Shown piece by piece: positions 1-64,000 of a stretch of 64,000 nt of DNA. Position numbers and translations under genes: made by a program. How positions within the stretch are numbered: position 1 is the first letter of the stretch; every line of letters starts with the position of its first letter. Origin of the DNA: Amyelois transitella (taxonomy: Eukaryota > Arthropoda > Insecta > Lepidoptera > Pyralidae); assembly GCF_032362555.1 (NCBI RefSeq), contig NC_083527.1:6820001-6884000 (forward strand), read 5' to 3'. Under the pieces are notes generated by a model. The model was not told the DNA's origin. It worked only from the letters and a program-made list of their open reading frames with translations, and ran no database searches.

Positions 1-3000
1 CTTGAGGCTGCAGCGGATGTGCAGGTAAGATATTACCACGTCTATGTTTTACTTCTTGGGCGGCATATGAACTACTAGCTGTGCCCGCGACTTCGTCCGC
101 GTGGAATAGTTATTTTGGGATCATTGAAGCCCTCAAGGATGAATAGTTTTCCCCGTTTTTTTTTCACATATTCCATTATTTCTTCGCTCTTTATAGTTGC
201 AGCGTGATGTTATATAGCCTAAAGCCTTCCTCTATATATGGTCTATTCAACGAAAAAGAATTTTTCAATTCGAACCAGTAGTTCCTGAGGTTAGCGCGTT
301 CAAACAAACAAACTCTTCAGCTTTATAATATTAGTATAGATGTAAATCTTGAAAGTATGAGAATTAACGTGGCGCGTCCCATAAGTTGACTCAGACGTTA
401 ACTCCAAATTACTCACAGCGTCCCAGTTTATAAAAGACTAGCGACCCGCCCCGGCTTCGCACGGGTGCAAAATTCAAAAAAAATAAACATAAAAACCTTC
501 CTCTTGAATCACTCTACCTGTTACAAAAAACCGCATCAAAATCCGTTGCGTAATTTTAAAGATTTAAGCATACAGACAAACAGACTAAAATAGCGACTTT
601 GTTTTATAGTATGTAGTGAAGTACTAAGTCAATCTGGTTCTATTTGGTATATTTTTTCACTTTGTGGTCGGCAATTGCTAGGCGTGGAGTCAGTAGCGCT
701 TTCCTATGAGAACTTAAATCCTGATGTTTGTATCAGGGTTAACGGGGCGTACACTTACTGGTTCAACATTGACGAAGGTGTTAGAAAAATGTCACCTTGG
801 CTGTTCAACCTATGGATGGTCATAGATTTCAAAATGTCTAATAGTTTCTAAATGCAATTTCGATTTTCAGTGGCTAGTTTTACCCATGTTGTTTTGAATT
901 CGCGATTGTATTTGATAGAGTGAAATTCACTCACAGTAATACCCACTTAACTAGTTACTGAAACTATAGACGTGTGCAAAAAGTCGGACAGAGTTTTACT
1001 AAACGGCAAAATGAGGCAGCAATGGTATTCCGGGCCACTGTATATGAACGCCTCACGCACACACGAGAGGCGTTTATATACAGTGACAGTTTATAAACGT
1101 AATGGCGGCCAGCTGTCACATTGTTGGTGAGAACACACAATGTGACAGCCGACCGCCATTACGTCATAGATTATCTCACGAATGCAAGTTTTCTATCACT
1201 CACGCATGCGTACAACGCCGCCATTACGATGCTTCACTTTTTTTCTAACCACACTCCGTCCGCCTCTTTTACTACGTCTACAACTTATGTCGAATGTAAC
1301 GTCCTGTATCATACGATGCTTCACTTTTTTTCTAACCACACTCCGTCCGCCTTTTTTTCTACGTCTACAACTTATGTCGAATGTAACGTCCTGTATCGGC
1401 GGCAGGGAGCTGCGCGGCAAGGAGGCGCTGTCGCGGGCGGTGCGCGCGCAGCTGGAGCGCGCCGCGCGCCTGGCGGGCCGCGCCGCCGCGCCCGAGCCCG
1501 ACTTCACCGACCTCATCGACGCGCCGCGAGTGCTGCGTCAGTATACCGCATTACATATTACATACATACATTGTTTCATATAGGAATTTATGATTATTTA
1601 GGATATTTATAAATAAAACACATTCGAGCTTCGCTTGCATGATGACGCAATCCCGAACTGATATCTCTCTTGACAATGACATTGACACTAATATGACACA
1701 TACATACATACATAAATCACGCCTCTTTCCCGGAGGGGCAGACAGAGACCACATATATCCACTTGCCACGATGCCTGCACAATTCTTTCGCTTCATTGAT
1801 AACTCCCTTCATCAAAAGACCGTAAGGCCACGTTCAGCTGTTTAGCTTAATGATAGAATTGAGATTCGTGACAGGTTACTAGACCATCGCCTAAAAAAAG
1901 GATCCCAAGTATATAAGCCTATACCTTAGTCGCCTTTTACAACATCCATGGGAAAGAGATGGTGTGGTCCTATTTTTTTTGCTTTTGGTGCCGGGAACCA
2001 CACGGCACTTAGTATATCAGTATTTATAAATACTACATGTATTACGCGCGCACGTAGTGTACTGTGACGACATCTCTACGACTCAAGTCACAACAGCGAA
2101 ATATTTTAGTTATAATATTAAAACATTTCTCTTACAGCCTCATCCAAATTCCAACTAGCACTGACGCCACCGGACTTCGCACAGCACAGGGTCGAGGACT
2201 TGTTCAAATCGTTAGGACCAATCGCAATATTTTCAGCCAAACGACACTGGAGCGCACCACGACTCGTACAATTACAAAAGAACAGAGAAAAACGCAATTC
2301 AAGAAAGGAAAGAATGAATGGAAAAGTCGATGATTATGAAGAGCTAAGAAACGGAATGAAAAGAGTTAACGAAAAGCGTGACAGATCTGAAGATAACAGC
2401 GCTTATTACAATCAAATCATTAGAAGCGATGAAAAATATACCGATGAATATGATAAAAAGAAACTACATAGAGTTATGAAGCAGAATGGAGTTTATATTA
2501 ACAGTTATAACAATAATAATTACGATTATCATCCGAAAGTTATAGATTATGATTCCAAATATGATTACAGGAATAGAATTGATGGTAATGAGAATGGGGT
2601 TAATGGAAAAGTGAAGAATGGTAGGGAAAAGAAGAAGAGTGATTTAAGAAGAGTTGCTAGTGAATATAATGTGTCTTCTAAAGGTGATGAAGACGGGTTT
2701 GGGTTTTCTGTTAGAGGCGACGCGCCGGTTATTATAGCCGCTGTGGAACCTAATTCTTTGGCTGAGGTAATATTTAAATATTTTCCCGAAAAAATAATTA
2801 AATAATAACTCTTTCTTAACTAAATGCGAAGCATTTAATTAATTTTTACTACAGTACCTGTAAATGAACTTCAAGACATACTTTTTTAGATCAAATTTGC
2901 TGGAAAGATGTAGTATGTGTGTAATGTAGTTATTCCAACGGGGTAGAAAGTAATAAAAATTATTCGAAAACGCTTTTTAAAAATAACTACCATCGAAATA

Positions 3001-4215
3001 TTATAAGATACGTAATCATTTTGTAAGAGTTTCTTATTTTAAAAGTTTCATTTACATGGACTAAAACTGTTTGTTTAAAATAAAAATACAAATTTCCATA
3101 AAAACAACCACAAAAGATACTTATCAAGACAAAAACATCTAATTGCAGATTGGTGGTATGCGAGAAGGCGATTTTATAATATCAATAGGCGATAAGGATG
3201 TGAAGTGGAGTTCCCACGAGGAAGTCGTGAGTCTCATTCAGCTGAGCGGAGACACGCTTACCATGAGACTCGCCACGCCTATGGACAAGAGCTGCTTGAA
3301 GGTAAAAACATGTTGAAAATTATCCTATTAATATTATAAATGCGATAGTTTGTGAGTATGTCAGTATGGATGTTTGTTACTCTTTCACGCAAAAACTACT
3401 GAACCGATTACGATGAAATTTGGTATGTAGGTAGCTGAAGACCTAGAATAATATAGAGGCGACTTTTCATCCCGGAGTTCCCGCCGGATTGATAGGGTTT
3501 CTATACGGACGAAGTCGTGGGCGGCCTCTAGTAAGAAATAAAGGCAATTAAAACATTTGAGATGAATCACGTAAAATGTGCAGTGAAATGCTGTCTTTAT
3601 TGGATTTGTAGAACGGTTCAAAACGTTTTTATCGCTCATTTTTTAAATACCGATCGAGTAAGACCGATAATTGACACTAGATGGCAGCATAAATATTACT
3701 ACTTGATGGCAATTTTTTTAAAAACGAATGAACCTTCTTTTAACAAAAAAAGCATTTTTGTGTTCATGTCATTGAAATAAACAACCACCATCTTTTGACA
3801 TGTAAAGTGCTTAAATACGAATAAGATGTGTGCCGAATTGTATTTTTGATATTACATGCAAATATTATGAGAGCCTTGTTGAAATTTAAAATTGCAAAGA
3901 AATTATTCCAGTCACAACGTTATTAGTCCACCTGCGCGAATCAATGGCATGCACTCATAAAAATAAGAAAATTAAAAAAAAAAAATAACATTTCTTCAAC
4001 TCCCAACACTCCAGGCCTCCCCCGAGACCACTCGCCAATCAAACTCCAACCAGGGCTCCGTGTCGGCCGCGTCCACCGCGTCCAGCGGCTCCACAGCCGT
4101 CACAGCGAGGTCTTCAGCCCGTCGGGCGCCATCTTGGAACCCATTCCGACGACATACGGCCAGAGATAACAGCTCCCATAGAGGATCCCATACGAGCAAC
4201 GTTATTTTCAGATAA
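1..4215 (+). CDS. RHPN: Rhophilin (Rho-binding scaffold), 3' part of the gene
   Basis: Five exons join in phase: <1-24, 1406-1536, 2138-2766, 3149-3301 and 4015-4215 (stop TAA 4213-4215), giving about 378 residues. The HR1 domain and most of the Bro1 domain lie to the left of the window. The first exons carry the end of Bro1 (ELRGKEALSR, FTDLIDAPRVL). The block DLFKSLGPIAIFSAKRHWSA follows, which in rhophilins precedes the PDZ domain. The PDZ is split by an intron: GFGFSVRGD ligand loop at about 2694-2720, then GGMREGDFIISIGDKDV from 3152. A Ser/Thr-rich tail ends the protein. Rhophilins bind GTP-Rho and act as cytoplasmic adaptors for the actin cytoskeleton. Odd: about 140 residues rich in Asn, Lys, Asp, Arg and Tyr separate Bro1 from PDZ. 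The acceptor at 1404-1405 has a poor pyrimidine tract, so that boundary is the least certain. Confidence 0.9.
75..340 (-). mobile_element. Non-autonomous Helitron, family 1
   Basis: On the minus strand it starts TCTATACTAATATTATAAAG and ends in a GC-rich hairpin (CGCGGACGAAGTCGCGGGC) followed by CAGCTAG. It is flanked by A on the 5' side and T on the 3' side, as expected for Helitron insertion between A and T. No coding capacity. The family recurs at 12437, 18399, 31496, 37417, 53938 and 62562. Confidence 0.8.
438..620. mobile_element. Degenerate Helitron-like fragment
   Basis: Contains CTAG followed by a CCCGCCCCGGCTTCGCACGGG hairpin-like stretch and an A-rich body ending near ACAGACAAACAGAC. 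This resembles another short lepidopteran Helitron family in reverse orientation. A related fragment (CCCCGGCTTTGCACGGGT) is at about 28594-28612. Confidence 0.4.
1035..1163. repeat. Two adjacent hairpins (fold-back sequence)
   Basis: Hairpin 1 pairs CACTGTATATGAACGCCTC (about 1036-1054) with GAGGCGTTTATATACAGTG (about 1067-1085). Hairpin 2 pairs 1098-1124 with 1137-1163: 27-base arms reading GTAATGGCGG... and ...CCGCCATTAC, with the core GCTGTCACATTGT and only a few mismatches. Related sequence (ATGGCGGCGTTATACGCACG, GGCTGTCACACTATTGGTGA) recurs at about 4310-4480, so this is an interspersed fold-back element. Confidence 0.65.
1227..1402 (+). repeat. 88-bp tandem duplication abutting a rhophilin splice acceptor
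   Basis: Two near-identical copies, about 1227-1314 and 1315-1402. Each runs from ACGATGCTTCACTTTTTTTC to GAATGTAACGTCCTGTATC. The second runs directly into the acceptor of the exon at 1406. A related single fragment lies at 29955-30010. Confidence 0.75.
1694..2010 (+). mobile_element. Chimeric SINE-like element (family B head, family A tail)
   Basis: The left part (to about 1805) is family B: (TACA)n, then CGCCTCTTTCCCGGAGGGG and CCACTTGCCACGATG. From about 1806 it is family A: GGCCACGTTCAGCTGTTTAG, TGATAGAATTGAGATTC, CATCCATGGGAAAGAGATG, and the terminal palindrome GTGCCGGGAACCACACGGCAC. The two families are normally separate in this window. Confidence 0.7.
3323..3531 (+). mobile_element. 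Non-autonomous Helitron, family 2
   Basis: Starts TCCTATTAATATTATAAATG and ends ACGGACGAAGTCGTGGGCGG then CCTCTAG, flanked by A and T. Lies in the last rhophilin intron, 22 bases after the donor at 3302. The inverse copy at 10253-10457 is of nearly the same length. Confidence 0.75.
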
Positions 4216-7139
4216 TTATGTTTAACGCCATCTAGTGACTTAATTGTGTACGTATGGGCGTAGAAAAAAAGGCGGATTTAGTGTGGCTTAGAAAATAGTC
4301 AAGCATTGCAATGGCGGCGTTATACGCACGTGTAAGTGACAGAAAACTTGCATTCGTGAGACAATCTATGAAGTGATGGAGGCTGTCACACTATTGGTGA
4401 GTGTGTGCGTGTATATATACAATGAGCCTGTCATACTATTGTTGCTTCATTTTGCCGTAAAGTAAAACTTCGTCCGCCTTTCTTTCTGCGTCTATGTGTG
4501 TACGTATATATTTCTAAAGATTGTGTATTTCAATTTATGAAACCTGTTTTTTTTTATAAAAAAATTGGCGTGTCCTTTATACTACACGATTTAGTCGTTG
4601 TTTTATAAAAAGATTATAATATAGTATTTTATCTTTGTAGCATAATGAAAATGTTTTGCATATTTTGTTTAACGCCATCTGTTATTTAGTTTCTAGAAAT
4701 GAAAATTGGATTGGATTTAATTTGTTACGGTTTTAGGTTATTTTTTATTACCGCCTTCATATGTTTTTTTTTAAATTACTTTTTTTCATTATTTCATTCC
4801 CATCGACTAGCGCTCCATTTAAATGTTTCAATATATTATATTTATGAGAACCTTGTTTATAAAATAGTATTTACATTTTTATTCAATTTAAATTGCACAT
4901 TTATCATATTTATCGTTAGATCTATCATGGCTATGATATTCCAAAGCCTTTCTTTCATAAAAGATACCAAATAATTTATGTTTATTTAAAACTTTTTCAA
5001 CCTTTATTATAAAAAATGTTCATATATTTTTCTTGTAGTTAAATTATTTCAAATAACTACTTTATTGGAAAATTTAAAAATAATAAACAACTTATAAATA
5101 AATACTATTTAAAAGTATGAATAATACTGTATTTGTTTTATAAATTAAAAATAAGTTTTTAATTTGAATTTATATTAGAACAAATTGTCACATCTTTTAA
5201 ATTATAAAGGCGTGGACAGTTGTTTCCTATTATATATTATATTCCTTTGTTTTTGTTTTAATAAAGCAGGTCTTTTTTTTCAGAGTATTTGTTATTTTGT
5301 GGCTCAAGAAATAATAAATATGAGAGAAATATAGTAAGTTAAAATAAAAAAGTATTATTTTGAGAATGTAAACAATAAATTGCATGTTTTTTTCTATTAC
5401 TGTATACTTATATATGGACGGAGAAAATCTTACATACAATATTTTTAGACTAAATTCTCATTTTTTTCCTACCTCTTATTGAGACTGTATATATGTATAT
5501 CTTTCATTTTATACAAACATAACTTCCTCTGTTAAAATGGTTGAGAGGTCCTTCACTAATTATTTACTTAAATATTTTTATTCCTTACTTGTTGATTAAA
5601 AAAATATTTTTTGTTGTAAAATTGATTTAAACTTGAAATTAATGTTTCTTTACTTATATTTGTACTTAAAAAAAATTACTTTACTACAATTTTACAGATA
5701 TAACTTTTCTTACTACAATTAAATGTGATAATCCACATCACAAAACTAAAAAGTTAAAAAATGTGTTCTCATATTAACCGTCCTTTGTTACTAAACATTA
5801 CGAAGTAACATCTTTATACATAGTATTAGTATATTATAAATATATAATTTAACAGTATTTTCAAATATATATTAAGTTGAATTTTGGTTGTGATCGATCT
5901 ATAAAAAGTCAATTAACTTTTAAAAATACATTTAATTGATCGCACCCAGAAACTATTAAGAAAATTATAGCAATTTAGTTAAAGATTGTGTCACAATATG
6001 AAAAACTATGTTTTTGTGTAAAGAGTATGTAATTTAGATTATAAGGGTGTATATCCGTGTATAGAGAATTGTATAAGATAGGTTATGAATATTATTATAT
6101 ATATAATTGTTGTAAAGAAAAAAATTATATCTTAAAACACATATCTTGGAAAATAATAAAGTTTATTTAAAGGCACACTCGGTGTTTATGTAAAATTATT
6201 ATTTACAATTGGTTTTCTTTTTTGGCATAGGTTAATTTAAACAATTCCTCATAATATGTATTTCAAAAGAATAACATATCAACTGTTTTGATCAGAATTT
6301 TCTCAGAGCAACAAAACATAAATTATAACCAAATCATAGTGGTATACATATTTAAACTTTAAAATCTTAATAACAAAAACAGTAAATTTCCATATTTGTA
6401 AAAAAAAATATATAACATATTTTTTAACCGACATCATAAATAGTTGTACAATAATATTAATAATTCTTAATTTATTAATATTATTTTACAACTATTTAGA
6501 AATTTACTTTAAAAGAAATTGTAGATAAATGCATGAACCAAAATAAAGGGAAACTTATCTTTGATAATGGCAACAAGAATAAAATACACTTTATTACACA
6601 AATAAAAAATCCTATGATTATGTAGTACTCATGTACGTACCATTTTTCACACAGGCACCGTTAAGTTTGTCAAATCTTAATCACATATAACAATAAAAAA
6701 AACGTACGGCTACAACGTTATTTAATAGTTATTTTAAAATGATTGTAGGTACATATTGTTCGTTTCTACAAATAAAATATATTACACGTTATCTACCCTC
6801 CTATACTGTCTTCACAACCTTCATATTAAAAATTAAACTAATAACAAAATTCTTAAAATGTCCACTAACAAGACATAACAACCACATCAAGTGGTCATTT
6901 AAAGAACAAAAAAAAACACTAGTTGCACCATTACTTAGCGTTTATTTAAAGATCTCACCTAAATTCACCAAATCACCATGAGAAGTGATCATTTTTGAAA
7001 ATAAAAAAAACACAGCGGCGCCCCACCTAGTGGTCATTTTAGGAACTAAACACAACAGTGGCGCCATACCTAGTGTTCATTTGTGGAACTAAAACACCTC
7101 ACTAATAAGTCATTTTAGCTACTAAAATACTTGTCAATC
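4216..7139. other. Convergent intergenic region, AT-rich 3' flank
   Basis: Region between the 3' ends of rhophilin (+) and the SAM carrier (-). Very AT-rich with no supportable coding exon. It may hold the rhophilin 3' UTR: candidate poly(A) signals include AATAAA at 6155-6160, too many to choose from by eye. Positions 4310-4480 carry a copy of the fold-back element seen at 1035-1163. Motifs of the type TAGTGGTCATTTTAGGAACT recur from about 6880 to 7660. Confidence 0.5.
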
Positions 7140-7467
7140 TAATATACGAACGCCTTGCAATGGTCGTAAGCGCTTAAGAAGAACTAAAAACACAGTGGCG
7201 CCCTACCTAGTGGTCATTTTAGGAATTAAAAACACAATGACGCCTGCGCATCTTGTTACATTCAAAACTTTCAGAACTAAAACACCACATTTAACTATAT
7301 GTACTTTCTGATAGTTTCACGACGAAAAACACTACATTACATCATTTTAGCAACCTTCAACTGTCCAAAGCGTCCTCAACGAACGCCTTACAATAATCGT
7401 AAGCGCCGAAAAAGAAGAACCCGCCCAGCATGAAAGCGGTGCCCCGGGGCGCTACGCCCGCAAAGTC
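7140..7467 (-). pseudogene. Broken extra copies of the SAM carrier last exon
   Basis: 7266-7467 repeats 7642-7846 of the SAM carrier gene almost base for base: 3' flank, stop region and about the last 30 codons. It ends abruptly at CAAAG. A shorter, more diverged fragment at about 7147-7180 (ACGAACGCCTTGCAATGG, GTAAGCGC, AAGAAGAAC) looks like a third copy. The copies lack an upstream splice acceptor and cannot stand alone. Divergence rises with distance from the real exon. Confidence 0.8.
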
Positions 7468-7739
7468 TAATATTTACTTATATTAATGCCAAATTACAAT
7501 TTCCTTAATAAAAGAGTCTTGCTAGAATTTAAAATGAACCTTTGTATTCAAAAGCGACATCTAGTGGTCATTTTAGGAATTAAAAACACAACGGCGCCTG
7601 CGCTAGTTGTTAAAACACTAGTGGCGCCATACCTAGTGGTAACTTTCAGAACTAAACACCATATTTAATTATATGCACTTCCTGATAGTTTCACGACGAA
7701 AAACACTACATTACATCATTTTAGCAACCACACACAACA

Positions 7740-10700
7740 TTATCTATCCAAAGCTTCCTCAACGAACGCTTTACAATAATCGTAAGCGCCGAAAAAGAAG
7801 AACCCGCCCAGCATGAAAGCGGTGCCCCGGGGCGCTGCGCCCGCAAAGAGCCCTCTAAGGCCGGACTCCAAGTAGATGTCGGAGAGAACGGGCACTATGC
7901 GCAGCTTACGCGCCACAGTGTAGTGCTCCGCTAACATTATACGCGTTTTGGCGAGATCCAGCGGAGTTGTGACGGCGGCTGCAAATCCGCCGGCTACTGA
8001 GCCGCAGAGGGCGCTCTGCAATATACATACATATATATACAGTAGCGCTCAAAAGTATTTTGACAAGGCTACTTTTGTTATTATTTTTTTTCTGTGTTGT
8101 TCTAAACAAAAGCGGTTATTACTTTGATAAAATTTCCGATGTACCGCAACTACAGTGACAAACAAGTTTGAACTTGTTTGTTTACTTCATGTGCCTAGAT
8201 GAAAACACGTTCATACTTGCGCTCAAAAGTATTTTGACAGCAAGTCATTTCCCAATTGCCAGTGATACCGTTCGCACTGCAGTTCTGATTTTTTAATAAG
8301 CAATAAGTTATCATCTATTAATTATGCCTAAAACTAAAGAGTACTCAAATGACATCAAAAATGCTGTAATAGCCGCCCTACAATGTGGAACGTCGCAAGC
8401 AGAAGTTGCTCGGAGTTTTAAATTGTCACGACAACTTGTAAGTGCGTGGAATAAAGCTTATAATAAACGTAAATCTGTAGAAAATAAGCCTCGAAGTGGC
8501 CGTCCGAGAAAAACCACTTCCAAGGAAGACCGCTTGATAAAGAAGTTATCGACGAGTGATGTCCGAAAATCGGCTGTACAAATAAAAAACGAGTTACAAG
8601 AAAACTATGACCTGGCTATTCATGTTTCAACTGTCAAACGTCGGTTAAAGGAGTTTGGATTACATGGACGACGCCCAACAAAGAAACCATTGATTTCTGC
8701 TAAGAATAGGAAGCTGCGCCTTGCGTTCGCGAAAAAGTACAGATCCTGGACGAGTTCAGAATGGTCCAAGGTGCTGTGGAGTGATGAAAGCAAATTTAAT
8801 TTAGTGTCATCTGATGGTATACGGTATGTGCGACGCCCTGTAAATAAAAGATTTGATGTCCGTTACCAAATACCCACAGTAAAACATGGCGGTGGCAATG
8901 TTATGGTTTGGGGATGCTTTTCTAGTCACGGTGTTGGGCCATTAGTTAAAATAGATGGTATTATGGATCGTTTTGTTTACGCCGAGATATTGAAGAAACA
9001 AATGCTGCCGTATGCTCAAATAAATATGCCACCTGGCTGGTTATTTCAACAAGATAACGATCCCAAGCACAAATCGAAGCATGTGAGTGACTTCATGAAA
9101 CTCGCGAAAATCAAATTCCTGGAGTGGCCCAGCCAAAGTGCCGATCTAAACCCGATAGAGCATCTTTGGGAAGAACTGGATCGCCGTGTAAGATGTCGAA
9201 ACTATTCAAACAAGGATGCTCTATACACAGCACTGAGTAACGAATGGAGCAAAATTCCTATTGATCGTTTGCAAAAATTAGTTGACTCAATGCCGGCGCG
9301 TTGTGAAGCTGTCCTGAAGGCAAAAGGCTATGCAACAAAATACTAATAAAAAGTTTCGAAAATAATGAACACAAATTTAATAAAAAATAAAACTTTAATT
9401 GTCTCAATACTTTTGAGCAGTCACACTGTGGATAATGTTTTTTTTTTTTAAGTTTATCTTCACATTCTAATACATGAGTAAGCTCAATATGCAAAAAAAA
9501 ATGCTTTACATGAAATATAGTATTTGATTTAAAACAATTTCGTTTTTATTTTTTGTAATATCCAATAAATTCAGCTTGTCAAAATACTTTTGAGCGCTAC
9601 TGTAATCACGTCTATATCCCTTGCGGGGTAGACAGAGCCAACGGTCTTGTAAAGACTGATAGGCAACGTTCAGCTTTTTGGCTTAATGATAGAATTGAGA
9701 TTCAAATAGTGACAGGTTGCTAGCCCATCGCCTAAAAGAAGAATCCCAAGTTTGTAAGCCTAGCCCTTAGTCGCCTTTTACGACATCCTATCATACATAC
9801 ATACATATAATCACGTTTATATCCCTTGCGGAGTAGACAGAGTCAGAGGTCTTGTAAATGCTGATAGGCCAATATTAATATTCAAATAGTGACAGGTTGG
9901 TAGCCCATCAAAGAAGTATCTCAAGTTTATAAACCTATCCCTTAGTCGCCTTTTACGACATCCATGGGAATGAAACGGAGTGGTTCTATTCTTTCTTATT
10001 AGTCTACCCCGCAAGGGACAAATGTTCTTACGTACAGTGACGTCAGTTTCAGATACTCCCTGACCTTTGAATAGAACAGAATAGATTTATTTTCAAAAAA
10101 TTTGATACAATGTATCACTAAATGACGTCACATCACTTAAATCTAACTATAACTACTGCAGCTTCCAAAGCGCACGCGTAAAAGAAGCGGCGGAACAAAC
10201 TACACTGCTTTACTACTTTGTCAAGGACATCCCCAGATATTTTTATTATTTACTAGAGGCCGCCCGCGACTTCGTCCGCATGGAAACCCTATCAATCCCG
10301 CGGGAACTCTGGGATAAAAAGTAGCCTATGTGTTATTCTGGGTCTTCAGCTACCTACATACCAAATTTCATGGTAATCGGTTCAGTAGTTTTTGCGTGAA
10401 AGAGTAACAAACATCCATACATCCATACAAACTTTCGCCTTTATAATAGTAGTAGGATATTCATAATGAACTTAAAACACAGTTTGACTGCGGTCAGTCT
10501 CATTTAAGCTTACATACTTCTATAGAAGGATATATATATGATCAAGGTACGTTCGTCTACGCTTACCATCTACAATTTACCTGAAAACTGGTGATCTTCC
10601 CGTCATTGTGACTCTTCACCATGTTCTTCATCAGCTCCCACACGGGCAGTTCGATGAAGCTGAAAGGCAGGTCCCTGGCGACAGTTGACAAATAGCCTCT

Positions 10701-13205
10701 GTAAAGGCCCTTGCGAAAGCCTTCCGTTTTGTACGCCTGGGGGGGGAGAAATGGGATATTTTTCACATATGTACATACATGCATACATATCATGAGTATT
10801 CATGAGTGAGTATGGTATCGAAAGTCAATTAGTTAATTTTTGGCACTTTTTGACGTCATTTTACATTTCAATAAATGTAATTTACATACTTACCTACATA
10901 CATACATATAATCACGTCTATATCCCTTGCGGGGTAGACAGAGCCAACCGTCATCAAAAGACTGAAAGGCCACGTTCAGCTGTTCGGCTTAATGATAGAA
11001 GACGGGTTGCTAGCACATCGCCTAATAGAGGACTCCCAAGTATATAAGCCTATCCCTAAGTCGCCTTTTACGACATCCCTGGCAAAGAGATGAAGCGGCC
11101 CTATTTTTTTTTTTTATTGGTGCCGGGAAACACGGCGTATATTTAAATAACATTTAAGTTAATTCTAGTTAAAAAAATTGTTAAGGATGGACAATCCTTA
11201 TCACTAAGGGGTATGATAAATAGATGTTGGCCAATTCTCAGACCTACTCAATATGCTCACAAAATTTCATGGATCGGTCAAGCCGTTTCGGAGGTGAACG
11301 GGAACGAACATTGTGACACGAGAATTTTATATACCTTTTATATGTTACATACATACATGTTATAGGTATATAAAATTCTCGGAAACAGGTGAAATGTAGG
11401 TGTATACCTCTAGTAATATAGAAACGCTGCTCCTCTTAGCGATGCCCGCATGCGTCTGTTTCCTTTGCTTCGCTATTTCTGTCGGCACTCTGATAACGCA
11501 CGCTAGCTGTAAAAAAACAACATTACTTTAAAATCTGTGGCGACTTCAGTAACGTCACACGCCATCAACCAATCACTTGCATATATACAAATAAGAGTGT
11601 GGAGTTGGACATTGGGTACCTTTCGGCAGGATAAAAACTAAAATTCCCGTGCGATTTGCGAGAAACCTTTTATGGGTGGCGCTAAATTTGTCGCTTTTTG
11701 TTTGGTAAAAGCTTAAATTTACATACAAACTATATGTGTACAAAAAATCTTATTTTAAAAAAAATATCTATTTCTGTTTAAATAAAAAAACACGCCAAAT
11801 CCTCAGAGAGGTAGGCAGAGACTACTTCTTTCCACTTGCAACGCCACATCCTCCCGCTCGCTACAAGAGTAGTAAATGACCATAACTTACAACTTCTCCG
11901 ATACCGGCGGCTGTCATATGAACTATGGGGGCGTACTGTACGGGTAACAGTGGTGACACAACCTTCTTGGTGCTCTCGTACGATACAAAGAATAACGCTG
12001 TGGTGGGCATCGAACTCGCTGCCACTGTCAAGAGTCCTGAGAAAAAATGACACGTTGAAATTTTGATATGCCAGGATATTGAAAAGGTGACTAAGGGTTA
12101 ATAAACTTGGGATTCTTCTTGTTAGCGATGGGCTAGCAACCTATCACTTTTTGAATCTCAATAACATCAAGTGATTTGTTTCTTTTATAACTATGTACTT
12201 ACTATTTTCTTGTTACTGTGTGAATTTCTATGCAATAAAGATATTACAAACAAACATGTAAATGTGGCCTTCCATTTGTTCCCAGACTTGTTGCCTCTGT
12301 CTACCCCGCTTCAGCTGTATGGGTGAATGATGGAACTGAGATTCCAATAGTAACAGGTTGCATGGTCTGAATTTGACACCAAAAACAAATACCTTGTCCA
12401 CATGATGAAGAGAAAGGGTTGGGATCGCCTAGGAAATCTATACATATATTATAAAGCTGAAGAGTTTGTTTGTTTGAATGTGCTAATCTCAGGAACTTCT
12501 GGTTCGAATTGAAAAATTATTTTTTCGTTGAATAGACCATTTATTGAGGAAGGCTTTAGGCTATATAACATCATGCTTCAACTATGAGGAGCAAAGAAAG
12601 AATGGAATATGTGAAAAAACGTGAAAATATTATTCATCATTAAGGGCTTCAATGATGCCCGAAATAACTTTCCACGCGGACGAAGTCCCGGGCACAGCTA
12701 GTACCTAATACACGAATGATTATCGTTATGCAAAAATATCCTATTATTGTGAATTTAAATAATACCACACCTCTATAGACACCTTTGAAGCCACCGGACT
12801 TCTGGAACCCCTTCTCGCTTTGCAGCCGTGTCTTGAGTGTGTCCAGCGGGTACAGGGCTACATCTACAGAGACACCGGCTAGGGCTCCCGCCTACAAAAT
12901 TATCATTTATTTAGCAAATTTTCTAGAAGTTTTTTTAACAAAAAGTTTCATGATTTATTGTTGTATTTTTTAAAACATCGTCATTTAATAGGCCAAATGA
13001 GTGTGTTTTTCTTGAGAATAGTTTTTGCAGGTGTATTTTTAGGCAAGCGAAAGACAAACATTGAAAAATAAATTGAGAAAGGTTATAATTTTAAAGACAG
13101 ACAAGAAATGTAAACAGTCAATGAATAATGTTCTAAATAAATTCTCACCAACAAGGGCGCAATATATTCAGATTTCTTAGATTTAGGTTTCTCACCAGGC
13201 TCCAT
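7740..13205 (-). CDS. SLC25A26: Mitochondrial S-adenosylmethionine carrier (SLC25A26 family)
   Basis: Six exons on the minus strand: 13205-13149, 12891-12771, 12036-11891, 11506-11408, 10736-10581 and 8015-7740 (stop TAA). All phases join, giving 284 residues, the usual size for the family. The three mitochondrial carrier repeats are visible: PLDTLK (34-39), PTEIAK (116-121) and PLDLAK (211-216). Family-specific stretches include [53 protein letters not shown] and [20 protein letters not shown]. The protein exchanges cytosolic SAM for matrix S-adenosylhomocysteine across the inner membrane and so feeds mitochondrial methylation. The start ATG at 13205 faces CFAP45 (ATG 14098), so they probably share a promoter region. 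An intact Tc1-like transposon sits in the last intron, on the opposite strand. Confidence 0.95.
8040..9602 (+). mobile_element. Tc1-like DNA transposon, apparently complete
   Basis: 1563 bp with terminal inverted repeats identical over 28 bases, beginning CAGTAGCGCTCAAAAGTATT, at 8040-8067 and 9575-9602. Flanking TA dinucleotides at 8038-8039 and 9603-9604 are the target duplication. Internal copies of the terminal motif (GCGCTCAAAAGTATTTTGAC near 8220, and a partial one near 9404) give the IR/DR layout of some Tc1 elements. It split a family A SINE: tail at 8022-8039, body from 9605. Confidence 0.95.
8324..9346 (+). CDS. Tc1-like transposase (DD34E)
   Basis: Uninterrupted 340-residue reading frame with the family's normal length. 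The N-terminal half holds two helix-turn-helix DNA-binding regions (residues about 10-45 and 65-115) separated by the AT-hook-like GRPR at 59-62. The catalytic triad is complete: D154 in WSDESKF, D244 in QQDNDPKH and E279 in NPIEHLWE. There are 34 residues between the last two, as in classical Tc1. Ends KGYATKY. It catalyses cut-and-paste transposition into TA sites. All key residues and both termini are intact, so the copy may still be active. Confidence 0.96.
   Translation: MPKTKEYSNDIKNAVIAALQCGTSQAEVARSFKLSRQLVSAWNKAYNKRKSVENKPRSGRPRKTTSKEDRLIKKLSTSDVRKSAVQIKNELQENYDLAIHVSTVKRRLKEFGLHGRRPTKKPLISAKNRKLRLAFAKKYRSWTSSEWSKVLWSDESKFNLVSSDGIRYVRRPVNKRFDVRYQIPTVKHGGGNVMVWGCFSSHGVGPLVKIDGIMDRFVYAEILKKQMLPYAQINMPPGWLFQQDNDPKHKSKHVSDFMKLAKIKFLEWPSQSADLNPIEHLWEELDRRVRCRNYSNKDALYTALSNEWSKIPIDRLQKLVDSMPARCEAVLKAKGYATKY
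9605..9790 (+). mobile_element. SINE-like family A element, split by Tc1
   Basis: Family A as defined here has a (TACA)n end, then GTCACGTCTATATCCCTTGC, GGGGTAGACAGAGCC, TGGCTTAATGATAGAATTG, GTGACAGGTTGCTAGCCC, TTAGTCGCCTTTTACGACAT, and a terminal palindrome GTGCCGGGAACCACACGGCAC. About 250-270 bp when full. This copy lacks the palindromic end; its (TACA)n end is at 8022-8039, left of the Tc1. Confidence 0.8.
9791..10020 (+). mobile_element. SINE-like family A element, diverged
   Basis: Follows the previous copy head to tail, starting with its own (TACA)n. Has internal deletions around 9870-9885 and ends irregularly in TCTACCCCGCAAGGGAC, which is head sequence in reverse, so the right end is rearranged. 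Confidence 0.7.
10070..10235 (+). mobile_element. SINE-like family F element
   Basis: Family F as defined here reads GAATAGATTTATTTTCCAAA, ATACAAGGTATCACTTATTG, ACGTCACATCACTTAAATC, CGCTTCCAAAGCGC, GAAGCGGCGGAACAAACTAC. It has a pentameric GAATA-type repeat at one end, and no open frame. Lies in the SAM carrier intron 5. Confidence 0.65.
10253..10457 (-). mobile_element. Non-autonomous Helitron, family 2
   Basis: Reverse copy of the 3323-3531 element. The plus strand begins CTAGAGGCCGCCCGCGACTTC, which is the 3' hairpin and CTAG end inverted. It ends in AGTAGGA, the inverted TC start. Confidence 0.75.
10895..11130 (+). mobile_element. SINE-like family A element
   Basis: Near full length: (TACA)n, TATATCCCTTGCGGGGTAGA, TTCAGCTGTTCGGCTTAATG, TTAGTCGCC-like segment, and a shortened terminal palindrome (GTGCCGGGAAACACGGC). 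In SAM carrier intron 4. Confidence 0.8.
12166..12260 (+). repeat. LINE 3' tail fragment
   Basis: TGATTTGTTTCTTTTATAAC, then TTGTTACTGTGTGAATTTC and a tail GCAATAAAGATATTACAAAC. The same tail occurs at about 61088-61185 behind GGTTGACTGGAAGAGATC. Resembles the 3' end of a lepidopteran RTE-like LINE; family inferred, not proven. Confidence 0.5.
12437..12701 (+). mobile_element. Non-autonomous Helitron, family 1
   Basis: Starts TCTATACATATATTATAAAG after A and ends GCGGACGAAGTCCCGGGC then ACAGCTAG before T. In SAM carrier intron 2. Confidence 0.78.
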
Positions 13206-14097
13206 GGCCAGTATTATATAAAAATATTACGCAAAGTTGATAAAAATTTCAACATAAAAAATATATAATTAACTAAACGTGCAAAACATTTGATACATTC
13301 TATAAATAGCAAAACATAGAAAATTAATATTTTATCACATAAGATGACTAGTTTATAACTATTTTTCAAATATTCGGATTATTTCTAAACTTTCAAATTC
13401 TCGTAATTTTTTTAAAATTATTTTCACTGAATTCATTGTCATTGACATTGATAGACAAAATTATAATGACTTTGACAAAAATAAAATAATGTTGCCATAG
13501 TTCAAATTACTTTTACCATCACATTTATTACTGCTTAGAAATAGGTTGCGCATATTTTTAAGATGAATTTCCACGCAAATATGATGGTGGTGACCGATTT
13601 ACCTACATTTATATAAATATTAAGTTTACTCAGTTCGAGTATTAAGGGGACCAACTTCCGTTTCGTGTACAATAATTGTATTAAAAATTGTCCATATTCA
13701 TCCATTAATTGCAGTCAACCAATATAGTGGAAAAGTTAAACACTGGCAACATTATTAAAATATTTTTTGCATATAGTAATCAAGACAACTCCGTCATGCA
13801 GCCAAGTTAAATGTTGAAATTGATAGTGGAAAATGGTGATGCGACCTGGCTTCAAGGTATTAAAATAGCGTATACAAACCCTTAAAGCATTTGAAAAGCT
13901 CTAAAGTTTAATATTTTAACTTGGGCCCATGCCTAACTTACGTGCCGGTTCAGCGTGATGTGCACTATGCTTTTAGACTTTCAGTTGCTATGCTTACATA
14001 GAATGAAGAAATTTGTTATGTTGCCTAGTAACCAAAACTCTGAGAGTTAATTGAACGAGAAACCTGAGATTTTTATTATTATTTTTCCTTATTTACA
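13206..14097. promoter_or_regulatory. Divergent promoter region, SAM carrier / CFAP45
   Basis: 892 bases between two start codons pointing away from each other. It must hold both 5' ends unless an upstream non-coding exon exists. It is AT-rich. No TATA box can be assigned with confidence. It carries none of the interspersed families that crowd the introns. Confidence 0.55.
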
Positions 14098-17000
14098 ATG
14101 CCGAAAGTACAGCCTACTCCGAACCCCCACGTTGGCATTAAATACCACAGCATCAGGAAAGGGAGTGATCCGGGATGCTATCAGCTTCACAGGTAGTAAA
14201 TATAATTTTAACATACATACATAAAATCACGCCTCTTTGCCGGAGGGGTAGGCAAAGACTACCTCTTTCTATCTCTGCATACTTCCTTCGCTTCATCCAC
14301 ATTCATATATTTTTTCATACAAGCTCGGCGGTTTCGGGTACTCTTGACCTGACCCTTTGTCAGGACGTCCTTAATTTGATCAAGATACGTTAAATAATTA
14401 AAAATAATTTTAAAGTGAAAAGAAAAATGTCAGAAACAGGACCCCGGGCCCTAGTATAGTGGTGGAGGTGGTATCCCTTGCGGGGTAGACAGAGCCAACA
14501 GTCTTGAATTGAGATTCTAATAGTGACAGGTTGCTAGGCCATCGTTTAAAAGATGAATCCTGAGTTTATAAACCTGTGTCGTAGTCGTTTTTAAGTCATC
14601 CATGGGAAAGTGCAGGAGTGGTCCTGTTTTTTTTATTGGTGCCGGGAACCACACGGCACGTGACACGCAGATATGAGAGAGATTTAGTATGGTTTCGGTA
14701 TATTCTAGATCTTCCTGCTCCCGCGTGGCACAAATGTGCGATTTGGGTTTTCTTCGCCTTCCTGGCGTTAATTAGGGTCACATTCTCACCACTTACATGA
14801 GTACTTAGGTACAGAAAAGCCAGGGGTTTTTGCCCAGGATTGGGCAAGTTTGATGTTTACACGAAGCGACTCCCGTCCGACCTCCGCAACCTTTTGAGGG
14901 GAACCTAGCCTGTAATTAGATCATGGTAAAATCTGCGCACTCGATGAATATGCCGACAACCTTAGTCGCCTTTAAGACATCCATGGGAAAAAGTTAGAGT
15001 GGTCCTCTATTTCTAAAGAGTCGAGAATCACACGGAAAATTAAAAATACCAGTAAAATCGATAGATCGTCGGGAATAAAAAAAGCTTCACTTCGTGTGCC
15101 TTCGAGTTTTGGAAAGAGATAGAGAGAAATTAGTTTCGTATCCGAAACAATGATGACATCTAATTATATTTGCAACCTGTCCCAGTCGCAACACGTCCTT
15201 GTCTAAAAATAGGGCAGGTAGCAAATATGTAGTATAAATTATACAAGCAGTAGGTCGTTGGAAAATTGCAACAAGCGATTTGGAATAGTATGGTAATTTT
15301 TTTACGACATATCTACCTACCCCATGTATTTTATGTATATTAAACATGAAAACAAAATTTTGAAAAAAAATCTGTTTTTTTTTTAAAAAAACGAACAAAA
15401 GACGCACTGGAAACCCTAATGTCAAGTACAGTTATTTACATTCTTCTAATGTTTTAGACCTTCGGACTGTCGTTTGAAATTCCCATTAACTAAACGGCCG
15501 ATACACAAATGCGAACTTCCGAACTGGGAGTACACCATGGTACCGCAGATTGGGGGCTGGAGAACCCTGCTGGTGCCAAGACCGGGAACAAATTACTACC
15601 CAGCTGTGATGCATAAGAGCGATTATGAGCGGCTTGTCAAACAGGCTAAGGTAAGCCATTTTTATTGTACAAGAACTTTATCCTCTTATCCTATAATACC
15701 TATTAAAGAAGATAACCTAATTACCAAACCAATTTTAATCATGGTTCATCCTTAGGCGTCCCTTACGATACGGAGTGAGATGGAGTGGTCTTCATACATA
15801 CATATGATCACGTCTATATCCCTTGCGGGGTAGACAGAGCCAACAGTCTTGAAAAGACTGAATGGACAAGTTCAGCTATTTGGCTTAATGATATAATTGA
15901 GATTCAAATAGTGACAGGTTGCTAATCCATCGCCTAAAAAAGAATCCCAAGTTTGTGAGCCTATCCCTATTTGGGAAATATATACATACATAAAATCACG
16001 CCTCTTTCCCGGAGGGGTAGGCAGAGACTACCTCTTTCCACTTGCCACGATCTCTGCAAACTTCCTTCGCTTCATCCACATTCATAACTCTCTTCATACA
16101 AGCTCGAATATATATATACACTTAACGGCACAACGACATCAAAATCATGATTTTCCAAAGATCGTGTCCCAAGAAGAACAGCTCCAAGCCATGCACGCTC
16201 AAGAGACCGCCATACAGAAGGCGGCCAAAGAGTCTGAAGCTCGCAAGCAACAGCTGAAAGCTAGCCTGATGCCGCAACCAGGTGCCGAGGCTGCTGGCGG
16301 GACGGCTGACCCTGAGTTGGAGGGTCCTGACCAGGCAGCCTACACTTTATCTCGAGCTGAAAGTAAGTAGTAGTTATTGTAATTGTAAAGTTGACGTTGT
16401 TGAAGAAAATGCTGCAGTGCAGTTTGTTACCGCTTCTTCTGCACTGACGCCTTGGAAGCGGCAGTAAACTTAGTTTTAAGTAATTTATTTGACGTCAACC
16501 AATGTTGTTAAACCATATGTTTTGACAATTATTAAGCGATATATAGTATCCTATAATAATGAATAAAAATTTAGAATTTAGAATTTGAATTTTTTGAGTT
16601 AATCCATACCTAAATCGCTTCTGAATAGGCAGTGCAGGCTTTTGTAGCGGGAGCAATGATTCGGCTCGACCGCCACCAAAGGGAAGATCTTCCGCCAGGC
16701 TAGGTGTGATGCCTGGGGAACCGCGCGACTGACGATGTTGTGTCGGAGGTTGTATTTATGCTCCAATCTATGAAATCTTTGAAATCGCGATTTAGATTCT
16801 GCCCTGCTATTGGTTGAGCGTGTCTATTTGTTCGCGGTGATTGACGGTAGTTGTTGATGTTGTGACGAGCGGCGTAGAGATGTCGCCACACTTTGATTGA
16901 GTAGCTACTGCTGTTGTTATACAAGCAGTGTATTTTACATGCAGTGCCGTGTGGTTCCCGGCACCAATTCAAAAAAGAATAGGACCACTCCATCTCTTTC

Positions 17001-20000
17001 CCATGGATGTCGTAAAAGGCGGCTGAGGGATAGGCTTATAAAATTGCGATCCTTTTTTTTAGGCGATGGGCTAGCAACCTAGTGTCACTATTTGGATCTC
17101 AATTTTATCATTAAGCCGACCCGAGCAGCTGAACGTGGCCATTCAGTCTTTTCAAGACTGTTGATTCTGTCTACCCCGTAAGGGATATAGACGTGACTAT
17201 ATGTATGTATGTATGTTTGATTGTTCTCAGTGCTCAAAGCGGATCAGATGCAAGGTCCTCGCCTCTGCAACCGAATCATACTGGCATCCAAGTGCCACGC
17301 CATTCGTGATGCGCAAATTTGCGAAAAGGAACTGATTAAGAAAGAGCTGGATGAAGAGGAACGGCGGTAAGTTTTTTTATAATTGAAAAAAATAAAAACC
17401 GTGTCTGGGATTATGTTATAATTACATAGTCACGTCTTTATCGCTATCGGGGTAGACAGAACCAAAAGTCTTCAAACGACTGATTGGTCACGTTTAGCTT
17501 TTTGGCTTGATGATGCAATTAAATCTACCTACCTACTACCTACCTAACTAATAATTGCCTACTTCAACATACCTATGGGCTAGCAACCTGTCACTATAAT
17601 ATTTCAATCTTAATTCTATCATTACACCAAACAGCTTAACGTGGCCTATCACTCTTTTCAAGACTGTTAGCTCCGCAAGGAAAAAGACCTGAATTTATGT
17701 ATAATATGTATGTATACTTCAAGAAATACTTACAGAGTTAACTTTAAAGTGCCTGTAAAAAAAAATTAATGTATGTATACTTAAAAACATACAGAGTGAA
17801 CTTTGAAGTTCCTGTATAAAAACTCACTTTTCTTTAACTACCTACAGCTTGGACGCAATAATGGAAGAAAATAGAATAGCAGCAGTTCAGAGGGCAGAGA
17901 ACGAGGAGGAGAGACGTCACCAGCTACGTTTGCAGAATCTCTCCGCGTTGAAGGAGCAGATCAAATCGCACGAGACGACTAAGGTGATAACAGTTTTGAT
18001 GGCTATGCTAGAGTGTGAAGGAAAGGTACATTATAACAGATAGAAAATAGACGACAGCTGAACGTCGACGTGTTGAAAAAGCAGATTAGGCTTGTTGAAA
18101 CTGTAGCGGGAGCGATGATTCGGCTCGACCGCCACCAAAGGGAAGATCTTCCGCCAGGCTGGGTGTGATGCCTGGGGAACCGCGCGATAGACGATGTTGT
18201 GTCGGAGGTTGTATATATAGCTCCAATCCGTGAAATCTTTGAAATCGCGATTAAGATTCTTCGCTGCTATTGGTTGAGCGCGTCAATTTCTTCGCGATGA
18301 TTGACAGTAGTTGTTTGATTGGATGTTGTGACGAGTGGTGTAGAGATGTCGCCACAAAACTGCAAAATAAATATACATATATTATACGGGACTAATAATC
18401 TATACTGATATTATAAAGCTGAAGAGTTTGTTTGTTTGAACGCGCTAATCTCAGGAATTACTGGTTCGAATTGAAAAATATTTTTGCGTTTAGACCATTT
18501 AAGTATATCTAGAGGAAGGCTTTAAGCTATATAACATCACGCTGCAACTATAAGGGGCAAAGAAATAATGGAAAAAAAAACGGGGAAAATGATTCATACT
18601 TGAGGGCTTCAATGATGCCCAAAATAACTATTCCACGCTGACGAAGTCGCGGGCACAGCTAGTAGTTTGAATATTGGTCTATGAAATATTGATCTGGTTA
18701 TTCATAACATTTGTGACCTTCAGATAATGGAAGCTGAACGTATTGAAGAGGAGAGCATCAGAGTGAACCAAGCCAACATAGCGATGCAGATAGATGAAGC
18801 TCAAAAACTTAAAGAGAAACATGGCCGACAAGCGAAACTGAAGGAGATCCTGGACCAGGGTGAGCTAACTTACATACATACATATGATCACGTCTATATC
18901 CCTAGCGGGGTAGACAGAGCCATCACTCTTGAAAAGACTGATAGGCCACGCTCAGATGTTTGGCTTAGTGATAGAATTGAGATTCAAATAGTGACAGGTT
19001 GCTAGCCCATCGCTTAAAAGAGGAATCCCAAGTTTATAAGCCTTAGTCGCCTTTTACGACATCCATGGGAATGAGTGGTCCTATTCTTTTTTGTAATGGT
19101 GCCGGGAACCACACGGCACAATAGTAAGCCAACTTCATTAACAAATTTTTAACGAACCTGCTCAGAAATCTGATAATCTGTTTCTTCTTAATTCTTTAGT
19201 ATCGTCCTGGTTTTGAGAAGTAAAAAAATTATACATCTGGTCAGATTACTAACAGAATACGAGTATCGCCGGCTGTGTTGCTATGAGTTACAGATTTAAG
19301 AAAATCTGTTTTTTTTTATACTAATTTTTACCGGCAGCTTCGCCTTGACCAAACTCTTTATATATTATCTTTTTATATATTATAAGTTTCAAGAAGATTG
19401 GTAGTTTTTTCAAGCGCAGGGCAAAGGAAAACAAGCAACAAAAAAACATACTTTCGCATTTATTATATTAGTTGGAATTGAAGGACCAATAAGTAAAAAC
19501 ACTTTGCCAAATATTTTTAATTACTTCACATATCAAAGGTTGGCTGGAAGAGATTGCTCAGCTATAAGTCCGCCTTTGCTCAACATATTCATTATATATG
19601 TTTCTACTACATTTTTACTTTTTTATGGGCAATAAAGATAATTTGTACATACATACATACATAAAATCACGCCTCTTTCCCGGAGGGGTAGGCAGAGACT
19701 ACCTCTTTCCACTTGCCACGATCTCTGCATACTTCCTTCGCTTCATCCACATTCATAACTTTCTTCATGCAAGCTCGGCGATTTTGGGTACTTTTGACCT
19801 GACCCTTTACCAGGACGTCCTTAATTTGATCAAGATAATTTGTATTGTATTGTATTAATTAGGCAATGCAGAGCTTCTGTATTACAAGCAGCTACAAAAC
19901 GAAGAGGAACGCATCATGGACCTCAGAATCGCCAACTTTATCAAGCAGAAGCACGAGAGGGAGGCCAAGAATAAAGCTGAAGCAGATGCCGTCAAAGCAG

Positions 20001-23000
20001 CGAAGCAGAAAGGCATAGACCATATTGCTAAGGCTCAAAAGGTAGGTTAGGTAAATATAAATAATAAATAAATATATACGCGACAAATTACACAGATTGA
20101 GTTAGCCTCGAAGTACGTTTGAGACTTGTGTTACGGGATGCTAACTCAACGATACTATATTTTATGATAAATACTTATATAGATAAACATCCAAGACCTA
20201 GGCCAATCAGAAAAAGTTATTTTCTCATCACGCCCTGGCCGGGATTCGAACCCGGGACCTCCGGTGTCACAGACGAGCGTACTAACGCTGGGCCACAGAG
20301 GCCGTAATAGGTAACATTGAGTCAAATTCACGCAGGTTATGGGCCCAGTATCTATGCTTCTTGGGCCCATTACCTGTGTGAAAGCGGCTGGAATTTTCTC
20401 ATACATACATACATATGGTCACGTCTATATTCCTTGCGGGGTAGACAGAGCCAACAGTCTTGAAAAGACTGTATGGCCACGTTCAGCTATTTGGCTTAAT
20501 GATAGAATTGAGATTCAAATAGTGACAGGTTGCTAGCCCATCGCCTAAGAGGAATCCCAAGTTTATAAGCCTATCCCTTAGTCGCCTTTTACGACATCCA
20601 TGGGAAAGAGATGGAGTGGTTCTATTCTTTTTGTAATGGTGCCGGGAACCACACGGCACTCTCTCAATTTTCTCATATGTAGATACGCTATTACCAATGC
20701 GATTTAATTTCACAAGCTTTTGCTTAGATCTTAACTCCCGTGGCAGTTTGTAGATATTAACATATTCTTCATCACGTCATTTTACTTAATTAATTTTTCG
20801 TTTCCGATTAAAACTAAGACTAAAAAACACAATGTAATGAGGCTATTTGTTCAACAGGCCGAACAAGAGCTTAAAGAAGAGTTGGAGAGGATCCGCAACT
20901 TGAAGATACAGGAGGACGTGGAGAGAGAGTACCGTCGCAAGGAGAGAGAGGCGGCCATCAAGAGGAATAGAGAAATGAAGCAGTTACACGAAGCGAGAGT
21001 TCAACAGGTAACCTTTTATTCGTTCTCAAAGCTAGAACAGGATAACCTCACTTGGATCTAGGGTTTTGAGTGAAAGTCGTAAAAGGCGACTAATGAAGGA
21101 GAATAAGTTGATTTTCCCGTCGTCGACTTCGTTTACCTCACTTAGTGTTTGTTTGTAAATACTTTATTGTATATAAAAAAAAATTGTAGTACATAATATG
21201 ACATAAAAAAATCCTGTAATATATTATATACCTTTTTTAATTGTATATAATATAATTTTCGATTTTTTTGTTTTATTTTTACAGATAACAGACATCCATC
21301 GCCTAATCGCTCGTGAAATAGCGAAAGACGAGCAGAGTTTCAACAACGCCGCTCGGCAAAACGAAGAGTTTATTGCAAAGGAGAAGGCGGTAAATATATT
21401 TTTGAGTTTCACCTGTTTAGATGTCAGTGAGCCTATTAGATTGTCGCGACATCTCTACGCCACAAGTCACGAAACTAGTCAAAAAATAGAATAGCGGATA
21501 GTCTAAATCGCGCAAGCAAAGATTTCACGGATTGGAGCATATATACAACCTCCGACTAATCATCATCAGAGCCGCGGTTCCCCAGGCATCACACCTAGCC
21601 TGGCGGAAGATCATCCCTTTGGTGGCGGTCGAGCCGAATCATCGCTCCCACTACAAGATAATGGAGTTAAAAATAATTGTATGTTGCCCTTTAGTAATGT
21701 AGCTGCTTTGAAGCAGGGGTTCATTTTCAGACATCTCTCTCCAATTTATAGTATGTACAATATAAACTTATAAAATAATGTGGAGGAAAAGGTCGGAGTG
21801 GGAAGACCTAGACAAACGTATCTTGATCAAATTAAGGACGTCCTGGTAAAGGGTCAGGTCAAGAGTACCCGAAACCGCCGAGCCTTGCATGAAGAGAGTT
21901 ATGAATGTGGATGAAGCGAAGGAAATATGCAGAGATCGTGGCAAGCGGAAAGAGGTAGTCTCTGCCTACTCCTCCGGGAAAGAGGCGTGATTTTATGTAT
22001 GTATGTATAAAATAATGAAATTTTACAGCTGGATGACAAACGCAAGGCGCGCATTGAGAAACACCGTCAAGAAATCATGAAACAGATCAATGATAAGGAA
22101 CGCGCCAGGTATGTAATGTATTTACTATTTTATTATTATTTTATTACTACTATTTTATTTTAGGTATTACTTTAAAAATCTCCAAGCATCAAAATTCACA
22201 CGCATCAGCTTAATGAGCTTTTAGTGTATAATACTGCCGTGGTATAAATAAAATGCCGTATAACTAAATTGCCATCAGAATTTACACCTTTTTTACCAGA
22301 AAAATAAGAAAAAAAAATCTCTTTCAATCTGTATATACGACTTTTTGGTAGGTACCTTTAAGTCATAAATAGGCGTTCTCATTGATGAATGGCATCAGTT
22401 TAAATTTTTACCGCAGTTTTTGACGTTTTACTTAAAACAAGGATTTGGCAGATAACGGCATTTTAGTTATACCAGGGCAGAATAATAATTTAACATCTCT
22501 ACAGTTTCGGCACGTAATTTGACCTATGTGTAGATACATTCACCATGTTTGATTTAACAAATTGCCCGCACCTTTTAAATTCCCATTATTTGTAAATTGA
22601 CGTCCGATGAAAATGCTGCAGTGTAGTTTGTTCCGCCGCTTCTTGTACACATGCTCTTTGGAAGCGGTAGAAGTTATAATTAGATTTAAGTTATGTGACG
22701 TCAATAAGTGATACCTTGTATCCAATTTTGAAAATAAATCTATTCTATTCATTCTGAAGACTTGTAAATAATGCAGGGCTGAACTCCGCGAGAAGATCCA
22801 CAACGAAGGTGTAGCTCTTCGAATGGAGCTGGAACAACAAGACAAGTACGAGAGGAAGGTCATCAAACAGAAGGTACATACATACATACATATGGTCACG
22901 TCTATATCCCTTGCGGGGTAGACAGAGCCAATAGTCTTGAAAAGACTGAATGGCCACGTTCAGCTAATTTGGCTTACTGATAGAATCGAGATTCAAATAG

Positions 23001-26000
23001 TGACAGGTTGCTAGCCCATCGCCTAAAAAGTCGTCGTTCGCTAAGCGTGCAGAGCAGACGTGTAGCAAAATTATTTAAAATGATTTAATCAAGTCGTTAA
23101 TTGTTTTGAACTTTATTGCATTAAGTTAAGACAGTGTTAACATTGACGGACATCAGTTACTTGTGGCTATTTTTAATTGAGCGTGCTCCCCGCACTCCGC
23201 TGTGTGAAGTTGGAAGTTACTCACCAACATGAACATACATCGATCGCCTACTAGAAGTGGCATGAACGTTGAGCGCAGTGGATCGCAACCAAACTTATCT
23301 ACTGCAGGTATGTCTAGTCCATCTGTGTCCGAAGCATCAACTATCACATTTCGGAATAAGCGGAAACATTTGGTGGAGGATGATGACGTCCGATCGCAGC
23401 TTACAAGTATGCAAACACAAATGACAGCAATTATGGATTTATTGCAAACATCTATCAGTGCGCAAAACGAAAGTAATGCAAAAATCAAAGAAGACATTGC
23501 AACAATCAAAGACCAGATGATCGATATCACGAAAGGCTTAAACTTAAATGAACAAAAGTTAGCAAAGTTGGACAAGGAACAGACAGGGATTAAGGAAGAA
23601 ATAAAAAGCGTTGTAAATTCCATTCAAAGCACAGATACAAAACTTGCCTTGTTGGAGTCTGATGTACATTCATTGAAAATATCAAATAGCTCACTCCACA
23701 AAGTCCCGCAATGTGAAAAACTTCTAGCTGAATTTCATGATCAAAATTCTAGGAAAAAGAACATAATTATAGCAGGTATCCCAGAGCCAAAATCTAGTGA
23801 TAGCAAAGAACGTCGAGATATCGATAAGGCAGAAGTAAACAGCGTTATTGAAAATATTATAGAGGACCGCTGTGATTCTATTAGAGTTATGCGTGTTGGT
23901 AGGTACAACCCAGACAAAACCCGTCCAATTAAGGTTTGCTTTGAAAATGAAGAAACGGCCAGACGTATACTCCGTTATAGAAGCAAAATTAATAACACCG
24001 AATACAAAATTTTCCCTGACCATACACCTTACCAGCAATCCAGATTTAAAGATTTGAAACATGAACTTGCTCTTCGAACCACAAATGGAGAAAATAATCT
24101 AACCATCAAATATATAAAGGGCATGCCTCAAATTACTCAAATCTCTTCAAAAAACTTTGACAAGGACAGAACTCCCAATCAGAGATAACATACCATACTC
24201 TTACTACCTACGACAAACTCAATTACAATAATAAACCAAATTTTTAATGGTATAAGATACAAAGTTTTACATCATTGAAAAATTAATAATATACCAATTA
24301 ATAAATCAGATAGCGAAAAATTTTTTAGGATTAGCTTTGGATAATCGACTCTCATGGAAATATCATATTAAAAATATTAAATCAAAATTATCATCCTTAA
24401 CAGGTGCCCTTCGCAGGATAGTTAAATGTTTGCCACTTAATGTACGATACAACATATACAATTCTATGGTGAAGCCACACATTGATTATTTGATTGAACT
24501 CTGGGGATCCGCGGCCAAAACTAACCTCCAAGGCATTCAAAGATCTTAAAATGGTTAAAACACTATTTCATTGCGATTACCTAACGCTGACAATAAAAAT
24601 ATACAAAGAAACCAAAATAATGGACATAAACAAAACATATAATAAATATTACTCATGCATCCTAATGAAGAAAATCTTATGGAAAGAGATATTGAGTAGT
24701 ATTACTTATAAAACTAATTACGAACATCCCTATCTAAGACGACTAAGAAATTCCAATAAGTTAATTTTGCGTCTTCCACGAACAAAATATGGTAAAAATA
24801 AAGTAACATATGACAGTGTCCAGCTATATATCAAATTACAGAATAGTATAAAAAATTTCAAAAGTACAAAAACATTTAAAAGACTTCTTAAAACTTACAT
24901 ACTTAATACTAACTAAATTCGCCACAATAATTGGTTACTTCATTTTTCAGATACCTTATTACTATAATATTTTATATACTATAAAACAAAACGTGTATAT
25001 ATATATATATATTTAAATTTAAATACACATATATTTATTATTATACACCAAATTTAAAAAATTTTACTCATATCGTAACAACTTTATAACACAGCACGCT
25101 AGTCACATCTAGTCGTGCTTATCTTTGTATTATTGCGATCATAAAACATCGCTGCTTAGTACCAGTGTTTGGTGAGCCGTCCGGTTGTAATGATTACCTT
25201 ACTACCCTACATGTTTTTTTTTTATTAATTATAAACTAAACTGTTTGTCAATTTACCTTTAAATGTACTTATACTGCATCTTGCACGCAACGACATACCT
25301 ACATTTGTATATTCTAAGCCTAGATTCTAAGTTCTCATGTAAGTGAATATTTTTCTTATGAGAATAAAGATTTCTTTAACCCGAAAAAGAGAATCCCAAG
25401 TTTATAAGCCTATCCCTTAGTCGCCTTTTACGACATCCATGGGAAAGAGATGGAGTGGTTCTTTTTTTTTTCATTGGTTCCGGGAACCACACGGCTCTGC
25501 CAACTTATTTACTTAACTATTTACTTAACGCTTTAAATATAATCATATTCAAACTTACCAACAAACGCTGCTACCATCATATTAGGAGTCTGCCAGAGTA
25601 CCGATTTAGGCCACGCCTCATATCTCGTTCATGGTTCTTGCAAAATTTATATTGCAAACGTGTTCCTTGTTCTTTTCTCAAAACAATGTTGTGATATTTT
25701 GATAAAACATGTCTCAAGTAAGGGTAGCGAGACATATGTAGGTATATATTATACATAACGACAATATTTATAAAAATATGGACTAGTTTAACATTATTTT
25801 AAGAGAGTAAACGCTCTCTTAAAAAATGTTAAGACATGAATATGATATATATATGCTAAAGAAATGAATTCAAAACAACGGCGACACGACGTGTCAGTGT
25901 AAAAAAAAATATGTAAACACGTATCAAAAGTCCCCAAAAACAAATTCCTTAACAACCTTACCTTTATGGATAACCTACATTACTCAATTTCAGGTGGCGG

Positions 26001-26074
26001 CGATGAGGCAGCAAAAGGTCGCAGAAAAATACGTGAAAGAAGTCGAACAAACCCTAGGAAAGCACGGATACTAA
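14098..26074 (+). CDS. CFAP45: Cilia- and flagella-associated protein 45 (CFAP45/CCDC19)
   Basis: Twelve exons join in phase: 14098-14192, 15458-15650, 16161-16362, 17231-17366, 17848-17983, 18724-18859, 19863-20041, 20858-21007, 21285-21389, 22029-22108, 22777-22873, 25994-26074 (TAA). The product is 529 residues, close to vertebrate CFAP45. From about residue 100 it is almost pure charged coiled coil, rich in E, K, R and Q. The most diagnostic block is SKCHAIRDAQICEKELIKKE (from residue 183), the conserved centre of the family. The N-terminal 95 residues (VPRPGTNYYPAVMHKSDYER) precede the coil. CFAP45 is a microtubule inner protein of the axonemal doublet. In a moth or butterfly the expected site is sperm flagella and ciliated sensory neurons (inference). 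ATTAAA at 26101-26106 is a likely poly(A) signal. Confidence 0.93.
14212..14390 (+). mobile_element. SINE-like family B element
   Basis: Family B as defined here has a (TACA)n end, then AATCACGCCTCTTTCCCGGA, GGGGTAGGCAGAGACTACCT, CTTGCCACGATCTCTGCATA, CTTCGCTTCATCCACATTCA, TTGACCTGACCCTTTG, CCAGGACGTCCTTAATTTGA, TCAAGAT. The end is 19 bases after the CFAP45 exon 1 donor. Confidence 0.8.
14461..14660 (+). mobile_element. SINE-like family A element, internally deleted
   Basis: Runs from ATCCCTTGCGGGGTAGACAG to the palindrome GTGCCGGGAACCACACGGCAC, lacking the (TACA)n end and about 40 internal bases. A further scrap (ATCCATGGGAAAAAGTTAG) is at about 14940-15040. Confidence 0.75.
15792..16125 (+). 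mobile_element. Family A element followed by family B element
   Basis: 15792-15975 is family A truncated before the palindromic end. 15977-16120 is family B truncated after the CATTCATAACTCTCTTCAT segment. Each has its own (TACA)n start. They fill CFAP45 intron 2 up to 36 bases before exon 3. Confidence 0.75.
16385..16590 (-). mobile_element. SINE-like family F' element
   Basis: Variant of family F: AAATGCTGCAGTGCAGTTTG, CGCTTCTTCTGCACTGACGC, TGACGTCAACCAATGTTG and an A/T tail (GAATAAAAATTTAGAATTT). Begins 22 bases after the CFAP45 exon 3 donor. Relatives at 32415, 46500 and 49318. Confidence 0.65.
16640..16895 (+). mobile_element. Interspersed repeat family G
   Basis: Family G as defined here reads TAGCGGGAGCGATGATTCGG, CTCGACCGCCACCAAAGGGA, GGTGTGATGCCTGGGGAACC, GCTATTGGTTGAGCG, TGTAGAGATGTCGCCACA. 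Non-coding, about 250 bp. Copies also at 18100-18358 (+) and 21443-21657 (-), all within CFAP45 introns. Confidence 0.7.
16942..17216 (-). mobile_element. SINE-like family A element at a splice acceptor
   Basis: Full-length copy on the minus strand, from the palindrome GTGCCGTGTGGTTCCCGGCAC to (TATG)n. The microsatellite end is 14 bases before CFAP45 exon 4, so it supplies part of the sequence upstream of the acceptor. Confidence 0.85.
17420..17715. mobile_element. Two inverted family A fragments
   Basis: 17420-17520 reads as the family A head on the plus strand (GGGGTAGACAGAACCAAAAG). 17585-17700 reads as the same region on the minus strand (CAACCTGTCAC, TCTTTTCAAGACTGTTAG). Together they form an imperfect inverted repeat in CFAP45 intron 4. 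Confidence 0.6.
18100..18358 (+). mobile_element. Interspersed repeat family G
   Basis: Second copy, about 90 percent like that at 16640 by eye. It includes a longer 3' part (GTTTGATTGGATGTTGTGAC). Confidence 0.7.
18399..18662 (+). mobile_element. Non-autonomous Helitron, family 1
   Basis: Starts TCTATACTGATATTATAAAG after A and ends with ACGAAGTCGCGGGCACAGCTAG before T. In CFAP45 intron 5. Confidence 0.8.
18870..19122 (+). mobile_element. SINE-like family A element near a splice donor
   Basis: Full-length copy with (TACA)n beginning 10 bases after the CFAP45 exon 6 donor and ending at the palindrome GTGCCGGGAACCACACGGCAC. Confidence 0.85.
19645..19845 (+). mobile_element. SINE-like family B element
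   Basis: Complete copy from (TACA)n to CTTAATTTGATCAAGAT, ending 17 bases before CFAP45 exon 7. Confidence 0.8.
20067..20304 (-). mobile_element. tRNA-derived SINE
   Basis: On the minus strand it begins CGGCCTCTGTGGCCCAGCG, matching a tRNA D-arm with A box, and has a B box GGTTCGAATCC. The tail runs through GATTGGCCTAGGTCTTGG, TTGAGTTAGCATC and AATTTGTCGCGTATATATT. Starts 25 bases after the CFAP45 exon 7 donor. Copies at 37178, 38685, 44811, 45140 and 61328. Confidence 0.8.
20400..20662 (+). mobile_element. SINE-like family A element
   Basis: Full-length copy from (TACA)n to the terminal palindrome, in CFAP45 intron 7. Confidence 0.85.
21443..21657 (-). mobile_element. Interspersed repeat family G
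   Basis: Reverse copy (TCGCGACATCTCTACGCCAC to TCGAGCCGAATCATCGCTCC), diverged in the middle. Confidence 0.65.
21783..22012 (-). mobile_element. SINE-like family B element
   Basis: Full reverse copy: GGTCGGAGTGGGAAGACCTA, CAAATTAAGGACGTCCTGG, CTCCGGGAAAGAGGCGTGAT, (TATG)n. It ends 16 bases before CFAP45 exon 10. Confidence 0.85.
22585..22760 (-). mobile_element. SINE-like family F element
   Basis: Reverse copy ending with the pentameric tail TCTATTCTATTC, about 15 bases before CFAP45 exon 11. Confidence 0.7.
23229..24188 (+). CDS. LINE ORF1 protein (coiled coil plus RNA-binding fold)
   Basis: 319 residues, no interruption. Residues about 60-160 form a heptad-like coiled coil (QLTSMQTQMTAIMDLLQTSI, then E/K/I/L-rich repeats). 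The C-terminal part (NIIIAGIPEP, IRVMRVGRYNPDKTRPIKVC, IFPDHTPYQQ) matches the RRM-like plus C-terminal domain seen in ORF1 proteins of several LINE clades. These proteins bind the element RNA as chaperones. Exact clade not determined. It is not a host exon: it lies in CFAP45 intron 11 inside a repeat. Confidence 0.8.
   Translation: MNIHRSPTRSGMNVERSGSQPNLSTAGMSSPSVSEASTITFRNKRKHLVEDDDVRSQLTSMQTQMTAIMDLLQTSISAQNESNAKIKEDIATIKDQMIDITKGLNLNEQKLAKLDKEQTGIKEEIKSVVNSIQSTDTKLALLESDVHSLKISNSSLHKVPQCEKLLAEFHDQNSRKKNIIIAGIPEPKSSDSKERRDIDKAEVNSVIENIIEDRCDSIRVMRVGRYNPDKTRPIKVCFENEETARRILRYRSKINNTEYKIFPDHTPYQQSRFKDLKHELALRTTNGENNLTIKYIKGMPQITQISSKNFDKDRTPNQR
24334..24916 (+). pseudogene. Reverse transcriptase C-terminal remnant
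   Basis: LALDNRLSWKYHIKNIKSKL followed by HIDYLIELWGSA is the thumb and connection region after the RT active site of Jockey/CR1-like LINEs. A frameshift near 24549 separates it from the remaining C-terminal part (to 24916). The FADD active-site region is absent. Confidence 0.75.
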
Positions 26075-26106
26075 GCTTTTTAGAGCTTTAGGCTGTTTAT
26101 ATTAAA

Positions 26107-27289
26107 GTTTATTTTGTATATTTCTTATATGTAACTCAATTTTAAGATTATGTAAGTACGAAAAATTTTTGGTACATGGTCACTCATGACGCTATGAATA
26201 TGAGCATCTTTGAGAATGAGAACTGGCTAAAGTTTTGTAGCAATTCAGTCCATATCTATTATCGTCTTGTCCGTTTCCTTAAAAATATACATATTTTCAG
26301 TACAAAATAGGCAAAGTTGTGAAAAAAAAATGCGATCGAATTGTGGGACAAAATGTAAATTGAATGAATTGAAAATAGGACAAGAATAGAATGGGACGAG
26401 TTGCTACTACTCTTGTTGACTGCGCGGTGACAAAAAACACGACGAAATTACCTTATTGGGGCAGGGTGTAAATTATGTAGCTTTTTAAAGGAAAATAAAT
26501 TTCTCTGCATCCCTCGAGCATTTCGTGAATTAGGTGTTTCCAGCAGTAAATTTTTGGTTCTTGATATAATCTCTCAAAACTCACAAGTTTGCAATGTCGA
26601 AGTAGGCCAAATTTACTTTCAGGTTTATTTTATTATATTCACATATATTCACATTCCGGGGGGCGTATCGGGATGATGTAATTTGCGAAATGCATTCATA
26701 TTCCTTATTTTGTAAAATGAATGATATTAGTTTGATATTATTTCTTGATATTGAGCAATAAAGAGTGATATTATTCAACTGTTTTATTAAATTCTTTAGA
26801 GAAGATAAAAAATTCTCTTGATAGCGTTTTTTATAATTGTACCACAGATTTGGTAGACTTGATTAAATTCTACGTCGAAGACAGTGTAAAATTTGAAAAA
26901 AAAAACATGATATTGGTCCAAATTTTAATACTAATAAACACAAACACACAATAGAACAGCCATAACATTAATAATTGATGGTAATACATACACAAGTACT
27001 CAACATTCACACACATTAACTTCAGTCAAACTAAACTAAGATTACTCTTGAATTGTTCCTTTTCTATCACACATTTTCAATAATTAAAGATTTTAAAAGA
27101 ATCAAATAATGGGCATTTGCTTCTTCTTTTAAACTCATTAATTTATTGATCGGAAGAATTAAAGACAACTTGCCACATATACGATTAAATCAAGCACAGT
27201 AACAAACAAGTCCACGAGGGCCACGTTGTAAATGGAGAGGGAGCTTGCTTGAATAAATTAGCATAGAATGAGGGACGATTTAAAAATAA
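26107..27289. other. Convergent intergenic region, CFAP45 / borealin
   Basis: Contains the CFAP45 3' end and no recognisable exon. Phrases like GGGGCAGG followed by TGTAAAT at about 26458 and 27225 resemble the 3' flank of borealin and may be very old copies of the tandem unit described next. Confidence 0.45.
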
Positions 27290-28170
27290 ATAAGTTTTCT
27301 TAACTTAACAATATTCTTTTCCCAAAATTTGTCGACTTTATATATTTATTATTTTTGGTATTTTCCTGCGTATCTTCATGGGTTGCTGAGGCTGTTATGC
27401 CTTTAAAACACCTTAATAAATGTGTTCTACCCATCAAATTATGTCAATTAATAATTTGTTTCATTCAGTTGACCTAACTTGAAACAGTATGGGAACAGTC
27501 TAAAACTAGGGCAGGTTGTAAATGGGGCCAGTTATGTAATAGTTATTCTAGGAACAAATAAGTTTCAACTAAAAAAATCAAGTTTTCTTATAGCAATACA
27601 CGAATTTACTTGACAACTTTCTTCTCTCCAAACTTGACCACTTTGTCCAGATTTTCTCTGAGTATCTTCAGTTGGTTGAGCACATTGCTGTCCATCAGGG
27701 AATACGGGATGTAGTCCTGGGTTTATTGAAGCTGTTTAGCTTTTAAACATCTTAACCACTAAACTTGTCCCATCAAGACTTAATTTATAACTTGTCCAAT
27801 TCAGTTCAGTATAAGAATAGGACGAAATGCAAACAGTAGATGAGTCTAGAAATGGGGCAGGTTGTAAATGGGGCAAGTTATCTAATAGTTATTCTAGGAA
27901 CGAATTAGTTTCAACTAAAAAAATCAAGTTTTCTTATAGCAATACTCGAATTTACTTGACAACTTTCTTCTCTCCAAACTTGACCACTTTGTCCAGATTT
28001 TCTCTGAGTATCTTCAGTTGGTTGAGCACATTGCTGTCCATCAGGGAATACGGGATGAAGTCCTGGGTTTGTTGAAGCTGTTTAGCTTTTAAAACATCTT
28101 ACCTACTAAACTTGTCCCATCAACACTGTTAATTTAAAACTTGTCCAATTCAGTCGACTTAAATTGGGAC
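27290..28170 (-). pseudogene. Three broken tandem copies of the borealin last exon
   Basis: Copies at about 27950-28090 and 27600-27740 repeat the final 40-odd codons, stop codon and 3' flank of borealin (functional exon 28295-28496), nearly base for base, with a period of about 340 bp. A third, at about 27300-27450, is strongly diverged and partly deleted, but the order TTTCTCTGAGTATCTTCA-like, GAAGCTGTT-like, CTTTTAAAACA-like is kept. None has a splice acceptor. In the 27600 copy a C-to-T change makes an AATAAA on the minus strand near 27720. Confidence 0.85.
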
Positions 28171-28294
28171 GAGGTAGAGTAGATGATTCTAGAAATGGGG
28201 CAGGTTGTAAATGGGGCAAGTTATCTATTAGTTATTCTAGGAACAAATAAGTTTCAACTAAAAAAATCAAGTTTTCTCATAGCAATACTCGAAT

Positions 28295-29724
28295 TTACTT
28301 GACAACTTTCTTCTCTCCAAACTTGACCACTTTGTCCAGATTTTCTCTGAGTATCTTCAGTTGGTTGAGCACATTGCTGTCCATCAGGGAATACGGGATG
28401 TAGTCCTGGGTTTGTTGAAGCTGTTTAGGTTGTAGGGAGAGCATAGTGCCGTCTTGTAATAGGATGTTGCAGTTGGCTTTCTCCTCTGGCTGCATGCTGG
28501 AATGAAATATAATGGGTGGTTAAATTATTTTTCTCTCTCATATGAGACTGCGGTTTAATTATTATATCCCCCGTTAGACTTTCATATGAGAGACTTGCCC
28601 CGGCTTTGCACGGGTCTATATCCCCTGCGGGGTTGACAGAACCAAAAAGTCTTGAAAACACTGATAGGCCTTAGACATTGGCCACATTCAGTTGTTCTGC
28701 TTAATGATAGAATTGAGATTCTAATAGTGATAGGTTGCTAGCCAATCGCCTAAAAGAAGAATCCCAAGTTTATAAGCCTTAATTGCCTTTTACGACTTAA
28801 TCGCCTTTTACGACAGAATTGCCACGTTCGGCTATTTGGCTTAATGATAGAATTGAGATTCAAATAGTGATAGGTTGCTAGCCAATCGCCTAAAAGAAGA
28901 ATCCCAAGTTTATAAGCCTATCCCTTAGCCTTTTACGACATCCATGGGAAAGAGAAGGAGTGGTTCAATTCTTTTTTTCTATTGGTGCCGGGAACCACAC
29001 GGCACGCGATTTTATGTATGATACAAACTCACGTGTAACAGGTTGGCACCATAACAGGAGATCCAGACATGGAAACCACCATCTCGCCCTGACGTGGCTG
29101 CCTCAGGATCGTCAGCGGGGTGTGCGGAGTCACCTACAATATTGAAACGATTCCATTTTAATAATATGTCTTGGTAAAGTGGCAAGTGGAAAGGGGTAGT
29201 CTCTGCCTACCCCTCCGGGAAAGAGGCGTGATTTTATGTATGTATGTATGTATACGTCTTGGTAACTATTTCTCTAACCTACAATTTTGAAACAATTCCA
29301 TTTTAATAATATGTCTTGTGGTAACTATTTCTCTATCTATTACATGCATTATATACTTCACGCTTCTTCTTTGGAGGGGTAGGTTGAGACTATTTATACA
29401 TACATACATATACACATATAATAAGTTAAACGAAAAGTGTGACTTAGATATTCACCATGATTCCCTTTCGAAACTCAAAAGTAAATTAAATCAGTTATTT
29501 AATCAACTGTAAATAATTCATATTAAATACAAAAAAAAAAAAAATAAACAAAAAATGTAAATGAAACTATGTAAATTATTATATTATGTATATTATGTAT
29601 GAACTGTATTTCTACTACTACTTTTATTGGTAAATGCTGTGTTCACCTTTAATTGGGTTGCATGCTAGATTAAGTACTTTTGAATGTATCATATAAATGT
29701 AAACATGTATCCTGTTGGTGTACC

Positions 29725-29760
<36 letters not shown>

Positions 29761-32700
29761 ATACCCTTGCAGGTACACGTCTATATCCCTTGCGGGGTAG
29801 ACAGAGCCAACAGTCTTGAAAAGACTGAATGGCCACGTTCAGCTATTTGGCTTAATGATAGAATTGACTATTTATCAGCTTATTTTAAATTTAAGTACTA
29901 GGTATAGCATATTGTTTAATGGCATAATGATTTTTAAACATAACGTTCTTTCGCATAATGCTTCACTTTTTTTAAGCCACACTCCGTCCGCCTTTTTTTC
30001 TACGTCTATACCTTAAAAGCACAAGCGAGAATTAGTCAAAAGACTAATCTTCCGATATCCATAAGTAAAAATAAAACTTGTTTTTTTTAAAAAACAAAAG
30101 TAATTGGTGCCGTGTGGTTCCCGGCACCAATGAAAAAAAGAATAGGACGACTCCATCTTTTTCCCATGGATGTCGTAAAAGGCGACTAAGGGATAGGCTT
30201 ACAAACTTGGGATTCTTCTTTAGGCGACGGGCTAGCAACCGGTCACTAATTGAATCTCAATTCTATCATAATTTGTACAGTATGTACATATTTTATTTTA
30301 TATTTATTTTATTTGACGAAATATTCGTATTGACATAATCAGTTCTACATTCATACATGTTTTTTAATGTAGACAATGTGCATTCGTCCACGATTTAGAT
30401 TTAAGAGATCTATATTTGTAAATTGACGTCCTATGAAAATGCTGCAGTGTAGTTTGTTCCGCCGCTTCTTCTACACATGCGCTTTGGAAGCGGTAGTAGT
30501 TATAATTAGATTTAAGTTATGTGACGTCAATAAGTGATACCTTGTATCCAATTTTGAAAATAAATCTATTCTATTCTATTCTATTCTATCATTAAGCCAA
30601 ATAGGCGAACGTGGCCATTCTGTCTTTTCAAGACTGTTGGCTCTGTCTACCCCGCAAGGGATTTAGACGTGACCATATGTATGTATGTAAAAATAAAACC
30701 CGACCGGTCTTAAGATGAGTCTCAATATTTTAATCTCACCTTTGGCGTGATAGCCGGGTAATTCACCATGGCGTTCTTGTTGTATGCCGGCGTTTTGTAC
30801 ACGGACCGGCTGCGGCGACGCTGTATCGTCTTGGCGATGGTGGACGGAGGCTTGCGGGCGGACGAGTCGGCCGACCGCGAGCGGCGACCGGTCGGACGAC
30901 TAGTCGTCGACGGGACGGCTGGTGGTGAGAAGAAGATTAAATTAAATTAACACTAGTTATTCGGAGTAGTGGTTCCCGGCACAAATCAATCCATCCACGA
31001 TCCCATGGATGTCGTAAAAGTTGGCTCAATGATAGAATTGAAACACAAATAATGACAAGCTGCTAGCCCATCGCCTAAAAGAAGAATCCCAAGTTTATAA
31101 GCCTATCCCTTGATAGGCTTATAAAACAGCTTGTCATTATTTGTGTTTCAATTCTATCATTGAGCCAAACAGCTGAATGTGGCCTGTCAATCTATTCAAA
31201 ACCGTTTGCTCTATCTACACCGCAAGGATTAGAGTCGTGATAACATGTATGTATATATTTTTAAACTTTACTGTGTTGCGATTTATTAGGATGATTTTCT
31301 GATAAAGAAACAGATTTTAGAAATAGGATACAAGGCATCACACAATGACTGAATAATAGTGATGAATGATGAAGAAGAAATGTTAGTATTAAGACTCCTA
31401 CACACTGTTGGTGGTTTTTACAAATCACATATTAAATGACATTATGTAAAAGCACTTTATAGCAAGCGTAAAGGTGCGTACAGATTATGTAATAATCTAT
31501 ACTAATATTAAAAAGCTGAAGATTGTTTGTTTGTTTGAACGCGCTAATCTCAGGGACTACTGGTTCGAATTGAATGGACCGTTTATCGAGGAAGGCTTTA
31601 GGCTATATAACATCACACTGCAACTATGAGTAGCAAAGAAATAATGGAAAATGTGCAAAAAATGGGAAAATTATTCAACTTTGAGGGCTTCAATGATGCC
31701 CAAAATAACTATTTCACACGGACGAAGTCGCGGGCACAGCTAGTAAATAAATATAGTCACGTATAGCCACGGCTTTTGCCAGAGGCAGGCAGACTTCGTA
31801 CATTCACGAGAGAGAACGATATTTCGGGCTCTACCGTCACCAAAGGGAAGATCTTGTTAACCAGGATAGGTGTTGTTTACCTCTACACGAGTTATCTACC
31901 GAATTAATCTTGAAATATCACGTATAGATCTTTAAGAGTCTGTACAAGGACATAGGGCACCTATCATCCCGGTAAAAACTATAGTTCCCGTGGAATTTGC
32001 GAAAAACCGTCTCGAAATCTTTTGTAAGTGGCGCTAAATTCGTTGCTTTCTGCATATTGGCGTTTAATTCGCGTTTAACTGTGCGGCGCGTTTGGGACCC
32101 GAACTAAACTTACAGTTACCAAAAAAGCATCTATTTCTTTTAAATATAAAAGCGTACTCACCAAACCTCTTGGTTCCTCTCTCCCCGGAGCCCTGTGACG
32201 AGTTCTCAGTCAGGTAGCCTGCCCCCAAAAAGCACCCGGTTAGTAGGAAGTTATGATTGTTAGTCGATGAAGTTTATATAGTAAGTATTTCTCTCATATA
32301 ATGAGAGAGTGACCAAATAGCGGTGGAAACATTGTTGGTAGTAAAGAGTAGTTGATAAAGAAATTTAAATATGGATGAAAACTGGTGTCGCGTAAAACTT
32401 GAACTTAAAATGGCAGCTTATTAATATATGACGCTTTGGAAGCGGTAGCGAACTTAGTTTTATGTAATTTTTTTGACCGCAACCAATGCTGTGACAATAA
32501 CCTATTAAGTGATATTGAAGTCCCATTTTAATGAGTAAAAGTTATGAATTTTTTTTTTTTTTTTTATATATGTATTTATTTGCGATCAGTGCATCCACTT
32601 TTAGCAAATGTGTTTTAGGCTCTTGACATTAGAGTGTATCCCCCAGTGAGGATATCTACTCATTCCGATTTATAGGATGTCTTTCCTCTTTAATCGCTTT

Positions 32701-35700
32701 GTATAGCTGCGGTTTGTGAGTTGCTGTGCAAGTATGTTTGGGTGCTTTACGAGCCTCTCCCGGTACCTCAGGCCGACATTTAGGAGTTCTTCCTTTATTG
32801 TAGTAATTTCCAGGTGTTCATGGATTTCTGCGTTCGTAACATACCAGGGCACGCCACTGATGTTTCTGAGTATTTTATTTTGCACTCTTTGCAGGCATGA
32901 GATATTGGAGTCAGAAGCACTACCCCACAGTTGTAGTCCATAAGTCCAGATTGGTTTGAGAATTGTTTTATACACTAGGAGTTTGTTGTTTACTGATAGC
33001 TTGCTATTTCGCCCCAACAGCCAGTGGAAACTTCCATAGCGAATGTTTACTGCATCCCTCTTTTTTTTTATATGATCTTTCCATGTCAGTCGTCTGTCTA
33101 GGTGCAGTCCCAGATACCGTACACTGTTGTGTTGTGGGAGTACAATATTTTCCAGTTTCACCTGTGGACAGTTGCCTTTTCGTAGTGTGAAGGTGACATG
33201 GGAAGACTTCGAAGCACTAGCTTTAATGCGCCACTTTTGCAACCAAGTTGTTGTCTCATCTAAGCCTTTTTGAAGTTCTTGTGTCGCCATGGACGGATCT
33301 TTGTTACTTGCTAAAATAGCGGTGTCGTCAGCAAAAGTAGCTATTGTGGTGTCCTTTGTCTCAGGTAAATCACTAGTGAAGATTGTATATAGTGCTGGTC
33401 CCAGGACCGAGCCCTGTGGAACACCGGCCTGTATCTCATAAAAACCAGAGGTTGCTTCTTGTTCCTTAACTTGAAAGATGCGCTCTGTAAGATAAGATCT
33501 TAATATAAGGTAGTAGCTGTGTGGAAGATTACTTTTTATTTTGTACAGCAAGCCCTTGTGCCACACTTTGTCAAAAGCTTGCTGTATATCTAAAAATGCT
33601 GCAGAGCAGTACTCTTTTTCTTCCAGGCTTTTTCTGATTTTATCGCAGACTCTATGGACTTGCTCTATTGTTGAGTGTTGTTGTCTGAAGCCAAATTGAT
33701 GACTTGGAATTGTGTTGCTACTTTCAAGTAGAGGTAGAATTCTCCTGAGCAGAAGTTTCTCGAAAACTTTTGATAGTATAGGAAGCAAGCTTATTGGTCT
33801 ATATGAAGTAACTTTATCGGGAGGTTTGCCATCTTTATGAACAAGGATTATCTGTGACACTTTCCACAATCTGGGGAAGTACTGGACTCTGAGCATACCA
33901 TTGTAAACGGAGGTTAAAAAGATTATAGCCTTTTTTGGCAGTTGTTTTAGGACCTGTTTGGTAATTAAGTCAAAACCAGGAGCTTTTCGGTCTTTCAGCT
34001 CCGACACAACGCTCCATACTTCGCGAGCAGTAACTGGTTTCGGTGGTTTATCCATCTGCAGGTCTTGATTAAGGACCGTGTCAATGTGTCCTGACTCAAA
34101 CTCTGTATCCTCCGTGTGATTAGGTGTAAACACCCCTGCTAGGTGCTTAGCAAATGTGTCTGCTTTTTCCTGTGATGTCCTTGCCCAGCCATTGCCACTT
34201 CGTATCGGAGGTTTTGCAATAGGCGGTCTTTCGTAATCCTTAGTGATCTTCCACAGTGAGTAGTCCGTAGCTTCCGTTGCCGTAAGAGCCTCAAGTTTTG
34301 CTTGGAATGTATCGTCATGCCATTTTTGGATCAAATGCTTGAGTACTGTGCCAGATTTATTAAATCGTGTTTTGTCCTCTTTTAGTCTGCTTTGATGCCA
34401 TATTCGCCGCATTCGCCTCTTTTCTAGCACCGCCGACTTTATCTCTAAGGGATAGTTGGCGTCTTTGTTTTTATTTACTGCCTCCGGAGTACTCAACCAG
34501 CATGCCTCCTGTATGAGTGTAGTAATATATTTGGTCGCGTTTTCAATATCGTCAGGCGTTTTGAGAGCTATTTTCAGTTTTATGTTTTCTTCTATGTGTA
34601 GTCTGCATGCGTCCCAATCTGTATATTTATTACATAATGTTTCGGGTTTTTTCAACTCTATGATATTTGCGCTCAAAGTGAGTAACACTGGTGTATGGTC
34701 TGATGAGCCATCGTAGCAAGGCTCAGATTTAAAATAATGTTTTGATAGTCCCTTTGTGATGAAGAAATCAACTAGGTCTGGTAATTTGTTCTCATCACTG
34801 GGCCAGTATGTAGGTTCCAAAGAGGATATCGCACTGAGCTTATTTTTGTCTACACTCAGTTTTAGTTGTCTGCCTCTGGTACTGGTTAATCTTGATCCCC
34901 AATATGTATTCTTTGCGTTCCAATCCCCTCCAGCAATGAAACGGCTACCTAAAGTGTTTAAGAAATGAGTAAAGTTTGTTTCGCTGATTTTGTGTTTCGG
35001 CGGGCAATACACTGCTGAAACAATAATTTTACCAGTTTTGTCTTCAATAGCTATGGAGGAAGCTTGGATGTGATCAGTTCTATAAGGTGGCATTTGGTGA
35101 TGTTTTAGGCTGTTCTTAACAATCACTGCAGTACCACCATGTGCTGTGCCGTCGGGATGGTTAGTTGTGTAGCATTTATAGTTTGGGAATTTCATAGATG
35201 TTCTGGCAGTGCAGTGCGATTCTGAGACAAGCAATATATCTAGTTTGTGTTGAGTCAGCAGTAACTCTACTTCCTGGACATTAGGAGCAAGTCCATTGAT
35301 GTTCCACGTTGCTAACCTTAATGAGGTCATTTTGTCAGTTTCTCAACTAGTTTAACTATGAGAACCATGAGGGAACTCATCTGTTGGAGGATTAAATCAA
35401 ATTTTTCAGACTGTGCTATTAATAGTTGCTCTAATTTCAGGTTAGTATCAGGTATCTCTGTATTTTTGGGTGGTCGTTTTAATTTTTCCGCATATGTTTC
35501 GTTGGTGTTATTTTTTTCAATGGTATTTGTTATCACATAATTTGTTTCTACTCCCTTTTCCTTAATTGATTTCGTTTGCATTTTTCTGGAACTTTGTATA
35601 GAATTTAATTTTCTTGCCAATATTGCTTTATAAACTTCACACCCCTTATAGTTGGCTGGATGTGGTCCATCACACAAAGCACACATTGCTGGCGTATTGC

Positions 35701-38700
35701 GGTCTCTTTTCTGGCAATCTGATGTTCTGTGGGACTGTCCACATTTCACGCAACGAAAAGGGCGCATACAGTAATTTTTGGTATGCCCATACTGCTGACA
35801 CCTCTGACACTGTACAATTGTTTTCCTTTTTTTCGGTTCTTCTATAGTGATAGATTGGTGGTAGATATATTTGAGGTCCTTCACAGCCTTGTTGTTTGGT
35901 CCAGCAGTAAGGTTAGCAAAGAATGTTGAGGTAGGTCTCCTTTCGGGACCATACCTAGCATTTATAATCTCTCCTGCTACTTGGTTACCCGTTGCTTCCA
36001 GTTCCTCTTTTATTATACTTATAGGCGTGGTTGGATGGAGGTTCTTGATCACAATTCTAAATGATCTATTGTCTTTTGGGTTGAAGGTGTGTCCGATAAG
36101 GCCATTTTTTCTAACTAAGGTAATGAGTTTTTTATGTGTGTCTGTATCTATGGTACTTATTCTTAATTGGTTTTTGTTAATAATTTTATATGAGAAACTT
36201 TTTTTTTCAGCTACTGTTTCTAGAAGCTCAGTGAGTTTATTAACGTCTTCAATTCCATAGAGGATAATTGGTGGTGGCTTTATAATTTTGGGTAGTGGAT
36301 CGTCATCTGTTAAGTCAATCGGAAGTCCAGTAAACCGATTATAAGAGGCAATATTTTCATTAGGTGGGCTCGTTGAAAGCTTCCTCTTTTTGTTCCTGTG
36401 AGAAGGTACTCTCTGCCATATTGGTGGGCAAGGTGGGTTTACTGACTGAGATGCAGTCACTCCTTCAATGCTTTTTGTATTAACTTCTTTGGGGTTGCTG
36501 CCTAAAGAGTTAGATCTTGGTCTGGAGATAAACAGGCTAGGATGGAAGGCTTGTTGTACCAATACTTTGTTGCCAGTAGTATTCACTGGCACAGAGGCCT
36601 GGTCACCCGCCCCTGTGCAGTTATTGGAATGAGTTGCATTTATTCCTGACTCTGTATTCTGCTCATCTTTTCTCGGTGGTGTTCTATTTATTGAGCTTCT
36701 CCTTGCAAATGGATCTTCTTGCATGCGCAGCGAAATTTTGCCCCCCCCAGATACGGTGGGGCTGCCCGGGACATGCCCGGTGAGGGATTCTCCGGCACCG
36801 CCGGTACCCTCCTGGGGTTCTGTTTTAGATCTCGCTTTCATTGCATTAATTTGAATGGGTGGGTTACACATGACGCTTACCCAATCGATAACGACATGGT
36901 CACATTTTTAGAGGGGATTTAAGTCTCAAGGCTGGTGATGAGCCTCTTCTAAGTAAAATTACCTAGGTGAATGGTTATACCGCCACTGACTCGGTCGCCA
37001 TTGCCTCGTCTGTTATCTAGCAGGGGGCACCACGGCAGCCAGTTGGTCGCCGCCACCATCCGGTGCGTGCAGGTGAGGTTGACAGTTGGGCCGGATAAGA
37101 TGTTAGTTCCGTTCTCCCCTAACCCCCAACTATTATATTCAAGTTATGAATTTGAATATAATATGAGTATAATTAAATGACAAAGATTAGCCTCGAAGTA
37201 TATGTTCGAGACATGTGTAAAGAGATACTAACTCAACGATACTATAATTTATAATAAATACCTTATTTATATATATATATATACAAGATCCAGGCCAATC
37301 AGATAAAGTTTGTTTCACATAGTCCCATTGTCAGGATTCGAATCCGGGACCTACTGTCACAGAAAAGCGCACTACGACGCGACGTGCCGCTGCGCTGCTT
37401 ATGTTTTCAAATTATATCTTTACTAATATTATAAAGCTGAAGAATTTGTTTGTTTGAAAGCGCTAATCACAGGAACTACTGGTTCGATTAGAAAAATTCT
37501 TTTAGCGTTGAATAGACCATTTATCGAGGAAGGCTTTGGGCAAAACAATTATGGCAAATGTATAAAAAACGGGGAAAATTATTCATCCTTAATGGGGGTT
37601 CAATGATGCCCAAAATAACTATTCCACGCGGACGAAGTCGCGGGCACAGCTAGTAACTAATAAATATATAGACAGGGCGCTAGTTAAGCTGTAGACACGA
37701 GATCGAGCAAGTGAGAACCGCAGCGGCAAGGTTCAAAGCTTACTTTAGATCATTCATATTTAAATTTGTAATTTCATAGAGAATGTGAGCCTCATCATGA
37801 CTTAGAATAGAAAAGAATAGATTTATTTTCTAAATTGGATACAAGGTATCGCTTATTGACGTCAACATCACAGTCTCATTATATCTACTACAGCTTCCAA
37901 AGCGCATGTTTTGAAGAAGTGGCGGAACAAACTACACTACAGCATTTTCACCAGATGTCAATTTACGAAGAAAGACCTTTACTTTGATGAAATGAAAAAA
38001 ACACCGGCGCATGAGATGACCTGCTAAAAAGATGACGGCACGGTAAAAAAAAATAGTAAAGATTTTTTATAAATCATTTGAAAAGGTAAAAGATCAAGTT
38101 CAAATACAGTTTTACTTAGGACTTTTTTTGTTGTAATTCTTCTTGTAGGCGATGGGATAGCAACCTGTCACAATTTGAATACCAATTTCATAATTATGCC
38201 ATACAGCCGCACATGGCCTTTCAGTCTTTTCAAGACTGTTTGGCTCTGTCTACCCCGCATGGGATATAGACGTGATTATATGTATGTATGTTTACCATCA
38301 TCATGCGACGCTGATCGTGTGGAGTTGCGAGTTCTTCTAGTGTTCGTCACTTCTTTAAGATGGAGCTCATTTTTCTGTAAAGTTTTGAGAATTAAAGTTA
38401 AAAAAAATCCAGCCACCTAGAACTAGTATCAGCTGTGGCCTTTGAGTCTTTTTGAGACTATTGGCCTCTGTCTAGCCCGCAAGAAATATAAATGTGAATA
38501 TATGTATGTAAGTTGTATTCCTGAGCTGATTGATTTTCAAAAACTTGTCCTTTTCAGGATCCTGGAATTCCAAATTTGGCTGTCACCTATGTAAATTCAG
38601 TTGTATAAACTATTATAACAGTACTGTAAAGTGTTATCCAAAATTAGTTAATTATTTTTAACTGAAAGTAATAAATATATACATATGTAAATAAATATAT

Positions 38701-39690
38701 ACGGGACAAATTACACAGATCGAGTTAGCCTGAAAGTAAGTTCAAAACTTGTGTTACGAGATGCTAATTCAACAATACTATACAATAAATGAAAGATAAA
38801 CAGCCAAGACCCATGCCAATCAGAAAGTTTTTTTTTCTCATCATGTCCTAGCCAGAATTGAACTGGGAGCCTCCGGTGTCACAGGCAAGCATACTTAGCG
38901 CCACAGAGGCCAAAGATAGAGTAACTAACAATTTGTGTACTAAAATATTAGAGGTAAATCTTATGATTAGTAGGAAGAGAACAAATACAAGGGCATTCAT
39001 TGTATGTTGGAGTGGGAAGGCCTAGATAAATGTAGCTTGATCAGGGGCAACCTAGCACAAGGTCAGGTCAAAAACAGAAACTAATGAGTTTGCATGAAGA
39101 CATTTATGAATGTCAATTAATCGGAAGTATGCAGAGATCTTGGCAAGTGTAAAGATGTAGTGTGTCTGCCTACCCCATTGGGAAAGAGGTGTGTTATGTA
39201 TGCATGTTACAAACATAATTATTTGGGAATTTTCAAGGCAAGAATAAATAGGCATAATTTTAGTTGCATCCACCGCCTTAGGCTTCATCTTGTTTACCAC
39301 CAGGCAGATAGAGGTCTAACCCACTCAAAATAAAAAAAAATAAAAAAAAATTGAAAATGGATTCAACAACAAAAAAATTGTCTTACCAATTGCCCCACGG
39401 TCATTTGAAGATATTTGGCACTCAGAGACCCTAACAGTATCTTGAATGTGATCTCCAAGGTCCGAAGCTCCATGTTAGCACGTTGGTCTATTTTGTTCTT
39501 TTGATCTATCACTGAAAATAAGTTTTGAAAGCATGGATGATGAACTCCGAATATATTGAAGTAGGAAAGTAACTGCAGGTAAAATAACGCCGAACATAAT
39601 TTAATTACCCAATTTATTGAATTTCTTCCAAGTATCATCTTCTTCCACTAATTTCTCCTGGTGTTTTGTAGGCTTTTTTGTTCGTGGCAT
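28295..39690 (-). CDS. borr: Borealin (chromosomal passenger complex subunit)
   Basis: Seven exons on the minus strand join in phase: 39690-39609, 39511-39387, 38374-38296, 32218-32162, 30918-30740, 29133-29033 and 28496-28295 (TAA), giving 274 residues against about 280 in vertebrates. The basic start (MPRTKKPTKHQEK) leads into an N-terminal helix (ANMELRTLEITFKILLGSL) that in borealin packs with INCENP and survivin. An Arg/Ser-rich central linker follows. The borealin signature comes next: TPLTILRQPRQGEMVVSMSG, then the C-terminal dimerisation domain (NILLQDGTMLSLQPKQL) and final helix (LNQLKILRENLDKVVKFGEK). The complex places Aurora B at centromeres and the midzone. Exon 3 (38296-38374) was found by phase and splice sites alone. 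Intron 3 (6 kb) holds a complete LINE. Confidence 0.88.
28605..29006 (+). mobile_element. Two family A elements in tandem
   Basis: 28605-28795 is a copy lacking the palindromic end. 28800-29006 is a second, more complete copy ending GTGCCGGGAACCACACGGCAC. They share a long identical internal stretch (GAGATTC-AAATAGTGATAGG, then CCAATCGCCTAAAAGAAG), suggesting a local duplication. Lies 26 bases from borealin exon 6. Confidence 0.75.
29175..29255 (-). mobile_element. Family B fragment
   Basis: GGCAAGTGGAAAGGGGTAGT, CTCCGGGAAAGAGGCGTGAT, then (TATG)n; only the head end is present. Confidence 0.75.
29772..29868 (+). mobile_element. Family A fragment
   Basis: Head portion only (ACGTCTATATCCCTTGCGGG to TTGGCTTAATGATAGAATTG), preceded by a (TAAA)n run at 29726-29762. 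Confidence 0.75.
30107..30272 (-). mobile_element. Family A fragment
   Basis: Palindromic end GTGCCGTGTGGTTCCCGGCAC through CTATCATAATT; the head is missing. Confidence 0.75.
30415..30690 (-). mobile_element. Family F element joined to a family A fragment
   Basis: 30415-30590 is family F in reverse, ending in (TTCTA)n. 30585-30690 continues as the head half of family A in reverse, with (TATG)n. The join falls at TTCTATCATTAAGCC, so one probably inserted in or recombined with the other. Ends 50 bases before borealin exon 5. Confidence 0.7.
30965..31255 (-). mobile_element. Rearranged family A element with a perfect inverted repeat
   Basis: The first arm, about 31022-31063, begins TTGGCTCAATGATAGAATTG. 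It is the exact reverse complement of the second arm, about 31123-31164. Arms are about 42 bases. An inner palindrome AAGCCTATCCCTTGATAGGCTT lies between them. The outer part continues as family A to (TATG)n. Confidence 0.75.
31496..31743 (+). mobile_element. Non-autonomous Helitron, family 1
   Basis: Starts TCTATACTAATATTAAAAAG after A and ends GACGAAGTCGCGGGCACAG then CTAG before T. In borealin intron 4, or its flank, at 420 bases from exon 4. Confidence 0.8.
32415..32551 (-). mobile_element. Family F' fragment (LINE target)
   Basis: CGCTTTGGAAGCGGTAGCG, GACCGCAACCAATGCTGTGA and tail TGAGTAAAAGTTATGAATTT. The Jockey-type LINE inserted in this tail. Confidence 0.6.
32670..35330 (-). CDS. 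LINE ORF2: endonuclease and reverse transcriptase
   Basis: 886 residues without interruption. The N-terminal APE-type endonuclease shows E37 (SESH), the GGDWNAKN motif (134-141) and SDHT (210-213). The reverse transcriptase spans about 470-740, with SYRPISLLPILSKVFEK (from 509), the active site FADD (666-669), and the thumb region YLGLHLDRRLTWKDHIKK. No RNase H is seen. The protein nicks the target and primes reverse transcription there. Its ATG (35330-35328) overlaps the ORF1 stop as ATGA, which suggests translation by termination-reinitiation (inference from other LINEs). Confidence 0.95.
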   Translation of the reverse strand: MTSLRLATWNINGLAPNVQEVELLLTQHKLDILLVSESHCTARTSMKFPNYKCYTTNHPDGTAHGGTAVIVKNSLKHHQMPPYRTDHIQASSIAIEDKTGKIIVSAVYCPPKHKISETNFTHFLNTLGSRFIAGGDWNAKNTYWGSRLTSTRGRQLKLSVDKNKLSAISSLEPTYWPSDENKLPDLVDFFITKGLSKHYFKSEPCYDGSSDHTPVLLTLSANIIELKKPETLCNKYTDWDACRLHIEENIKLKIALKTPDDIENATKYITTLIQEACWLSTPEAVNKNKDANYPLEIKSAVLEKRRMRRIWHQSRLKEDKTRFNKSGTVLKHLIQKWHDDTFQAKLEALTATEATDYSLWKITKDYERPPIAKPPIRSGNGWARTSQEKADTFAKHLAGVFTPNHTEDTEFESGHIDTVLNQDLQMDKPPKPVTAREVWSVVSELKDRKAPGFDLITKQVLKQLPKKAIIFLTSVYNGMLRVQYFPRLWKVSQIILVHKDGKPPDKVTSYRPISLLPILSKVFEKLLLRRILPLLESSNTIPSHQFGFRQQHSTIEQVHRVCDKIRKSLEEKEYCSAAFLDIQQAFDKVWHKGLLYKIKSNLPHSYYLILRSYLTERIFQVKEQEATSGFYEIQAGVPQGSVLGPALYTIFTSDLPETKDTTIATFADDTAILASNKDPSMATQELQKGLDETTTWLQKWRIKASASKSSHVTFTLRKGNCPQVKLENIVLPQHNSVRYLGLHLDRRLTWKDHIKKKRDAVNIRYGSFHWLLGRNSKLSVNNKLLVYKTILKPIWTYGLQLWGSASDSNISCLQRVQNKILRNISGVPWYVTNAEIHEHLEITTIKEELLNVGLRYRERLVKHPNILAQQLTNRSYTKRLKRKDIL
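35327..36871 (-). CDS. LINE ORF1: Gag-like zinc-knuckle protein
   Basis: 514 residues. The N-terminal 190 are Ser/Pro/Asn-rich and probably disordered. Residues about 210-345 form the domain that precedes zinc knuckles in Jockey-type Gag proteins (RIVIKNLHPTTPISIIKEEL). Then three CCHC knuckles: CQRCQQYGHTKNYC, CVKCGQSHRTSDC and a variant CALCDGPHPANYKGC. It would bind element RNA. ATG at 36871 lies about 270 bases from the 5' end of the element. Confidence 0.92.
   Translation of the reverse strand: MCNPPIQINAMKARSKTEPQEGTGGAGESLTGHVPGSPTVSGGGKISLRMQEDPFARRSSINRTPPRKDEQNTESGINATHSNNCTGAGDQASVPVNTTGNKVLVQQAFHPSLFISRPRSNSLGSNPKEVNTKSIEGVTASQSVNPPCPPIWQRVPSHRNKKRKLSTSPPNENIASYNRFTGLPIDLTDDDPLPKIIKPPPIILYGIEDVNKLTELLETVAEKKSFSYKIINKNQLRISTIDTDTHKKLITLVRKNGLIGHTFNPKDNRSFRIVIKNLHPTTPISIIKEELEATGNQVAGEIINARYGPERRPTSTFFANLTAGPNNKAVKDLKYIYHQSITIEEPKKRKTIVQCQRCQQYGHTKNYCMRPFRCVKCGQSHRTSDCQKRDRNTPAMCALCDGPHPANYKGCEVYKAILARKLNSIQSSRKMQTKSIKEKGVETNYVITNTIEKNNTNETYAEKLKRPPKNTEIPDTNLKLEQLLIAQSEKFDLILQQMSSLMVLIVKLVEKLTK
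37178..37385 (-). mobile_element. tRNA-derived SINE, diverged
   Basis: B box GGATTCGAATCC (reverse of the plus strand) and the tail region ACTCAACGATACTAT are kept; the A-box end is damaged. Next to the LINE insertion. Confidence 0.65.
37417..37653 (+). mobile_element. Non-autonomous Helitron, family 1, internally deleted
   Basis: Starts TCTTTACTAATATTATAAAG and ends GCGGACGAAGTCGCGGGC then ACAGCTAG. It lacks about 30 bases of the middle present in sister copies. Confidence 0.78.
37805..37975 (+). mobile_element. SINE-like family F element
   Basis: AGAATAGATTTATTTTCTAA, GGTATCGCTTATTGACGTCA, GAAGTGGCGGAACAAACTAC. Confidence 0.7.
38130..38292 (-). mobile_element. Family A fragment abutting a borealin splice donor
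   Basis: Reverse copy lacking the palindromic end. Its (TATG)n end stops within 4 bases of borealin exon 3 (low end 38296), so the donor GTAAACATACATACAT runs straight into the microsatellite. A second partial reverse copy lies at 38425-38515. Confidence 0.8.
38685..38912 (-). mobile_element. tRNA-derived SINE
   Basis: Same family as 20067-20304, in the same orientation. The B box is altered, so the promoter is probably dead. Confidence 0.7.
38995..39205 (-). mobile_element. SINE-like family B element, old
   Basis: Diverged reverse copy: GAGTGGGAAGGCCTAGATAA, AAGGTCAGGTCAAAAAC, CCCCATTGGGAAAGAGGTG. In borealin intron 2. Confidence 0.6.
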
Positions 39691-40895
39691 GTCTAAAGAA
39701 TATCTGCACTTTCAAACTAACTATAATAATATTGTGTGGATATGAGACACTAATTGTAGGTTCTGCTCAAATAATACTAGTTTGCCATTTATTTACATAA
39801 ATAACATTCAAGACTACATATCAAAACGATGCAATACAAACAAAACAAAGACAACAGACAGACGGACCAGCCAGACGACAACGAACCGTTTTGTTTTGAA
39901 TTGAAATTGAATCACTGACTTTAATTACAAGTAGTACGCTGGACTGTGAATTTTAACAATATGACAGAGAGAGGCCAATCGAGTGGTACGATAATTCGTT
40001 ATTGAGCACGCGAATGCGATATTAATACTGTCTACTAAATAAAATGCAATGGTTGCGTGTTATATTTAATTATTTTATTAAAAGGCAACACATAATAATA
40101 AAGGCAAATTTCAGAATTAACAATAAGGTGCAATTGAGTGTGAGTCGTGACAAAAAAAATAAAATTATGTGCTTTTTCCCTGTTTTTGTGCTGTTAATTA
40201 ATGTCATCAATACAGTATGAGCATGTTCTAACGTTATGTTATTGTAACGTTATGTATGGCGAACGCCATCAAGCGGGATAACTCTGCGAAGGAGTTCTAT
40301 TCCATGTAATGTACATTCACTCCAGATCAGCAGCGCCAAAAATGTCAAAACTCAATAGGTGCAAATTGGCTTCTTTAGCTAGTTGGTCTCTTTGTAGAGT
40401 ACTTATTTTATAGAGGTCGGTGGTTCGTTCTTCATGTCATGTCAAAATGTACAAAATCGACATTCCTTTTTTAGATTTATACGTACCAGGTTACATACCA
40501 AATATCTACTTTTTAAGGACTTTATGTGATCCAAAAAGACAAAAAAAGATATTTACAAATAGACGAAGTCTTTTTTTCTCTGTATAACATTAATGTAAAA
40601 GAAAAACAAAATACGGATAAAAGAAAGTTATTTCCGGATATCTCATAATACGTATATTGAAATGAAATCTCTGTAGTTCGGGTTCCGACTGTGAGTTCCG
40701 TTATCCGTTAGCAACATTTAATCAACTTTTTTAGTAATTACGTAATTATCTCCTATTTCTTGCATTAATTAAAAGTAATTTATTAGTTATGGTTTTTTAA
40801 TATTTATTATTAATGGTTTTGGTTAATATATAACTGGAATCATTTTATCAAGTACCCATTTGACTTCAAAAGTGCATTGTTATGATGAAGTAAGA
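39691..40895. promoter_or_regulatory. Divergent promoter region, borealin / saxophone
   Basis: 1.2 kb between two outward-pointing start codons. No interspersed repeat of the window's families is recognised here, unlike the introns on both sides. Contains the 5' ends of both genes unless non-coding first exons lie elsewhere. No TATA element can be named. Confidence 0.55.
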
Positions 40896-43800
40896 ATGGC
40901 GGACGTTGTCATTTTTGGATATCTGTTCACATTTTTAGTGATAAGTGGTTGTTACGGTAAGATATAATTGTAATACTTTATTCTACATGTAGCCTAAAGT
41001 GCAACGCTTGTTTCTTGCAATTTTCAGGGCTATATCTCTACTCTAAGGTCGAAAAATTGGTAGCTTTCGTACTTGACCGACATCAATGTTTTTTTTTCAT
41101 AACACGCTTTGTTTTGGTACCTTTGGGTTACCTTGTTATATTAAAATATAATCTAACGTAGATAACAGACATTATACAAGTTGTACATTAATAATGAAAA
41201 TAATTTAAAGACAAAAAAAGTTTTTCACTTTTATGTCTTTGTATATGTAATTCTTGAAATTTATTCTTAGAAGATTGATGATAAAAGGTAGATAATATTT
41301 GTTTTTTATTAAGGGACTTAGAATAGCTACGACACTCCTGACGGAACCTTAGAAGTCGCCATCGGACTTCTACTTTTCCTATTCTTATGTGTAAGACATG
41401 TTTAAATCTGTGATAAAAACAGGATATAATAAATGTAGTTAATAATTAATAATAGATAATATAATTCCTGCAGGACAGCGAGGCTTGGACACCTTTGATG
41501 ATGAGGCAGCAATACAAACAACCCATGGGCCCGCAGTACAGAAGACGAGTCATGTTTCCTTTGATCAGATGATGGTACACCAACCCAGGTATATATTGTT
41601 ATAGATCAGTCACTAACTGTCATACAGACATATGGTCTATATCCCTTGTGGGGTAGACAGAGCCAACAGTCTTGCAAAGACTGAATGGCCACGTTCAGCT
41701 ATTTAGCTAAATGATAGAATTGAGATTCGAATAGTGACAGGTTGCTAGCCCATCGCCTAAACAAGAATCCCAAGTTTGTGAGCCTATCCCTTAGTCGCCT
41801 TTTACGACATTCATGGGAAAGAGATGGAGTGGTTCTATTCTTTTTTGTATTGGTGCCGGGAACCACACGGCACAATTGTCATCATTGTTATAAATTAAAT
41901 AATTTTATTACATGGGTCCCATTTTTTCTTTATTTATGTACTACAATCTGTCACCATTAAGGAATATTGTGTTGTATGTAGTGCTATGTGGTTTCCGACA
42001 CCAATACAAAAAAGAATAGGACCACTCCATCTCTTTCTCATGGATGTCGTAAAGGCGACTAAGGGTTAGCTTTACCAACTTGGGATTCTTTTTTTAGGCG
42101 ATGGGCTAGCGACCTGTCACTTTTAGAATCTCAATCCTATCATTAAGCCAAATAGTTGAATGTGGCTGATCAGTTTCTTCAAGACTGTTGGCTCTATCTA
42201 CTCCATACCCCACAAGGGATATAGACGTGACCATATGAATGAATGAATGAATATTTATGTATGTAGTGCCATGTGGTTCCCGGCACCAATATTAAAAAGA
42301 ATAAGACTCCACTCCATCTCTTTCCCATGGATGTCTTAAAGGCGACTAATGGATAGGCTTATAAACATGGTATTCTTTCTCTGAGGTGACAGGCTAGCAA
42401 CCTATCTCTATATGAATCTCAATTTTATCATAAAGGCAAACAGCTGAATGTGGCCTATCAATCTTTTCGAGACTGTTGGCTGTCCACCCCGCAGGGGATA
42501 TAGACGTGACTTTATGTATGTTGACACCAAGATCACATCTCTATGGTCATATCTTTACAATTTTGTATTAATCTGTTCAGTAGTTTTCGTAGGAAGGAGT
42601 GATATGAACAAAAATACTTTTAAGCTAGTGTAATTTTATATGTTGTGAAAATTTTAGTTTCAATATTGACTGTTGATTTGTGTTTGTTTTTATTACATTG
42701 CTATCTCATAGGAAGGGAAGATTTCGAAAGAGGTAATTTTTATGTTTATAAATTCTTTATGTTCTGGAATATTGCAAAATGAAAAACATATAGTTAGATT
42801 AGATGATGTTATAATCATGGGTTGTGTGGTTTCCAGCACTTTAGAATAGAACCACTCTATAACTTTCCAATGTATATCGTAAAAGGCGACTAAAGGATAG
42901 GCTTATAAACTTGGGTCTACTCTTTTAGGCAATAGGCTAGCAAGTTGTCACCATTTGAATGTCAGTTCTATAGTGGAGCTGCATCATAGGTATAATAATA
43001 TCTACATTTCTATGATATTAAATTGAAATTGTATTTGTTTTGAATAGAATAGAATAGAATAATTTATTTGCATGATTCACATATTTTTTACATATAAATC
43101 AACCTGCGTTATGTTAACCTTGTGTTATGTAAACTATGGTTCTTGGTTTTCAGATACAAATGTTACCAATGTGAGTCTTCGGACTGCTTCGAAGACGGAT
43201 TGGAGCACGTCTGCCACGAAGCGCTGTACTGCTTCAAATCATCAGTGCGGACGCTCGATGGTAGCTTACAGCATTCCAGGGGATGCACGCAGAGGAGTGA
43301 CCACTCTCAGTTCACTTGCAGGACTAATAGGCTGCAGAAAGGGTAAGTACATACATATGATCACGTCTATATCTCTTGCGGGGTAGACAGAGCCAACAGT
43401 CTTGAAAAGACTGATAGGCCACGCTCAGCTGTTTGGCTTAGTGATAGAATTGAGATTCAAATAGTGACAGGTTGCAAGCCCATCGCCTAAAAGAGGAATC
43501 CCAAGTTTATAAGCGTATCCCTTAGTCGCCTTTCACGACATCCGTGAGAAAGAGATGGAGTGGTCCTATTCTTTTTTGTAATGGTGCCGGGAACCACACG
43601 GCACTACACAGAAACACACACAGAAAGGGTAAGTATTATTGCACAATTGGCTGATTGTCAAAAAAAACATTTGAGATGAATGTGTAATGTATGGGTTTAA
43701 ACAGTTAGGCCATCGAAACATCGAAATATCAAAAACACTATATGCATGACAAGTGACAAACCATAGCGCGTAATAATAAAGCACACCGCCATCTATTAGA

Positions 43801-46800
43801 ACAACAACAAAAATAAAGTTACATTAGATTGAATAATTAATACGAAGAAAAAATTGAAACTTTGTCTTGCCCCCGGCTAGTAGGTACCATTTGTATCGCG
43901 CGTATAAGACTTGAAACGGTAACGTTCTTTTGGGCGATGGGCTAGCAACCTGTCACTATTTGAATCTCTATTCTATCATTAAACTAAACAGCTAAATGTG
44001 GCCTTTCAGTCTCATACATATCATCACGGCTATATCTCTCCGTAAGGGATATAGACAGACAAGGGATATACACAGGTGCACCCCGATCTCTTCTCTAGAG
44101 TGGTGAAGACACATTGTCATGTATTAAAGACAAAGGTGGTGGACAAATATGGAGGGAAAGGTCGGAGTGGGAAGGCCTAGACGAACGTATCTTTATCAAA
44201 TGAAGGACGTCCTGGTAAAGGGTCAGGTCAAGAGTACCCGAAACCGCCGAGCTTGCAAGCAGAGTCACGAATGTGGATGAAGCGAAGGAAGTATGCAGAG
44301 ATCGTGGCAAGTGGAAAGATGTAGTCTCTGCGGAGGGTAGGTAGTAGTTGGAGGGGTAGCCTCCGGGAAAAAGCCGTGATTTTATGTATGTATGTATGTA
44401 CGTTAGGAAAAATCCGTGATTTTAAGATGTAGTCTCTGCCTACCCCTCCGGGAAAGAAGTGTGATTTTATGTATGTACGTAGGAACTTTATGATGTAAAT
44501 AACACACGTGTGTTCACAAATCGAGATCTTTGACATTTGGTTTTCTTTTAACAGTCCTCGCAAACGCCACGCCGGCCAGCTGAACATCACATGCTGTACT
44601 GGGGACATGTGCAACGACGGAGACTTCCCCCAACTACCGCCCGTGGAGGACACCTCCATAGAGCCGGTGCCGTCGCACGTGACCCGGCTGTGGGCCAGCG
44701 TGGCGGCCGCCGTGCTGGTGGTGGGCGGGATAGCCGCCATGGGGGTGTTCGTGCTGAGAAGGAGTCACAGGTGAGGGCAGGTCTACCACTTTTATGCTGA
44801 GGAGTCATAGGTGATTTTCTTCTTCTCCGGGATTCCAGGTCAATCAGAGAAAGTTCCTTTCCCATCATGCCCTGACCGGCCGGGATTCGAACCCGGGACC
44901 TCCGGTGTCACAGACAAACGTACTACCTACCGCTGCGCCACAGAGGCCGTCAAAACCAAAGATAAATCACTTCAGAGTCAGGTGAGTACATTCCCCCAGC
45001 TTCCGCTCGTGGAGGACACCGCCATAGAGCCGGTGCCGTCGCAGGTCACCCGGCTGTGGGCCAGCGTGGCGGCCGCCGTGCTGGTGGTGGCCGGGATAGC
45101 CGCTATGGGGGTGTTCGTGCTGAGAAGGAGTCACAGGTGATTTTCTTCTTCTCCGGGATTCCAGGCCAATCAGAAAAAGTTCTTTTCCCATCATGCCCTG
45201 ACCGGCCGGGATTCGAACCCGGGACCTCCGGTGTCACAGACAAACGTACTACCTACTGAAGAGAAGGAGTCATAGGTGAGTGCGGTTGAAGTGATTAATT
45301 TTTGGTTTTTAATAAACATATTGTGCCGTGTGGTTCCCGGCACCGATAAAAAGAAAAGAATAGGACCACTCGCATCTCGTTCCCATGGATGTCGTAAAAG
45401 GCGACTAAGGGATAGCTAAAAACATGGGATTCTTCTTTTAGGCGATGGGCTAGCAACCTGTCACTTTATATGAAACTCAATGATATCAGTAAGCCAAACA
45501 GCTGATAGTGGCCTATCAGTAATTTCAAAACTGTTGGCTCTGTCTACCCCACAAGGGATACAGACGTGATTATGTATGTATGTTAAATTACAAATTGTAA
45601 ATCTTTCGTTCCGCCTATCAGTAATTTCAAAACTGTTGGCTCTGTCTACCCTGCAAGGGATACAGACGTGATTATGTATGTATATTAAATTACAAATTGT
45701 AAATATTTCGTTTCAGATTACGCGTCTCCCGCGCAGCTCTGCACAAATTGGGCGAAGATTCCAACTATTTTTCTAGCAACGTTTACAGCCCGCCTAGTGC
45801 TTATTACGAAGGTAACATTTCTTCTTATTTTAACTGGCTTTAATCCAGGTTGCATCCTCACCACTCTGGAGACCCGGAGTACCCGGGGTATGCCTTTGAC
45901 TATGAGTCCTGGATTGGGTGAGTCAGGTTTTTACACGAAGCGATTACCTAATGAATGAATGTATACTAAATATAGACTGAGAGGGTCATGTCCAAACGCG
46001 CATGCGTTTCCCGCGCAATGCATTAAAAAAAACATTATAAAAAAATAATTAATAAAAGAAACCGTTATTTATTACATAAACAATGCAGAAATTACTATCT
46101 AACATCCAAATCATGAATTACCATAATTATTGAGTACCGATTAATCTTTAATTTAGCACAATAACAAAAAATAAATTAACAAACGCCATTGAATGCTTTA
46201 GCGGAAAACGCCATCTAGCGACGATCATGTGAAACTAATGCTACAGATGTGCTCTCACTATCCGACAAATATGTATATGATTTCCTGTATTTTGTTCTCA
46301 GGCGTGGAAGGCTCTCAAAATGGCGGCGGTCTACGCGCCGTGGCTGCCGGTGACTCCACGCTGAGAGAGTATCTGGAATGCTCCGTGACGAGTGGATCCG
46401 GGTCTGGATTGCCACTAATGGTTCAACGGACGCTCGCCAAGCAGGTCTCTCTCATTGACTGCGTCGGGAAGGTATGTTTGTTAATGGTAGCTGGAGATCA
46501 AATACAAAATTTTTATTCATTATTATAGGATACCCCATATCGCTTAATAATTGTCAAAACGTATGGTTTCACAACATTGGTTGACGTGAAATAAATTACA
46601 TAAAACTATGTTTACTGCCGCTTCCAAGGCGTCAGTGCAGAAGAAGCGGTAACAAACTGCACTGCAGCATTTTCTTCAACAACGTCAACTTCACAATTAT
46701 CCAATCTTAGAATAGAATGTGGATGAGAGATCGTTTTGTCTTGTCTTACTATTTATTTTAATTCTGACAAATGCCGCTGCAGTAAAGTATTACGCTATTG

Positions 46801-49800
46801 TACCTAATGTAATTTAAAAATACATACATAAAGTCACTAATCTCTTGCGGGGAAAAATTGATAGGAAATGTTCCGCTGTTTGGCTTATTGACAGATTTGA
46901 GAATAGAAATATGGATGATTCTAAATTAATATTAATAAATATTATATTAAGAATGTTCCATTACAAGTTCTGGATTACCACTAATGGTTAGATTTTAATG
47001 GCATTTATTTTAAATTTCATCACAGTGCTGTATGGGTTCCTGTCAATTGAGAATAGGACCACTCCTCCCATCTTTTTCCTATCGATATCGACAAAATTCA
47101 AATTCTACTTTCGGGCGATGGGCTAGCAATCTTGTCACTATTTGAATCTCAATTCCATTACCAAGCCATACAGCTGAACGTGGCCTTTCAGTCTTTTCGA
47201 GACTTAGTTGGTTCTGTCTACTCTGCGAGGTATATAGACGTGACTTTATTTATTTAACCCAATAGATTACCAAAAAAAAAATTGGAAATTGTGTACACAT
47301 ACGTATATCTGATATGTGTATGTATGTATGCCCTAAATTAATTGTAAACATTGAACAGCATTCTCGTTTACCCCCAGGGCCGCTACGGCGAGGTGTGGCG
47401 CGGCTCGTGGTACGGGGACGCCGTGGCCGTCAAGATCTTCTTCTCCCGCGACGAGGCCAGCTGGCGGCGCGAGACCGAGATCTACAGCACCGTGCTGCTG
47501 CGGCACGAGCACATCCTGGCCTACATCGGCAGCGACATGACCAGCAGGAACAGCTGCACGCAGGCGAGTGGGGCTCCCGCAGATAGGGCTCCGGGGGCAG
47601 AGTGTTGTACAGCACCGGGCTGCTGCGGCACGAGCACATCCTGGCCTACATCGGCAGCGACATGACCAGCAGGAACAGCTGCACGCAGGCGAGTGGGGCT
47701 CCCGCAGATAGGGCTCCGGGGGCAGAGTGTTGTACAGCACCGGGCTGCTGCGGCACGAGCACATCCTGGCCTACATCGGCAGCGACATGACCAGCAGGAA
47801 CAGCTGCACGCAGGCGAGTGGGGCTCCCGCAGATAGGGCTCCGGGGGCAGAGTGTTGTACAGCACCGGGCTGCTGCGGCACGAGCACATCCTGGCCTACA
47901 TCGGCAGCGACATGACCAGCAGGAACAGCTGCACGCAGGCGAGTGGGGCTCCCGCAGATAGGGCTCCGGGGGCAGAGTGTTGTACAGCACCGGGCTGCTG
48001 CGGCACGAGCACATCCTGGCCTACATCGGCAGCGACATGACCAGCAGGAACAGCTGCACGCAGGCGAGTGGGGCTCCCGCAGATAGGGCTCCGGGGGCAG
48101 AGTGTTGTACAGCACCGGGCTGCTGCGGCACGAGCACATCCTGGCCTACATCGGCAGCGACATGACCAGCAGGAACAGCTGCACGCAGGCGAGTGGGGCT
48201 CCCGCAGATAGGGCTCCGGGGGCAGAGTGTTGTACAGCACCGGGCTGCTGCGGCACGAGCACATCCTGGCCTACATCGGCAGCGACATGACCAGCAGGAA
48301 CAGCTGCACGCAGGCGAGTGGGGCTCCCGCAGATAGGGCTCCGGGGGCAGAGTGTTGTACAGCACCGGGCTGCTGCGGCACGAGCACATCCTGGCCTACA
48401 TCGGCAGCGACATGACCAGCAGGAACAGCTGCACGCAGGCGAGTGGGGCTCCCGCAGATAGGGCTCCAGGGGCAGAGTGTTATATAGATGTGATATAGTC
48501 GATTATGATCCTAAAGGAAGCGTACTTTATGCACAGTTATCAGAGGCAATTTGATGTATTCTGAACAAAAAAAAATCCGGTTGAAGTTGGTTGTTATATA
48601 GTGCCACTGAAGGTCAAAAACAGGCCAAAATGTGCACCAAAAGAACTAGCTGTATAAATTTGAACCTGGCATTTTTTCCCCTTGGACACTAAAAATGCAC
48701 ACACCGTCAACATATTCAAAAATAATGTATTCCACTTGAGCACTGAGATTGGCGTACATATAGTCACGTCTATATCCCTTGCTGGGTAGACAGAGCCGAA
48801 AAGACTGAAGGGCCACGTTCAGGCTTTATGATGGAACTGTGATTCAAATAGTGACAGGTTGCTAGTCAATAGCAAGTTAAGCCTATCCATAATTCGCCCT
48901 TAACGACATCCATTAGAATAGAATAGATTTATTTTCCAAATTGTATACAAGGTATCACTTATTGAAGTCACATAACTTAAATCTAATTATAACTACTACC
49001 GCTTCCAAAGCGCATGTGTAGAAGAAGCGGCGGAAGAAACTACACTGCAGTATTTACATCGGACAGACGTCAATTTGCAAATATAGATTTAAAAGATACA
49101 GAGTGATTCTATTCTTAAAATGTTGGGTAATCACTTAATACTTATAAATTTCCACGTTTTTTCAGTTGTGGCTCATCACCCATTATCACCCGCTGGGCTC
49201 GCTGTACGAGCACCTGAACAGGTGCACCCTGACCCGTCATCAGATGATGGTCATCTGTCTGTCAGCCATCAACGGACTGCTGCATCTGCACACAGAGATA
49301 CACGGCACACAGGTTCATTAATTCAAAATTCAAAATTTTTATTCTTTATTATAGGATGGATACTTCATATCGCTTAATAATAATGGTTTAACAACATTGG
49401 TTGAAGTCAAAATGTAGGTAAATGTAGGTAGGTACACAAGGTATGTAAGAACATACATATAGTCACGTTTATATCCCTTGCGGGATAGACAAAGCCGCGC
49501 CAGCCTTGAAAAGACTGATGAGGCCATGTTCAGCTTTTTGGCTTGATTATTAGAATTGAGATTCAAATTGTGACAGGTTGCTAGGTTGACAGGTAGGCCC
49601 ATCGCCTTAAAGGAGAATCATAAATTTGTAAGCATATCCCTTAGTCGCTTTTTCGACATTCATGAGAAAAAGAGGGAGTGGTCCTATTCTTCTTTTTGTA
49701 TTGGTGCCTGGAACCACACAGCACACATATTGTCCTGTATATATTTATTATTTTATATTTCACCAGGGCAAACCGGCCATAGCTCACCGGGACATCAAAA

Positions 49801-52533
49801 CCAAGAATATCCTGGTGAAAGTGAACGGAGAATGTTGCATCGCAGACCTTGGGCTGGCGGTGACCAGGGCCCACGTGGCTTCGAAGCAGCACAGCAACCC
49901 CAGGCAGGGCACCAAGCGTTATATGAGCCCGGAGATGTTGGATCAGAGGTCGGTGTTACAGGATATTGCTATTGCAACATTATTAAGGTTTTCTTTCTTT
50001 CTTTCTTTCTTTTCTATATTATGGCTTCCACCGGACTTTCGGTGATTCTGCCAATGTCATGGTTTGAAGAGACACGAAGTTACAAAAATGGACGGTATAC
50101 AATCTGAAAGGAGAAGGTTAACAAATGTACAAACACAAAAAGACAAACACAACAAGTAGGTATTGTTAGTATTATTAAGGTTGTATAGCACAAGCAAGAA
50201 ATAAAAAGAAAGTCACTGTCATGTCACTCGTGACTTCTGAAAAAACTGTGATGTGTGAATATTCTAATAATATCTTTATAACTGAATAAAATATATTTAT
50301 TATATTGTGTAGTGTATTAAAAAAAAACTAATGTGCGCTACGCGGGCTTCTATTCCACTGCAGGTACCAAGTTTTGGCGTTTATCAAATATAGCGCGGGA
50401 ATGCTGCCTACGCGATGGATACCCTTCCTTAGGGGTCAAAATTAAAATAATAATATTTTTAGACTGTAGTATTTAGAATAGTTTTTTTATTATTAATAAC
50501 TAGCTTTCCCCCGCGACTCCGTCCGCGCGGATGTAGGTCTTCGCGTGGATGGTTTATTTCTCCATTTTGAGTAACTCTGACAATGACATGTTTTAAATAT
50601 CTGTTGGACCCAATTACGGCTAGGCGTATAATAATTAAGGAGATCCGTCTATTGGGCTACTGCTGTTGAGCTCGCGTTCTGTAGTAAGTATTTTTTTCAT
50701 AGTAATTAGTAGCGGCCCGCGTGTGCCGCAAACGGTTCAAGCCAAATCCGACTTTCGGCGCTACTGGTTACGGCGCTGAATCCACTGCGGGTAACGCAAC
50801 GTGTGTTCGCGGTTCGACAGAACAACGTCTATGGATAAACTAATAAAAATAAGATTTTTTATTTTTCCAGGATAAAAAGTATCCTATTTTACGGCCAGGA
50901 TAATAAGGTATAATTATACCAAGTTTCATCGAAATCGAACCGTTAGTTTTCACGTGATGCCTGAACATACAGATAGACTCTGACTCTTTGCCTTATCCCA
51001 CTAATGCACTTGCTCGATGCGTTTCATCGACATTCGATCATCAAAACTGTAGAATGATCATGTCCCCCCTGTCCCCAGCATAAACCTGGAGTGCTTCGAG
51101 TCGTACCTGAAGTGCGACGTGTACGCCTTCGCCCTCGTCCTCTGGGAGGTGTCCCGGCGCACGCTGCCGTGTCCGCGGGAGGCGCGCGCGCCGTTCGCGG
51201 AGCTGGTGCCGCCCGACCCCAGCTTCGAGCTCATGAGGAAGGTGGTGTGCGGCGACGGCGCCCGCCCCGCGCCTGTAGATGATGATCATCCGGTATGATA
51301 GTCAATATACTGATGTTGTGAAGCTGAACAGTTTGTTTGTTTGTTTTTTTGAACGTGCCAATCTCAGGTTTGAATCTTGGGGCACGGTAGTGGGGGCACT
51401 ACGAGCCAAGCGAAGCGCAAGGGCACTACCTACCTTTTCTCGAAGTGGTTCGTCGTATTTTTGAACCTTCATAACTTGAATTTGGGTTATACCAGATAAA
51501 CAAAATTTTCAAGATATGATGTCAGTGATAGATTTAATAAACCTCTAAAGTTTCAATTGCATAGCTCTCATACTTTAGATTTCATTCATATATAAAATAC
51601 CCCGATTTCGTCACTCACTGATGATCATCAATATTCTTAAGGTACTTCCTGAAGTCCTAGAAAACTAAAATTTGATATGTAAGCTAGTATTAGTACCCAA
51701 ACAACAAAAAAATTATAAATCTTGGAACTTTTACCCCCCAACCCCTTAAACTAGGGGGTGAAAGTTTGTTTGAGACTTCCGCAAGTTTTGGCACTAGAGG
51801 TCTGAATGCGGCCTCGGTAACTACCTCCTACTAAACTACCTTTCTTTCTACCATAAGCAACCTACAAAAAGAAATGAAATCCCACAAAAACATTTCATGT
51901 TAAATGTTGCCAATACGAGACCATATAGCTCGCACTGTCAAAAAGTAATCAGATCTCGTGTAAAGCCAAATTTCTAAACCCACATGCCCAGCCCTAAATC
52001 GATAAGCCCTAATTTTACACTCAAGTTACGGGGAAATACCACAGCCATAGCTCGTACTGCGTAGTTCGTAGCGCGTAGCAGAGTTTTGCCACTATAGTCT
52101 CGTAGGCGTGCAAACCGTGGACGTAACTGGCGAGTCGGCCGCACGGAAAGAGTTCAAAAGATTGAATAGATTTTTAAGCTCAAGCCCATATGACGAATAG
52201 CAAAAAGTCCGTTACGTTACGTCCGTTTTATATGCATACGTTTATATCCCTTGCTGGGCAGACGGACTCCAAAAAAAAGTTTAAAGATTTTCACTTAAAT
52301 TCGTCACAGTTAGTGACACAACAAAAAAAAATTTATACTTATAAGATCTTTCTCACTCTTTTTTTTTTCAATATTCACAGACGATGGTCGGCCTAGCCAA
52401 CTTGATGCGCGAATGTTGGCACCAGAACCCATCTGTCCGGCTGCCGGCTTTGCGCATCAAGAAGACCCTGCTGAAACTGGCCTCCTACGACAACAGCATA
52501 CATTTGAACGAAGACGCCGAGGTATCTGTGTGA
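40896..52533 (+). CDS. sax: Saxophone, BMP type I receptor serine/threonine kinase
   Basis: Twelve exons join in phase: 40896-40956, 41474-41588, 42712-42732, 43154-43342, 44555-44770, 45717-45811, 46302-46471, 47378-47563, 49166-49312, 49767-49948, 51079-51292, 52381-52533 (TGA), giving 582 residues. Signal peptide in exon 1. Cysteine-rich ectodomain follows ([11 protein letters not shown] to CCTGDMCN). Transmembrane helix at about 174-196, GS box TSGSGSGLP at 262-270. The kinase has K308 (AVKIF), HRDIKTKN (407-414) and DLG (427-429), the normal type I variant of DFG. The L45-loop region SDMTSRNS is of the ALK1/ALK2/Sax type. It signals through Mad at the plasma membrane downstream of Gbb/Dpp-type ligands. 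Exon 8 is the first unit of an eight-copy array and its intron has a GC donor. AATAAA at 52865-52870. Confidence 0.97.
41620..41875 (+). mobile_element. SINE-like family A element
   Basis: Full-length except for a short microsatellite end; ends GTGCCGGGAACCACACGGCAC. In saxophone intron 2. Confidence 0.82.
41975..42525 (-). mobile_element. Two family A elements in tandem
   Basis: 41975-42240 and 42263-42525, both reverse. The first has (GAATGAAT)n in place of the usual (TATG)n. Each starts with a mutated terminal palindrome (GTGCTATGTGGTTTCCGAC, GTGCCATGTGGTTCCCGGC). Both in saxophone intron 2. Confidence 0.78.
42712..42732 (+). CDS. sax: Saxophone exon 3, 21-nt microexon
   Basis: Lies between an AG (after TGCTATCTCATAG) and GTAATT. 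It encodes KGRFRKR and keeps the frame. Exon 2 spliced directly to exon 4 is also in frame (AG plus A gives Arg), so it could be a cassette exon. It adds a strongly basic patch just before the first ectodomain cysteines. It could be a chance ORF with splice-like borders. Confidence 0.55.
42825..42970 (-). mobile_element. Family A fragment, old
   Basis: Diverged reverse copy (GTCGTGTG-like palindrome, GTAAAAGGCGACTAAAGGAT, GGCTTATAAACTTGGG), in saxophone intron 3. Confidence 0.6.
43350..43620 (+). mobile_element. Family A element with 15-bp target-site duplication
   Basis: Flanked by identical CAGAAAGGGTAAGTA at 43335-43349 and 43621-43635. The duplicated target spans the end of saxophone exon 4 and its 5' splice site. 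After the terminal palindrome the element carries a short CACTACACAGAAACACACA extension. A duplication of this length fits LINE-mediated retrotransposition, so family A is best seen as a SINE. Confidence 0.88.
43925..44065 (-). mobile_element. Family A fragments
   Basis: CGATGGGCTAGCAACCTGTC and GTGGCCTTTCAGTCT, then a short inverted scrap CTATATCTCTCCGTAAGGGAT. Confidence 0.6.
44150..44480 (-). mobile_element. Family B element with repeated head ends
   Basis: Reverse copy (GGTCGGAGTGGGAAGGCCTA, AGTACCCGAAACCGCCGAG, GTGGCAAGTGGAAAGATGTA). The CTCCGGGAAA...GTGATTTTATGTATG head occurs twice (about 44360 and 44445). Confidence 0.75.
44811..44950 (-). mobile_element. tRNA-derived SINE, truncated
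   Basis: On the minus strand: GGCCTCTGTGGCGCAGCGGT (A-box region), CACCGGAGGTCCCGGGTTCG and B box GGTTCGAATCCC, then AGAAACTTTC-type body. Truncated tail. Inserted just after a GTGA that follows an exon 5-end remnant (GAGGAGTCATAG, about 44794-44806). Confidence 0.8.
44993..45136 (+). pseudogene. sax: Second copy of the saxophone transmembrane exon
   Basis: Repeats 44627-44770 (juxtamembrane and transmembrane part of exon 5) with few changes. The frame is open and most changes are conservative (Ser to Ala, His to Gln, Gly to Ala). It lacks the CCTGDMCN half. A donor-like GTGATT follows; no convincing acceptor precedes it. Inclusion would give a second membrane segment, so it is probably not used. 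Confidence 0.8.
45137..45275 (-). mobile_element. Duplicated tRNA-derived SINE and exon-end remnant
   Basis: 45140-45256 repeats the SINE at 44811-44930 with a few substitutions. It ends where GAAGAGAAGGAGTCATAG|GTGAGT, another copy of the exon 5 end, begins (45257-45279). The unit exon piece plus SINE was therefore duplicated as a block. Confidence 0.75.
45323..45707 (-). mobile_element. Family A element with its last 100 bases duplicated
   Basis: 45323-45587 is a full reverse copy. 45512-45605 and 45614-45707 are a tandem duplication of its head plus unique sequence (TTAAATTACAAATTGTAAAT). The second copy runs into the saxophone exon 6 acceptor (exon starts 45717). Confidence 0.8.
46500..46720 (+). 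mobile_element. Family F' element
   Basis: TATCGCTTAATAATTGTCAA, ACAACATTGGTTGACGTGAA, CGCTTCCAAGGCGTCAGTGC. In saxophone intron 7, about 30 bases after the donor. Confidence 0.65.
47035..47245 (-). mobile_element. Family A element, old
   Basis: Diverged reverse copy: CGGGCGATGGGCTAGCAATC, CAGCTGAACGTGGCCTTTCA, ATATAGACGTGACTTTAT. Confidence 0.65.
47488..48487 (+). repeat. Eight-copy 125-bp tandem array at the end of saxophone exon 8
   Basis: Units start at 47488, 47613, 47738, 47863, 47988, 48113, 48238 and 48363: exactly 8 x 125 bp. Each has 76 exonic bases (CACCG[T/G]GCTGCTGCGG to AACAGCTGCACGCAG) and 49 intronic bases starting GCGAGTGGGG and ending GTTGTACAG. Unit 1 has T at base 6 of the unit; units 2-8 all have G. 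Unit 8 differs at its right edge (CCAGGGG, TTATATAG). Otherwise the copies look identical. Confidence 0.97.
48760..49090 (+). mobile_element. Family A fragment then family F element
   Basis: 48760-48910 is a deleted family A copy. 48912-49090 is family F, starting (AGAAT)n and containing ACCGCTTCCAAAGCGCATGT and GAAGCGGCGGAAGAAACTAC. Saxophone intron 8. Confidence 0.72.
49318..49725 (+). mobile_element. Family F' fragment then family A element
   Basis: 49318-49415 is the tail half of F'. 49455-49725 is a full-length family A copy with a duplicated TTGACAGGT-type segment near 49573 and a mutated terminal palindrome (GTGCCTGGAACCACACAGCAC). Confidence 0.72.
50502..51000 (-). mobile_element. 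Helitron-like element, third family
   Basis: Plus strand begins CTAGCTTTCCCCCGCGACTC then CGTCCGCGCGGATG, an inverted hairpin-and-CTAG end. It continues into AAGTTTCATCGAAATCGAAC and ACATACAGATAGACTCTGAC, typical of the 5' half of longer lepidopteran Helitrons. Left border clear, right border not. Confidence 0.5.
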
Positions 52534-52780
52534 AGTTGGACCATATATATGTATATATACCTACAGTGGTCCTTTTGTGAGTACGCAAAACAAAATGGCC
52601 GCCACACAAAATGGCTTTGCGCATCAAGAAGACCCTGCTGAAACTGGCCTCCTACGACAACAGCATACATTTGAATGAAGACGCCGTGGTATCTGTGTGA
52701 AGATGGACCATATATATATATTTCTACAGTGGTCCTTTTGTGAGTATGCAAAACAAAATGGCCGCCACACAAAATGGCCG
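52446..52780 (+). repeat. Tandem duplication of the saxophone stop-codon region
   Basis: Two copies of about 166 bp: 52446-52611 (real exon 12 end plus 3' UTR) and 52612-52780. The second repeats the last 28 or so codons with one residue change (Glu to Val near the end), then TGA and the AAAATGGCCGCCACAC segment. No acceptor precedes it, so it is 3' UTR. Confidence 0.9.
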
Positions 52781-53407
52781 ATAGTGTATGCATTGTATAG
52801 AATATCGCATTAGTTACTTAAACATGTGCCGAAGTATTATTTTAATTTAGTGTAATTATTAGTTAATAAATTTGTAAATATTAAGGTATGTGAGAGGCAT
52901 TCAACGATATTTTATTCATGATTTTTTTTAAATTTAGCAGGTATATAATTAGTAAAAAAAATCATGTCTAATTTCTGTTTTATTTCTATGTTGCGAATAT
53001 AACAAATATATATATTGTATTAATGAAGTCATATTATTTTTGTATAAAATATGATATGCGTATAAATTTTTATTATATGTATACACTAATATATATATAT
53101 TAGTGACATTTTTTTCTTTATTTTTTAAATTACATAGTTATTCTTCGAGGATCATTAAATATATTTAATAATCTGCTCTGGTTATACGTTTATGTATATC
53201 AATATTTGTTTTTTTTTATATACAAAATTTCGAAATATAGGTTAAGTTGAAATCGGTTCAATAGTTTCAGCGTTTATTCAACCTGATATTTTATAAAGAG
53301 ATTCATTTTAACAAATCATTTCTCTTTTATGTAACACCAAAAGAGTGACAGTGTCATTGTGTACAATATATGTACTTATGTAAAATACATTTACTTATTG
53401 CTCTGGA

Positions 53408-53545
53408 AAATACATACATACATAAAATTACGGCTCTTTCCCGGAGGGGAAGGCAGAGACTACATCTTTCCACTTGCCACGATCTCTGTATACTTCCTTC
53501 GCTTCATCCACATTCATAACTCTCTTGATACAAGCTTTGGGGTAC
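53408..53545 (+). mobile_element. Family B element, truncated
   Basis: (TACA)n, GGCTCTTTCCCGGAGGGG, CCACTTGCCACGATCTCTGT, ending in TACAAGCTTTGGGGTAC. Confidence 0.78.
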
Positions 53546-53937
53546 TATGGAAAATAAGTTGAACAAAATGGCGTTTTCTTTTTCTGTATAGAAGTTAACG
53601 AAAAACCAGCTAAGTGCGAGTCGGATTCGCTCACGAACGGTCCCGTCTGTTACTATCTGTCATCTCGTTTATTACATATATATATTTAATTAATTATAAG
53701 TATTTGTTGTTATAGTGACAACGTTAATACGTTATTTTAAAAAAAAATCAGCTTTCTAGTTGATACTGTTTATGAGATACAGCATGGTGACAGACAGACA
53801 TCGGTGGTTTAGTAATATCTCGGATTTCACCTTTCAAGCCAAAACCTTAAAACAATGCCCCACATATTTTTATTGTGCATTAAATAACTAAGGAGCCGAT
53901 GACTTTTTACTGTAGTACTGTTAATAAATATGATTTA

Positions 53938-54202
53938 CTAGCTGTGCCCGCGACTTCGTCCGCGTGGAATAGTTATTTTGGGCATCATTGAAACCCTCAA
54001 GGATGAATAATTACCCCGTTTTTTTTAAACATTCTCCATTATTATTATTTCTTTGCTCCTTATAGTTGAAGCGTGATGTTATATAGCTTTCCTCGATAAA
54101 TGGTGTATTCAACGCAAAGAGAATTTTTCAATTCGAACCAGTAGTTCCTGAGATTAGCGCGTTCAAACAAACAAACTCTTCAGCTTTATAATATTAGTAT
54201 AA
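53938..54202 (-). mobile_element. Non-autonomous Helitron, family 1
   Basis: Plus strand begins CTAGCTGTGCCCGCGACTTC after A and ends TTATAATATTAGTATAAAT. The TC start is mutated. Confidence 0.78.
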
Positions 54203-54679
54203 ATGTAGCTTTAAGATTCAACATATAATTTCTATTACGTTGCCATATTATAAGTTAATGTATATTTGATTGCGTGTAGATATTAATATTTTTAAGTTAT
54301 AAATATAAGATTATAAATACTGGGTGACTTTAAAAAAAATTAAATTATTGAAAATCTAATTGTTATACAGCTGAACATATCTATCGAAACATTTTGTTGG
54401 CTACGTAGGTAGGTTTAAGAAATTCGTTTATAATAACAGCCTCATAAAGTTTCATTTTGGGTAACTTGATATGCGGTTGAATGTACCTACTAAAGTTATT
54501 TTGACAAAAAAATCACGGCTCGTGTTTAAAAAGTCACACATGTATTTATACGAGTTCGTACAAAATCGATTATCAGATTCTCAGCAAAAATTGTAATTAT
54601 CCTTGAATATTGCGTAGGTATATAAATAAACTTTAGAGCTTATTTTAGAGTGACGGTGTACACAGTCTCTGTAGGATAA

Positions 54680-55040
54680 CACGCGCAATGCCGTTTTTTA
54701 TCGCGCGAAAAACTATCGCCGTTTCGCTTTTTTTTGTGACGTAACGGGGCGTACAGATTATAATAACATAACATTTTAATTATGTTATTTAGCATTAGAA
54801 TAGAATAGATTTGTTTTCCAAATTGGATACAAGGTATCACTTATTGACGTCACATCACTTAAATCTAATTATAACTACTACCGCTTCCAAAGCGCATGTG
54901 TAGAAGAAGCGGCGGAACAAACAACACTGCAGCATTTTCATCGGACGTCAATATACAAATATAATACAATATTGTTAAAAGTAATCTGTACGCACCTTGA
55001 AACGGGACAGCGTTAGTTTATCGCGCGATAAAATCGTAAA
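54680..55040. mobile_element. Inverted-repeat element carrying a family F SINE
   Basis: Imperfect inverted repeats: left has TTTTTTATCGCGCGAAAAAC, CCGTTTCGC, GGGGCGTACAGATTA. Right has TAATCTGTACGCACCTTGAA, ACGGGACAGCG, GTTTATCGCGCGATAAAATC. Between them 54794-54965 is a family F copy. The GTACAGATTA end also occurs alone near 31476. Confidence 0.6.
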
Positions 55041-55550
55041 TTACTGTTATATACAACAAGTTGCTATACAAGGAGATCTACGAACTCGTAACATCAAAAT
55101 AAAACTCGCGCATGCGTTCGATCTTACCTGCGGCCGCGCCGCAGTATGGGCGACTTTGAAGAATTCCTTGTATTACAACTTGAGCGCGAACCGGCTTTCA
55201 AATTGCGCTGCATCATACCTGCTTTGGTGTGCACGAGCCTTTATTCAATAAAAACCGGTTCAAACCGCCTTACTCTGAAATCAGCCTAAAACGTGGGTTC
55301 TTTAGTCCCCTCCCACGGCATCTCAACGAGTTTATTGAGTGGCTCTTTATGAACTCTTACGAAAACCACATTTAACCTTAAGCAATAACAACAGTCATCC
55401 ATTTGTCATTTGTAAAAAATACGAAAATTTTTTGTAAATGTTATTTTGTACAAATATTATATACCTTGTAAGCTATTGTTAATTTAGTTAATGTCTTCAA
55501 ATAACCCTGCATTTATTATATCAGTTTTATAATACTCACACTTTTATCAG

Positions 55551-55748
55551 CGGGGCTGGCTAGCATGGCCCCACGCGACGCCATTTTATCGCACGATAAA
55601 ATATCGCTTTTCACGTATTAATGAAAGGGTAACGGAGATAGTTTATCGCACGATAAAATATCGCGATAAATATCTAAAAAAAAGGGTAACGGCGATAGTT
55701 TATCGTGCGATAAAAATAGCGTCGCGTGGGGCCATGCCCCGCCCCCCA
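55551..55748. mobile_element. MITE-like element rich in TTTATCGCACGATAAA palindromes
   Basis: About 198 bp with terminal inverted repeats of about 45 bases: CATGGCCCCACGCGACGC, then ATTTTATCGCACGATAAA and TATCGC at the left, inverted at the right (GCGTCGCGTGGGGCCATG). A third palindrome, TTTATCGCACGATAAA, sits in the middle at 55641. The left arm has a 7-base insertion. No reading frame. Confidence 0.75.
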
Positions 55749-57461
55749 GAAGTGGTTACCATTTTTTAATGTTGTGCAGTAAAACTTTGCTAGAAGTAAA
55801 AATTTATTTAATACAAAATAGTGTTGTAGTTCAGTTATTGACTTGTTTAGACAAGTGTATTGAAAATAATCAAGATTTTTCCAAAGGCGTTTTACTCTCC
55901 ATTTGCCGTGCATCCCTTTTTGGGCCAAAAACAGACTTTATTTTAATTATTCTTGTATTTATTTTATTTGTTACAAGGAATAATCAAATTACCTCATATA
56001 ACCAACTTTATCAACGAAATGCGGTGAGCATAGGTTTTTTATTCTCATTGTAAAGAGAGGGATGAAAAAAAAATATGACCATAATTCATTTGCTGAAACG
56101 CGACTGAGTCTACAATAGAAAAGTATGTGTTTAAACATATTATTTTTTTGTAAAACATTGGCTATGTAAATATTAATTTAAGTTAGGGGTCTCATAGTAT
56201 TGGAAATATGTGAAGAGAATAAAATATTTGTCTATAAATACCTCCTTTTATTTCTTAAATTTTTGTGTTCCAATTCCAATTTCATCTAATGCAAGAAAGG
56301 ATAGAGTAATGACCCCAAATTATATAGTAATGAGATTAATGTATGTAAGTAGTAATTTTAATGTCTGGGAAACCAGTAATCAAAAGTTTCATAACTCATA
56401 TCTTAATATTTCAGTATTTAATCTAAAACTAATTGAATTACATAGAACTCTCACACAGTATCGTGATGAGTAACCCACTAGTAGTAATTACTCGATGCAC
56501 CAATAGCAAAAATGTAGCACTATAATGCATCGTCCTGTCGTCATAAAGTCCATGTACTTTATGCTTATTAAAATCCAGTAAGTACGGAGTTACTATCTCA
56601 ATGAGTAGTGTAGTTTAAGGTATGACGTATTTTACTTTTTTCCGTCGATTTGAACTATGCTATGACATGTGGTTCAGAGTCGTGGTCGTAAAAAAAAAGT
56701 AGGTATGTATGTATATAATCTGTGTTCAGTGAGTTAGCTCCTCTCCAGAGAGATGAGGGCACAATCAGGACTAACACAGAAGAAACTGAAGAACAAACCA
56801 AAGCTGAACTTGATGTTTGATAAGAAAAATAAATAAGACATTTGTTTAAAACATTTAATTATAAATTATTATGTAAAAGCATACAAGACATTACAGTAAC
56901 TTATGCTAAGAAATGCACGAATTGGTACGTTCCTTATAATTTCTGACTTCATTATGATTAAAATTCACTTTAATACAGATTCCGAATAATACTATTCATT
57001 CATCATTATTTAAAATATTTTGCACTTCAATATTTATCAATTCGCTTGACAAAACTTAGTGCGAGATCGCATTTTAAAATCTGGATATTATTTTGTTCGT
57101 TAGTCCAAATGCTTTGGTATAAATAGGAAATATGCAATTTACTTAAAATCTAAAATTCTGAAATACAAAAAGAGAGTATGTGAGATTTTTTCCCGGTAAA
57201 TGAAAGGAATTATAATTTTGATATCCTTACTATGATGGCAATTTTTTAATACGCTTACAATTGACCTGTCAAAATTTGTAAAAGCGCAATTGACGCTTAA
57301 TGTATAGAACAGACAATTTCGAGCACAGAGTAATTTTTAATGTGTAGAAAATAGCATCGCTTACACCTCACACATAATTTTTTGTACGCCAGCGCGACCT
57401 ATCAATTTTTTTTTTTTATTTGTCATAGTAAGGCAGCTCAGTCTCAAACAATATCTCGAAT
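55749..57461. other. Convergent intergenic region, saxophone / beta-3 tubulin
   Basis: AT-rich, no supportable exon. TTTATT at 57415-57420 is an AATAAA on the minus strand, 42 bases past the tubulin stop codon, a possible poly(A) signal. Confidence 0.45.
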
Positions 57462-60400
57462 TTAATCGTGTTGTTCATCTTGTGCCAACTCTTCCATATC
57501 TTCCTGATCGAACTCAGTGTCGTCTTCTGCTGTAGCTTCCTGATATTGCTGATATTCGGAGACCAGATCATTCACATTGCTTTCAGCTTCATTGAACTCC
57601 ATCTCGTCCATGCCCTCGCCCGTGTACCAGTGCAAGAAAGCCTTGCGCCTGAACATAGCGGTGAACTGTTCTGATATTCTCTTGAATAACTCTTGGATGG
57701 CTGTGGTGTTACCTATGAAGGTTGAAGACATCTTCAAACCTTGAGGGGGAATATCGCAAACGGCTGTCTTTACATTATTGGGGATCCATTCTACGAAGAA
57801 GCTACTATTCTTATTTTGGATGGACAGCATCTGTTCATCTACTTCTTTCATGGACATGCGGCCGCGGAAGATGGCAGCGACGGTGAGGTACCGCCCGTGC
57901 CGCGGGTCGCAAGCCGCCATCATGTTCTTGGCGTCGAACATCTGTTGGGTGAGCTCTGGCACGGTGAGGGCGCGGTACTGCTGGCTGCCGCGGGATGTGA
58001 GCGGCGCGAAGCCCGGCATGAAGAAGTGCAGACGCGGGAACGGCACCATGTTGACGGCCAGCTTGCGGAGATCCGCATTCAGCTGGCCAGGGAACCGCAG
58101 ACACGTCGTCACGCCAGACATGGTGAGAGAAACCAAATGATTCAAGTCTCCATAAGTAGGGTTGGGCACTTTCAGGGTTCTATAGCAAATGTCGTACAGA
58201 GCTTCGTTGTCTATGCAATAGGTTTCATCTGTGTTTTCGACTAGTTGATGAATGGAAAGGACGGCATTGTATGGTTCTACGACTGTGTCTGATACTTTGG
58301 GCGAGGGCACAACTGAGTATGTGTTCATGATTCTATCGGGGTACTCTTCTCTGATTTTGGAGATTAAGAGTGTGCCCATCCCGGAGCCGGTGCCGCCACC
58401 GAGTGAATGTGTGAGTTGGAAGCCTTGGAGACAGTCGCAGTTTTCGCATTCCTTGCGGACGACATCTAGTACGGCGTCGACGAGTTCAGCACCTTCTGTG
58501 TAGTGTCCTTTGGCCCAGTTGTTGCCAGCGCCGGACTGTCCGAAGACGAAGTTGTCCGGCCGGAAGAGTTGGCCGTATGCGCCGGAGCGGACGGCGTCCA
58601 TTGTGCCTGGTTCCAAGTCGAGGAGGATGGCGCGGGGGACGTACTTGCCGCCGCTCTCCGCCGTCGCAACTGTGGACAACAATTTCAGACATGTAAATAT
58701 ATTAAAGGGAAATAAATCTAGAGATAATAAGTCGAACACAGGAATAAATAAAAACATTATACGTAAATGATTTATAAAAACACGATTGAAATTCTGTCTA
58801 TCAATAGTCAGTTCTATACATTCTAATATATAGCTCAATGTCTGACATTCCCGCCATTTTTAAATGTCAAGCAGGTTAAATAGTAACTGTTGACTTTACC
58901 GAGGGATTTAAAAATAATAAATGTTCTGGTCAAATAATTTCTACAATCAGTATTTTCTGATAGTAAAAAAATAAGGATTTATAAATAGACCTTTCATAAA
59001 ATAATTTAAAAGGTATTTTAGATTTGTATAATATCTGTGCTGGCTGCTGTACCTATATGGTCACTGTAAAGCCATTCAGCCAAAAATATCTTCATAAATG
59101 CGATTTATTTACATAAAACAAGCCGCTTTTGAAAATGCGTGGACAATGGTTGAATGAGCATGGAAATAAAACATTCTGATCAAAATGTTCCGTCAGCCGT
59201 ACACAATGCTAATTTATGTTTTCGAATACTTTGCCGTTTCTGAACCGATTTCCAATTCTGCTTTTAACCTACATAGTTACAGAAAAAATCAAATGGTCAT
59301 GTTATGCTTACTAACATAAAATTTCAGTAACATGCTTTCACAAAAAGAATTAGAATTGTAGAAACTGCCGAATGTTTCACAGCAGTTAAATTTATTTTTA
59401 CACACATTCAATTCAATATCTCTCTCTCATCTCTGCGTGTTTCCGGTTGCACCCTCCACATAAGTGTTTCGGGGCCCGGGGTCCGCCTTCCGACTTGTCT
59501 CTATCCACTTGGTCCGGTTTTCGGTTTGCATAGCTATTCAATTCAATAGCTATGTAAAATACTTAAATCAGAAATCAACATAAATTCATGTGCAATTCTT
59601 ATATCACGACCTGTTTTGCGTAGTATTCTGGACCGTAACTTGTAGAACACTCGAACATACGGACGGACAGACAGAATTATGAATAATAATAGTAGATATA
59701 ACAGTATAAAAACAGTTAGAAGCGTCGGGAAGCGGTGAGCCGCAACCACAAATTGTGAAAAGTACAGAAATAACCTTTTGTAACATATTAGTACCTGGGC
59801 AACCGACGAGATTTTTTTACTGTTTCAAATGACTGCTACTAAATAGTATTTAGTTTATCTAGAAAAAAAAAGAATAAAAAATACTTTATGTAACTGGGAA
59901 TCGAACCCCGACGTGGCAGGCAATCATGCTGACCACTGGACTAATGATTACTGGCTTATTACTGAGCCAAAAGATTCCTTTCTATGCCCAACTTTAATTT
60001 GTTGATGTTTTAAATATTTTATTGATTAACAGATCGCAAATTTTATACAGGCATATTCAATTTATTAAATTTTTTTTTAAACCTAGTCTTTTTAAATTGG
60101 TTCGATTGAATTGTTCCTTAGTGGGACCAGGTTATGTCCGATTTTGTCCCAGAAGTAGTCCCATATGACAAGTGACAATTATAAATAAGCCGTATTTTGC
60201 GCCATCTGCAGTCTTCTTTGTTTGTTTGTACATTCTTTATTGCACATAAAAATAAATGTAACAAAAATAGAACAGTCATTGGATATAGGAGAATATGTAC
60301 AATGACGGACTTATCCCAATCGGGATTTCTTCCATTCAACTACAATATAAAGGAAAGTCCATAATCAGAGGCAGCGCACATTAAAAGCATTGAGGATGCG

Positions 60401-61704
60401 TTACAACAATCAATTAATTAAAAACAGTGATAGTTTTTCCCGCCATTAAAACGGCGTCGCGCGTGTCTCACTACGAGGGCTTGGTTGTTTTATCTTTGTT
60501 TAGCTTTTTTGACCTATGTTACATACATACAAACATACATATAGTCACGTCTATATCCCTTGCGGGGTAGACAGAGTCAATAGTCCCGAAAAGACTGAAT
60601 GGCCACGTTCAGCTGCTCGGCTTAATGATGGTATTGAGATCCAAATAGTGACAGGTTGATAGCCCATCGCCATAAAGAAGAATCCCTTAGTCGCCTTTTA
60701 CGACATCCATGGGAAAGAAATGGAGTGGTCCTATTCTTTTTTGTTTTGGTGCCGAGAACCACACGGTACCTATGTTCCCACACCCTTAATCCTGATTAAC
60801 AGATTTTAGGATCAACTTACTTCTCAATGAGTAGTTAAATCAGAATCAGACCGACTTCTCGTCATCAAACAGTCATAACAATTACGACAATTGGTTGAGG
60901 ACCGGGTTCAATGACCTGACCTTTTGTGCGCCTAATCCTGGCACTGACGAGAGTTCCTGACCTTTTTATTGATGACTTCATACAGTTTTCGTACGAAATG
61001 TCAATACAATAGTTATAATTATCTACTTAGTTCCTTTATTGTTTGCCGGTTGACTGGAAGAGATCCTTTCATGGGATAAGTCCGCCATTGCAAGTGATTT
61101 GTTTCTTTTATAACTATGTACTATTCTCTTGTTACTGTGTAAATTTTTATGCAATAAAGATATTACAAAAAAACAAACAAACAAAACAATACATTCCTAA
61201 GTAGGTACATGGTCGAGCGATTCGTTGTCTGTGAAAATTTCAGCTGTCACTGTTGATGAGAAACAGGCTGGTGACAGACATACAGCGAAGCCTCACTAAT
61301 AGGGTACCGCTTTAAACCTTGTACAGAATATAAATAAATATATAGGGGACAAATTACACAGATTGAGTTAACCTCGAAGTAAGTTCGAGACTTGTGTTAC
61401 GAGATACTAACTCAACGATACTATATTTTATAATAAATACTTAATATAGATAAACATCCAGGACCCAGGCCAATGTGAGAAAGTTCTTTTCTCATCATGC
61501 CTTGGCCGGGAATCGAACCCGGGACCTCCGATGTCACAGACAAGCGCATTACAGCTACCAGCATTAAGCTCTAAAAAAAGCAAAAGCTTCCTCACCAGAG
61601 GCCTCATTGTAATACACAGAGATTCGTTCAAGCTGCAAGTCGCTGGTGCCTCGGTAGACGCCCGTGGGGTCGATTCCGTGCTCCTCCGATATGATCTCCC
61701 AGAA
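57462..61704 (-). CDS. betaTub60D: Beta-3 tubulin (beta-Tub60D type), first exon missing
   Basis: Two exons on the minus strand: 61704-61596 and 58669-57462 (TAA), joined in phase (G plus TT gives Val), 438 residues. The first coding exon, about 19 residues starting MREI in this family, must lie beyond base 64000. Visible: [15 protein letters not shown], the GTP-binding loop [29 protein letters not shown], and the acidic C-terminal tail ([20 protein letters not shown]). The stretch [17 protein letters not shown] has a six-residue insertion at the splice junction where other beta-tubulins read NEASGGKYV. Insertions here mark the insect beta-3 class, along with [15 protein letters not shown]. 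In Drosophila beta-3 is used in mesoderm and other developing tissues. Polymerises with alpha-tubulin. Confidence 0.96.
59885..59975 (-). pseudogene. tRNA-Gly-like relic or tRNA-derived SINE head
   Basis: On the minus strand: TTAGTCCAGTGGTCAGCATG (A-box-like), TTGCCTGCCACG (the anticodon stem-loop of tRNA-Gly GCC), then GGGGTTCGATTCCC (B box and T loop). There is no matching acceptor stem, so not a working tRNA. Confidence 0.6.
60520..60770 (+). mobile_element. SINE-like family A element
   Basis: Full-length copy, (TACA)n to a slightly changed palindrome (GTGCCGAGAACCACACGGTAC). Confidence 0.85.
61040..61190 (+). repeat. RTE-like LINE 3' tail
   Basis: GGTTGACTGGAAGAGATCC, GGGATAAGTCCGCCATTGC, CTTTTATAACTATGTACTAT, GCAATAAAGATATTACAAA. 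A related head occurs near 19540 (GGTTGGCTGGAAGAGATTGC). Confidence 0.6.
61328..61552 (-). mobile_element. tRNA-derived SINE
   Basis: B box GGTTCGATTCCCGG and the full tail region to AATTTGTCCCCTATATATT; the A-box end is cut. 44 bases from a beta-3 tubulin exon. Confidence 0.75.
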
Positions 61705-61796
61705 CTGGAACAAGTATGAGGTTCAGTCAATAATCGTAGTACATTCGTCCACAGTTTAAATTACAGATCTATATATTTGTAAATTGATATACCTCA

Positions 61797-62531
61797 CGTG
61801 TGGTTCCCGGCACCAAATAGAAAAAAAGAATAGGACCGCTCCATCACTATCCTATGGATGTCGTAAAAAGGCGACTAAGGGGTAGGCTTATAAACTTGAA
61901 ATTCTTCTTTTAGTAGATGGGCTAGCAACCCGTCACTATTAGAATCTCAATTCTATCTTAAAGCCAAATAGCTGAACGTGGCCTATCAGTCTACAAGACT
62001 GTTAGCTCTGTCTACCCCGCAAGGGATATAGACGTGATTATATGTATGTATACCCCACATTCACATATCACGTCTTTATGCCCTACCGGGCAGAGCCAAC
62101 AGTCTCGAAAAGTCCAAAAAGATCAAATTAAAGACGTTCTGGCAAAAGGTCAAGGGTCAGTCGTGTCTATATCCCTTGCGGGGTAGACAGAGCCAAAAGT
62201 CTTTAAAAGACTGATGGGCCACGTTCAGCTTTTTGGCTTGATGATAGAATACATAACATACATGATAGAATACATAACAGCTTATGAGAAAAATAAACTC
62301 ATACATACATATAGTCACGTCTTGCGGGGTAGACAGAGCCAACAGTTTCGAAAAGACTGAAAGGCCACGTTCAGCTGTATGGCTTAATGATGGAATTGAG
62401 ATTCAAATAGTGACAGGTTGTTAGCCCATCGCCAACAAGAAGAATCCCAAGTTTATAAGCCTATATTATCCCCTTCACGACATCCATGGGAAAGATATGG
62501 AATGTTCCCAGTGCTGGGAACCATACGGCAA
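61797..62531. mobile_element. Cluster of three family A elements
   Basis: 61797-62052 full reverse copy (palindrome to TATG repeat). 62158-62245 head fragment on the plus strand. 62303-62531 plus-strand copy with a damaged palindrome. In the upstream tubulin intron. Confidence 0.78.
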
Positions 62532-62561
62532 CAGTAGGTATCAACATAGTTTATACTTTTA

Positions 62562-62825
62562 TCTATACTAATATTATAAAGCTGAAGAGTTTGTTTGTTT
62601 GAACGCGCTAATCTCAGGAACTACTGACTACTGATTCGAATTGAAAAATTCTTTTTGCGTTGAATAGACCATTTATCGAGGAAGGCTTTAGGTTATATAA
62701 CATCACGCTGTAACTATTAGGGGCGAAGAAATAATGGAAAATGTGAAAAAAAAACTGGGAAAATTATTCAATCAATGATGCCCAAAATAACTATTTCACG
62801 CGGACGAAGTCGCGGGCACAGCTAG
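62562..62825 (+). mobile_element. Non-autonomous Helitron, family 1
   Basis: Starts TCTATACTAATATTATAAAG after A and ends CGGACGAAGTCGCGGGCAC then AGCTAG before T. Confidence 0.82.
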
Positions 62826-64000
62826 TTTCAATATAAAGCAGTACCTAAAGAAATGAACAGTAGTTAAACAATTTTGTCAACTTTAAAAAGTAACTACCAA
62901 ATTTTACTTTCTCAAATAAATCGAAACAAAATGGCCGCTGTCACCGCTTCGACACAAAGTAACAATGGTACAACAAATCCCTTATTTTTTTTCGTGGCGG
63001 CTGATATATCGACAATGGGACATGTGTGTAGGGGAACAAGATGAGACATGTCTTAAAATTATTTGTAAAGTGATGTCATGCATATCAGGCAGGAGAGGAT
63101 ATCACGAGCCAAGTAGGTACTACGTGTGTGTCTACATAAAATTATCACACAGATTGAGATTTAACATAGATCGAAAGTGCTACCTAAATTCGAGACTTGT
63201 CAAATAGGAACTTACTCAAATTATACCGCATATGATTTCGGCCATTTACTCATTATTTAAATAAAATAGCACGCCTTCAGCTCCGCTCGCATTAAACTAA
63301 AAAAACTGAAATTGCCGTTTATTCCGTCCCCGTAGGAATTAACAAAAAAAGGAAATTATGGTTTCTGGGACCTCCTATTACTTTATTTTTCAAATCAATC
63401 AATAATAGGTAATCAACCTATCTGTGTTCTGGTTTATGAAAATCTGAATTCAATCATCACATTTTACGTTTTAGTAAAATTATCTACGTTAACTGCATTA
63501 GTGACAATACCCATATTCGTTAGAAATGTAACTGGCCACTTTTTTAAACCAATGTCCTAAAAAATCGAATGTTCCTAATTCGAAAAAGATGAATAAATAA
63601 TAGAGTTGCCTGTCCTGGCGACTATTACCCCGATTCAGGGTAAATAGTAAATATCGGGTCAACGACATTATTTTCACGTCAACTAATTGAGGTTATTGAC
63701 TTCAAAGTTTAGATAAAACTAAAAAAAATCTTTTTTACCCTACCAACCTATTAAGTTTAACCTTAATATAATATAAAGACTATATAAAAATGAAGTTATA
63801 CTTATATAGTTATGTGGCTTTAAAATATGTTTTTTAAGTTTTTTTTTGTCGTTCTGACTATACAGATACTTAATTCGTTTAACATACATATAGAGTGGAT
63901 AAAGTAATTAGGTGTAAAGCTTTACTCGTAGTCACTATAATTTGTTTAAATCATCGTACTGACCGAAAATTCTAGATAGATTCTAGACTTCAAGTTTTTA
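62826..64000. other. Unannotated end of window
   Basis: Expected to be the first intron of beta-3 tubulin, whose first coding exon is not found here on the minus strand. No repeat family of this window and no convincing exon recognised. Confidence 0.5.

Follow-up and report, generated by a model that had tools for sequence, protein, structure and literature searches.

In the 64-kb stretch of DNA analysed, here called the window (a section of contig C23, from an assembly of 33 contigs and 327 Mb), a putative saxophone-like receptor gene carries eight direct units of 125 bp laid across the 3' border of a kinase exon, and only the first of the eight splice donors held by these units keeps the kinase reading frame. 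Genome size and repeats suggest that the genome is lepidopteran. We consider it probable that the array is a minisatellite over the exon/intron border which was seeded by a low-homology junction and which is tolerated since donor 1 is normally used, the other donors being decoys.

Host gene and structure of the array

The exons joined in frame gave a GS motif (PF08515, 48.1 bits) and a kinase domain (PF07714, 103.8 bits) in a profile search, and a 68-residue stretch of the upstream reading frame, searched separately, gave an activin-receptor domain (PF01064, 26.0 bits against a cut-off of 20.9). All three domains were above cut-off, indicating that the gene is otherwise readable. Among the best 60 of 950 solved-structure matches, chains of activin receptor type-1 (ACVR1) came first with an E value of 7.2e-94, followed by receptor R3, BMPR1B, and TGFBR1. 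These results supported the assignment to a saxophone kinase gene made in the earlier note, with the predicted product being a type I TGF-beta-family receptor nearest to ACVR1. A second type I receptor was found on contig C16, and its frame was open through the position that corresponds to the end of the array exon. A third type I receptor would be expected; the GS-motif search, in which 6 candidates were scored, found 2 receptors and no third type I receptor.

From the alignment with ACVR1, the kinase exon (numbered exon 8 previously) was placed at 47378..47563 on the + strand, with 186 nt, 62 codons, and phase 0/0, and it takes in the exonic part of unit 1. The following exon, at 49166..49312 (+), is in phase with donor 1. 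TRF reported an array at 47483..48481 (+) with a period of 125, 8.0 copies, and 99% matches, in agreement with the eight-copy 125-bp array of the earlier note, whose register ran from 47488 to 48487. Comparison of each base with the base 125 positions further on showed that identity starts at 47483, in the exon, and stops at 48481, in the intron, which defines a repeated block of 999 bases, with 81 bases from the exon, 43 from the intron, and a single G at each junction. In the register 47488 + 125k, each unit consists of 76 exonic bases followed by 49 intronic bases, with the donor CAG|GCGAGT at their border, and the exonic and intronic lengths given previously were correct by unit comparison. 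The units are arranged head to tail, and each holds the flanking exon's own donor. Eight near-identical 125-mers cannot be of chance origin.

In this register, units 2–7 are identical, and unit 1 differs from these inner units by a single base, T for G at 47493. Unit 8 has A for G at 48468, A for G at 48482, and T for C at 48485, of which the last two fall outside the repeated block. The previous description of units 2–8 as identical was therefore right for their exonic part, whereas unit 8 departs from it at its intronic end. The variant pattern across the array is T..G in unit 1, G..G in units 2–7, and G..A in unit 8. Up to the last exonic base, units 2–8 (47613..48438, +) comprise 7 copies of the last 76 exon bases, all with the T-to-G change (Val to Gly), and 7 decoy GC donors. 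The first unit junction (47600..47612, +) consists of the intron-derived GAGTGTT, one G, and the exon-derived TACAG, and this junction is present 7 times. At the passage to single-copy sequence, the array reads GAGATC|TACAG on its left side and GAGTGTT|ATATAG on its right; at the right edge (48468..48487, +), unit 8 with its A at 48468 runs to the block end at 48481 and is followed by the single-copy ATATAG. An AG-ended string at the left edge had been attributed to every unit; TTGTACAG occurs at the left edge of units 2–8 only, and unit 1 is preceded by the exon sequence ATCTACAG.

A 26-base junction pattern, with up to 2 mismatches allowed, had 7 matches in the 327-Mb assembly, all 7 within the array, and the reversed pattern used as a control had 0 matches. 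At the sensitivity of the search, a 1301-base query matched in the assembly, besides itself, only a kinase stretch on C16 with 69% identity. Because at this sensitivity the unit was not detected elsewhere in the assembly apart from this kinase homology, it appears to be local rather than a dispersed element. An origin of the unit from a mobile element or a dispersed repeat was unsupported at that sensitivity, with the junction pattern matching these 7 junctions only.

Six identical units are a usual site of copy-number error, so that the true number of units might be lower or higher in this individual or assembly, or the array might be an error of a single library. We regard such an artefact as quite unlikely, since the array is only 1 kb long and lies within a contig or scaffold of at least 6.88 Mb, the end variants and single-copy flanks are as expected of a real array, and a collapse would lose copies, not gain them.

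Donor choice, reading frame, and acceptor signals

Donor 1 (CAG|GCGAGT, 47564..47569, +) is a GC donor, whereas GT occurs at each of the gene's six other examined donors; the earlier note had spelled the donor as GCGAGT without pointing out GC in place of GT. Splicing from donor 1 joins ..SCTQ to LWLITHYH, matching ACVR1. Because the exon ends in ..SCTQ and the exon at 49166 continues as in ACVR1, the donor must be CAG|GCGAGT, and GC at +1/+2 is required by the reading frame. The unit comparison found the identical CAG|GCGAGT in all eight units, so the proposal of eight equivalent donors stands. We then enumerated the products with exit from each of donors 1 to 8 and with every earlier 49-nt gap either retained or spliced, which gave 255 combinations. 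Only 1 of the 255, the use of donor 1 alone, was open and in frame, as had been claimed for the first donor; the other 254 contained a stop or were out of frame. Retention of one extra unit led to a stop in unit 2, and the candidate in-frame multi-unit products, such as those with three extra 76-nt pieces, were likewise stopped or out of frame in the enumeration.

Each unit had been said to carry splice signals, and this held for the donor and was weakly supported for the acceptor. Only 5 of the 17 positions before the junction AG are pyrimidines, compared with 12–14 of 17 in seven of the gene's acceptors (the exon-6 acceptor was left out of this comparison). The 49-nt gap, with a GC content of 67%, contained no branch-like YTNAY motif, which is weak evidence as the count covers the gap and not the true introns of the gene. 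By these features, the junction AG would be a poor acceptor, and each unit holds a copy of a real donor without a convincing acceptor. Taken with these poor acceptor signals, a length of 49 nt is probably too short for splicing. These observations bear on the idea of intron birth in progress, in which the 49-base gaps would be spliced and each unit would add a 76-nt exon. Every gap does open with a donor and close with an AG, and tandem duplication is accepted as a source of new introns (PMC4974935, PMC3443670). However, the gaps are short, GC-rich, poor in pyrimidines, and devoid of YTNAY, and all such products were out of frame or stopped, making this idea very improbable.

The RNA folds of one unit and of a junction stretch were no better than those of shuffles (z 0.46 and -0.40, respectively), so that there was no sign of a selected structure, and we set this candidate aside as unsupported.

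The first 44 intron bases (47564–47607) have a GC content of 70%, compared with 16–50% in six other introns examined. The right end of the duplication falls at a change to AT-rich sequence. The 49-nt segment includes GGGG, GGG, and GGGGG, that is, three G-runs per unit, and G-runs enhance weak donors in mammalian work. The repeated intronic starts might accordingly serve as a U1/G-run platform that aids recognition of an exon whose GC donor is weak, the array being favoured as an enhancer. The GC donor and the high GC content of the intron start agree with this proposal, but such a base composition would by itself be expected to give G-runs, and we consider the proposal very unlikely.

In exon definition, the acceptor of an exon is paired with the nearest donor, and it is from this general knowledge that we infer the use of donor 1. 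In the favoured explanation, a tolerated minisatellite, the acceptor of the exon itself would pair with the nearest donor to give the normal 186-nt exon, and units 2–8 would be removed within the intron; the array would be tolerated because the splicing machinery joins this acceptor to the nearest donor. Slips to donors 2–8 would give mRNAs with early stops. Because such mRNAs would presumably be degraded, the array would likely either have no effect or cause a modest drop in output that depends on copy number.

The GC donor may be weak, leaving scope for competition among the donors. If donors 2–8 regularly diverted a share of the transcripts to stop-containing mRNAs, the array would act as a splicing rheostat whose length sets receptor dosage and is under selection. 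We judge this unlikely, although it would suit eight identical donors of which the authentic one is a GC donor, as well as the stop-containing or out-of-frame state of all 254 alternatives, and although the second-unit donor of the human ABCA7 array is used and yields a frameshift (PMC5954066). No sign of selection was seen on units 2–8, whose sole common exonic substitution is the Val-to-Gly change, and the RNA fold of the unit was unremarkable. In addition, the isoform that rises with expanded ABCA7 arrays in the part of that report consulted lacks exon 19 and is not the second-donor product, so that this precedent shows no donor titration. A related reading, which we also think unlikely, is a naturally variable donor array, in which each further 125-bp unit would place another equivalent decoy after the GC donor and the repeat number would set the share of productive saxophone mRNA. 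If this were true, the repeat number would heritably tune BMP/activin-type receptor signalling between individuals.

The array offers a natural experiment on donor choice, with eight identical donors in a near-equal context that differ almost only in their distance from the acceptor. They share the same 76 upstream exon bases (with one base off in unit 1) and, in units 1–7, the same 49 downstream bases, and junction counts would gauge the proximity rule of donor choice at a nearly constant sequence.

Origin of the array and other duplications in the gene

The codon containing 47493 encodes Val with T, and the aligned residue is Val both in ACVR1 and in the C16 paralogue (the latter aligned by eye). 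Because of these alignments, T is probably ancestral at 47493 and units 2–8 are derived, in line with the derived T-to-G change that had been proposed for them. The further claim that the units expanded from one derived copy agrees with the probably derived state of units 2–8 but calls for refinement, as the two-ended variant pattern fits an exchange between both founder units. If the two units of a founder duplication read T..x and G..y, one unequal exchange between them gives precisely T..x, G..x, and G..y, which fits the observed pattern, and further rounds of exchange would multiply the middle type. The history requires one duplication, two substitutions, and amplification.

In the first step, a single tandem duplication would have fused the intron base equivalent to 48481 with exon base 47483, at a junction with little or no homology and one extra or altered G. 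The copied stretch would comprise 81 exon bases and the first 43 intron bases, which are GC-rich and include the GC donor. Next, T would have changed to G within the exonic portion of the second unit, and the intronic ends would have come to differ by one G/A substitution. A G..G hybrid unit might then have been created by unequal exchange or slippage and multiplied to six. The C16 paralogue was of no use as a guide to the ancestral donor because its frame runs open across the corresponding point.

The mutation rate of butterflies is 2.9e-9 per base per generation. At this rate and with a star history, 750 bases would stay free of any difference with a probability of 5% at approximately 1.4 million generations, and the six identical units thus give only a loose age limit. 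Recent selection or an assembly effect would also account for their identity, which counts against the tolerated minisatellite. The G at both variable sites in the inner units would fit GC-biased conversion, although two sites prove nothing. Homogenisation appears not to have brought the Val-to-Gly change into unit 1, where a residue shared with ACVR1 would be altered. The array is most likely a recently grown repeat, possibly variable in length and possibly lowering the output of the gene, and it suggests that a conserved receptor gene is able to absorb a growing repeat over a splice border.

Two further duplications were found in the same gene. The last part of the transmembrane exon (44555..44770, +) and the following bases, 44625–44930, recur at 44991–45256 with 83% identity, and this duplication includes adjoining repeat sequence. 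The second copy has 8 differences in 144 aligned coding bases, 4 of them amino-acid-changing, and no stop there. The end of the transmembrane exon with its donor, GAGTCAYAGGTGA, occurs at four + strand sites (44762, 44802, 45128, and 45267). Mutually exclusive use of the second copy was rejected from a reading of the sequence, in which the phase 0 of its obvious acceptor (CCCCCAG|CTT) does not match the phases of the neighbours. In the last coding exon (52381..52533, +), 52446–52615 is repeated at 52613–52778 with 94% identity; this 167-bp tandem duplication, which is missing from the TRF listing, covers the exon end, the stop codon, and the following bases. All three duplications of the gene begin within an exon and extend beyond its 3' end, the other two being less similar than the array. 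One mutational process together with tolerance could be their common cause. Survival bias suffices for the common geometry, because a copy placed there spares the original exon and the first donor or stop.

The exon together with its array is also flanked by inverted copies of a repeat (47115–47252 and 48755–48873), which are 74% identical overall, with ungapped arms of 26–43 nt at 84–96%; similar copies occur elsewhere in 43000–53000. By its arrangement, this layout could favour a circular RNA of the array exon. After the exon at 45717–45811, the GC-richer segment 45849–45917 is a possible small exon only if a 37-nt intron is spliced, and skipping it would also keep the frame (by eye).

As a background sample, 20 hand-picked, not random, stretches of 10 kb (200 kb in total) were taken from the same genome. 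TRF returned 51 rows for this sample; in 3 of these the period was 40 or more, and 0 of 51 combined such a period with 5 or more copies. Local direct repeats numbered 13 in the 64-kb window (12 plus the array counted as one) against 6 in the 200 kb (one-sided binomial p 6e-5), and TRF arrays with a period of at least 40 numbered 7 against 3 (p 0.003). These p-values are only a hint that the window is denser in tandem duplications than the sample, because the window was not blindly chosen, the self-comparison was made in 10-kb pieces, the sample was hand-picked, and local repeats of dispersed elements were counted. TRF also reported a 343-bp, 2.7-copy tandem array with 93% matches at 27497–28428, outside the studied region.

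Comparison with known systems

In the literature on VNTRs or minisatellites with splicing or exon-intron junctions, screened by title and the start of the abstract, such an array was found only in ABCA7, and a search on partial exon duplication gave no match. The human ABCA7 intron-18 VNTR (PMC5954066) has a 25-bp unit, its first bases are the exon 18 donor, and use of the second-unit donor retains a 25-nt unit and shifts the frame. Its alleles vary widely in length, spanning roughly 12 to 427 units, and the size of the array influences splicing, with an exon-19-skipping isoform rising upon expansion. ABCA7-like arrays would thus not always be silent, which tells against a simply tolerated minisatellite in the receptor gene.

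Border-spanning copies that inherit the parental splice signals are also described for intron gain by tandem duplication (PMC4974935, PMC3443670). In the potato RdRp gene, the acceptor side was duplicated across the intron/exon border and the new intron was shown by RNA-seq (PMC4974935), whereas here the donor side is present eightfold with no credible-looking new intron. The GC donor with the remainder of the site near consensus resembles those of GC-AG introns, but multi-copy donors are absent from the portion of that description consulted (PMC2490688), and the receptor array has eight. Tandem GYNGYN donors likewise place equivalent donors next to each other; by their motif these are 3 nt apart, and they are reported to permit subtle changes in the protein (PMC1779574), whereas the donors here are 125 nt apart and only one keeps the frame.

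The closest likeness is with ABCA7 (PMC5954066), where a tandem array also arises from an exon end and its unit holds the authentic donor. The ABCA7 array has a 25-bp unit, a GT donor, and no exon body, whereas the present one, in another gene of another animal and known from one assembly, has 125-bp units with 76–81 exon bases, a GC donor, and eight copies, and its near-perfect unit identity sets it further apart. By analogy, the receptor array is a variant of the already known kind of VNTR that carries a splice donor.
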